Assembly: GCA_027858955.1 (NCBI GenBank)
Contig: JAQIBR010000110.1
Coordinates: 1 to 45,345 of the forward strand
DNA: 45,345 nt
Direction: 5' to 3'
DNA from: Bacteroidales bacterium
GTDB taxonomy: Bacteria; Bacteroidota; Bacteroidia; Bacteroidales; UBA12170
Shown here: positions 1-45,345 of the stretch, piece by piece
Layout of the letters: the number at the start of each line of letters is the position of its first letter
How positions within the stretch are numbered: the first letter of the stretch is position 1
The notes under the pieces: model-generated
What the model was told of the DNA's origin: nothing
Seen by the model: the letters and a program-made list of their open reading frames with translations, nothing else
Databases searched by the model: none
Program-made: the position numbers and the translations under genes

Positions 1-117
1 ATGCCGCATATTTTCACTTCGTTCAATTTGCAGTTTTGTTGATCTATCGGCATTAATCCCGAATATTCGGGATAAATTCAAAATTTGCTATGCGGCATTT
101 TGAACTACAATTGGTAT
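1..117 (+). repeat. MITE-like dispersed repeat, copy A (left end cut by window start)
   Basis: Near-identical to copies at 885-1020, 30794-30929, 32070-32205 and 44942-45078 (reverse); contains CCCGAATATTCGGG palindrome and TATGCGGCATTT end. Confidence 0.9.
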
Positions 118-200
118 AATTTGCCAGGAATGAAGCCCGCAACCGGCTACTATTCTTATACTAAACGTTATGTCGCATGCAAAAAAAACCAAAAAAACAC

Positions 201-231
201 TTGCGATATATACTTATTTGATATATCTTTG
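201..231 (+). promoter_or_regulatory. Putative Bacteroidota promoter (TTG ... TATCTTTG) with embedded GATATAT-N9-ATATATC inverted repeat (likely TA operator)
   Basis: TTG at 201-203, TATCTTTG at 224-231 matches TAnnTTTG; inverted arms 205-211 and 221-227 lie between them. Confidence 0.55.
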
Positions 232-248
232 TGGTATACATAAAAGCT

Positions 249-479
249 ATGAAAACAATATCTTTAAAAATTGACGATTCTATTTTCGGAGAAACTGAAA
301 AAATTCTCTCCCGAATGAAAAAACCTCGAAATAGATACATTAACGAGGCAATAGGATATTACAACCAGCTTCAAAGGCGGATAATTATTGAAAAAAGGCT
401 TAAAAAAGAATCTGAACTAGTAAAAAAAGATTCTATGTCTGTACTTAAAGAATTTGATGAGATTGAATATGTCGATTAA
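249..479 (+). CDS. Ribbon-helix-helix/CopG-like antitoxin of MazF-type module
   Basis: Small ORF (MKTISLKIDDSIFGETEKILSRMKKPRNRYINEAI...) overlapping the downstream MazF start by 11 nt; ATG at 249 preferred over GTG at 231, which overlaps the -7 box. Confidence 0.75.
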   Translation: MKTISLKIDDSIFGETEKILSRMKKPRNRYINEAIGYYNQLQRRIIIEKRLKKESELVKKDSMSVLKEFDEIEYVD

Positions 480-816
480 ACAATTTGAATTATGGATAGC
501 CGACTTAAATCCACAAATAGGATTAGAACCAGGAAAAACTAGGCCTGTTTTAGTTGTGCAAACAAATTTATTGAACAAGGTTCCTCATCCTTCGACAATT
601 GTATGTCCAATTACTACAAATATTAAAATGGAATCTGAAATTTTAAGAGTTCATCTTAAAAAAGGAATGGCTAATTTACATCAAGATTGTGATATAATGA
701 TTGACCAAATACGATCCATTGATAATAAAAGATTAATCAAAAAAGTTGGGGTTTTACCAAAGGATCTTGTAAGTTTGGTTAAAGAAAACATTCAAATAAT
801 TATAGATATAGAATAA
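469..816 (+). CDS. MazF/PemK family endoribonuclease toxin
   Basis: ELWIADLNPQIGLEPGKTRPVLVVQTN...TIVCPITTN...DCDIMIDQIRSIDNKRL is the PemK/MazF signature; ATG at 469. Confidence 0.9.
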   Translation: MSIKQFELWIADLNPQIGLEPGKTRPVLVVQTNLLNKVPHPSTIVCPITTNIKMESEILRVHLKKGMANLHQDCDIMIDQIRSIDNKRLIKKVGVLPKDLVSLVKENIQIIIDIE

Positions 817-884
817 AGCACGACGGCATAATAAGTAGTCTTCATACGGCTTGCAAAGCCCAGTTTGAAGCAAATGTTGAACTA

Positions 885-1020
885 ATACAGATTAGTCAAC
901 TAAATGCCGCATATTTTCACTTCGTTCAATTTGCAGTTTTGTTGATCTATCGGCATTAATCCCAAATATTCGGGATAAATTCAAAATTTGCTATGCGGCA
1001 TTTTGAACTACAATTGGTAT
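885..1020 (+). repeat. MITE-like dispersed repeat, copy B
   Basis: ATACAGATTAGTCAACTAAATGCCGCATA...TATGCGGCATTTTGAACTACAATTGGTAT; same orientation as copy A. Confidence 0.9.
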
Positions 1021-1064
1021 TACTAAATGCTGTTGCCGACATATTAATAGTTAAAATATTTTAC

Positions 1065-1072
1065 TATCTTTG
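1065..1072 (+). promoter_or_regulatory. Putative -7 element (TATCTTTG) upstream of hipBA
   Basis: TAnnTTTG match ~80 bp upstream of hipB ATG. Confidence 0.4.
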
Positions 1073-1151
1073 CATTAACTAATTAAATATTAAGTGTTAT
1101 ATCATTTTTAATTGTTTTACTACTTATATTTTAATATTTAAATTTGACGAA

Positions 1152-1469
1152 ATGGATAATTGGTTATTTTTAACAGAACAGGAAATATTAAAAGAAATAG
1201 GCAAAAGGATTAAAAAAATACGGCTCCAGCACAACCTTACTCAAAAAGAATTAAGTGAAGAAGTTGGATTAAGTGTTTCAACAATTAGCCTAATTGAACA
1301 AGGGAAATCCACTACGGTTGAAAGTCTAATAAGGATTTTAATTAGATTAAATCGTATAAAAGATTTTGAATCAGTATTTAGAGTTGGAGAAAACCTAGAG
1401 CTTAAATTAAAATTTGAAAGAGCGAGATTAAAATCAGAAAGAAAACGAGCATCTAAAAAAATAAAATAA
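1152..1469 (+). CDS. hipB: XRE-family HTH antitoxin (HipB-like)
   Basis: IRLQHNLTQKELSEEVGLSVSTISLIEQGKSTTVESLIRIL HTH motif; directly upstream of hipA. Confidence 0.85.
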   Translation: MDNWLFLTEQEILKEIGKRIKKIRLQHNLTQKELSEEVGLSVSTISLIEQGKSTTVESLIRILIRLNRIKDFESVFRVGENLELKLKFERARLKSERKRASKKIK

Positions 1470-1471
1470 CT

Positions 1472-2752
1472 ATGTTAGTAGAAATTATATTGCATGGTCA
1501 ATTATTAGGAACGGCTGAATGGAATGCTGAAAAGCAAAGTTCCACTTTTCAATATAATAACGAAATAGTTAAAGTCATAGAGCCTTCACCGATTTTAATG
1601 CCAACAGAAGAAAGAATATTTGAAACAAACAGAGACCATATCAACTTTCACAATTTACCTTATTTATTATCTGATTCAATGCCAGATGATTTTGGTAATG
1701 CCATGATGAAAGAATGGCTAAAACAAAGAGATTTATCCATTGATGACATCAATCCTGTTGACAGATTAACTTATGTGGGCAAAAGAGGTATGGGAGCATT
1801 GGAGTATATACCAGCTAATCACAGAGAAGATGATAATAGCCTTGTCGATATTAGTGAAATATATGATGTTGCAAAAAGCGTTTTAGAAAGCAAGAAAGAA
1901 ACTTCCTTTTCTGATTTAGACAAAGATAGTCTTACTGAAATACTGAGAATAGGCACATCCGTTGGAGGAGCAAGGGCTAAAGCTCTGATTGCCATAAAAA
2001 GAGATCAAAACAAAAAAATTGAAGAAATAAGATCCGGCGACATCATGCAACCAAAGGGCTATTCGTATTGGCTACTTAAAATAGACGGAGCAAATAAACA
2101 AAGCCTGGGAGAAAGTGAAGGTATGGGCAAAATAGAATTTGCTTATTACGAATTAGCAAAAGAAGCCGGGATTGAAATCTCAGAAAGCACTTTGCATGAA
2201 GAAAATGGCAGGTTTCACTTTTTAACAAAACGATTTGACCGTACTGATAATGGTGAAAAAATCCATATGCAAACACTCAGTACTTTAGCAGGCATTGATT
2301 ACAAAATTCAAAAAGCTAGCTCTTATGAAACTTTGTTCAGGGTTATGAAAAGGCTTCAACTTCCATACAAACAATATGAACAGCAATATAGACGCATGTT
2401 GTTCAATGTTGTTTCAAGAAATCATGATGATCATGTAAAGAACTTCTCATTCTTAATGAACAAGGATGGAAATTGGCAAATATCTCCGGCATATGACATT
2501 TGTTTTTCATATAGTCCAAGTGGAACATGGACTAATGTACACCAATCATCTATTAATGGTAAATACGATAATTTTACTAAAGACGATTTATTAGCCTTTG
2601 CTAAAATTTTTGGAATCAAAAAAGCCAATAAAATTATAGAAGAAGTTGTATCGGCAGTGAATCAATGGCCTAAAATAGCATCTGAAATTGATATTCCTCA
2701 AGAAAAAATAAAATACATTAATAAGTATTTAAGAACTAAAGATTTTTATTAA
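1472..2752 (+). CDS. hipA: HipA-like Ser/Thr kinase toxin, full length
   Basis: N-terminal HipA subdomain, GGARAKA(L) motif, NVVSRNHDDHVKNFSFL catalytic region and SPAYDICFS motif. Confidence 0.92.
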   Translation: MLVEIILHGQLLGTAEWNAEKQSSTFQYNNEIVKVIEPSPILMPTEERIFETNRDHINFHNLPYLLSDSMPDDFGNAMMKEWLKQRDLSIDDINPVDRLTYVGKRGMGALEYIPANHREDDNSLVDISEIYDVAKSVLESKKETSFSDLDKDSLTEILRIGTSVGGARAKALIAIKRDQNKKIEEIRSGDIMQPKGYSYWLLKIDGANKQSLGESEGMGKIEFAYYELAKEAGIEISESTLHEENGRFHFLTKRFDRTDNGEKIHMQTLSTLAGIDYKIQKASSYETLFRVMKRLQLPYKQYEQQYRRMLFNVVSRNHDDHVKNFSFLMNKDGNWQISPAYDICFSYSPSGTWTNVHQSSINGKYDNFTKDDLLAFAKIFGIKKANKIIEEVVSAVNQWPKIASEIDIPQEKIKYINKYLRTKDFY

Positions 2753-2895
2753 GATAAGGAAAATGAGCAGTACCTAACAGTAAACTGAACTAAAAAACCA
2801 AACAAAACCCTATCGTTTTCAATAATTTATTACAGACTGCAATTAAAATAAGCTTTTTAGATTTTCATTTTGCCACTCTTCGATAAGAAAGAGCT

Positions 2896-3804
2896 TTACA
2901 ATATGTTTTTCTTTGTCCTATTTGTGGTAAAGAATAATAAAAGCGAAATTGTAATTATAATTATTCCGATAATAGTCAACATTTCGGGGTTTTCGTCAGG
3001 AAGAATAATCCAGGATAGGATAACTCCGAATACAGGAATAATAAACTTCCATAAATTGACATGAGAGACTTTTACATTTGGTCGTTGAAGCAGTCGGAAC
3101 CAAATACTAAATGCCGCTGCCGACATAAAGCTTAACCACAAAAGTGATATCCAATAATCTATGGGTTTTGGCTCAAAATTAAGTCCCTCCAGAGGAATAG
3201 AAAGAATAATTAAGCCTAATCCACCAAATAGTAAAGATATAGATATTAGCACTTTAGGATTAATATGTAAAGCATTTCGAGCCACCAAAACATTACTAAA
3301 CCCTGATGTTATATTAACGCCTAAAAGCATAAGTACGCCAAGCAATTCTGCTGTACCGGCTAACTGCAAGCTTTGTCGACTCACACTTACAAATACAACT
3401 CCAAGAATTCCAAATCCAATCGCTATAAACTTCTTTAAACCAAAACTATCGCTCGGAATCATAATAGCGGCGATAAGTGCAATAATTAAGGGTTGAGCTC
3501 CAATAACAATTGCTCCAAGAGCTCCGGGTACAAGATTAAGCCCACTATAAAATAAGGCATAGTTGATAATTGTTTGCGAAAAAGTCAATAAGATTAAAAG
3601 TTTATAATTGCTCTTAACAACTTGAATATAAGACCCCGACTTGAGTGCAAAAGGCAGTATCATTAATCCTGATAGAAAAAAACGTATGCCTGCAAACTGT
3701 AATGGCGTAGAATAATTTAGTCCTACTTTTATGCCGGCAAATGCTGTCGACCATAATAAACAGGCAAGCACTGCCCAAAGCGCGGTATTAAGTGATGATT
3801 TCAA
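2896..3804 (-). CDS. EamA/DMT family transporter
   Basis: 302 aa, ~10 TM helices, EamA-type repeats (LLWSTAFAGIKVGL... SAAAFSIWFRLL). Confidence 0.88.
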   Translation of the reverse strand: MKSSLNTALWAVLACLLWSTAFAGIKVGLNYSTPLQFAGIRFFLSGLMILPFALKSGSYIQVVKSNYKLLILLTFSQTIINYALFYSGLNLVPGALGAIVIGAQPLIIALIAAIMIPSDSFGLKKFIAIGFGILGVVFVSVSRQSLQLAGTAELLGVLMLLGVNITSGFSNVLVARNALHINPKVLISISLLFGGLGLIILSIPLEGLNFEPKPIDYWISLLWLSFMSAAAFSIWFRLLQRPNVKVSHVNLWKFIIPVFGVILSWIILPDENPEMLTIIGIIIITISLLLFFTTNRTKKNIL

Positions 3805-3900
3805 ACGGTATGGAATTAATCATATAAAAGGCAAATTAAGTCTAATTTATTTAGAATTGGAAATACAATTATTTTTGCTGACTCCTGAAATAAGGTCATA

Positions 3901-3926
3901 AAAAAAAGGATCACTTGCGCAATCCC
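3901..3926 (-). terminator. Rho-independent terminator downstream of ppdK
   Basis: Minus strand GGATTGC-GCAA-GTGATCC stem-loop followed by a U run. Confidence 0.6.
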
Positions 3927-3950
3927 TTTCAAATGAATTAGGAACTTACA

Positions 3951-6887
3951 CTATTTTCTAAAGTTTTTCAACTCTTTTTTCAGTTTCTTTAATACATCCT
4001 TAGCTTCTGATTTTAATTGTATTATCTCTTTTTCAGTTTCTTTGCGAGCAACTTTTGCCGCTTTTTTAGCTTCTTTTTCGAGTTCAGTAAACTCCGCTCC
4101 TAAAACATCACCAACATTTTTGGCGCTGTCTTTAAGCTGATCAGTTGCTTTGTCTTTATCCCAAGCACCTTGTTTAATATTTGCTTGAGCAGCAGCCAAA
4201 CGCGCAATTGGCACACGGAATGGAGAACAACTTACATAATCGAATCCTAAAGTATTACAGAATTCAACTGAACTTGGTTCACCACCATGCTCACCACAAA
4301 TACCTATCTTTATATTTGGGCGTGTTTTACGTCCTTTTTCACAAGCAATTCTCATCAAACTACCAACTCCAACTTGATCCAATACCTGAAAAGGCTCATG
4401 TTCTAATAATCCCTTTTCCAAATAAATCGGTAAGAATTTACCAGCATCGTCACGAGAATAGCCGAAAGTCATTTGAGTTAAGTCGTTAGTACCGAAAGAG
4501 AAGAACTCAGCAGATTCCGCCATTTCATCAGCCGTTAAAGCAGCACGAGGAACTTCAATCATGGTACCAACCATATATTCGATACTGTTATTTCTTTCTT
4601 CGAATACTTTCTCGATAGTCTTACGAACGATAATTTCTTGCATTTTCATCTCTGCCTTAGTTCCAGTTAAAGGAACCATAATCTCAGGAAAGGTAGTAAT
4701 GCCTTTTTCCTTAAGGTTAAGACATGCTTCGATAATTGCGCGAGCTTGCATTTCGGTAATCTCAGGATAAGTATTTCCTAAACGACAACCACGGTGACCA
4801 AGCATAGGGTTAAACTCGTGAAGATCATCAACTTTATGTTTGATAGCTTCAACAGAAATACCCATTTCTTTTGCCATTTCTTTCTGATTGGCTTCTTCAT
4901 GAGGAATAAATTCATGTAAAGGTGGATCGAGCAAACGTACAGTAACGGGAAGGTCGTGCATAGCACCAAAAATACCTTCAAAGTCCTTACGTTGCAATGG
5001 CAATAATTTTTCTAATGCTTCGCGACGACCAGCTTCGTCAGAAGCAAGAATCATTTCGCGCATAGGGCGGATTTTATCTTCTTCGAAGAACATATGCTCT
5101 GTACGGCAAAGACCAATACCTTGGGCACCAAAATCGCGAGCGACTTTAGAATCGTGAGGAGTATCAGCATTGGTACGAACCAACATTACCGAATACTTAT
5201 CAGCCAAGGTCATTAATTCGCCAAAATCGCCACTCAATTCAGGTTTGATAGTTTCAATTTTTCCTTCATAAACTTCACCAGTTGATCCGTTCAAAGAAAT
5301 CCAATCACCTTCTTTAAAGGTTTTGCCTTCGGCAATCATGGTTCTGGTTTTATAGTTGATTTTAGCTGCACCTGCTCCAGAAACACAACATTTACCCATT
5401 CCACGAGCTACAACAGCTGCGTGAGAAGTCATACCTCCACGAGCAGTTAAAATTCCTTTGGCAATATTCATTCCCTCCAAATCTTCAGGAGAAGTTTCGA
5501 TACGAACTAAAATAGAATTTTCATATTTTTCACATTCATCTGCAAAGAAAACGATTTGACCAGTTGCTGCACCTGGAGATGCCGGCAAACCTTTAGAAAT
5601 AACATTTGCTTTACTGATCGCTGTTTTTTCGAATACAGGGTGTAATAATTCGTCTAATCTATTTGGCTCAACACGTAACAAAGCTTCTTTTTTGGTAATC
5701 ATATCTTCTTTAAGCATATCTATGGCAATTTTAACCATAGCTGCACCTGTACGTTTTCCACTACGTGTTTGCAACATCCATAATTTGCCATCTTGAACAG
5801 TAAATTCTAAATCTTGAATATCTCTATAATGAATTTCCAGATTATTCTGAATAGTGTTTAATTCTTTATAAATAGAAGGCATAGTTTCTTCTAAAGAAGG
5901 AAAGTTAGCTGCGCGAACTTCTTCAGTTACACCTGCTAAAACAGCCCAACGCTTAGAACCTTCTATAGTAATTTCCTGTGGAGTACGAATACCCGCAACA
6001 ACATCTTCGCCTTGAGCATCGATTAAGTACTCACCATTGAAAATATTTTCACCAGTTCCAGCATCACGTGTAAAAGCTACTCCGGTTGCAGAGTTTTTAC
6101 CCATATTACCAAAAACCATTGCCTGTACGTTAACTGCAGTTCCCCATTCTGAAGGAATATCATTTAATTTACGGTAATAGATTGCGCGGTCAGTCATCCA
6201 GCTATCAAAAACAGCCATAACAGAACCCCATAATTGCTCCCAAGGATTATCTGGAAAATCTTTTCCGCTTTGTTTTTTAACGGCAGCTTTAAAACGAGCA
6301 ACCATATCTTTTAAGTCATCAACAGATAAATCGTTATCGTCTTCAACACCTTTTTCTTCTTTAATATGATCCATAATTTCTTCAAACGGATCGATGTCTT
6401 CTTTAGATTCTGGTTTCATGCCCATAACAACATCACCATACATCTGCACAAATCGACGGTAAGAATCCCAAGCAAAACGCTCGTTACCAGATTTCTTAGC
6501 AATGCCTTCAACAGCCAAATCGTTCAACCCTAAATTTAAAACAGTATCCATCATACCAGGCATAGAAGCACGAGCACCGGATCGAACAGATAATAAGCAA
6601 GGATTTTCTTTATCACCAAACTTGGAACCCATCATATCTTCAACTGCTTTAACAGCTTCTTCCACTTCGCTTTTAATCATTTCAATAGCGAAGTCTTTTC
6701 CTTTTTCATTGTAAACTGTGCAAACTTCAGTAGTAATTGTGAAACCGGGAGGAACCGGAACGCCAATTAAATTCATTTCGGCAAGGTTAGCTCCTTTTCC
6801 GCCTAATAGGTTTTTCATTGTTGCATTTCCATCGGCTTTTTTATCTCCGAATAAATATACATTTTTCTTGTTGTTGTCTTTAGTCAT
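3951..6887 (-). CDS. ppdK: Pyruvate, phosphate dikinase with Lys/Glu-rich C-terminal extension
   Basis: KNLLGGKGANLAEM, GGMTSHAAVVARGMGKCCVSG (catalytic His), FGTNDLTQMTFGYSRDD, CGEHGG; 978 aa. Confidence 0.97.
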   Translation of the reverse strand: MTKDNNKKNVYLFGDKKADGNATMKNLLGGKGANLAEMNLIGVPVPPGFTITTEVCTVYNEKGKDFAIEMIKSEVEEAVKAVEDMMGSKFGDKENPCLLSVRSGARASMPGMMDTVLNLGLNDLAVEGIAKKSGNERFAWDSYRRFVQMYGDVVMGMKPESKEDIDPFEEIMDHIKEEKGVEDDNDLSVDDLKDMVARFKAAVKKQSGKDFPDNPWEQLWGSVMAVFDSWMTDRAIYYRKLNDIPSEWGTAVNVQAMVFGNMGKNSATGVAFTRDAGTGENIFNGEYLIDAQGEDVVAGIRTPQEITIEGSKRWAVLAGVTEEVRAANFPSLEETMPSIYKELNTIQNNLEIHYRDIQDLEFTVQDGKLWMLQTRSGKRTGAAMVKIAIDMLKEDMITKKEALLRVEPNRLDELLHPVFEKTAISKANVISKGLPASPGAATGQIVFFADECEKYENSILVRIETSPEDLEGMNIAKGILTARGGMTSHAAVVARGMGKCCVSGAGAAKINYKTRTMIAEGKTFKEGDWISLNGSTGEVYEGKIETIKPELSGDFGELMTLADKYSVMLVRTNADTPHDSKVARDFGAQGIGLCRTEHMFFEEDKIRPMREMILASDEAGRREALEKLLPLQRKDFEGIFGAMHDLPVTVRLLDPPLHEFIPHEEANQKEMAKEMGISVEAIKHKVDDLHEFNPMLGHRGCRLGNTYPEITEMQARAIIEACLNLKEKGITTFPEIMVPLTGTKAEMKMQEIIVRKTIEKVFEERNNSIEYMVGTMIEVPRAALTADEMAESAEFFSFGTNDLTQMTFGYSRDDAGKFLPIYLEKGLLEHEPFQVLDQVGVGSLMRIACEKGRKTRPNIKIGICGEHGGEPSSVEFCNTLGFDYVSCSPFRVPIARLAAAQANIKQGAWDKDKATDQLKDSAKNVGDVLGAEFTELEKEAKKAAKVARKETEKEIIQLKSEAKDVLKKLKKELKNFRK

Positions 6888-7244
6888 CTTTGCTAAATTT
6901 TATATTAAATTTCTAATATCAATCTCTGATTTTCAATTATTTTATTCCCTACAAACTGAATTAATTTTTAGCCAAATCAGCGATTTTTTTGGACACACAA
7001 ATTTAAGAATTTTATCGAATTTATTTTAAAAATATTTCAGCATATATATTCAATAGTCAGCCCTAATCTAACAGCAATGTTTATATCTATATATCAACTG
7101 ATTACAAAATTTTGATACTTTTTGTTTTTAGACTATTTAATTAATACTTATTCAAAATTCATTGTTAATAAAAAAGATTAGCACCTGTATCCATATTTTT
7201 AAAATACAGTAATTTAACTATTTGAAAACAAGACAAAAATTAGT

Positions 7245-8909
7245 ATGATAAATACTTTAGGCATTCTTCTCATTTTTTTAATTATTGTAGTCGCAGTTCT
7301 CGGGTTTGTGATTTTATTTCTACTACAAAAAGTAAAGAAATACAAAATCAATAACTCATACACGATGAATAGCCTAAATCTCAGCAAATCTGAATTTTGG
7401 TCTTCTATATCACATAGCATTCGAACTCCTATGAATGGTATTGTTGGTGTGATTGATTTATTAAAGAAAACTAATATATCGAAAGATCAAAGCGAATACA
7501 TGGAAGATTTGGTTATATCTTCGAATAATCTTTTGACCGTTGTAAATAATTTGCTGGATAGAAGTCGATTAGCGTCTGATGATATTGAACTTGACGAAGT
7601 GCCTTTTGATGTACATGATGTTATTTACGGTATTGGTGATCTGGTAAATAATGATATAAAGAAAAAGGGATTGGAATTAGCCATTTATGTTGAACCTAAA
7701 ATTCCACATACTTTATTAGGAGACCCAATTAGAATCAAAGAAATTTTACTCAACATGATAAACAATGCCATAAGGTATACCGAAACTGGCCAAGTAATTA
7801 TCTTTGTTGAAAGTCTTGAAAATGCCGTCGATAAAGTAACAATAAAGTTCAAGGTAGAAGATTCAGGTATTGGAATGAGTATGTCTAAACAAAAAGCTTT
7901 GTATAATACTATTACGCGTATAGATCGATTGCGTTTTCTCGATTCAAATGAATCTGGAATTACTCTTGCTGTTACCAAAAAAATATGCGAGCTGATGCAT
8001 GGGAAAATGGGTTTCGATAGTACAGAAGGCCAAGGAAGTACTTTCTGGTTTACTGCAAGTCTCCTAAAAACCACAAGTCGATTAGATGTTACAAAACGCG
8101 ATTTGAATATTTCTTATAGTGGAATGCACGTTGTATTGATAGAAGCTAATGATATTAGCCGAAAAATTATGATGAAATATCTGCAAAGCTTAAGCATAAT
8201 CGCAAAAGATTTCGCAGATGCATCAGAAGCATATAATTATTTTGCTGAAGGAACATCAGAAACTACATTTTACGATTTAATATTACTTGATAGAGAGTAT
8301 CGTGATACACTTGATACAATTGTTATAAAAAAATTAAAAAGCAATAAACAATTGAGCAAAGCTGAGCTGATTCTGGTTTCTGCAACTGCCAGCCTATTCC
8401 CAATTAAAAAACTTAAAGAAGTAGGTTATTCGGGTTATTTAAACAAACCTGTTAAGGTAGCCCATCTTGCTAACGAAATTGGCTCTTTAGTCCCTGCAAA
8501 GTATAAAAAACAAAAACCAATAAACATTGGTGATACTCCAAAAAATTTACGGATTTTACTGGTTGAAGATAATCTTATTAATGAAAAAATAGCTGTAACT
8601 AGTTTAAATCGTCTCGGCTATACTATTGAAGTTTCAAGAACTGGAAAGGAAGCTATTTCAAAATATCGCAGAATGGATTTTGATTTGGTTTTAATGGATT
8701 TAAAAATGCCAGAGCTTGATGGTTTCCAAGTTAGTGAAGCTTTGCGTATTCTTGATAAAGAACTGAAAAAACTAGTTCCTACTAAAATTATTGCATTAAC
8801 AGCTGAAGACTATCCTGGCATTCGTGAGAAGTGCCGCAAAGCAGGCATGAATGGTTTGCTAAGAAAACCTTTCAACTACAATGAATTGTCTATTATCTTG
8901 GATTTATAA
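7245..8909 (+). CDS. Hybrid sensor histidine kinase with two receiver domains
   Basis: N-terminal TM, SISHSIRTPMNGIVGVIDLL (HisKA), EDSGIGM (HATPase), degenerate first REC, canonical second REC (LLVEDN...LVLMDLKMPELDG...LLRKPF). Confidence 0.9.
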   Translation: MINTLGILLIFLIIVVAVLGFVILFLLQKVKKYKINNSYTMNSLNLSKSEFWSSISHSIRTPMNGIVGVIDLLKKTNISKDQSEYMEDLVISSNNLLTVVNNLLDRSRLASDDIELDEVPFDVHDVIYGIGDLVNNDIKKKGLELAIYVEPKIPHTLLGDPIRIKEILLNMINNAIRYTETGQVIIFVESLENAVDKVTIKFKVEDSGIGMSMSKQKALYNTITRIDRLRFLDSNESGITLAVTKKICELMHGKMGFDSTEGQGSTFWFTASLLKTTSRLDVTKRDLNISYSGMHVVLIEANDISRKIMMKYLQSLSIIAKDFADASEAYNYFAEGTSETTFYDLILLDREYRDTLDTIVIKKLKSNKQLSKAELILVSATASLFPIKKLKEVGYSGYLNKPVKVAHLANEIGSLVPAKYKKQKPINIGDTPKNLRILLVEDNLINEKIAVTSLNRLGYTIEVSRTGKEAISKYRRMDFDLVLMDLKMPELDGFQVSEALRILDKELKKLVPTKIIALTAEDYPGIREKCRKAGMNGLLRKPFNYNELSIILDL

Positions 8910-9497
8910 TCGATTGCTTTCGATTAAACTTACAATGTATTCTATATCTCTATCTTTTCCTTTTGGATCGTAGCGTTCCTTTAAGTTAAATCCAAAAATG
9001 CGAGCGAAAGATTGGTAAAAAAATGCACGAAAACCACCTCTGAATTCTTTAACTATTTCGTAAGAAGATTCGCCTGATTGCCTATCTATAAGTTTGAGCA
9101 AAATACCACCTTGCATAAATGTTAAATCTTTTAAATCGCCCTCCCATTCAGCATATATTTCTTTTTCCATCTTTTTCATAATTTTACGCTGCTGATGAGG
9201 GTCAGGTGTATCGATCAAAATTTGCTCATATTCTTGCATTTTTTTTGCAGCAATTTGAGCATAGGGATACACTTTTAAAACATACCTAATCAATCGACTA
9301 TGTCGTCGAGCTTGATAGCGATTTCTAATTTTTGGAAAAACCTCAACTTCATCAAGCTGTTTAATTATTATTGTATCACCTGATTGAACATTGGCTTGTA
9401 TAAATAATGTATCGTTTTGCTGAGAATAAGCAGTAAAGCCAGCTAAGAAAAAAAACAGAGTTAATATAAAAGTCTTCATATGCCACAAATTACACAA
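8904..9497 (-). CDS. DUF4294-type secreted protein of unknown function
   Basis: Signal peptide; LDEVEVFPKIRNRYQARRHSRLIRYVLKVYPYAQIAAKKMQEYE pattern; start may be the internal ATG (MKTFILTLFFF). Confidence 0.8.
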   Translation of the reverse strand: MCNLWHMKTFILTLFFFLAGFTAYSQQNDTLFIQANVQSGDTIIIKQLDEVEVFPKIRNRYQARRHSRLIRYVLKVYPYAQIAAKKMQEYEQILIDTPDPHQQRKIMKKMEKEIYAEWEGDLKDLTFMQGGILLKLIDRQSGESSYEIVKEFRGGFRAFFYQSFARIFGFNLKERYDPKGKDRDIEYIVSLIESNRL

Positions 9498-9562
9498 TAG
9501 TGCAACAAAAATAGTGCCTTTAAGGTAATATTAACAAGAAATTAAATAAAATAGATTTGCAA

Positions 9563-10807
9563 TTAGGCCACCTTCTGATCTGTGAGATTGTTCTGGACGA
9601 ATTTTTCCTCGGCATAGTTTCTGTCAACTACAAGTGTTTTCATATCTTTTTTCGAAGGAAACTCGAACATGGCATCGCCCATAATTGCTTCCATTATTGA
9701 ACGTAAACCTCGTGCTCCAATTTTTGATACCAAAGCTTTTTCAACAACAAAGTCTATAGCGCTATCTTTAAAGTCGAGCTGAATATTGTCCATATCGAAC
9801 AATTTTGCATATTGTTTTATCAATGCATTTTTTGGCTCACTCAAAATTCTTCTTAATGCAACTCCATCCAATGGATTTAAATAAGTTACTATCGGAAGTC
9901 GCCCAACAATTTCAGGAATCAGACCATATGCTTTTAAATCGCCTGGAGTAATATATTGTAGTAGATTTTTCTTATCGATTTTACCTGATTCTTTTTTTGC
10001 TCCATATCCAAGCATATTTGCTTTTAAACGTGAGCCTATTTTACGTTCGATGCCATCAAAAGCACCACCGGCAATAAATAAAATATTTTTTGTATCAACC
10101 TGAATCATTTTTTGTTCAGGGTGCTTGCGGCCGCCCTGTGGTGGAACATTCACTATAGTTCCCTCCAGAAGCTTTAAAAGTGCCTGTTGAACACCTTCAC
10201 CTGAAACATCTCGTGTAATACTTGGATTATCGCTTTTACGTGCAATTTTATCCAATTCATCAATAAAAATAATGCCTCGCTCAGCAGCTTTAATATCAAA
10301 ATCGGCAGCCTGCAAAAGTTTAGATAAAATACTTTCAACATCTTCGCCAACATAACCTGCTTCGGTTAAAACGGTAGCATCAACAATGGCAAACGGGACA
10401 TCTAAAACACGTGCAATTGTTCTTGCAAGCAGGGTTTTACCGGTTCCTGTTTCACCTACTACAATCATATTTGACTTTTCTATCTCTACATCAGGAAACT
10501 TCTTACTTTCGGGTTGAGTTAAGCGCTTATAATGATTATAAACTGCAACCGATAGCATTCGTTTTGCTGCTTCCTGACCGATAACATACTCATCGAGATG
10601 TGCTTTTACTTCAATTGGTTTTAATAACTTTTCTGAAGTAAAATCAATCATTGCTTTTTGACCTTGCTGTTCTTCTTTCAAAATCAAATGTGCCTGATCA
10701 ATACAGGATTCACAAATATGCGCATTAAATCCTGCTATTAGAAGTTGCACATCTGTTTTAGCGCGTCCACAAAATGAACAGGAATCGATGATATTCTTTT
10801 TTGCCAT
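9563..10807 (-). CDS. clpX: ATP-dependent Clp protease ATP-binding subunit ClpX
   Basis: N-terminal Cys4 zinc finger ([14 protein letters not shown]...CESC), [41 protein letters not shown]. Confidence 0.97.
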
Positions 10808-10823
10808 ATAAAATCTATCTTAT

Positions 10824-10859
10824 AAAAAACTACCATAGAGTCATCCTCTTAAAAGGTAG
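10824..10859 (-). terminator. Terminator-like hairpin between clpP and clpX
   Basis: Minus strand CTACC...AGAG-loop-CTCT..GGTAG followed by TTTTTT. Confidence 0.45.
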
Positions 10860-10876
10860 CTTTATAATTTGCTTGT

Positions 10877-11548
10877 TTATTTTTTTTCTCCTAAAACTTC
10901 ATCAATCATACCATATTCTTTTGCTTCTTTTGAAGTCATCCAATAATCACGATCTCCATCTTTCTCAATCTTCTTAAGGGTTTGACCACTATGGCTGGAA
11001 ATAATTTCATAAAGTTCTTTCTTTAATTTGATAATTTCACGAGCCGTAATTTCGATATCAGAAGCTTGTCCCTGTGCTCCTCCCATTGGTTGATGAATAA
11101 GTACGCGCGAATGCTTTAAGGCAGTTCGTTTTCCTTCTGCGCCGGCGCACAATAAAACTGCTCCCATAGAAGCCGCCATTCCTGTACAGATAGTTGCAAC
11201 ATCAGGATTGATATATTGCATAGTATCGTAAATTCCCAAACCTGCATACACTGAACCGCCCGGGGTGTTCAAATAAATTTGAATATCTTTTTCAGCATCA
11301 GCACTTTCCAAGAAAAGTAACTGAGCTTGAATAATGTTAGAGACATAATCATCAATAGGAACACCTAAAAAGATGATGCGATCCATCATTAAACGTGAAA
11401 AAACATCCATTTGAGCAACATTTAGCTGACGCTCTTCAATAATTGTCGGTGAAATATAATTTTGCATCATAGATGTATATCTGTCCAATGTTAATGAACT
11501 GATTCCTACATGTTTGGTAGCGTATTTTCTAAATTCATTTGTATCCAT
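10877..11548 (-). CDS. clpP: ATP-dependent Clp protease proteolytic subunit
   Basis: CTGMAASMGAVLLCAGAEGKRTALKHSRVLIHQPMGG catalytic Ser/His motifs. Confidence 0.97.
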   Translation of the reverse strand: MDTNEFRKYATKHVGISSLTLDRYTSMMQNYISPTIIEERQLNVAQMDVFSRLMMDRIIFLGVPIDDYVSNIIQAQLLFLESADAEKDIQIYLNTPGGSVYAGLGIYDTMQYINPDVATICTGMAASMGAVLLCAGAEGKRTALKHSRVLIHQPMGGAQGQASDIEITAREIIKLKKELYEIISSHSGQTLKKIEKDGDRDYWMTSKEAKEYGMIDEVLGEKK

Positions 11549-11553
11549 AATTC

Positions 11554-12921
11554 CTATGCTTTAGGTGGTTGACTAGCTTTTTTAATAAAATCTTCTAATG
11601 AGATTGATTGATTTTTTAAAGATAGTTTTTCTTTGAATAAGTTTTGTAATTTTTTGTCGTAAAGCTGATCGTAAATTTTATTTACTTCTTCCTTGTTTTG
11701 CATCACGGTGTCGACAATACCATCCATTTGGCTCATCATTGCAGGGTCTTGAGTTTGACCGCCAAAATACTGACCGCCAATAAAACCTTTGATATGTTCG
11801 CGAACTTCATCCTGTTCAACCTTTATTTCGTTCTCTTTAAACAATTTATCTTGCAATAATTGCCATTTTAAAGAACTATCGTAGCTAGGCCACTGAACTT
11901 CGATCTGATCGGCAGTTAATTTACCTTCGTTATTAGCTAAAACCCAACGTTTCATAAACTCGACAGGAACCTGGATATTAGCTTTTTCGATTAACATATC
12001 TACAGTTTCCGACATAAACAATTTATCGCTCTCACCCATAAATTGCTTAGAAGCATCTTCTTTAATTTTAGCTCTAAAATCATCAGCAGTTTTAATTTCG
12101 GCAGATGGATATGCTTTCTTAAATAAATCTTCGTTTACTTCGGCAGGAACGGTAAAATGAATTTCGATAATTTCAACTTCGAAATCGGCTTTTAATTCTT
12201 CAACCATTTCTTTGGCAACAGCTAACATAGCTCCAACTTTATCGGCATCCTTAAATGCTTTCATAGGGTCAAAAACAATAACATCGCCTTTGGCTTTGCC
12301 TACAAGCATATTTGTAATTGTCTTTAACTTAATATCATCAACTTTAAATTTTCCTTTATGAGCGATTCCGCCTTCCAGAACATTTCCGTCTGCATCCAAT
12401 TGCTTAATTTCGGCTTCTATCTCAGCACCTTCAACAACAGCTTCAGGATGAGAATGTTCCCCAAAACGTGACTGAATATCAAGTACATAATCATCGGTCA
12501 TTTTCTCGTTTACTTCAATATCAAAATAATTTGCATTTATTTTATCATTTAACTCCAAATTTATTTCTGGAAATAAGGCTATATCAAAATAAAAGGTGAA
12601 ATCTTTCTCATTTTCCAAATCTGCTTTATCTTCTTTATCAAGACTTGGCAATGGATTTCCAAGTAGATTTATCTTATTATCGGTAATATGTGAATTCAAT
12701 GTTTCAGAAAGCAATTTGTTTACTTCCTCACCTAACACACCTTTACCATACATTTTATTTACGATACCGAAAGGTACTTTACCAGTTCTAAAACCGGGAA
12801 CGTTTGCCTTTTTACGATGTTCGTTCAAAGCGCTTTTTACCTTGTCGGCATAATCATTTTCACTAATTTCAACAGTTATAAGTGCTGTTAAATCTCCTGT
12901 GCTTTCTTGCGTAATATTCAT
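11554..12921 (-). CDS. tig: Trigger factor
   Basis: N-terminal ribosome-binding GFRTGKVPFGIV motif; tig-clpP-clpX gene order. Confidence 0.95.
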   Translation of the reverse strand: MNITQESTGDLTALITVEISENDYADKVKSALNEHRKKANVPGFRTGKVPFGIVNKMYGKGVLGEEVNKLLSETLNSHITDNKINLLGNPLPSLDKEDKADLENEKDFTFYFDIALFPEINLELNDKINANYFDIEVNEKMTDDYVLDIQSRFGEHSHPEAVVEGAEIEAEIKQLDADGNVLEGGIAHKGKFKVDDIKLKTITNMLVGKAKGDVIVFDPMKAFKDADKVGAMLAVAKEMVEELKADFEVEIIEIHFTVPAEVNEDLFKKAYPSAEIKTADDFRAKIKEDASKQFMGESDKLFMSETVDMLIEKANIQVPVEFMKRWVLANNEGKLTADQIEVQWPSYDSSLKWQLLQDKLFKENEIKVEQDEVREHIKGFIGGQYFGGQTQDPAMMSQMDGIVDTVMQNKEEVNKIYDQLYDKKLQNLFKEKLSLKNQSISLEDFIKKASQPPKA

Positions 12922-13128
12922 TGAAAAACTGAATTATTAAAGGATTAAAAATCAATTGTATTTAGCTTGTTTTAAAGGGCTGCAAATATAAGGATTTTTT
13001 TAAAAAAAGATGCCTTTTTTGATGAAAATCAGATAATAGTGTTTGCGATAGCGTATAACTTGATTTTTCATTTCATTTTAAAATTTATTGTACTTTTGGT
13101 GATATAGAAATTAAAAATAAACAAACCA

Positions 13129-14217
13129 ATGCAAAACCTTTTTCGACTTATCGCTATTTTCGTGTTTATAACCGGAAGTATTCCACTTAAAGCTCAAGAA
13201 AACAACAATCAAATATTAGAGAAACTAAGTAGGCTCGAGCGAGCAAATGAAAACTTAAATCATCGTCTGGATGTGCTTTCCAAACAGAGCGATGATATTT
13301 TATGGTTTCAACGTGTTGGCGATGTAGCTTTTGTGGACAAAATTTATATTGCTGGGCCACCCCGATCTAATATGAGCAATCCTACAGCAATGGGATATGA
13401 CAATCCATTAAAATTCTGGACTTATGTATTTATACCTAGATTGGTTACTTCTAATCAAAAATATCCGTTAATTGTTTTGCCTCACGGAGGAGTTCATTCC
13501 AATTTAAGTACATATTATACACATATTATACGCGAATTAGTAGCACAAGGATATATTGTAGTTGCTCCCGAATATAGAGGAAGTACAGGATACGGCAAAT
13601 CTTATTACCAGAATATTGATTATGGAGGATTAGAAACAGAAGATGTTTTTGCGGCACGTAATCACATGGTAGAAAATTATAAAATTGTTGACAAACATCG
13701 CGTGGGTATTATAGGATGGAGTCATGGAGGATTGATTTCTTTGCTAAATATTTTCGATCATCCTGATGATTATCAAGTTGCTTTTGCAGGAGTTCCCGTA
13801 AGCGATTTGATTGCGCGTATGGGCTATCACAATAAAAGCTATCTCGATTTATATTCTGCTGATTATCATATTGGAAAAACTGTAAATCAAGATGTTGAAG
13901 AATACCGCCGCCGCTCGCCAGCGTGGAATACACATCGCATGAGTGATACACCTTTACTTATCCATACTAATACTAACGATAATGATGTTAACGTTTTAGA
14001 AGTTGAGCATCTGATAAAATCCTTAAAAGCTGATGGTAAAAAGTTTGAATATGAAATATATCAGGCAATTCCCGGTGGTCATTCTTTTGATAGGATAGAC
14101 ACAAAAAAAGCAAATCAGATCCGTGTAAAGATTTATAAATTTTTGGCAGATAAACTCAGACCACCAAAACCAATTAGAAATGTAAGGGACTTAAGAAAAG
14201 CTGCTTATAGGTTTTAA
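13129..14217 (+). CDS. S9-family prolyl oligopeptidase/alpha-beta hydrolase, secreted
   Basis: GIIGWSHGG nucleophile elbow, PEYRGSTGYGKSYY, terminal PGGHSFD His; signal peptide. Confidence 0.88.
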   Translation: MQNLFRLIAIFVFITGSIPLKAQENNNQILEKLSRLERANENLNHRLDVLSKQSDDILWFQRVGDVAFVDKIYIAGPPRSNMSNPTAMGYDNPLKFWTYVFIPRLVTSNQKYPLIVLPHGGVHSNLSTYYTHIIRELVAQGYIVVAPEYRGSTGYGKSYYQNIDYGGLETEDVFAARNHMVENYKIVDKHRVGIIGWSHGGLISLLNIFDHPDDYQVAFAGVPVSDLIARMGYHNKSYLDLYSADYHIGKTVNQDVEEYRRRSPAWNTHRMSDTPLLIHTNTNDNDVNVLEVEHLIKSLKADGKKFEYEIYQAIPGGHSFDRIDTKKANQIRVKIYKFLADKLRPPKPIRNVRDLRKAAYRF

Positions 14218-14294
14218 AACAAGTAACTACTAGCTAGTAACTAGAGTCTTGAGAAAGAAACCTTAATCATTTTTGAGAAACAATTTAAGAATCC

Positions 14295-14525
14295 GTTCCG
14301 AAAAGTTAAAAAGTCCTGAAAGGACTGAACTTGAATAACCGTGGGTGCAACCCACGGAAGGATAAAAGACGAACTCACAACCCTGAAAGGGTTGAATATT
14401 AACATATTAAAGGTTCAACCCTTTCAGGGTTGTAAGTTCAATTTCGCTTATTTTCCACCGGTTCCACCGGTGGTTATTCAAATTTTATCCCTTCGGGATA
14501 ATCTACAGACTTCTCGGAGTGGACT
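14295..14525. repeat. Cluster of REP-like palindromes
   Basis: AGTCCT-GAA-AGGACT; CCGTGGGT-GCA-ACCCACGG; CAACCCTGAAAGGGTTGAA and its exact reverse complement; CCACCGGT-TCC-ACCGGTGG; ATCCC-TTC-GGGAT. Confidence 0.85.
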
Positions 14526-14528
14526 CAT

Positions 14529-15602
14529 CTAATGAATATTCAAAATCGGCAATAATCTGACTCCCTTTCTATTATTGCCTGCATAATTTAAAAGGCCAAA
14601 TTGGACACCATGTAATTCTTTTGTATTATTAAATAGAGCTATTGAAACACCTGTCATTACATTTGTGTTGGAATAGCCAGCAAATGACAAACCACGATAT
14701 TCTTCTGCTTTTAAATAACCGGGTACTATACTAATTCCGCTTATTATATTATCACTACGCACATATGCAGTAGCAATTTGAATGCCTTTAATTTCCTCTC
14801 CAGCACCAATTCCTATTCCTGCAATACTTATCCCTTTTAATTGCTTACCTGCACCTAAACCGATTCCCGCAATTTGAATCCCGCTAAGATTTCTACCCGC
14901 GCCAATGCCAATTCCAGCGAAAGTAAGTCCATTTATATCTTTACCTGAACCAACACCTAAACCACCAATTGTAATACCATTAATATCTCCTCCAGCTCCA
15001 ATTCCCAGGCCTGCAATCGAAATGCCTGATAAATCACTACCTGCACCAACACCTAGTCCTCCAATAACAATTCCACTTATATCAGCTCCAGAACCAACAC
15101 CTAAACCTCCTAGTATCAGCCCATTCATATCACTACCAGATCCTAAACCCAGGCCAGCAGCAGCAATACCATTTATTTGATTCCCACTCCCCAAACCAAT
15201 TCCAGCAATAGTAATTCCATCAAGATTTTGACCAGCGCCTAAACCAATACCTGCAATATTTAAACCCCACATATTTTTATGGGCAGTGATTCCAACAATA
15301 CCGACATTAATAATGCCCATTTTAGCAGCAGTTGGGAACATTCCTAGAGATATACCGTTAACTACAGCATTTGTATTCTCATTATGTTTCCAAAAAGTGA
15401 TATTAATTCCATTTATCTGCTCAACATGTTTATCAGCAAAATTAAGACGAATACCACTAAATTTATGCGAATTACCAAAACCAATACCAGCTGTTTTTGT
15501 AGGAATACCAAAAGATAATGATGATTCTGAACTTGTTTGAGCTTGTAGATAAGAAAACTGGATAAGGCAAAAGGAGATGAAAAACAAACTAGATTTTTTC
15601 AT
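14529..15602 (-). CDS. Secreted Gly-rich repeat protein (LA_2272-type surface repeat family)
   Basis: Signal peptide plus 10 tandem 16-aa units G(I/L)G(I/L/V)G(A/S)Gxx(I/L)xGIxIx. Confidence 0.7.
   Translation of the reverse strand: MKKSSLFFISFCLIQFSYLQAQTSSESSLSFGIPTKTAGIGFGNSHKFSGIRLNFADKHVEQINGINITFWKHNENTNAVVNGISLGMFPTAAKMGIINVGIVGITAHKNMWGLNIAGIGLGAGQNLDGITIAGIGLGSGNQINGIAAAGLGLGSGSDMNGLILGGLGVGSGADISGIVIGGLGVGAGSDLSGISIAGLGIGAGGDINGITIGGLGVGSGKDINGLTFAGIGIGAGRNLSGIQIAGIGLGAGKQLKGISIAGIGIGAGEEIKGIQIATAYVRSDNIISGISIVPGYLKAEEYRGLSFAGYSNTNVMTGVSIALFNNTKELHGVQFGLLNYAGNNRKGVRLLPILNIH
14772..15251 (-). repeat. 10 x 48-bp in-frame coding tandem repeat
   Basis: Residues 118-277 of the ORF at 14529-15602 divide into ten 16-aa units. 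Confidence 0.85.
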
Positions 15603-15686
15603 AATATAGAATTTATTATTTAGGAATTTATTCTTAAATGCTGCAAATAAGACGAAAGCTAAAGAAAAGAGTTACATAATGGACGT

Positions 15687-15715
15687 AAAAAAACCGTTGA
15701 ATAACTCCAACGGTT
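15687..15715 (-). terminator. Rho-independent terminator after tRNA-Leu
   Basis: AACCGTTG-N8-CAACGGTT perfect stem; T-run on minus strand. Confidence 0.8.
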
Positions 15716-15718
15716 TTG

Positions 15719-15800
15719 TGCGGATGAAGGGACTCGAACCCCCACGCCTCTCGGCACTAGATCCTAAGTCTAGCGCGGCTACCAATTACGCCACATCCGC
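15719..15800 (-). tRNA. tRNA-Leu (anticodon TAG)
   Basis: Minus strand GCGGATGTGGCGTAATTGGTAGCCGCGCTAGACTTAGGATCTAGTGCCGAGAGGCGTGGGGGTTCGAGTCCCTTCATCCGCA; long variable arm and CTTAGGA anticodon loop. Confidence 0.96.
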
Positions 15801-16009
15801 AATTAATTTAAGCGCTGCAAAGATATAAACTTTTTTATATGTCCAAAGGATTTTTTACTCTAACATAAATTTTTTTTTGTAATTGGGCTTTTTCGTTATT
15901 TGTCCAAAGGACTCCAATGGAGATGCGCTGAAATGTTTTTTACGCATTACATAGAGATGGTAATCCATAAACGAAGTTAAATTTAAAATACATTTTTATG
16001 ACAGCAGTT

Positions 16010-16262
16010 TCAAGATCAATCCCGTTAGGGATTTAATATTTATAGAAAACAATTCATATCGATTTTGTTGTCCCTTTTGGGACAAAATATTATTATTCAA
16101 TAGGTTAAAAAGTGTATGATTCACCAAATTGCACATTAAATTTACTATTCTTTTAAATTTATTGCGTACCTAAAGGCACTTGATTAATGCCCTCTGAAAT
16201 CTTCTATAAATATTCTGTGCCTAAGGCACAAACGAATTACATCCTGATTTGTGACGATATCA
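16010..16262. repeat. Second cluster of REP-like palindromes
   Basis: AATCCCGTTAGGGATT; ATTTTGTTGTCCC-TTTT-GGGACAAAAT; GTACCTAAAGGCAC; GTGCCTAAGGCAC. Confidence 0.75.
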
Positions 16263-16333
16263 GCGCATTAATTACTGAAATAGCCGGTAATTGAGTAAAC
16301 TGAAAATAACTTCCCTAAGAAATTTAAGATTCG

Positions 16334-17437
16334 TTAGAATCCAACAAGTAATCCAATTCCACCCGCAATCAATCCAACAGCAACATTAATAGCTTTCATA
16401 ACTAAAAAACTCTTACGTGATTCTGCAAGTAATGGCAAGGCACCATGACCATCTTGAACAATTGAACTTGCCAGCAAAATGCTGAAAGGTATCATTCCCT
16501 GAAAAAAGAGAATAATAAAAATAAAATGTGGCCCCGATTCAGGAATAATTCCTATTACTACTGCTATGATTAATATCATCCACAAATTACCTGTAATCCA
16601 GTCTTTTACATCGTAAAACTGATCAATAGCCGCTACAAATATCATAGCACCCAAAGTCCACAATAAAATTTTTAGAAAGTGCTTTTTTATTACGTGACCC
16701 CACAGATGATCTTCTAAAAAATGATCGCTTGCAAATAGAAATATTACTAATGCAATTACTGATATTATGACAAAGGTTGCTTGAATCCAATCAAATTCAT
16801 AGTGGTCGTGTAAATCAATTACTTTTTGGATCTTACCATCAACAATACCAAAGCTGGCATGATCGTGACCCATGGCACCAGAAAGTAAAGCGAAAAGGAA
16901 TAATACTATCCCTCCTATTAGTAAGGCACGTGTAAATGTAATATTACGAAGATTTTCCCAGACACTTCTTGCTTTTAAAACAACCTTTTCTACTTCGTGC
17001 TCGTGAATTACCATATGACCTGGAGGAACACAAAAGAATTCGAAGCGTTTACCAAAAATCATTATAAGCCATCCAACCAAGATAGCTATAAAGAAGATAA
17101 TTAAATTTATCACAAGTGCAGCCTCAGGAATAACAGAAAACATAATGAAGGCTTCATCGCCCGAAGTGGCAATCATAACAGTTACAAGTGCCGCAAACTT
17201 AACAATTCCATGAGCATAAAGCGAAACCACCGTATAAGCTCCTAAGCAACCTGGAATTATTCCCATAAAGGCAGCAAAAACCAATTGAAGAAAAGGGGAG
17301 CCTTTTAAATGTTTGGCCCAATTACCACGAGATTTAACATTTAAAAACTCAATAATCAACATCATTACCAACACAAAACTGGTAATCATAATCGATTGCT
17401 TAATAATTGGGACTAAACTGGCTAGAAATGTTTCCAT
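16334..17437 (-). CDS. Putative manganese/arsenic-type efflux permease
   Basis: Polytopic membrane protein, GIIPGCLGAYTVVSLYAHGIVKFAALVTVMIATSGDEAF and His-rich loops; family assignment from recalled motif. Confidence 0.65.
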   Translation of the reverse strand: METFLASLVPIIKQSIMITSFVLVMMLIIEFLNVKSRGNWAKHLKGSPFLQLVFAAFMGIIPGCLGAYTVVSLYAHGIVKFAALVTVMIATSGDEAFIMFSVIPEAALVINLIIFFIAILVGWLIMIFGKRFEFFCVPPGHMVIHEHEVEKVVLKARSVWENLRNITFTRALLIGGIVLFLFALLSGAMGHDHASFGIVDGKIQKVIDLHDHYEFDWIQATFVIISVIALVIFLFASDHFLEDHLWGHVIKKHFLKILLWTLGAMIFVAAIDQFYDVKDWITGNLWMILIIAVVIGIIPESGPHFIFIILFFQGMIPFSILLASSIVQDGHGALPLLAESRKSFLVMKAINVAVGLIAGGIGLLVGF

Positions 17438-17523
17438 AAAGCAAAACTAGGTTTTTATCTTATATTGAGATAATCTTAATATTAAATTAGTAAAAAAATA
17501 GCGTTATCATAAAATGATATAAC

Positions 17524-18768
17524 TTAAAGTATAAATCGCCATATCAGATAAAAAACACTAAACAGGCTCAAAAAGATCATTCCAATCCAAGCATAAACTA
17601 ATAACCATTTTTTTGGTCTTGATTCTTTTGGAAAGCTTGAATGTGTAACAGCTTTATAATTCAAAATGGCCAAAACCGGAGCAGCAACAAATGAAATGGT
17701 AGTAGCCAAATCAACAATAAAGCGCATTGATTGTCCAAAATAAATCAATAGAGCCAATGTGCCAAAAATAGTAATGAGCATCCACGCTGTATACGGAATC
17801 GCACTTTTTTCATTTTTTGTTTTTAAAGAAGGAAACAATAATTCCGATGAAGGTTGCATTACACGGGGATATGCATCAAGAACTGTAACTGTAGTAGAAA
17901 ACATTGTTGTTAAAGCTGCTATTGCAATAATCCAATATGCCCAATTTCCTAACGAAAAGGTGTACATATCAATTAGTTGCCCTGCAAACTCCACTCCATT
18001 GGACGAAAGTTCTTTGCCCGATCCATACATTACAAAAGCACCCAAAGACACAAATCCCATAGCCAAAAAAGCCGTTCCAATATATCCAAAGTTAAAATCA
18101 AATAAAGATTCTTTTAAACTTGGTTTATGTCTGCTCGATTCCATTTTAGCAACTGTCCAGCTCGAGTGCCAGGTGGAAATATCAATTGGGCCGGGCATCC
18201 ATCCAACCAAAGCAATTAAAAAAGCTAAATCAAGCGCATTAGTCCAATCAAATGCAATAGCTTCCATTGTTTTTATTTCAAATGCAGCAATCACAGCAAT
18301 TAAAGTAGAAACAGTAAGTGTTAGAATTATGACTTTAATCATTTTATCTAAGGCAGAAAATTTACCGCTCAATAAAACAAACATTGTGAAAAATAAAATA
18401 ATAGCAGTTAAACTATTTGTACTAAGCGAAATACCAAAAATATTTCCAAGAAGTGCAGCAGTAACAACAGTAACTGCAGCTTGTAAAGCAAACATGGTGC
18501 TAAGAGTTAATAGCGCAAAAATGCCTAGAGCCCACTTTCCGGTTTTATTATAACCATCTACCAGAGATTTTCCAGTAGAACTTGCATAACGAGGTGCAAA
18601 TTCGAAAAAGGGGTATTTTATAATATTTGCGGCAATTACTACCCAAATCAATTCAAAACCATAACTGGCTCCTGCCCTTGTTGATTGCACCAAATGAGAA
18701 ACTCCCACTGCAGCACCAGCATAGAGTAAACCAGGCCCGAGGGTTTTTAATAAACTTTTAATCTTCAT
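17524..18768 (-). CDS. Nramp-family metal-ion transporter, divergent (no DPGN motif)
   Basis: LGPGLLYAGAAVGVSHLVQSTRAGASYG aligns with Nramp TM1; WMPGPIDISTWHSS aligns with the TM6 MPH region. Confidence 0.82.
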   Translation of the reverse strand: MKIKSLLKTLGPGLLYAGAAVGVSHLVQSTRAGASYGFELIWVVIAANIIKYPFFEFAPRYASSTGKSLVDGYNKTGKWALGIFALLTLSTMFALQAAVTVVTAALLGNIFGISLSTNSLTAIILFFTMFVLLSGKFSALDKMIKVIILTLTVSTLIAVIAAFEIKTMEAIAFDWTNALDLAFLIALVGWMPGPIDISTWHSSWTVAKMESSRHKPSLKESLFDFNFGYIGTAFLAMGFVSLGAFVMYGSGKELSSNGVEFAGQLIDMYTFSLGNWAYWIIAIAALTTMFSTTVTVLDAYPRVMQPSSELLFPSLKTKNEKSAIPYTAWMLITIFGTLALLIYFGQSMRFIVDLATTISFVAAPVLAILNYKAVTHSSFPKESRPKKWLLVYAWIGMIFLSLFSVFYLIWRFIL

Positions 18769-18799
18769 ACTTAAAATGTCACTTAGATTATATAGCAGA

Positions 18800-20620
18800 T
18801 TAGAACTCTAGTTCAAGATTTAGATTGTCTTTCAATTTTTTTAAGTTAGGGTTTTTCTCCACCATAGCATTGTAACGCTCAACTGGACTCAAAGGTTTAT
18901 TGTTATTATCGTTTTCAATCAACTTTATTTTTGCCGTAAGTTTATAATTGTTTAATCTGGTTCTTAAAAGTTTAACTATATCGAATAATTTATCGCTTAA
19001 GACACTTTTTTGAGCATCATTATAAACCTGCAATTCAACAATAAAACCGTCTATAATTTTTGCTCTATTACTTTTTAAAGTAGCATATAAACTCTGATGC
19101 TGTATGATGCTTTCCAAAAATTCATCACATATTTTATCGACATCCTTCTGATTATACTCATCTGCAATATCTTCTTTACCAATCATATAGGCATCAGGAT
19201 TAATCTCATTTTCTTTAGCATTTTCTTCGGCTTTAATCGAAACACCCAAGCCCATTCCTTTAGGCATACGTTGAACTCGAGTTGGCGAAATCTGCTCTTC
19301 AGATATAGATTGATGCGGGGTTGAAAGTTCTTTTTCTTCCGGCTCAGATAAGATTGGCTGAACTGGCGGTTCGTTTAATGTCTCTTTTTCTTCTTCCACA
19401 ACTTGTGGTGGTTTAGCCAATTCTTCAACTTTCGCCGAAACTATTTCCGTTTTAATGTTTTTTTTTACTTGTAAATCAGGAATTGTTTCTTTAGGAACAT
19501 ATTCTTCAATTCCACTTCCTAAAGCAACCATTTGCATCAAAGTTAATTCAATTAATAATCGCTTATTATTGCTGCTTTTGTAATTCACATCGCATTGAGT
19601 ATTTAAATCCAGCGCTTTTAACAAAAATGAAGATGGGAATTTACTTGCATTTTCTAAATATCTCTGCTTTATAGAAGCGGAAGTTTCAAGAAGGTTAATC
19701 GTTTTTGTATCACGACTTATTAATAAATTTCGCAAATGGCCTCCAAGACCGATAAGGAAATGCTGGCCATCAAAACCACGTTCTATTATATCGTTTAAAA
19801 TTAATAAAATTGATGTTATATCGCCACTCAAGAACTGATCAGAGATTTGAAAGAAATAATCATAATCGAGGACGTGTAAATTTTCGACAACCTGTTGATA
19901 TGTAACATTGGCGTTTGTATAACTCACCAATTGATCAAAAATAGATAGAGCATCACGCATTGCTCCATCAGCTTTTATAGCAATTAAGTGCAAAGCATCA
20001 TCATCGGCGACAACATTTTCACTTTCAGCAACAAAGCGCAAATATTTAGCTATATCAATAACACTAATTCGTTTAAAATCAAAAACCTGACAGCGCGATA
20101 AAATAGTAGGGATAATTTTATGCTTCTCTGTAGTGGCCAAAATAAATTTCACGTACAATGGTGGCTCTTCCAATGTTTTCAGAAAAGCATTAAAGGCTGC
20201 CTGAGAAAGCATATGAACCTCATCAATAATATATACTTTATACTTTCCAACCTGAGGCGGAATTCGAACCTGATCAACTAATCGTCGGATATCATCCACC
20301 GAATTGTTGGAAGCTGCATCCAATTCCATAATATTAAAAGAGGCATTTTCGCTAAATGATCTGCAAGACTCACATTCATTACAAGGTTCAATTAAATCAG
20401 GATTGTTCTCCAAATCGATATTCAAGCAATTGATTGTTTTTGCAAATATCCTTGCTGAAGTCGTTTTTCCAACTCCTCTTGGCCCTGTAAATAGATAAGC
20501 CTGAGCTAAATAATGATTTTTAATGGCATTTTTCAACGTATTCGTAATCGATTTTTGGCCTACAACTGTATCAAAAGTCGCAGGTCTGTATTTTCGTGCA
20601 GAAACGATAAATTTTTCCAT
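18800..20620 (-). CDS. dnaX: DNA polymerase III subunit gamma/tau
   Basis: KYRPATFDTVVGQ, GPRGVGKTTSARIFAKTINC, Cys zinc module, IIDEVHMLSQAAFNAFLKTLEEPP. Confidence 0.97.
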   Translation of the reverse strand: MEKFIVSARKYRPATFDTVVGQKSITNTLKNAIKNHYLAQAYLFTGPRGVGKTTSARIFAKTINCLNIDLENNPDLIEPCNECESCRSFSENASFNIMELDAASNNSVDDIRRLVDQVRIPPQVGKYKVYIIDEVHMLSQAAFNAFLKTLEEPPLYVKFILATTEKHKIIPTILSRCQVFDFKRISVIDIAKYLRFVAESENVVADDDALHLIAIKADGAMRDALSIFDQLVSYTNANVTYQQVVENLHVLDYDYFFQISDQFLSGDITSILLILNDIIERGFDGQHFLIGLGGHLRNLLISRDTKTINLLETSASIKQRYLENASKFPSSFLLKALDLNTQCDVNYKSSNNKRLLIELTLMQMVALGSGIEEYVPKETIPDLQVKKNIKTEIVSAKVEELAKPPQVVEEEKETLNEPPVQPILSEPEEKELSTPHQSISEEQISPTRVQRMPKGMGLGVSIKAEENAKENEINPDAYMIGKEDIADEYNQKDVDKICDEFLESIIQHQSLYATLKSNRAKIIDGFIVELQVYNDAQKSVLSDKLFDIVKLLRTRLNNYKLTAKIKLIENDNNNKPLSPVERYNAMVEKNPNLKKLKDNLNLELEF

Positions 20621-20808
20621 AAAAGCTGTCCTATTTTTAAACCGATTTAATCTTCAAAAATAATAAAAATAATGCTTCAATTTTTAATTGGAGACAATTT
20701 ATCAATCAGCAAAAACTTAAAAAAAGCCATCCTAACTGCCATAAAAAGCGATATGTTAAAAAAAACATATTGGTCGATAATTTCCTTTTGACATACCTCC
20801 AATATAGC

Positions 20809-20816
20809 TACTTTTG
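20809..20816 (+). promoter_or_regulatory. Putative -7 element (TACTTTTG) of moeA
   Basis: TAnnTTTG match just upstream of ATG at 20835. Confidence 0.4.
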
Positions 20817-20834
20817 CACATCAAAATTGTTATC

Positions 20835-22007
20835 ATGATTTTACAAGAAGAGGCCATTGAGATTATTAATCAGTCTGCTTTAAAATTAGGAGCTGAATTT
20901 ATTCATTTCCAAAATAGTTTAGGAAGAGTTTTGGGCGAAAATGTATATTCAGATATGGATATGCCTCCTTTTAATAAATCGGCGGTGGATGGTTATGCAT
21001 GTCGAAAACAAGATTTAAGTTACGATTTAGAACTTTTGGAAGTGATTCCTGCCGGAGTTGCACCCACAAAACAAATTGGGCCAAATCAATGTTCACAAAT
21101 AATGACAGGCGCTGCAGTTCCCGAAGGTGCAGATACGATAATAATGGTTGAACATACCGAAACTAATGATGGTAAAATCAGGTTTATTCAAAGTAAAACA
21201 AATCCGAACATTTGTGCTATTGCCGAAGATTTAAAAGAAGGCGACTTAGTCCTTGAAATTGGCACGCTTATTAAGGCACAGCAAATTCCTATATTGGCTT
21301 CTGTTGGGAAAACCTTTATTCGGGTTTATCGCCAACCAAAAGTGGCTGTTATTTCTACCGGTGATGAATTGGTAGAGCCTCAAGAAACTCCACAAGTCTC
21401 ACAAATAAGAAATAGCAATGCAGCTCAGATAATGGCACAACTTCAACAGTTGGGAATAACGGGACGATATATTGGCATTGCCAAAGACAGTCCTGAATCC
21501 ACACGAAAAATGCTTGAAGAAGCACTTGACAGTAGTGATATGGTTTTGCTTACCGGCGGCGTTTCTATGGGCGAATTTGATTTTGTTCCCGAAATTCTTG
21601 AAGAAAAAGGCATCGAAATATTATTTAAAAGTTTGGCTGTTCAACCTGGTCGACCAACTGTTTTCGGAAAAAAAGATAAGCAGTTCTTTTTCGGACTTCC
21701 CGGAAATCCAGTTTCATCATTTGTTCAATTTGAACTCCTGGTTAAACCATTGATCTACAAAATGATGGGCTCTAATTTCAAGCCGCTTCCATTAAAATTG
21801 CCAATGGGAGTTGAGTTTAATCGCAAAAAAGCTAAGCGGAAATCTTATATTCCTATTTACATCAATAAAAATGGAGAGGTAATGCCAGTTGAATACAATG
21901 GATCGGCTCACATTCATTCCTACGTAAAAGCGGATGGAATGATTTATATAAATATTGGAGAAACAACGCTTCAAAAAGGGCAACTTGTTAATGTACGACA
22001 GATTTAA
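20835..22007 (+). CDS. moeA: Molybdopterin molybdotransferase MoeA
   Basis: NKSAVDGYA, PEGADTIIMVEHTE, AVISTGDELVEP, LLTGGVSMGEFD, GLPGNPVSSFVQFE; ATG at 20835 preferred over upstream TTG. Confidence 0.95.
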   Translation: MILQEEAIEIINQSALKLGAEFIHFQNSLGRVLGENVYSDMDMPPFNKSAVDGYACRKQDLSYDLELLEVIPAGVAPTKQIGPNQCSQIMTGAAVPEGADTIIMVEHTETNDGKIRFIQSKTNPNICAIAEDLKEGDLVLEIGTLIKAQQIPILASVGKTFIRVYRQPKVAVISTGDELVEPQETPQVSQIRNSNAAQIMAQLQQLGITGRYIGIAKDSPESTRKMLEEALDSSDMVLLTGGVSMGEFDFVPEILEEKGIEILFKSLAVQPGRPTVFGKKDKQFFFGLPGNPVSSFVQFELLVKPLIYKMMGSNFKPLPLKLPMGVEFNRKKAKRKSYIPIYINKNGEVMPVEYNGSAHIHSYVKADGMIYINIGETTLQKGQLVNVRQI

Positions 22008-22791
22008 TAGAAAAATTAACTATTTACGCATCTCGGTTACCGACCGATGTAATTTGCGTTGTGTGTATTGTATGCCTGCCGAAGGTGTGGAGCTGATGTC
22101 TCATAATGATATTTTGAGTTATGAAGAAATAGTAGAATTCGCTAAAAAAGCGGTTGATGATGGTGTTGATAAAGTTAGAATTACCGGTGGTGAACCTCTT
22201 GTTAGAAAAGATATTATTGAACTGATTAAAAGCATTGGAAAGATTGAAGGCATTAAAGATTTTGCAATGACTACCAATGGGATTTTTCTTCCAAAATATG
22301 CCAGACAGTTGAAAGCAGCTGGAATGATGCGCGTGAATATCAGTTTGGATACGATGGACCCAAAACGCTATACCGAGATTACCCGATTGGGGAAAATTGA
22401 GGGTGTTTTTGCGGGGATAGAAGCGGCTAAAGAAGCAGGATTATTTCCAATTAAGATAAATTGCGTAATTAAAAAGTCGCGACTTGAACCTGATGCAGCA
22501 GCCGTTGCAGAATATTGTGAAGCTAATGGATTGGAAATTCGTTATATTCACGAAATGAATCTCGAAACGGGCGAATTTTCAATTGTTGAAGGAGGTGAAG
22601 GTGGCGACTGCAAGAATTGCAATCGTTTAAGATTAACAGCCAATGGCGATGTAATGCCTTGTCTTTTTTCCGACTTATCATATAGTGTGAGAGAATTAGG
22701 GATTGAAAAATCTCTTGTGGATAGCTTAAAAAACAAGCCAAGAAGCGGAACTAGCAACCATTCAGGCAAATTCAATAATATTGGGGGTTAA
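21991..22791 (+). CDS. moaA: GTP 3',8-cyclase MoaA, short variant
   Basis: LRISVTDRCNLRCVYCMP radical SAM motif; CKNCNRLRLTANGDVMPC second cluster; C-terminal GG; overlaps moeA stop by 17 nt. Confidence 0.9.
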   Translation: MYDRFNRKINYLRISVTDRCNLRCVYCMPAEGVELMSHNDILSYEEIVEFAKKAVDDGVDKVRITGGEPLVRKDIIELIKSIGKIEGIKDFAMTTNGIFLPKYARQLKAAGMMRVNISLDTMDPKRYTEITRLGKIEGVFAGIEAAKEAGLFPIKINCVIKKSRLEPDAAAVAEYCEANGLEIRYIHEMNLETGEFSIVEGGEGGDCKNCNRLRLTANGDVMPCLFSDLSYSVRELGIEKSLVDSLKNKPRSGTSNHSGKFNNIGG

Positions 22792-22892
22792 ATCAACTTT
22801 TAAGATTCCGGCTTAATGATTTTCATTTGCTTTTTGTTTTTTATCTAACTAATAAGTGGCGATAAAATGACGTATCAATAGATTAATTTTAC

Positions 22893-22998
22893 CGCAATGA
22901 ACGCCAAGAAAATTCGCTAAGAACGCAAAGTGTTTAAACCCTGGAATAAAGAATATAGCGTACTTTGCGTAATACTTTGCGAACTTTGCGGTTATTCA
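22893..22998. repeat. Imperfect intergenic inverted repeat (GCAAAG words)
   Basis: ACCGCAATGAACGCCAAG...AACGCAAAGT versus ACTTTGCGTAATACTTTGCGAACTTTGCGGT. Confidence 0.7.
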
Positions 22999-23092
22999 CA
23001 AGCTGCAAACTATTTGTAGAGATCTTAGGCCGCATGATTAAATATACTGTTTATTCACATATTATTTCAGTTAAACATTGTAATTTTACACT

Positions 23093-23542
23093 ATGGAACT
23101 ATCACATATCAATAAAGAAGGCAAAGCCAATATGGTAGATGTCGCATCAAAACCTGATCAAACAAGAACAGCACGGGCCCAAGGTTTTATTCGTTTGCAA
23201 AAAGAAACTTTGTCTTTAATTGCAGATAACGGTTTAAGAAAAGGTGATGTATTAACCATTGCCGAAATAGCAGGAATTCAAGGCGGAAAAAAAACAAATG
23301 AACTAATACCATTGTGTCATCCATTAATGATAACAAAAATGGATGTTAAAACAGAAATTGTGAAAGATGGCATTAGAGTTGAAAGTTTTGCAAAATGCAT
23401 TGGGAAAACCGGCATTGAAATGGAAACACTTACGGCAGTAAATGTTGCTCTACTTACTATTTACGATATGTGCAAGGCCGTTGACAAGCAGATGAAAATG
23501 GATGGCATTGAGCTGATTGAGAAGAAGAAAGAAGATGTTTAG
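23093..23542 (+). CDS. moaC: Cyclic pyranopterin monophosphate synthase MoaC
   Basis: MVDVASKPDQTRTARAQG, LIPLCHPLMITK, GIEMETLTAVNVALLTIYDMCKA. Confidence 0.97.
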   Translation: MELSHINKEGKANMVDVASKPDQTRTARAQGFIRLQKETLSLIADNGLRKGDVLTIAEIAGIQGGKKTNELIPLCHPLMITKMDVKTEIVKDGIRVESFAKCIGKTGIEMETLTAVNVALLTIYDMCKAVDKQMKMDGIELIEKKKEDV

Positions 23543-23587
23543 TTGGTGAGTGGGTTAAGTAATTAAGAATTTAATTTTTTGAGTCTG

Positions 23588-23682
23588 TTTTATTTTCTCT
23601 GCGTAACTCAGTGTCTTCTCTGTGTAGCTCTGTGTAATCAATCGGATAAATATAAATCTCGCAAAGACGCGAAGACGCAAAA
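23588..23682. repeat. Imperfect intergenic inverted repeat
   Basis: tctctgcgtaactcagtgtcttctctgtgtagctctgtgt ... ctcgcaaagacgcgaagacgcaaa. Confidence 0.6.
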
Positions 23683-23731
23683 TTAAATTTAGGATATCAA
23701 AAAATTATTCCATTACCGCATCAGCAAATCA

Positions 23732-24265
23732 TCACATTTTTTCTAATCCTAAGTGCTGCCTCCCCCACTCAAAAGCGGCGATAGTAGCAGCATGCGAAAC
23801 ATTCATTGACAATGTCTTTCCCAAAAGAGGAATATAAACTGTTTTTTCGATTTGATTTAGAAATTCCTGATCTATTCCATATCGCTCATTTCCAACAAGT
23901 AATACACATTTAGAAGGCAAGGATGATGTGAATAAATTAGCAGCTTTTTCACTGGTTTCAACTGCTACTACTTCAAAGTCTTTTGGTAAAATAGTAAAGA
24001 ATTCTTCAGGAGTACAAAAGGAATAATCTACATGTTTAAAGCTCGAATGTGCAACTTTGGCAATTTTTGAAGTTTTAAGTGCTTGTTCGCTCTGAATAAA
24101 TATCACCTTAGAAATGCCTAAATTTCCTGCCAAACGAATCATAGCACCAAGATTTTCGGGTGTTCTTAATTCATAAGCTGCTAGCATCAAATTAGATGGA
24201 ATGCCTACAGCATTTTTCTGCTTAGTTTTAAAGAAATCAACAGCATTGGCATATTTATTTTCCAT
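23732..24265 (-). CDS. TrmH/SpoU-family RNA methyltransferase
   Basis: ELRTPENLGAMIRLAGNLGISKVIFI, LLVGNERYGIDQEFL, IPLLGKTLSMNVSHAATIAAFEW SPOUT motifs. Confidence 0.9.
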   Translation of the reverse strand: MENKYANAVDFFKTKQKNAVGIPSNLMLAAYELRTPENLGAMIRLAGNLGISKVIFIQSEQALKTSKIAKVAHSSFKHVDYSFCTPEEFFTILPKDFEVVAVETSEKAANLFTSSLPSKCVLLVGNERYGIDQEFLNQIEKTVYIPLLGKTLSMNVSHAATIAAFEWGRQHLGLEKM

Positions 24266-24292
24266 AAGAGGGTTTTTTATAAATACTAAAAA

Positions 24293-25549
24293 CTACTCCA
24301 GGCGTTCATTCACAATATTATTATAGAAAGATCCGAACTGAAAACGAATACCTATTTCACTTGAATATTCAAAACTAGTAGGAGGCTTTCTAATATTTAA
24401 TAAAAGATCTTCAAGGGATAATTCACTTTCGGGCAAATACAATTGATTGTGAATGTTTTCTGCACGAATATCAATAGTAAATGAGATGCCTCTAGAAATT
24501 CTGAAAGCAACCTCAAAGCCTGCTTCATAATAGTATCTATCAAAATCAGGAAAATAATGTCCGCCCTCAAGCCATATCTCTATATCGCCCCAAGTCTCAA
24601 CCTTTTCCAATCGAATCTCAATATTTTCACTCCATAACCATTCTTTATCCACTCCAAAAATAGTAGTTTCATAATACTCATTATGAGATGGACCTATTTT
24701 ATAAGTAACCGTAAATGCTCTTCGGTCGATTTCGCTCCACGGAAAAAAATTATATTGAATAGCAGGTGTTACGCCTATTGCCATTTTATTATTTCGATAG
24801 GTGCTTTGTGAGCCTTGAAAGAATATTCCTGTTGATAAATTTTTATTAAGGCTGTAAACGAAGCCTAAATTTAAACGCTGAAAAAGTGATAAGCTGTGAA
24901 TGACTTCATCAACTCCATCCTCGATGTCGGTAATTTTACTTTCTCTGCGGAAATAATCATATTCAGTCTGAAGTTTCCATTTATCTTTAATTTTATTTGC
25001 ATCTAAACTAATTGAATAATCGAAACTGCTTTTCTGTTCCTCACCGCTAATTCCGGCTTCTAATCCAATTCTAAAAACCCAATTTTTCCATGGGTCAATG
25101 CTTGAAACTTCGACTTCTCCCAAATCAGTAGTTGTTTCCGAATTTGACTTCTCAGTGATAGAAACTGAACTAGCTCCGTTTTTTTCATTAAGATAAGGAA
25201 GCAATCCTGCTTTTAAAGTATTTATCAATTTTTCTCTAATTTGCACATCAGATTCAAAGGGGTAGATATTGCAACTTAGAACAATATTTGGCAATTGCTT
25301 GAAATCTTTGCCATAATACGATAATGAGTATTCCCTACCTCCGCCACCGGTAGATTTTCTACTTGCAATAACATGAACATCAGCAATTTTTGAGTCATTT
25401 ACGAAGTCAACAAATTTTACATTATTTCTAACATAGTTAAAATCAACATACAAGCCTTCAATAAAAACATTTAGTTTTTGATTTGAATTATTTTGAGATA
25501 AAACGGATAAGGATAGAATACTCAGGAAAAACAGAGCTGTTTTTTTCAT
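24293..25549 (-). CDS. Hypothetical secreted/outer-membrane protein
   Basis: Signal peptide MKKTALFFLSILSLSVLSQ, alternating beta-barrel-like C-terminal region ending ...IGIRFQFGSFYNNIVNERLE. Confidence 0.6.
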   Translation of the reverse strand: MKKTALFFLSILSLSVLSQNNSNQKLNVFIEGLYVDFNYVRNNVKFVDFVNDSKIADVHVIASRKSTGGGGREYSLSYYGKDFKQLPNIVLSCNIYPFESDVQIREKLINTLKAGLLPYLNEKNGASSVSITEKSNSETTTDLGEVEVSSIDPWKNWVFRIGLEAGISGEEQKSSFDYSISLDANKIKDKWKLQTEYDYFRRESKITDIEDGVDEVIHSLSLFQRLNLGFVYSLNKNLSTGIFFQGSQSTYRNNKMAIGVTPAIQYNFFPWSEIDRRAFTVTYKIGPSHNEYYETTIFGVDKEWLWSENIEIRLEKVETWGDIEIWLEGGHYFPDFDRYYYEAGFEVAFRISRGISFTIDIRAENIHNQLYLPESELSLEDLLLNIRKPPTSFEYSSEIGIRFQFGSFYNNIVNERLE

Positions 25550-25657
25550 TACTATTAATTTGGCGGTTGTGCTTGAAGATAATTTGACAATTAAATTTTG
25601 TGCAAATATAGATTAAATTAAAAACCCATCGATAAGACAGGTTTATAAACAAAAATA

Positions 25658-25684
25658 GAAGACATCAACCAATGCCTTCTATGT
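25658..25684 (-). terminator. Terminator-like hairpin downstream of rpmH
   Basis: Minus strand TAGAAGGCAT-TGGTTG-ATGTCTTCTA then TTTTTG. Confidence 0.55.
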
Positions 25685-25706
25685 TTTTTTAAAAGAAAGG
25701 AGCTAA

Positions 25707-25868
25707 TTATTTTCTTCCGGTAAACTCGTCGGAAACAGTTAACTGCGATCTTCCTTTAGCTCTTCTGCGAGCTAAAATTTTACGGCCGTTTTTTGAAGCC
25801 ATACGTTCTCTATATCCGTGCTTATTCTTTCTTTTGCGAACTGAAGGTTGATATGTTCTCTTGCTCAT
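25707..25868 (-). CDS. rpmH: 50S ribosomal protein L34 (53 aa, not in supplied ORF track)
   Basis: Minus strand translates to [53 protein letters not shown]. Confidence 0.96.
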
Positions 25869-25947
25869 AGCTAATTTTATTTTTCGGACTGCAAATTTAC
25901 AGTCTTTTTTCAGAATTACAAATCTTTATAACTAATTTTTTTAAGAA

Positions 25948-25985
25948 AAAATCAGGTTGCCAAAAAATGACAACCTGATTAAATT
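25948..25985 (-). terminator. Rho-independent terminator downstream of pepD
   Basis: AATCAGGTTG / CAACCTGATT perfect 10-bp stem with T run on minus strand. Confidence 0.75.
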
Positions 25986-25991
25986 CAAAAA

Positions 25992-27452
25992 CTATTTTTT
26001 AGGAATATTTTTCAAAATCTCTACAGTAAAATCCCAAAATTTTTGCACACTTGCAATATCCACTTTTTCATCGGGAGAGTGTGGGAAACGAATGGTTGGT
26101 CCAAAAGAAATCATATCCCAATTTGGATAAACGCCGCCGAAAAGTCCGCACTCTAAACCAGCGTGAATCGCAGTAACTTTAGGGATAACGCCATACTTAT
26201 TGTTATAAATATCGCTCATAGCCTTCAAGATTGGAGAATCAACATTTGGTTTCCATCCTGGATATTGACCATCGAGCCAAAATTTTGCGCCAGCCATCTG
26301 AAATACACTTTCAATCATGTTTTCCAAATCTGTCTTGGCAGAATCAACAGAACTACGAATTAAAGTAAGTACCGAAATTTTACCATCTTTTGATTTTACT
26401 ATTGCTACGTTGTTTGATGTTTCAACTAAACCTTCCATAGAATCACTCATACGCATTACGCCATTTGGACAAGCATAAATAGCATTGAATAAAGCGGTTT
26501 GAGTTGCTAAATCTATTAGATTTTCAGGAATATCTGTAGTCTCAACATCGAATGTCATAAAAGGCTCAGTCTTTTCAAGTTCAGCATTAAAAACTTCAAG
26601 GCATTTAGGAACAGCAGCTTCGAATTCAGCGGATTTATCATTAGGTACAACAACCGTTGCAAAAGATTCACGAGGAATTGCATTACGCAAACTTCCACCA
26701 TCGATAGAAGCCAAACGCAATCCAAATTTTGATGCTGAAGAGCGCAAGAAACGATTTAATAATTTATTTGAGTTTCCGCGTTGCAATGGAACATCAACTC
26801 CAGAGTGACCACCTTTTAAACCAGTAAGTGCAAGTTTATAGGCTTTCATTCCAGCAGGAACAGGTTCAGGAGTATAAGTAAACTCGGCATTGGCGTTAGT
26901 TCCACCGGCACAACCAATATACAATTCGCCTTCGTCTTCCGAATCCATATTAATTAGAATATCGCCTTTCATAACGCCTGCTTTTAAACCAAAGGCACCT
27001 GTCATTCCGGTTTCTTCATCAGAAGTAAGTAAAGCTTCAACAGGACCGTGAACCATAGTTGTGGACTCTAAAACAGCCATTGCGGCAGCAACACCCATTC
27101 CATTATCAGCTCCTAAAGTGGTACCGTCGGCTGTAACCCAATCCCCATCAATAATTGCATCAATAGAATCTGTATTCCAATTATGATCCTTATCAGAATT
27201 CTTTTGAGGAACCATATCTAAATGGCCTTGTAAAACAACACCTTTACGGTCTTCCATGCCTGATGTTGCAGGTTTGCGAATGATTACGTTTCCTACTTCA
27301 TCTTTGATGGTTTCAAGTCCAAGACTATTTCCAAAATTCACTATAAATTCCTGAATTTCGTCTTCGTGTTTTGAAGGACGAGGAATCTGGGTTAAACTAT
27401 AAAAATGTTTCCAAATTGCTTTGGGTTCAAGGTTTAAAATCTCTTTACTCAT
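25992..27452 (-). CDS. pepD: Aminoacyl-histidine dipeptidase (PepD)
   Basis: VVLQGHLDMVPQ, TLGADNGMGVAAAMAVLE, LLTSDEETGMTGAFGL, IHAGLECGLF. Confidence 0.95.
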   Translation of the reverse strand: MSKEILNLEPKAIWKHFYSLTQIPRPSKHEDEIQEFIVNFGNSLGLETIKDEVGNVIIRKPATSGMEDRKGVVLQGHLDMVPQKNSDKDHNWNTDSIDAIIDGDWVTADGTTLGADNGMGVAAAMAVLESTTMVHGPVEALLTSDEETGMTGAFGLKAGVMKGDILINMDSEDEGELYIGCAGGTNANAEFTYTPEPVPAGMKAYKLALTGLKGGHSGVDVPLQRGNSNKLLNRFLRSSASKFGLRLASIDGGSLRNAIPRESFATVVVPNDKSAEFEAAVPKCLEVFNAELEKTEPFMTFDVETTDIPENLIDLATQTALFNAIYACPNGVMRMSDSMEGLVETSNNVAIVKSKDGKISVLTLIRSSVDSAKTDLENMIESVFQMAGAKFWLDGQYPGWKPNVDSPILKAMSDIYNNKYGVIPKVTAIHAGLECGLFGGVYPNWDMISFGPTIRFPHSPDEKVDIASVQKFWDFTVEILKNIPKK

Positions 27453-27754
27453 TAGTTTATGTTTTTAAATTTTATCGATTTATTTTGAGCAGCAAAGGTA
27501 GATAATTAATTAGGAACCGGAAGAAGGCAAATCTAAAAAACCTACCATTTAACGTTTTTTAAAACACCAACTTACCCATTTAGAATGATAAAAGGATTTT
27601 ACAAGCGGATATTCAGGTATTCAATCTCAACTCCTAAAGAAACTAGTCTCAATTTCTTTTCGCGACTTAGAGCCTTAATTATGAAAAAACTTAAGAAAAG
27701 TGATATATGACACATAATCCTGATTACAAATAAAGCAAAGTAAAATTGATGCTC

Positions 27755-28270
27755 TTACAAATCCATAAAAGCCTGAGCATAGTTTACTAAACCATGAACA
27801 TCGCTTAATGCGTTCTCTTGTAATTCCAAAGCCATAAACACATCATTTGGTACTTCCCAAGGTGCAGTAATATCAAAAGATAAGGCTGGTTTGAATCCGA
27901 ATTTTGGGTAATATTCAGCATGTCCAATCACCACAACACTTTTGAAACCAATATTTGCTGCTTTTTCTAATCCGCTTTTAATAAGCTGTTTACCAATACC
28001 TTGATTTTGAAAATCAGGCAATACTGCCATTGGAGCCAAAGCTAAAGATTCTTTATTTATTCCTTCGGATTGAATGTATATTTTGGTGAACAAGATATGC
28101 CCACAAATCTTATTATCAATTTCGGCAATTAGAGAAAGCTCTGGAATAAATCGATCTGATTCTCTATGTCTATCTACCAATTCTGGTTCAGTAATTTGAT
28201 TAAAAGCTTGCAGATTAAGCTTATAAACTTCGGGATAATCCTTTTTATTTTCTTTTCGAATGACTATCAT
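27755..28270 (-). CDS. GNAT-family N-acetyltransferase
   Basis: LAPMAVLPDFQNQGIGKQLIKSGLE acetyl-CoA binding motif; GHAEYYPKFGF. Confidence 0.9.
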   Translation of the reverse strand: MIVIRKENKKDYPEVYKLNLQAFNQITEPELVDRHRESDRFIPELSLIAEIDNKICGHILFTKIYIQSEGINKESLALAPMAVLPDFQNQGIGKQLIKSGLEKAANIGFKSVVVIGHAEYYPKFGFKPALSFDITAPWEVPNDVFMALELQENALSDVHGLVNYAQAFMDL

Positions 28271-28290
28271 CTTTCAAAATTAAAAATACA

Positions 28291-28325
28291 AAAAAAGCCG
28301 ACCTATTGCTAAGTCGACTTTCATT
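28291..28325 (-). terminator. Terminator-like hairpin downstream of MFS gene
   Basis: Minus strand AGTCGACTT-loop-AGGTCGGCT followed by TTTTTT. Confidence 0.6.
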
Positions 28326-28338
28326 ATAGTGTTAAGAA

Positions 28339-30033
28339 TTACTTTTCAATATTAGGCAGTTCTAGACCATAGCCTTTCTTTTTGTCTTCAGCTTTCAATA
28401 AGAAAGCAAAGAGCAATGAAAGAACTGACAAGCCAAGGAATATGAGCATATCATAAAAGTAGTCATATTTAATATTTAGCTTTTCTTCCTTTATTACCTT
28501 AAATGCATTATTTTGACCTGCGACAATTAAGGCATCCAAGGCCGCTTCTCGATTGCCAGAAAAATCGACTTCATTAATCCCTTGAAGAACACTCTCGTAT
28601 AACACACTTTCAACATGTTTTGTATCAACCTCATCAATTGATATGGGTTGATAACTTGCGTGCTCTACAATTGAATCAACCGCTGCACCAGTAGCCTTTT
28701 CAACAGCAAGTTTTATTTCTTTTGCTGTAAATGATTTACCTGATAAGTTATCTGTGAATGCATTCTCAATTGCGCTTTTCACAATTTGCTTATTGGGAGA
28801 AACATCAGGATTTGTTGAATTTAATACAAATCCTAGAATCAACGGTACAAATAAGAGGCCAATATTTTGTATCCAGAAGATGACCGCATAAGCAGTTCCT
28901 AATTGCTTTTCCGGAATAATTTTCGGAACGGAAGGCCACATAGCAGATGGAACAAGAGAAAAACCAATTCCCAGAATAATAACCATAACTGCCGCAACCC
29001 ACCACAAAGTGAGCGTTGGAATAGCCAAAACACCATGCACAAGAATTAAGATCAAGGATCCTATAATCATGATTGTTGCCCCCTTGCCATATTTATCATA
29101 TATTCCACCAAAAAGAGGTGTTAGGAAAAGCGTGCCAAAAGGCAATAAACCTGGAATAAGGCCAGCCAAATATGGACTTACATTGTATTTATTTACCATT
29201 AGGTCATTGGCATAAAACAAAAACGGAAAGACCGCAGAGTAAAACAAAACACATAAAATGGCAATATACCAGAAACCTAGATTCCCTATAATGAAAAGAA
29301 TGTCTTTAATTTTGAACTCATCATCGGCATTCACAACTTTTTCTTTTTCTTTATCTTCTTCCGATTTATCCAATTTCACATCAAGGAAAGAGAAGAAAGC
29401 GAAAGATATCACCCCCATAATCATAACGACCAAAGCAAAAAATATGGGCGCCGTTACCGTAAAATTTTTGGCTAGAGGCAAAGAAGTTGCGAGAGCCAAT
29501 ACTGTACCCATACGAGCTATCGACATTTGCATACCCATGGCTAAGGCCATTTCTTTTCCTTTAAACCAACGCACTACGGCTTTTGAAATAGTTATTCCGA
29601 TAGCTTCTGTTCCAACTCCAAAAATCGCAAAACCAAGAGATGACCAAAAAACCTGAGTCTTCATATCGCCTAATAAAGGAATATGAACAACAGCTCCATC
29701 AGCAAACTGATGCTTTACAGCCCAAAAATTTATAGCTGTACCAACAAACATAATGATGGTCGCTCCAAGTCCTGTTTTTCTAATCCCCAATTTATCAAGG
29801 ATAAAACCACTGATAATAAGCATAAACAGAAACACATTAAACCAGGCATAAGCAGAAGTATAAGTTCCAAAATCCTCACTATTCCATCCAAGGATACTTT
29901 CCAACATTGGCTTTATGGAAGAAAGTGCATAATTAAAATAATATGCTCCAAAAATGGAAAACGAAGCCAGAATCAAGGCTATCCAGCGAGCTTTTGTTGA
30001 ATCCCTTAAAGATTTTTTAATAATCTCAGTCAT
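28339..30033 (-). CDS. Major facilitator superfamily transporter
   Basis: ~12 TM segments; GGIYDKYGKGATIM and LDKLGIRKTG loops; ~100-residue non-TM insertion before the last TM. Confidence 0.85.
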   Translation of the reverse strand: MTEIIKKSLRDSTKARWIALILASFSIFGAYYFNYALSSIKPMLESILGWNSEDFGTYTSAYAWFNVFLFMLIISGFILDKLGIRKTGLGATIIMFVGTAINFWAVKHQFADGAVVHIPLLGDMKTQVFWSSLGFAIFGVGTEAIGITISKAVVRWFKGKEMALAMGMQMSIARMGTVLALATSLPLAKNFTVTAPIFFALVVMIMGVISFAFFSFLDVKLDKSEEDKEKEKVVNADDEFKIKDILFIIGNLGFWYIAILCVLFYSAVFPFLFYANDLMVNKYNVSPYLAGLIPGLLPFGTLFLTPLFGGIYDKYGKGATIMIIGSLILILVHGVLAIPTLTLWWVAAVMVIILGIGFSLVPSAMWPSVPKIIPEKQLGTAYAVIFWIQNIGLLFVPLILGFVLNSTNPDVSPNKQIVKSAIENAFTDNLSGKSFTAKEIKLAVEKATGAAVDSIVEHASYQPISIDEVDTKHVESVLYESVLQGINEVDFSGNREAALDALIVAGQNNAFKVIKEEKLNIKYDYFYDMLIFLGLSVLSLLFAFLLKAEDKKKGYGLELPNIEK

Positions 30034-30120
30034 ATTCTTAATTTTTTATAATTTTTAAGCGGCTAATGTAATGATTTTTTTAAAAGATAAAATTGCCTTT
30101 GAAAAATGACATATTCAAAA

Positions 30121-30753
30121 TTAAAACAAATGAATCACCTTTTTAGTCTCAAAAAACTCTTCTTCAAAGATTTGTGAAAGTTCAAAAATAGTATATTTTT
30201 TATGGGTTCCCGCAATTTCCTCTAATACATCTCCTCCTTTTATATACAATATTCCATTTCTTAGCTTATTTTTTTGTTTCGATGAGATGTTATGTTGTAC
30301 CCAAGAAAGAAATTTCGGTAAGTTTGTAACAGCACGGCTGACAATAAAATCGAATCTAACTTTTTTAACATTTTCGGCTCGTTTTTGCTCAGCTCTTACA
30401 TTTTTTAAACCCAACTTATCAATCACATCCTGAACAACTTTTATCTTTTTACCAATGGTATCGATCAAATAAAAATCGACTTTTGGAAAAAGAATGGCGA
30501 GAGGAATTCCGGGGAATCCGCCACCTGTGCCAACATCCATAACTTTAGTATTAGGAGCAAGTTTAATCACTTTTGCAATAGATAAAGAATGTAAGAAATG
30601 ACGCTCAACTAAATTATCCATATCGTTACGACTGATAAGGTTTATTTTTGCGTTCCAATCCTGATAAAGTGCAATCGCAATTTCAAATGACTTTTGTTGA
30701 TTTGGCGATAATTCAGGAAAATACTTAAGTAAAAGTTCTATTGTATTTTGCAT
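30121..30753 (-). CDS. rsmG: 16S rRNA (guanine527-N7)-methyltransferase
   Basis: WNAKINLISRND, RHFLHSLSIA, VMDVGTGGGFPGIPLAILFP. Confidence 0.96.
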   Translation of the reverse strand: MQNTIELLLKYFPELSPNQQKSFEIAIALYQDWNAKINLISRNDMDNLVERHFLHSLSIAKVIKLAPNTKVMDVGTGGGFPGIPLAILFPKVDFYLIDTIGKKIKVVQDVIDKLGLKNVRAEQKRAENVKKVRFDFIVSRAVTNLPKFLSWVQHNISSKQKNKLRNGILYIKGGDVLEEIAGTHKKYTIFELSQIFEEEFFETKKVIHLF

Positions 30754-30793
30754 AGAGCAAAGATATAGAGAAAATTGAAGTCCTGAATATGTA

Positions 30794-30929
30794 ATACCGA
30801 TTAGTCAACTAAATGCCGCATATTTTCACTTTGTTCAATTTGCGGTTTTGTTGATCTATCGGCATTAATCCCGAAGATTCGGGATAAATTCAAAATTTGC
30901 TATACGGCATTTTGAACTACAATTGGTAT
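30794..30929 (+). repeat. MITE-like dispersed repeat, copy C
   Basis: 136 bp with ATACC...GGTAT ends, flanked TAA/TAA when core is taken as TACC...GGTA. Confidence 0.92.
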
Positions 30930-31063
30930 AATAAGGGAATGTGCCTATGAATCAAGTACACACTTCCAATTTATTATCAACAAATACTCATTAATATCTT
31001 TCCATAATCTGAACTTTCAGAATTATAATATTAGCTTAATTTGTATTACAAAGAAACAGAATC

Positions 31064-32017
31064 ATGCAAAAGATCATAAGCTCTCTTTTTTTATTATTTT
31101 TATCATTTGCGCTATTTGCACAAACTGAAAGAACTGACTATATAGAAAAATACAAAAGTATTGCGGTAAAAAAAATGAAAGAGCACGGAATTCCAGCCAG
31201 CATTACTTTAGCGCAAGGCATTCTTGAATCGAGGGCGGGAAACAGCACTCTTGCTACAAAAGCAAAGAATCACTTTGGTATTAAGTGTCACAATGATTGG
31301 AACGGCAGAACCTTTAAAATGGACGATGATAAAAAAAACGAATGTTTTCGTAAATATAGATCAGCCGACCAAAGTTTTGAAGATCATTCCCAGTTTTTAA
31401 CATTACGCGATCGATATGCATTTTTATTCGAATATAAGGTTACTGATTATAAAAATTGGGCTCATGGTTTAAAAAAAGCTGGTTATGCTACCAATCCACA
31501 GTATGCACATATGCTTATCAAAATAATTGAAGACTATAATTTAGATCGTTTTGATAAGATGAAAAGAATTAAGAAGCCAAAAGTTGAAAATATAATTATT
31601 GCTCAATCCGAAAATCATTCTAAATATCCTGAATATCAAGATAATAAAGCGGATGATTTCAAACCTATCTCAGTATCCGCAACTAATCGAGTTATTTATG
31701 AAGCCTATAAAGTTCAGTATGTTTTGGCGTTACAGCATGACAGTTGGAAGACTATTGCCAAAGAATTTGGATTTTACACTAGGCAAATTCTCAATTTTAA
31801 TTCTGCCAAGAGAAAAACAGTTTTAAATCCGGGCGACAAAGTTTATATCGAAAAAAAGAACAGAAAAGCCGATGTAAGATACCACATAGTTCAACAAGGC
31901 GAAACTTTACAAAGCATTAGTCAAATTTATGCAGTTCGAACTGCTTGGATTAAAAGGCATAATAAAATTAAACGAAAGGATGATTTAATTGCAGGTCAAC
32001 GACTTATACTTAGATAA
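31064..32017 (+). CDS. Glucosaminidase-domain protein with C-terminal LysM
   Basis: HGIPASITLAQGILESRAGNSTLATKAKNHFGIKCH; C-terminal YHIVQQGETLQSISQIYAV LysM; signal peptide. Confidence 0.93.
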   Translation: MQKIISSLFLLFLSFALFAQTERTDYIEKYKSIAVKKMKEHGIPASITLAQGILESRAGNSTLATKAKNHFGIKCHNDWNGRTFKMDDDKKNECFRKYRSADQSFEDHSQFLTLRDRYAFLFEYKVTDYKNWAHGLKKAGYATNPQYAHMLIKIIEDYNLDRFDKMKRIKKPKVENIIIAQSENHSKYPEYQDNKADDFKPISVSATNRVIYEAYKVQYVLALQHDSWKTIAKEFGFYTRQILNFNSAKRKTVLNPGDKVYIEKKNRKADVRYHIVQQGETLQSISQIYAVRTAWIKRHNKIKRKDDLIAGQRLILR

Positions 32018-32069
32018 TCAGTATTATAATAACAGTCAGTATGTATCTCAACAAGTTGAGCATTGACTT

Positions 32070-32205
32070 ATACCGATTAGTCAACTAAATGCCGCATATT
32101 TTCACTTCGTTCAATTTGCAGTTTTGTTGATCTATCGGCATTAATCCCGAAGATTCGGGATAAATTCAAAATTTGCTATGCGGCATTTTGAACTACAATT
32201 GGTAT
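32070..32205 (+). repeat. MITE-like dispersed repeat, copy D
   Basis: 136 bp, same orientation as copy C; flanked TTA/TTA. Confidence 0.92.
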
Positions 32206-32210
32206 TAAAC

Positions 32211-33596
32211 CTATTTTCTCACTTTCTTAATAAAGTCTTCCACTTCGGGCACACCTCCTTGGAAAACTAAATAGCCATTATAAGGCTCACGTGAAGTAAT
32301 TTCATCGTTAATAGGAGTAAGCATTATTTTTTTTACTTCTTCAGGGTCTTCTGTTTGCCCAAGCGCCCAACCCAATTTAATGTATGCAACTTCGGGCAAC
32401 ATATTTCCTGCGGGAATAACTCCCATAGCCAACATATCACGGCCTGTATCATATACAAACATATGAACATAACCCCAAAGAGTTTGTAGAGTCATATAAA
32501 TTGAAACGCCTTTTTTATATGCTCTTTCTATGGCGGGGTATAGTTCTTTATTTACATGTCCTAATCCTGTTCCGACAATTATTATTCCTTTATAACCGGC
32601 ATCTGTCATGGCATCTAAAACATCGGGTTTCATAGCGGGGTAATAATAAAGCATAGTTACTTTATCGCTGAAAAAAGGCGAAATTTTCACGTTTTTGTCT
32701 TTGCGCCTATGATTGTATTCTTTTTTAATGAGTTTTATTTCACCACGCCTTACCATTGCTAAAGGTGTATCACCAATTGTACGAAATGTTGACCGATAAG
32801 AAGAATGCATTTTGCGTACACGAGTTCCTTTATGAAGTAGAGCATAATCATCTGAAGTCGGGCCAAACATACATACCATCACTTCGGCAATATCGCTGTG
32901 CCCTGCGGTATGCATAGCATGTATAAGATTCAGTGCTGCATCTGAGCTAGGTCGATCAGACGAACGCTGAGAACCTACCAAAACAATAGGAACCGGCGAA
33001 TTTTGAATCATAAAAGTAAGAGCAGCTCCCGTATGGTGCAAAGTATCCGTTCCGTGCCCAATAACAATTCCGTCGACACCTTTTTCAATTTCACGACCAA
33101 TTGCTTTTGCTAAGGCGATATATTGATTAGGGCCCATATTTTCGGAAAAAACTGCAAAGACTTTTTCTGTTTCAAGATTACATATTTCTGCCAATTCGGG
33201 AACGGCGCCATATAATTCGCCAGGTGAAAACGCAGGAATGACAGCACCTGTTCTGTAATCTAATCGCGAAGCTATAGTTCCTCCGGTACCAAATAATTTC
33301 ACTTTTGGCAAACCCTGCGTTACAGGAAATTCTTTTTCAGGAATTTTATAGTTGGCCTTCTTATAACCTGTTTCTTTCATCAATATAATCGTCTGAATAT
33401 CAATACCAATATTGTAACCGGTTGGTATTTTCATAACAATATGTTGGTCGTCGTCATTTTCTGCCCGCGGCAAAACTGTTCCAGTAAAATTCCCACGACT
33501 GGTTTCCACATCAGCTTGACCCCAAACACGAACCTGAAATTTTTTCAGAATTTGCAATGATTCTCCTTTGTATCCTTGAAATATATCGTCTGTCAT
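32211..33596 (-). CDS. gatD: Glu-tRNA(Gln) amidotransferase subunit D (archaeal-type GatD)
   Basis: N-terminal GatD domain (GYNIGIDI) followed by asparaginase domain LFGTGGTIASRLDYRTGAVIPAFSPGEL, GIVIGHGTDTLHHTGAAL, VGSQRSSDRPSSDAALNL. Confidence 0.9.
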   Translation of the reverse strand: MTDDIFQGYKGESLQILKKFQVRVWGQADVETSRGNFTGTVLPRAENDDDQHIVMKIPTGYNIGIDIQTIILMKETGYKKANYKIPEKEFPVTQGLPKVKLFGTGGTIASRLDYRTGAVIPAFSPGELYGAVPELAEICNLETEKVFAVFSENMGPNQYIALAKAIGREIEKGVDGIVIGHGTDTLHHTGAALTFMIQNSPVPIVLVGSQRSSDRPSSDAALNLIHAMHTAGHSDIAEVMVCMFGPTSDDYALLHKGTRVRKMHSSYRSTFRTIGDTPLAMVRRGEIKLIKKEYNHRRKDKNVKISPFFSDKVTMLYYYPAMKPDVLDAMTDAGYKGIIIVGTGLGHVNKELYPAIERAYKKGVSIYMTLQTLWGYVHMFVYDTGRDMLAMGVIPAGNMLPEVAYIKLGWALGQTEDPEEVKKIMLTPINDEITSREPYNGYLVFQGGVPEVEDFIKKVRK

Positions 33597-33654
33597 TCTG
33601 TTTTCTTTTGTTATTCCTGTGCTTGATTTAAAATATTGAACATCATCGAAAAGT

Positions 33655-33785
33655 TAATGTTAGCCACTAATGCACGAATGAATAAAATGTAACTTGTCTA
33701 TTGCAATGCCATTTCACTAAAATATATAATACTTTTAATTCGTGTATTCGTGGCCTTTATTGTTAACTTTTCATGGCATTATATT
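33655..33785. repeat. Intergenic inverted repeat between gatE and gatD
   Basis: GAAAAGTTAATGTTAGCCACTAATGCACGAATGAAT ... TAATTCGTGTATTCGTGGCCTTTATTGTTAACTTTTC. Confidence 0.75.
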
Positions 33786-33792
33786 CTGATAT

Positions 33793-35772
33793 TTAATCTA
33801 CTCGTTTACAAACCAAATTAACCTCTTTTTGCAAATCTGCCAGTGCGATATTTCCTAAAGCTAATTTACGTAGCTGTCCCATAATCCAATTTTGTGCATT
33901 ATTGCTGTTTTGATTTATTCCAATCTGCTTAAATTTTTCTTTCAAAAAATGAACCTGATCTAAGATCTGAGTTCGTTTTACTTTTTTAAATTTAATACCT
34001 ATTAACACCGAATCGAACTGCATTTTTGGATGTTCGAAAAGTAATTTTAGCATTTCTTCGGCAATTTCCAATTCTATTTTTTTATCAATCAAATACTTAA
34101 ACAAATTAAAAATCAGTTTATATTTAAAATTGCCTCCGCGATTAAAATGACCTTCAATAAATTTCAGTCGATAACCGAGAAAATTACCCATATACTTTGG
34201 ATCGATATTCAGTTTCTCCTTTATCTCCAATATCAACGGAAAGAGATTATTCGTAAAAAGATAAGCGTAAGTGTCTTCCGAAACGCCCCATTCTTTAAGT
34301 TGATTATAGCGTTCAATAACATCTGAAGGCAAATCTTTATTTAGATTTTCAATATAATCATTTGCCAACGGAATAGGAGCCGAATCCGTATCAGGGTACA
34401 TACGATCTGCACCTGGCAGAACTCGTTCAAAAATTGTAGTACCGTTTTCAAACGATTTCCTAGTTTCCGGAGGAACTCCATCAAATGCCATTAAGCATCT
34501 TTCTTCAATTGTTTCAAAAGCAGTTTTGATATCTTCCTTTGGGCCCCAAAAAACTAGTTGTGCATCGTCATTGTCAGCTTTTAGTATTTTCCTAATCTTA
34601 TTAAAATCATCTTCGGATATTATTATATCTTGACTTTCGGAATCCGTCATATTAGGCTCTTCCAAGCAGGCAATTACCTTTAATCTATCAGTAATCTCAT
34701 CGGCAAAAACTTTTCCAGGCTGAGTAAAATGCGAAAGTATTTTGTTGAATTTAGGTAAGTTAACTGCAAAAATTTGAAATTCTTTTTCGTTCGCAAAATC
34801 AATTTCTTTACTTGGTAATTGAAACAGGTAATAATTAATTTCTTCGGAATTCATTTTCCAATCGGCTTTAGCAATTCTTGCTTTTATTTCTTTTTGAATT
34901 TGTAATAATGCCCATTGTCTATATGCTTCAACATGTGTTAGTTCGGGAATCCAACGTGAATGAGAAACGCCTTTTATTTCTACACGCGTGCCGCCTCTAC
35001 AGCTTACGTTTACGTCTTGTCGTCCTGCCCCAATTCCTGTTCTAACCAATCCCGTACTACGATTTAAAAAACGAATATAATCGCAAGCTTCTTTTACTTC
35101 ATCGGGATTTACCATATCGGGATAAGTCACGGTCTCAATTAAGGGCATTCCCAAACGATCGGTTCTGTATATTCTTTGATGACGGATATCGGAAACTTCG
35201 CGACAGCTATCTTCTTCTATACTTAATTGAATGAGTTTTACGATTTTGTTTTTTAATGGAATTTCACCTTCCACTCCCAAAATAGCTGTTCTTTGGAAAC
35301 CTGTGGGAATACTTCCATCAAGGTACTGTTTTCGAGTAATATGCACCTCACCCACTATATTCAATTTCGATAGCAAAGAAATTTTTAAAGCAATTTCTAA
35401 TGCGTCTCTATTTATCGGAAATGGTGGAGTATCATCAACTTCGTAAGTACAGGCAGTTTCATTTTTAAGTCGATAAGTAATTTCTTTTCGAGTTTTGAAT
35501 TCCATCAGTGCCGTGCCGTCATACTCTCCCAACTCACTGAGTGTCGGTCGCATATGGCGAATAACTTCCGCATCATAATCATCGTGCTTTTGATACTGCC
35601 CAGCAGGGCAATGGCAAAATAGCTTTTCTTTGGTAAGTAGTTGTTGGTGCACTTCTAATCCCGACATAAAACCAATGCGATCGTAATCGGCCTGAACAGC
35701 TTTTTTACGTTCGACATAACCGGCGGTTTTTTTTGTGCTTTGATAGTTCTTTAAAGGATCGAACTTTTTCAT
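33793..35772 (-). CDS. gatE: Glu-tRNA(Gln) amidotransferase subunit E (archaeal-type GatE)
   Basis: SGLEVHQQLLTKEKLFCHCPAG, LDGSIPTGFQRTAILG, SIEEDSCREV, LGMPLIETVTYPD, GTRVEIKGVSHSRWIPE; 659 aa. Confidence 0.92.
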   Translation of the reverse strand: MKKFDPLKNYQSTKKTAGYVERKKAVQADYDRIGFMSGLEVHQQLLTKEKLFCHCPAGQYQKHDDYDAEVIRHMRPTLSELGEYDGTALMEFKTRKEITYRLKNETACTYEVDDTPPFPINRDALEIALKISLLSKLNIVGEVHITRKQYLDGSIPTGFQRTAILGVEGEIPLKNKIVKLIQLSIEEDSCREVSDIRHQRIYRTDRLGMPLIETVTYPDMVNPDEVKEACDYIRFLNRSTGLVRTGIGAGRQDVNVSCRGGTRVEIKGVSHSRWIPELTHVEAYRQWALLQIQKEIKARIAKADWKMNSEEINYYLFQLPSKEIDFANEKEFQIFAVNLPKFNKILSHFTQPGKVFADEITDRLKVIACLEEPNMTDSESQDIIISEDDFNKIRKILKADNDDAQLVFWGPKEDIKTAFETIEERCLMAFDGVPPETRKSFENGTTIFERVLPGADRMYPDTDSAPIPLANDYIENLNKDLPSDVIERYNQLKEWGVSEDTYAYLFTNNLFPLILEIKEKLNIDPKYMGNFLGYRLKFIEGHFNRGGNFKYKLIFNLFKYLIDKKIELEIAEEMLKLLFEHPKMQFDSVLIGIKFKKVKRTQILDQVHFLKEKFKQIGINQNSNNAQNWIMGQLRKLALGNIALADLQKEVNLVCKRVD

Positions 35773-35907
35773 TTTTAGAGTGTTTTACCTGAATATCGAT
35801 TTTAACCGAAATTATTCAAAATCTAGGTTTGAGTTTACGTTTATGTGGCTCAAATGTAGGGAATTTAATTTATTATAATCATCTAAATCGGCTTAAAAAC
35901 AAATTTA

Positions 35908-36028
35908 TCACAAAGTCGCACAAAGTAACTACACTAAGGAACACAAAGGAAAAATAGGATATAAAACCTTTGTGTACCTTAGTGATATCCTTCGTGTTTA
36001 CCTCGTGTTTACTTCGTGGTAAAAACCT
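35908..36028. repeat. Intergenic imperfect inverted repeat
   Basis: CACAAAGTCGCACAAAGTAACTACACTAAGGAACACAAAGG ... CCTTTGTGTACCTTAGTGATATCCTTCGTG...TTCGTGG. Confidence 0.75.
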
Positions 36029-36084
36029 TAAAAAGTAAAATCTATTTAATTGGTTTTTTCTTATTTTTGACGAAAGTCTTTTTT

Positions 36085-37434
36085 ATGTACGCCATCATAG
36101 ATGTTGAAACAACAGGAGTAAATGCAAAAAGCGATCGCTTAACCGAAATTGCAATCATCATTTTTGATGGAGAGAAAATTGTAAAAGAGTTCTCAAGCCT
36201 TATCAATCCTGAATGTAAAATCCCTTATCGGATTACTCAAATGACAGGGATTAATAATAAAATGGTTGAAAATGCTCCAAAGTTTTATGAGCTTGCTAAA
36301 GATATTGTTGAGATAACTGAAGGCGTCACTTTTGTGGCTCATAATGCCGCATTTGATTATCGGTTTATTCGCGCAGAATTTGAAAGTCTCGGCTATAATT
36401 TCGAACGTAAAACATTGGATACAATCAAGTTGGCACGTAAATTTATTCCAGGATTAAGAAGTTATAGTTTAGGGAATTTATGTGCTGATATCGGGATTGA
36501 AATAAACAATCGCCACCGTGCAATGGGTGATGCTCAAGCAACAACAGAATTGTTTAAACGAATTTATCAATACAATCCTGATTTGGACGGGGTTTCTTTA
36601 AAAGGATTGCATTTCAATTTAACAAAAGAAAAAATCGATTCTCTTCCTCAAGAAACTGGAGTATATTACTTCTACAATGATAATAAAGAATTGATTTATG
36701 TGGGAAAAAGTACAAATATTCACAGTCGGATTATTTCACATTTAAACAATACAACTTCAAAAAAGGCATTGGAAATGAAAAATCGAATTGCCGATGTTGA
36801 TTATGAACTTTGTGGAAGTGATCTAGTTGCCCTATTGTTAGAATCTGACGAAATAAAGAAGAATCTCCCAATCTATAATCGGGCACAAAGAAGAAGTTTA
36901 CATACTTGGGGATTATATTTTTACGAGAACGAAGAAGGTTACAGCTGTTTTACAATCGAACGTGCTAAAAATACGACTGACACGCCTTTGACTTTATTCT
37001 CTTCAAAGATTCAAGCGCAGGAACAGCTTTTTCTACTTACCGAAAATTATGAACTTTGTCAGAAACTAAATGGTTTGTACCATAATTCCGGGGCTTGTTT
37101 TCAGTACGGAATTAAACTTTGCAAAGGAGCTTGTATAGGCAAAGAAAATACTGAAGATTACAATTTAAGAGTGGATCAAATTAAAAACTATTTTTCACTT
37201 GATCACGATAATTTAATTTTGGTTGATAAAGGCCGATCGAAAGATGAAAAGGCCATTGTAATAATAGAAGAAGGAAGTTATCGAGGATTTGGTTATGTCG
37301 ATGAAAATGTTTTAAATCAGTTGCCAGAAGTTATAAAATCAGGAATAATAAATTATGTTAATAATCGTGATACACAAAGCATTATACGATCTTATTTAAG
37401 ACGAAAAAAAGTTGAACAGATAATATATTTTTAA
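36085..37434 (+). CDS. DnaQ-type DEDDh exonuclease fused to GIY-YIG/UvrC-N-like nuclease
   Basis: MYAIIDVETTG..., FVAHNAAFDYRFIRAEF, HRAMGDAQAT; then TGVYYFYNDNKELIYVGKSTNIHSRIISHL; ATG at 36085 preferred. Confidence 0.92.
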   Translation: MYAIIDVETTGVNAKSDRLTEIAIIIFDGEKIVKEFSSLINPECKIPYRITQMTGINNKMVENAPKFYELAKDIVEITEGVTFVAHNAAFDYRFIRAEFESLGYNFERKTLDTIKLARKFIPGLRSYSLGNLCADIGIEINNRHRAMGDAQATTELFKRIYQYNPDLDGVSLKGLHFNLTKEKIDSLPQETGVYYFYNDNKELIYVGKSTNIHSRIISHLNNTTSKKALEMKNRIADVDYELCGSDLVALLLESDEIKKNLPIYNRAQRRSLHTWGLYFYENEEGYSCFTIERAKNTTDTPLTLFSSKIQAQEQLFLLTENYELCQKLNGLYHNSGACFQYGIKLCKGACIGKENTEDYNLRVDQIKNYFSLDHDNLILVDKGRSKDEKAIVIIEEGSYRGFGYVDENVLNQLPEVIKSGIINYVNNRDTQSIIRSYLRRKKVEQIIYF

Positions 37435-37461
37435 CTATTGAATCACTTTGGAGCTGAAAAA

Positions 37462-37555
37462 AAATAAAAATGCCACTAGAACTAAAAGGCATCAAATTCC
37501 ACTAGCTTTTAATATGTGTTTTTTTGGTGGAATTTTGTGCTTTGGTGGCAAAATA
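37462..37555. repeat. Intergenic imperfect inverted repeat
   Basis: TGCCACTAGAACTAAAAGGCATCAAATTCCACTAG ... TGGTGGAATTTTGTGCTTTGGTGGCA. Confidence 0.7.
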
Positions 37556-37591
37556 AATTATTGAACAAATCAAATAAAAATTAAACATATT

Positions 37592-38188
37592 ATGAAAAAA
37601 ACATTTCTAATCTTACTATCAATTTTTGCACTAATTATAGCCATAACAGGCTTATTTCTTTCATTTCAAAATGAAAATCCATCAATTGTAATTGAAACTG
37701 AAGTAGGCGATATAGTAGTTGAACTCTATTTGGATAAAGCTCCTATCACGGCAACAAATTTTCTAAAATATGTTGATGAAAACAGGCTGGAAGAAGCAAC
37801 TTTTTATCGCACGGTAAGAGTTGATAATCAACCAAATAGCAAAGTTAAAATAGATGTTATTCAGGGTGGATTATATGAAGACAATCATCCAATGATGCTA
37901 GATCCGATTGTTCATGAGAATACAGAAGTGACAGGAATTAAACATTTGGATGGTGTTATTTCGATGGCTCGCTACGGTCCGGGCACAGCGACTTCTGAAT
38001 TTTTTATCTGTGTTGGAGACCAACCTAAACTCGATTTTGGCGGAAATCGCAATAGTGATGGTGCGGGTTATGCAACTTTCGGAAAAGTTACTAGGGGAAT
38101 GGATGTCGTTCACTTAATTCATCAAGCGCATGCCGAAGGTCAATATCATAACCCGAGAATTAAAATCTTATCCATTAAAAGGAAATAA
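37592..38188 (+). CDS. Cyclophilin-type peptidyl-prolyl isomerase, membrane/secreted
   Basis: VETEVGDIVVELYLDKAPITATNFLKYVD, ISMARYGPGTATSEFFICVGDQPKLDFGG. Confidence 0.93.
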   Translation: MKKTFLILLSIFALIIAITGLFLSFQNENPSIVIETEVGDIVVELYLDKAPITATNFLKYVDENRLEEATFYRTVRVDNQPNSKVKIDVIQGGLYEDNHPMMLDPIVHENTEVTGIKHLDGVISMARYGPGTATSEFFICVGDQPKLDFGGNRNSDGAGYATFGKVTRGMDVVHLIHQAHAEGQYHNPRIKILSIKRK

Positions 38189-38193
38189 AAAGA

Positions 38194-38796
38194 CTAATTA
38201 AAATTAGTAAGCAGAAATTTTCTAATATGCATATGTTCCACTCCTTTGTAGTTTGAATCTGCAAAATCATCCATGGAAACTACAATCTTTCTATGATTAT
38301 CGGCAATTTTCAATAAGTTTCCAAATTCTCTCTCATGTACTTTTTCGTCAGGAATCATATAAGCAACTTGAATATAGATTGTTTTGCTACCCCTAATAGC
38401 AACAAAATCAATTTCTTTATCATCAAATTTCCCTATGTAGACTTCAAAATTATCCGTAATTAGTTTATTAAAAACAATATTTTCCAAAACCTTATTAATA
38501 TCTTTCATATTAAAAGTTTGGAGGGAGTTTCTAAGTCCTAAATCTGTAAAATAAAATTTATCGTTTATTTCAAATATTTTACGCCCTCTAATATCAAAGC
38601 GTTTCGCCTTTTTTATAAAAAAAGCATCTTCAAGAAATTGCAAGTATTCAAGAATTAATTTAGTAGAGATGTTAATGTTTTGTGATTTTAAAAAATCACT
38701 TATTCTTTTAGCTGAAAGCAAGCTACCAAGATTATCAGCTAAAAAATGGTTCAAACTTTCTAGGAAAGTGATATTCCTAATATTGTATCTTGCTAC
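38194..38796 (-). pseudogene. C-terminal remnant of AAA_14/DUF4143-type ATPase
   Basis: In-frame VARYNIRNITFLESLNHFLADNLGSLLSAKRISDFLKSQ... matches only the C-terminal half; no Walker motifs; no proper start. Confidence 0.75.
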
Positions 38797-38828
38797 ATAA
38801 GTAAAACTTTGTACGAATATACATAATA

Positions 38829-38846
38829 TTTTACTTATAAGTAAAA
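38829..38846. promoter_or_regulatory. 18-bp perfect palindrome TTTTACTTATAAGTAAAA, possible operator
   Basis: Perfect palindrome upstream of the ATPase remnant. Confidence 0.4.
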
Positions 38847-38909
38847 CTTATTTAGAAATAGTAAAATAGTTTACCTATACGTAATCTTTTATTAATTGAA
38901 ACCCGAAAT

Positions 38910-39920
38910 CTAAACCACAGATTTAGGTTTAAAAACATTCGATTTCATAAGAATATCAACGTATTGTGCTCGTTTATATGCGTAAGGATCTTTAATATTT
39001 TCGCGCGATAGTATGCCACGGAATTCATCTACAGTAGCATAATTATGCTTTTCCATCCAGACTTGAACATCGGCTAACATTTTGCTGATATGATTAATTC
39101 CATTTTTATAAAGTGTCGTTACAACTTGAACTACATCGGCACCTGCCAATAGCATTTTTATCATATCCTCTCCTTCCATTATACCAGTATTGGCAGCAAG
39201 GCTCATATTTACCTGCCCGGCTAAAAGTCCGACATAACGCAGAGGCAATCGACTTTCATCTGAAGTGGAAAAATTATAAGGAAAAACCATTTTCTGATTG
39301 TCAATATCAATATCAGGCTGGAATAATTTATTAAACATTACTACGGCATCAGCTCCTGATCCTTCTATCATATTAACCATACGTAAAGTATTGGTATAGA
39401 ATGGGCTGATCTTGACAGCTACAGGAATATTTACTGCTTCTTTTACATCGTGAATAATATTCAAATGTTCTTGCAGAACATCATGACCGCTCAAACCAAA
39501 TGGTTTTGGAGTAGAAAAGAAATTCAGCTCAATACCGTCAACGCCTGTTTTTTCAATTTCTTTGGCATAATCAACCCAAGTATATTTATAAACACAATTC
39601 AAGCTGGCAAAAACAGGAATATTTACAGCTTGTTTAGCTTTACGCAGATTTTCCAAAAACTCATGAGGCCCTATCTCCCCCATATCTGGAAATAAGGAAA
39701 TCATCTCAGCATTTCGCTCATTATAGGCATGTAATTCCTCATCGACTTCAAAATTCTCCATTTGAATTTGCTCTTCAAACAAAGATTTATATACGATTGC
39801 TCCTGCTCCTGCTGCTTCAATCTGTTTCAGATTTTCAATATCAGTTACCAAATTACTTGCACCGACTATCAAAGGATTTTTCAATTCGATGCCCATATAG
39901 TTTGTTTTTAATTCGGCCAT
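38910..39920 (-). CDS. Dihydroorotate dehydrogenase-like protein
   Basis: MAELKTNYMGIELKNPLIVGASNL, DGIELNFFS, VAVKISPFYTN, GADVVQVVTTLYKNG; ATG at 39920 preferred over 39995. Confidence 0.88.
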   Translation of the reverse strand: MAELKTNYMGIELKNPLIVGASNLVTDIENLKQIEAAGAGAIVYKSLFEEQIQMENFEVDEELHAYNERNAEMISLFPDMGEIGPHEFLENLRKAKQAVNIPVFASLNCVYKYTWVDYAKEIEKTGVDGIELNFFSTPKPFGLSGHDVLQEHLNIIHDVKEAVNIPVAVKISPFYTNTLRMVNMIEGSGADAVVMFNKLFQPDIDIDNQKMVFPYNFSTSDESRLPLRYVGLLAGQVNMSLAANTGIMEGEDMIKMLLAGADVVQVVTTLYKNGINHISKMLADVQVWMEKHNYATVDEFRGILSRENIKDPYAYKRAQYVDILMKSNVFKPKSVV

Positions 39921-40243
39921 ATTCTTATATTTTAATTGGTTTTTATTAATAATAAATATCGTCAAAGATACAAAATTAGACTTTCTAAATTTCATGTATA
40001 GGTATTTTATGTCCGAAATTATTTTCTACAGTTGATTAACATCTAAAATTTGCGGATTAGTGTGCTATTTTTTGCAAACGATTGAAGAAAATAAATTAAT
40101 TCATATCCTTTCTAAATTATCAATTTTACATCATTCTGGGGTCTCAATTCCTTATTCAAACAAATTTAAATTAGTACTTTTGTACTCCTTTTCTAAGGAA
40201 ATACGTATTTCGTTAAAAATAAGAAAGTTAAATTAATTATAAA

Positions 40244-43200
40244 ATGAAAAATAAGAAAAAATTTATCACTTGTGACGGTAACTATGCGGCTGCTCATATT
40301 GCTTATATGTTTAGCGAAGTCGCTGCCATTTATCCGATCACGCCATCTTCAACCATGGCTGAATACATCGATGAATGGGCTGCTTTTGGACGGAAAAACA
40401 TTTTTGGAGAAACGGTACACGTCTCCGAAATGCAATCAGAAGGTGGTGCTTCAGGTGCTGTTCATGGTTCACTACAAGCAGGTGCATTAACCAGCACTTT
40501 TACTGCTTCTCAAGGATTATTATTAATGATTCCTAATATGTATAAAATGGCTGGTGAGCTTTTACCTGCTGTTTTTCACGTAAGTGCTCGTAGTCTTGCT
40601 GCTCAGGCGCTTTCAATTTTCGGTGACCATTCTGATGTGATGTCTGCACGCCAAACAGGATTTGCTTTTATGGCTACAGGTGGTGTTCAAGAAGTAATGG
40701 ATTTGGCTGGTATTGCTCACCTAGCAGCTATTAAAACCCGCATTCCTTTTGTTCACTTTTTCGATGGTTTCCGTACTTCCCACGAAATCCAAAAAATTGA
40801 ATATTTCGATAATGAAGACTTGGCTGATTTAGTTGACCTTGATGCATTACAAAAATTCAGAGATTCAGCATTGAATCCTGAGAATCCTGTAACTAGAGGA
40901 ACTGCTCAAAATCCTGATATTTATTTTCAAGCTCGAGAAGCAGGTAATAAATTCTACGATGCCATCCCTGATGTTGTAGAAGAATATATGCAGGAAATAA
41001 CAAAGAAAACAGGTCGCGAATACCATCCTTTCACCTATTACGGGGCTAAAGATGCTACCGATATTATTATCGCAATGGGTTCTGTTACTGAAACTATTAA
41101 AGAAGTTATCGATTACAAAATAGCCAAAGGCGAGAAAATTGGCTTAGTTTCTGTTCATTTATATCGTCCGTTCTCCGCAAAATATTTCTTTAAAGTACTT
41201 CCAAAATCAGTGAAGCGCATTGCGGTATTAGATCGAACTAAAGAACCAGGTGCTAATGGTGAGCCATTGTACTTAGATGTTCGCGATTTATTCTACGGCA
41301 AAGAAAATGCTCCTGTTGTTGGTGGTGGTCGTTATGGTTTATCTTCTAAAGATACTACGCCGGCTCAAATCATTGGTGTTTATGAAAACCTTCAATTACC
41401 TGAACCAAAAAATCGTTTTACTATTGGTATTGTTGATGATGTTACTTTCCATTCTTTACCTAAAAAAGAAGAAGTGAGTATTGTTCCCAAAGGAACTTTC
41501 GAAGCTAAATTTTACGGTTTAGGTGCAGATGGAACAGTTGGTGCAAATAAAAACTCTATCAAAATTATTGGCGATTCTACCGATAAATATGTTCAGGCTT
41601 ATTTTTCTTATGACTCGAAGAAATCAGGTGGTATTACAATTTCTCACCTACGATTTGGAGACAAGCCTATTCGTTCGATTTATTTGGTAGGAACACCAGA
41701 TTTCGTTGCTTGTCACGTACCTGCATATTTGACAAAATATGATATGCTGAAAGGCATAAAAGAGAACGGAACTTTCTTATTAAATAGCAGTTGGGATGTA
41801 GCTACTACATTGGAGCATCTTCCTACCAAAATCAGAAAAACACTTGCCGAGAAAAATATTTCAATGTACATTATTGATGCCACATCTATTGCAGATGAAA
41901 TTGGCTTAGGTAATCGTACAAATACTATAATGCAATCTGCTTTCTTTAAAGTTTCTGAGGTTATTCCCTACAAATTAGCTGTTGAGCAAATGAAAGCTTT
42001 CATTGTTAAATCATATGGTTTAAAAGGTGAAGAAATTGTAAATATGAACTTTGCTGCCGTTGATCGTGGCGGTGCAGTTACCAAGGTAGAAATACCTAAG
42101 GAATGGGCTAATATTGATGTTGTTACAGAAAAAGCAAAAGCTGATGCTTCAATTCCTGATTTTATTAAAAACTTTGTAAATCCTGTAAATGCACAAGATG
42201 GCGACGATCTTCCCGTAAGTGCATTTACTGATCGTGAAGACGGAACTTTCCCAGCCGGAACTACAGCTTATGAAAAACGTGGTGTTGCGGTTAATATTCC
42301 TGAATGGCAAGCCGATAACTGTATTCAGTGTAACCAATGTTCATATGTTTGTCCTCACGCTGCAATTCGTCCTTTCTTAATGGATGAAAAAGAAGTTGCT
42401 AATGCTCCTGAAGGAACAGAAACTTTAAAAGCTACAGGAAAAGCTTTGGCAGGAATGCAATTCCGTATTCAAGTATCTGCATTAGATTGTACAGGTTGCG
42501 GTAACTGCGAGGAAGTTTGTCCTTCTAAAGTAAAATCCTTAGTTATGAAACCACTTGAGAGCCAAATGGTCGAAGCTGATCGCTGGGATTATTTTGCTAA
42601 GAATGTGACTTATAAAGATACATTGCTTGATAAAACAAAATCGGTTAAAAATTCTCAGTTTGCTCAACCCTTATTCGAGTTCTCCGGAGCTTGTGCCGGT
42701 TGTGGTGAAACTCCATATATCAAAACCATTACTCAATTATTTGGTGATAATATGATGGTAGCAAACGCTACAGGTTGTTCTTCTATTTATGGGGGTTCTG
42801 CACCTTCTACACCTTATTGTAAAAATTCTGATGGTGAAGGTCCAGCTTGGGCTAATTCCTTGTTTGAAGATAATGCTGAATTTGGATTCGGTATGGCAAC
42901 AGGTGTAAACAAAATTCGTTCTCGCGTTCAATTACGTTTAGAAGATGCGATTGCCAATGGAGTAACTCCTGAGCAAAAAGAAGTTTTCGAAAACTGGATT
43001 GCAACTAAAGAAGACGGATCTAATTCAAAAGAAGCTTCTGCTAAATTAAAAGAAGTTTTAAGCACAACTAAGACTGAAGTTTCTAAAGAATTATTGGCAT
43101 TGAGCAAGTATTTCTCTAAGCGCTCTCAATGGATCTTTGGTGGCGACGGCTGGGCATACGATATCGGATTTGGCGGACTTGATCATGTTTTAGCTTCTGG

Positions 43201-43795
43201 TGAAGATGTAAACGTATTGGTCATGGATACCGAAGTATATTCGAATACTGGTGGACAATCATCAAAAGCAACTCCAACTGCTGCCGTTGCAAAATTCGCT
43301 ACGGCCGGTAAACGCATCCGTAAAAAAGATCTAGGCGTTATGGCTATGTCTTACGGTTATGTTTATGTTGCACAAGTAGCAATGGGATCTAGTAATGCTC
43401 AGTATTTCAAAGCTATTAAAGAAGCTGAAGCTTATCCTGGTCCTTCATTGGTTATCGCTTATTCTCCTTGCATTGCTCACGGTCTTCGTGCTGGTATGGG
43501 AGCAACTCAATCTGAATCAAAGAAAGCCGTTGTAGCAGGTTATTGGAGCTTATATCGTTTCGATCCAAGATTGGAAGAAGAAGGAAAAAATCCTTTCCAA
43601 TTAGACTCTAAAGAACCGGATTGGACTAAATTTCAACAATTCTTAATGAACGAGATTCGTTTTTCTTCATTGAAAAAAGCATTCCCGAAAGAAGCAGATG
43701 AGTTATTTGCTGCTGCCGAATCAAATGCTAAATGGAGACATAATAGCTACAAACGCATGGCCGCTGCCGATTATTCGCTTCCAGAAAACGAATAG
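40244..43795 (+). CDS. nifJ: Pyruvate:ferredoxin (flavodoxin) oxidoreductase
   Basis: YPITPSSTMAE, two 4Fe-4S motifs (CIQCNQCSYVCPHA; CTGCGNCEEVCPS), GGDGWAYDIGFGGLDHVLASG TPP motif, SNTGGQSSK. Confidence 0.97.
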   Translation: MKNKKKFITCDGNYAAAHIAYMFSEVAAIYPITPSSTMAEYIDEWAAFGRKNIFGETVHVSEMQSEGGASGAVHGSLQAGALTSTFTASQGLLLMIPNMYKMAGELLPAVFHVSARSLAAQALSIFGDHSDVMSARQTGFAFMATGGVQEVMDLAGIAHLAAIKTRIPFVHFFDGFRTSHEIQKIEYFDNEDLADLVDLDALQKFRDSALNPENPVTRGTAQNPDIYFQAREAGNKFYDAIPDVVEEYMQEITKKTGREYHPFTYYGAKDATDIIIAMGSVTETIKEVIDYKIAKGEKIGLVSVHLYRPFSAKYFFKVLPKSVKRIAVLDRTKEPGANGEPLYLDVRDLFYGKENAPVVGGGRYGLSSKDTTPAQIIGVYENLQLPEPKNRFTIGIVDDVTFHSLPKKEEVSIVPKGTFEAKFYGLGADGTVGANKNSIKIIGDSTDKYVQAYFSYDSKKSGGITISHLRFGDKPIRSIYLVGTPDFVACHVPAYLTKYDMLKGIKENGTFLLNSSWDVATTLEHLPTKIRKTLAEKNISMYIIDATSIADEIGLGNRTNTIMQSAFFKVSEVIPYKLAVEQMKAFIVKSYGLKGEEIVNMNFAAVDRGGAVTKVEIPKEWANIDVVTEKAKADASIPDFIKNFVNPVNAQDGDDLPVSAFTDREDGTFPAGTTAYEKRGVAVNIPEWQADNCIQCNQCSYVCPHAAIRPFLMDEKEVANAPEGTETLKATGKALAGMQFRIQVSALDCTGCGNCEEVCPSKVKSLVMKPLESQMVEADRWDYFAKNVTYKDTLLDKTKSVKNSQFAQPLFEFSGACAGCGETPYIKTITQLFGDNMMVANATGCSSIYGGSAPSTPYCKNSDGEGPAWANSLFEDNAEFGFGMATGVNKIRSRVQLRLEDAIANGVTPEQKEVFENWIATKEDGSNSKEASAKLKEVLSTTKTEVSKELLALSKYFSKRSQWIFGGDGWAYDIGFGGLDHVLASGEDVNVLVMDTEVYSNTGGQSSKATPTAAVAKFATAGKRIRKKDLGVMAMSYGYVYVAQVAMGSSNAQYFKAIKEAEAYPGPSLVIAYSPCIAHGLRAGMGATQSESKKAVVAGYWSLYRFDPRLEEEGKNPFQLDSKEPDWTKFQQFLMNEIRFSSLKKAFPKEADELFAAAESNAKWRHNSYKRMAAADYSLPENE

Positions 43796-43820
43796 TAACA
43801 AATGCTATTTCAAATATATA

Positions 43821-43849
43821 AACCGGGAGCTTTTGCTTCCGGTTTTTTT
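43821..43849 (+). terminator. Rho-independent terminator after nifJ
   Basis: CCGGGAGC-TTTT-GCTTCCGG followed by TTTTTTT. Confidence 0.85.
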
Positions 43850-43858
43850 GTTAAAGAC

Positions 43859-43966
43859 TAACTCTACGAGGGTTTGGAACATTAACTCCACGAGGGGTTT
43901 GAACCCTAACTCTACAAGGGGTTTGAACCCTAACTCTACGAGGGTTTGAAACCCTCGTAGAGTTCA
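43859..43966. repeat. Tandem ~25-bp repeat array ending in a 15-bp-arm hairpin
   Basis: Four TAACTCYACRAGGG(G)TTTGAACCC-like units; final ACTCTACGAGGGTTT-G-AAACCCTCGTAGAGT. Confidence 0.85.
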
Positions 43967-44065
43967 TAAAATCATAGATTTCAAATGTCTGTCAATCTGA
44001 AAATACCTCAATCTTAATTAAATTTGTATTCGCATTTTTTCTTACTATTTTTACAAAAAAAACAA

Positions 44066-44851
44066 ATGAAAAAATACAACATCATTCTTTTATCAGGAAT
44101 TCTATTAGGCTTCACATCTTGTCAACCAAAAGTCGAACAGTCAACTAGTGTTGACAATGAAAAATTACTTATAGCTACGCTTTATGTTCAACAAGCTGCC
44201 GAGTTTAACGCCTTGAATCATCAGGCATACAATATTGGCAAACTTCGTTTAGATGAAATCTTAAAAAATAGCAAAGCCGATAGAAAATTAGCTATTGTTG
44301 TGGATATTGATGAAACAGTTTTAGACAACTCTCCTTTTGAAGCCAAGAGTATTCTAGAAAAAACATCCTATCCAATGTATTGGGCAGAATGGTGTAATTT
44401 GGCCATGGCAGAGTCCGTTGCCGGAGCTTTGGAATTTTTAAACTATGCAGCAGAAAAAGGTGTTGAAACTTTTTATATTTCCAACAGAAAAGTTGAGCTG
44501 TTTGATAGCACTATGGCCAATTTAATTAGCAATGGTTTTCCTTTTGCCGATACAACACATATACTTCTGAGAACAACAACTTCTGATAAAGAACCTCGCA
44601 GAAGTATAGTAAAAGAGAACTTTGAGATTGTTTTACTCTTTGGTGATAATTTAGGTGATTTATCCCACATTTTCGATAACAAAAGCACTGCCGACCGTAA
44701 TTCAATGGTTGAAGAAAACAAAGCCGAATTTGGTAATCGTTTTATTGTTTTACCAAATCCAATGTATGGTGCCTGGGATGCTGCAATGTTTTATGATCTC
44801 GTAGTGGATAATAAAGATTCTGTTTATAAAGCAAGACTAAAAAGTTTTTAA
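44066..44851 (+). CDS. 5'-nucleotidase, lipoprotein e(P4) family (HAD acid phosphatase)
   Basis: Lipoprotein signal MKKYNIILLSGILLGFTSC; AIVVDIDETVLDNSPF; FGDNLGDLS; start ATG at 44066. Confidence 0.92.
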   Translation: MKKYNIILLSGILLGFTSCQPKVEQSTSVDNEKLLIATLYVQQAAEFNALNHQAYNIGKLRLDEILKNSKADRKLAIVVDIDETVLDNSPFEAKSILEKTSYPMYWAEWCNLAMAESVAGALEFLNYAAEKGVETFYISNRKVELFDSTMANLISNGFPFADTTHILLRTTTSDKEPRRSIVKENFEIVLLFGDNLGDLSHIFDNKSTADRNSMVEENKAEFGNRFIVLPNPMYGAWDAAMFYDLVVDNKDSVYKARLKSF

Positions 44852-44941
44852 ATCTAAACGTTATATTTTTTAAAAAGCTGGCTCGGTCGTCCGACCTGCT
44901 TTTTTATTTACGTTTAGTTGAGTAAAGGTAATCTTCAGATA

Positions 44942-45078
44942 ATACCAATTGTAGTTCAAAATGCCGCATAGCAAATTTTGAATTTATCCCGAATCTTCGG
45001 GAGTTAATGCCGAAAGATCAGCAAAACCGCAAATTGAACGAAGCGAAAATATGCGGCATTTAGTTGACTAATCGGTAT
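44942..45078 (-). repeat. MITE-like dispersed repeat, copy E (inverted)
   Basis: Reverse complement of copies A-D with few substitutions and +1 bp; flanked TAA/TAA. Confidence 0.92.
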
Positions 45079-45141
45079 AACTCCAATTCTGACTCGAACT
45101 TTTCATTATCTTCGTTATTAAATAGAAAAAATTCTATAATT

Positions 45142-45345
45142 ATGATTCGGACTTTTTTAGTAGGATTAATAATTTTTATCACTCTAAATAGTGAGGCTCA
45201 AATTCAATTTACAAAATCATATCCTCATACTCTAAATAAAAAGCGATTGCAAACTGTGCTTACAGTGCAAGCAGCTTCATATATTAGTGGTCTTTCCTTT
45301 CTAAGCCTTATCTGGTATAAAGATCACGAACGTGTTCCTTTCCAT
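45142..45345 (+). CDS. DUF2279-like protein, partial (runs off window)
   Basis: Open in frame to the edge: MIRTFLVGLIIFITLNSEAQIQFTKSYPHTLNKKRLQTVLTVQAASYISGLSFLSLIWYKDHERVPFH. Confidence 0.6.
   Translation, partial: MIRTFLVGLIIFITLNSEAQIQFTKSYPHTLNKKRLQTVLTVQAASYISGLSFLSLIWYKDHERVPFH

Follow-up and report, generated by a model that had tools for sequence, protein, structure and literature searches.

The window analysed here (the whole stretch of 45,345 nucleotides from a Bacteroidales genome, GCA_027858955.1) encodes GatD and GatE, the subunits of an archaeal-type amidotransferase, in a genome that also possesses a bacterial GlnRS. On present sequence evidence the pair is rather likely to be an active Glu-tRNA(Gln) amidotransferase that provides a second way to Gln-tRNA(Gln) or rescues mischarged tRNA-Gln. 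What the sequences show directly is the family identity, the intact active sites, the gene pairing, the purifying selection, the wide distribution and the coexistence with GlnRS.

The family matches lie far beyond chance and confirm, at the level of sequence, that both open reading frames are genuine and full-length. GatD scores 505 bits against NF003217 (cut-off 310) and 501 bits against TIGR02153 (cut-off 324), and the Pfam domains GatD_N, Asparaginase and Asparaginase_C are all matched over their cut-offs. For GatE, the match to TIGR00134 is a clear pass (396 bits, cut-off 320) and that to NF003107 a narrow one (459 bits, cut-off 456). The GatB models give 122 bits at most and do not reach the GatB equivalog cut-offs. 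The closest solved structures by phmmer are archaeal for both subunits, namely 1zq1 (1zq1_A, 2e-116) and 2d6f (2d6f_A, 4e-113) for GatD, and 1zq1 (1zq1_C, 3e-78) and 2d6f (2d6f_C, 2e-82) for GatE. The gatE gene lies upstream of gatD, both on the minus strand, at the positions first assigned to them (Table 1).

All catalytic residues common to the two solved archaeal enzymes are kept in GatD and GatE. Within the TGGTIAS motif of GatD, TGGT and AS are also invariant when the archaeal rows are included. In the GatE alignment, E40, H42, E186, E187, D188 and R206 (and others) are invariant across the archaeal and Bacteroidota rows. Among the columns common to the two archaeal and the Bacteroidota rows are those of the GLE-H and EED motifs and of the DRLG segment. 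The preliminary description, in which GatD and GatE with intact GGTIAS, HGTDT and GLEVHQQL motifs were reported, is thus borne out by the equivalog matches and the motifs. It was equally right about the archaeal affinity in a bacterial genome, given the best matches to 1zq1 and 2d6f, the bacterial neighbours and the synteny in congeners.

Table 1. Features of the gatE-gatD locus (positions in the window).
Feature	Position	Strand	Details
gatD	32211..33596	-	461 aa; ammonia-releasing subunit, asparaginase-like; immediately follows gatE
GatD N-terminal domain, PF18195 (GatD_N), residues 30-70	33387..33509	-	42.5 bits, cut-off 25.7
TGGTIAS, nucleophile threonine motif, GatD residues 104-110	33267..33287	-	invariant in 20 Bacteroidota GatD rows
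HGTDT, GatD residues 181-185	33042..33056	-	invariant with archaeal GatD
GatD Lys262 (VRKMH motif)	32811..32813	-	invariant with archaeal GatD
gatE-gatD spacer, 196 bp	33597..33792	-	contains 92-bp inverted-repeat element at 33663-33754
gatE	33793..35772	-	659 aa; tRNA-dependent amidotransferase (kinase/transamidase) subunit; NCBIfam, phmmer and model matches
GatB/GatE catalytic domain, GatE residues 37-475	34348..35664	-	Pfam PF02934; split by GatE-specific insertion
GatE insertion domain, residues about 308-428	34489..34851	-	alignable throughout with archaeal GatE; confident in model
GatE helical tail domain, residues about 485-656	33805..34320	-	helices pLDDT about 90; sequence diverged

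In archaeal GatE, the insertion domain is AspRS-like and the helical tail binds tRNA. Both domains are present in the predicted fold of the bacterial GatE, an AlphaFold model (pLDDT 82) built from the window and relative sequences only. The best PDB matches of this model are the archaeal 1zq1_C and 2d6f, ahead of GatB, with a TM of about 0.6 by query and 0.75-0.78 by target, the domain placement being approximate. In the structure search of the model, the matches of the insertion domain to the AspRS fold are weak. The tail has diverged yet can be aligned among the Bacteroidota rows; the archaeal rows align only to residue 506/559.

In the window, gatD and gatE are flanked by ordinary bacterial genes, and the gene order is common to two congeneric genomes. 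The gene adjoining gatE (36016-37434, plus strand) encodes a DnaQ-like exonuclease fused to a GIY-YIG nuclease domain and is syntenic in the congeners. Further along, a 186-aa open reading frame (38194-38754, minus strand) matches the PADLOC model PDC-S01 only at its C-terminal part (228-408 of 412) and is probably a truncated gene. A HipA-like kinase, with HipA_C and the N-terminal domain, is encoded at 1472-2752 (plus strand). The arms of the inverted-repeat element in the gatE-gatD spacer, ATTCGTGNATTNGTGGC, occur as two exact matches in opposite orientation, against 0.14 expected by chance. As the same arm pair occurs at a different site in the congener G675 (L181 9459-9539), the element is probably a mobile interspersed repeat. 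No Rfam match to a regulatory RNA was found near gatDE.

Both genes are kept functional by strong purifying selection (dN/dS about 0.05). Between the window and G675, dN/dS amounts to 0.04 for gatE (with dS at 2.3, near saturation) and 0.05 for gatD; in closer pairs elsewhere, gatE ranges over 0.03-0.08 and gatD stands at 0.009. The neighbouring genes show similar values (0.04-0.11). This bears on the idea that GatD would serve only as an asparaginase or glutaminase, with GatE as a passenger. The better conservation of GatD (90% identity to the nearest relative, against 83% for GatE) would fit such an arrangement. However, a dN/dS of about 0.04 and invariant catalytic residues are not those of a passenger, and GatD keeps the GatD_N domain that is missing from plain asparaginases. 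A passenger GatE is therefore considered very improbable.

The gene pair is not a one-off curiosity of its source genome. At the TIGR00134 cut-off, gatE is present in 122 of the 295 sampled genomes of the order (about two fifths), or in 127 when fragments are counted. A phylum-wide sample, followed by TIGR00134, added 29 genomes from other classes, many of which also possess GatB; sampled members of other orders of the same class gave GatB-like scores only. An unusual, single or recent acquisition is supported neither by this distribution nor by the trees, which are structured by taxonomy. Four carriers (G606, G132, G295 and G124) are single-contig assemblies, and binning error can therefore not account for gatDE there.

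Archaeal contamination of the metagenome-assembled genome had to be weighed as well, since the assembly consists of 273 contigs and another of its contigs, C59, does look archaeal. Against it, gatDE lies among bacterial genes that are syntenic in congeners, it recurs in the order and in the single-contig genomes, and its sequences cluster by bacterial taxonomy, apart from the archaeal ones. The probability of contamination is practically negligible.

In 47 of 50 Bacteroidota loci, gatE is followed directly by gatD in the same order and orientation; among the three loci without an adjacent pair, L099 runs to the contig end. Outside the genus, no conserved neighbours of gatE-gatD were seen, and no other gene is consistently linked to the pair. 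In G434 (L174 3701-8887), glnS, gatE and gatD stand in a row on one strand, with glnS 103 bp upstream of gatE, and in G014 (L175) the GlnRS gene adjoins gatDE. Two such cases in some 150 genomes hint at a functional link to Gln-tRNA metabolism but do not prove it.

The GatE tree, for which only two archaeal sequences were usable, contains two deep clades that largely track taxonomy: one of the order (bootstrap/SH-aLRT 100/100) and one of the other classes (97/95). The bacterial sequences group by taxonomy and not with the archaeal ones. When the tree is rooted with GatB, the two archaeal GatE do not enclose the bacterial GatE, although long branches meet at that point. Among 13 genomes of the order, GatE and GlnRS distances are correlated (Mantel r 0.56, p 0.0002), as expected under largely vertical inheritance. 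Nevertheless, the presence of gatE within the order is patchy, changing 25 times across a 121-tip GlnRS tree (40 times in shuffles), and losses or transfers must therefore be frequent.

The horizontal transfer proposed in the preliminary description thus holds only in part. Transfer between the domains is possible and, judging by the trees, would be ancient if it took place, with retention to be considered beside it; an isolated recent transfer is unsupported by the wide, taxonomy-following presence. Wide presence in Bacteroidota without archaeal affinity had been named as an outcome that would speak against transfer. The presence is indeed wide, but the archaeal affinity persists.

Some sequences stand apart. 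G358 (L111/L189), a genome that has GlnRS but not GatB, carries a long-branched GatDE outside both bacterial clades; its GatE and GatD are 39% and 57% identical to those of the window, and the pair is perhaps a separate acquisition. In G156 (L113/L190), from another class, both the GatE and the GatD tree place GatDE with the order type, which suggests that it was transferred between classes or that the contig was misbinned. More archaeal GatE were sought in viral contigs, and none was found. The sole GatE from plasmids is a frame-broken, unannotated copy on the haloarchaeal Natrinema thermotolerans plasmid CP031304.1 (L115 6001-7625).

The preliminary description had called for the genome to be checked for GlnRS, GatCAB and a non-discriminating GluRS. 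The source genome contains one bacterial, full-length GlnRS (739 bits to TIGR00440), one bacterial GluRS, as well as AspRS, LysRS and AsnRS, and homologues of glutamine synthetase (GlnA). GatB was not found in the assembly, which is 94% complete; PF02934 matches only the GatE described here. The GluRS has an Arg at the position of Arg358 of Thermus thermophilus, which we take to be the mark of an enzyme that discriminates against tRNA-Gln. By its gene content, the genome would not have GatDE as its sole route to Gln-tRNA.

GatDE as the essential, sole route, as in archaea, is indeed a very remote prospect. The lack of GatB would agree with it, but the full-length GlnRS gene contradicts it, unless that GlnRS were inactive. 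Moreover, GlnRS is found in 271 of the 295 genomes of the order (114 of the 127 gatE-positive ones) and in 26 of the 29 gatE-positive genomes of other classes. Its absence is no commoner in the presence of GatE (13 of 127 GatE-positive against 11 of 168 negative genomes, p = 0.29). A dependence on GatDE through loss of GlnRS was rejected for want of enrichment, and also because congeners of several GlnRS-negative genomes have the enzyme, which makes assembly gaps a likely cause of its absence. Compensation for an absent glutamine synthetase was likewise rejected, a GlnA homologue being present.

Archaeal tRNA-Gln is characterised by A1:U72, C12:G23 and A73, and it is at the D-loop and at A1:U72 that GatDE makes contact with it (PMC9499178). 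The native tRNA-Gln(UUG) of the source genome, on a contig near the window in composition, has U1:A72, G12:C23 and A73, and is of the bacterial type. Across the order, tRNA-Gln is devoid of the archaeal elements A1:U72 and C12:G23. U1:A72 is common to relatives with and without gatE, and so is A73, with one exception. No tRNA-Gln feature was seen that separates GatE-positive from GatE-negative genomes among those sampled in the order. As A1:U72 is missing, contacts other than this archaeal one would be needed if a bacterial GatDE were to act on tRNA-Gln.

Several further observations concern these tRNAs. G73 is a known bacterial Gln identity element; the tRNA-Gln of the order has A73 instead. 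A tRNA-Gln, nearly always with the CUG anticodon, lies close to glnS in 29 of 120 genomes of the order (loci L194-L313). The split over GatE-positive (19 of 60) and GatE-negative genomes (10 of 60) gives no clear signal. The D-loop length was rejected as a mark of GatDE, the D-loop type of the glnS-adjacent tRNA-Gln(CUG) being the same with or without gatE. Between the two tRNA-Glu genes at L024 lies a broken copy (1597-1697), in which the start of a third tRNA-Glu is disrupted by unrelated letters.

A tRNA-Gln(CUG) with A1:U72, C12:G23 and A73 does occur in the assembly, on the 3.8 kb contig C59 (G000:C59, L119; L014 1501-1573, minus strand). It was rejected as the partner of GatDE, as the contig looks foreign and no full-length match to the tRNA was found in the 79 other GatE-positive genomes searched, including three congeners; one genome had a 21-base partial match. 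The tetranucleotide composition of C59 falls outside the range of the window (0.236, against a maximum of 0.197), and its main open reading frame, judged by eye, resembles DPANN-archaeal proteins. The contig is probably archaeal contamination of the bin.

In the proposed mechanism, which follows the archaeal one, glutamine or asparagine would serve GatD as the source of ammonia. With this ammonia and ATP, GatE would then turn Glu-tRNA(Gln) into Gln-tRNA(Gln). Given that GlnRS is present as well, the pair would probably provide a second way to Gln-tRNA(Gln) or rescue tRNA-Gln that was mischarged with Glu. The enzymatic activity, tRNA-Gln as the substrate and the source of mischarged tRNA are what we infer here. 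GlnRS makes a second route dispensable, and the absence of archaeal elements from tRNA-Gln and the patchy presence of gatE within the order also count against it. Its weak point is the source of Glu-tRNA(Gln), since the only GluRS has the Arg358 equivalent and looks discriminating. The alternative Gln-tRNA route suggested earlier is plausible, with GlnRS and this GluRS speaking against it; the repurposed amidase suggested beside it found no positive support.

The main rival is that the GatDE chemistry was kept and the substrate was changed, either to another Glu- or Asp-tRNA or to a non-tRNA acid, outside Gln coding. With GlnRS, a discriminating-looking GluRS, AsnRS and a glutamine synthetase homologue there is no obvious need for Gln-tRNA amidation, and the diverged GatE tail domain of the order clade and the bacterial type of tRNA-Gln point the same way. 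On the other hand, the catalytic cradle and the gene pairing are unaltered, glnS-gatE-gatD are linked in one genome and GlnRS is close by in another, and there is no other consistently linked gene. A changed substrate is therefore regarded as unlikely, although less so than the other rivals, and a role on tRNA-Gln is preferred. The wider proposal, rated at a little under even odds, is that many Bacteroidota may possess, beside GlnRS, a second complete and non-homologous route to Gln-tRNA(Gln), an archaeal-type one in which GluRS and GatDE act on a bacterial-type tRNA-Gln, perhaps for fidelity or rescue.

Reviews describe GatDE as found only in archaea (PMC9499178), and as of 2014 the two Gln-tRNA routes were not known to be encoded together in any bacterium. 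A conserved, selected gatDE beside GlnRS in more than 100 bacterial genomes challenges both statements, and dual routes, if true, would break both rules. No published account of a bacterial GatDE was found in the literature searched, which was largely without subscription papers and preprints, and priority is not claimed. The genes are likely already annotated in databases, as NCBIfam models name GatD and GatE; within the same literature, the extent of bacterial GatDE and GlnRS coexistence appears unreported. The protein itself is a family member; the novelty lies in its host, in its occurrence beside GlnRS and in the tRNA context. The finding bears on whether GatDE dates back to the last universal ancestor or was spread afterwards, and it offers a natural system for asking why cells keep an indirect Gln-tRNA route beside a direct one.

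The archaeal GatDE of Pyrococcus abyssi (1zq1) and Methanothermobacter thermautotrophicus (2d6f, with tRNA-Gln) has the same domains, full-length subunits and catalytic residues. The bacterial GatE is 32-36% identical to that of M. thermautotrophicus, whereas the archaeal pair share 56% mutually. Further differences are the diverged GatE tail and the bacterial host, with its GlnRS, its bacterial GluRS and a tRNA-Gln without A1:U72 or C12:G23. Type I L-asparaginase has the catalytic core in common with GatD, but GatD possesses an extra N-terminal domain, is nearly always paired with gatE and gives far higher scores with the GatD models. In the bacterial GatCAB, GatB shares the catalytic domain PF02934 with GatE and the reaction type is the same; the source genome, however, is without GatB, and its GatE stays under the GatB equivalog cut-offs. 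Bdellovibrio, Deinococcus and Thermus keep GatCAB alongside GlnRS and AsnRS, where it serves Asn (PMC4206432). They resemble the present case in that a tRNA-dependent amidotransferase is kept despite direct synthetases, whereas the enzyme described here belongs to the Gln-specific GatDE type and stands beside a glutamine synthetase homologue.
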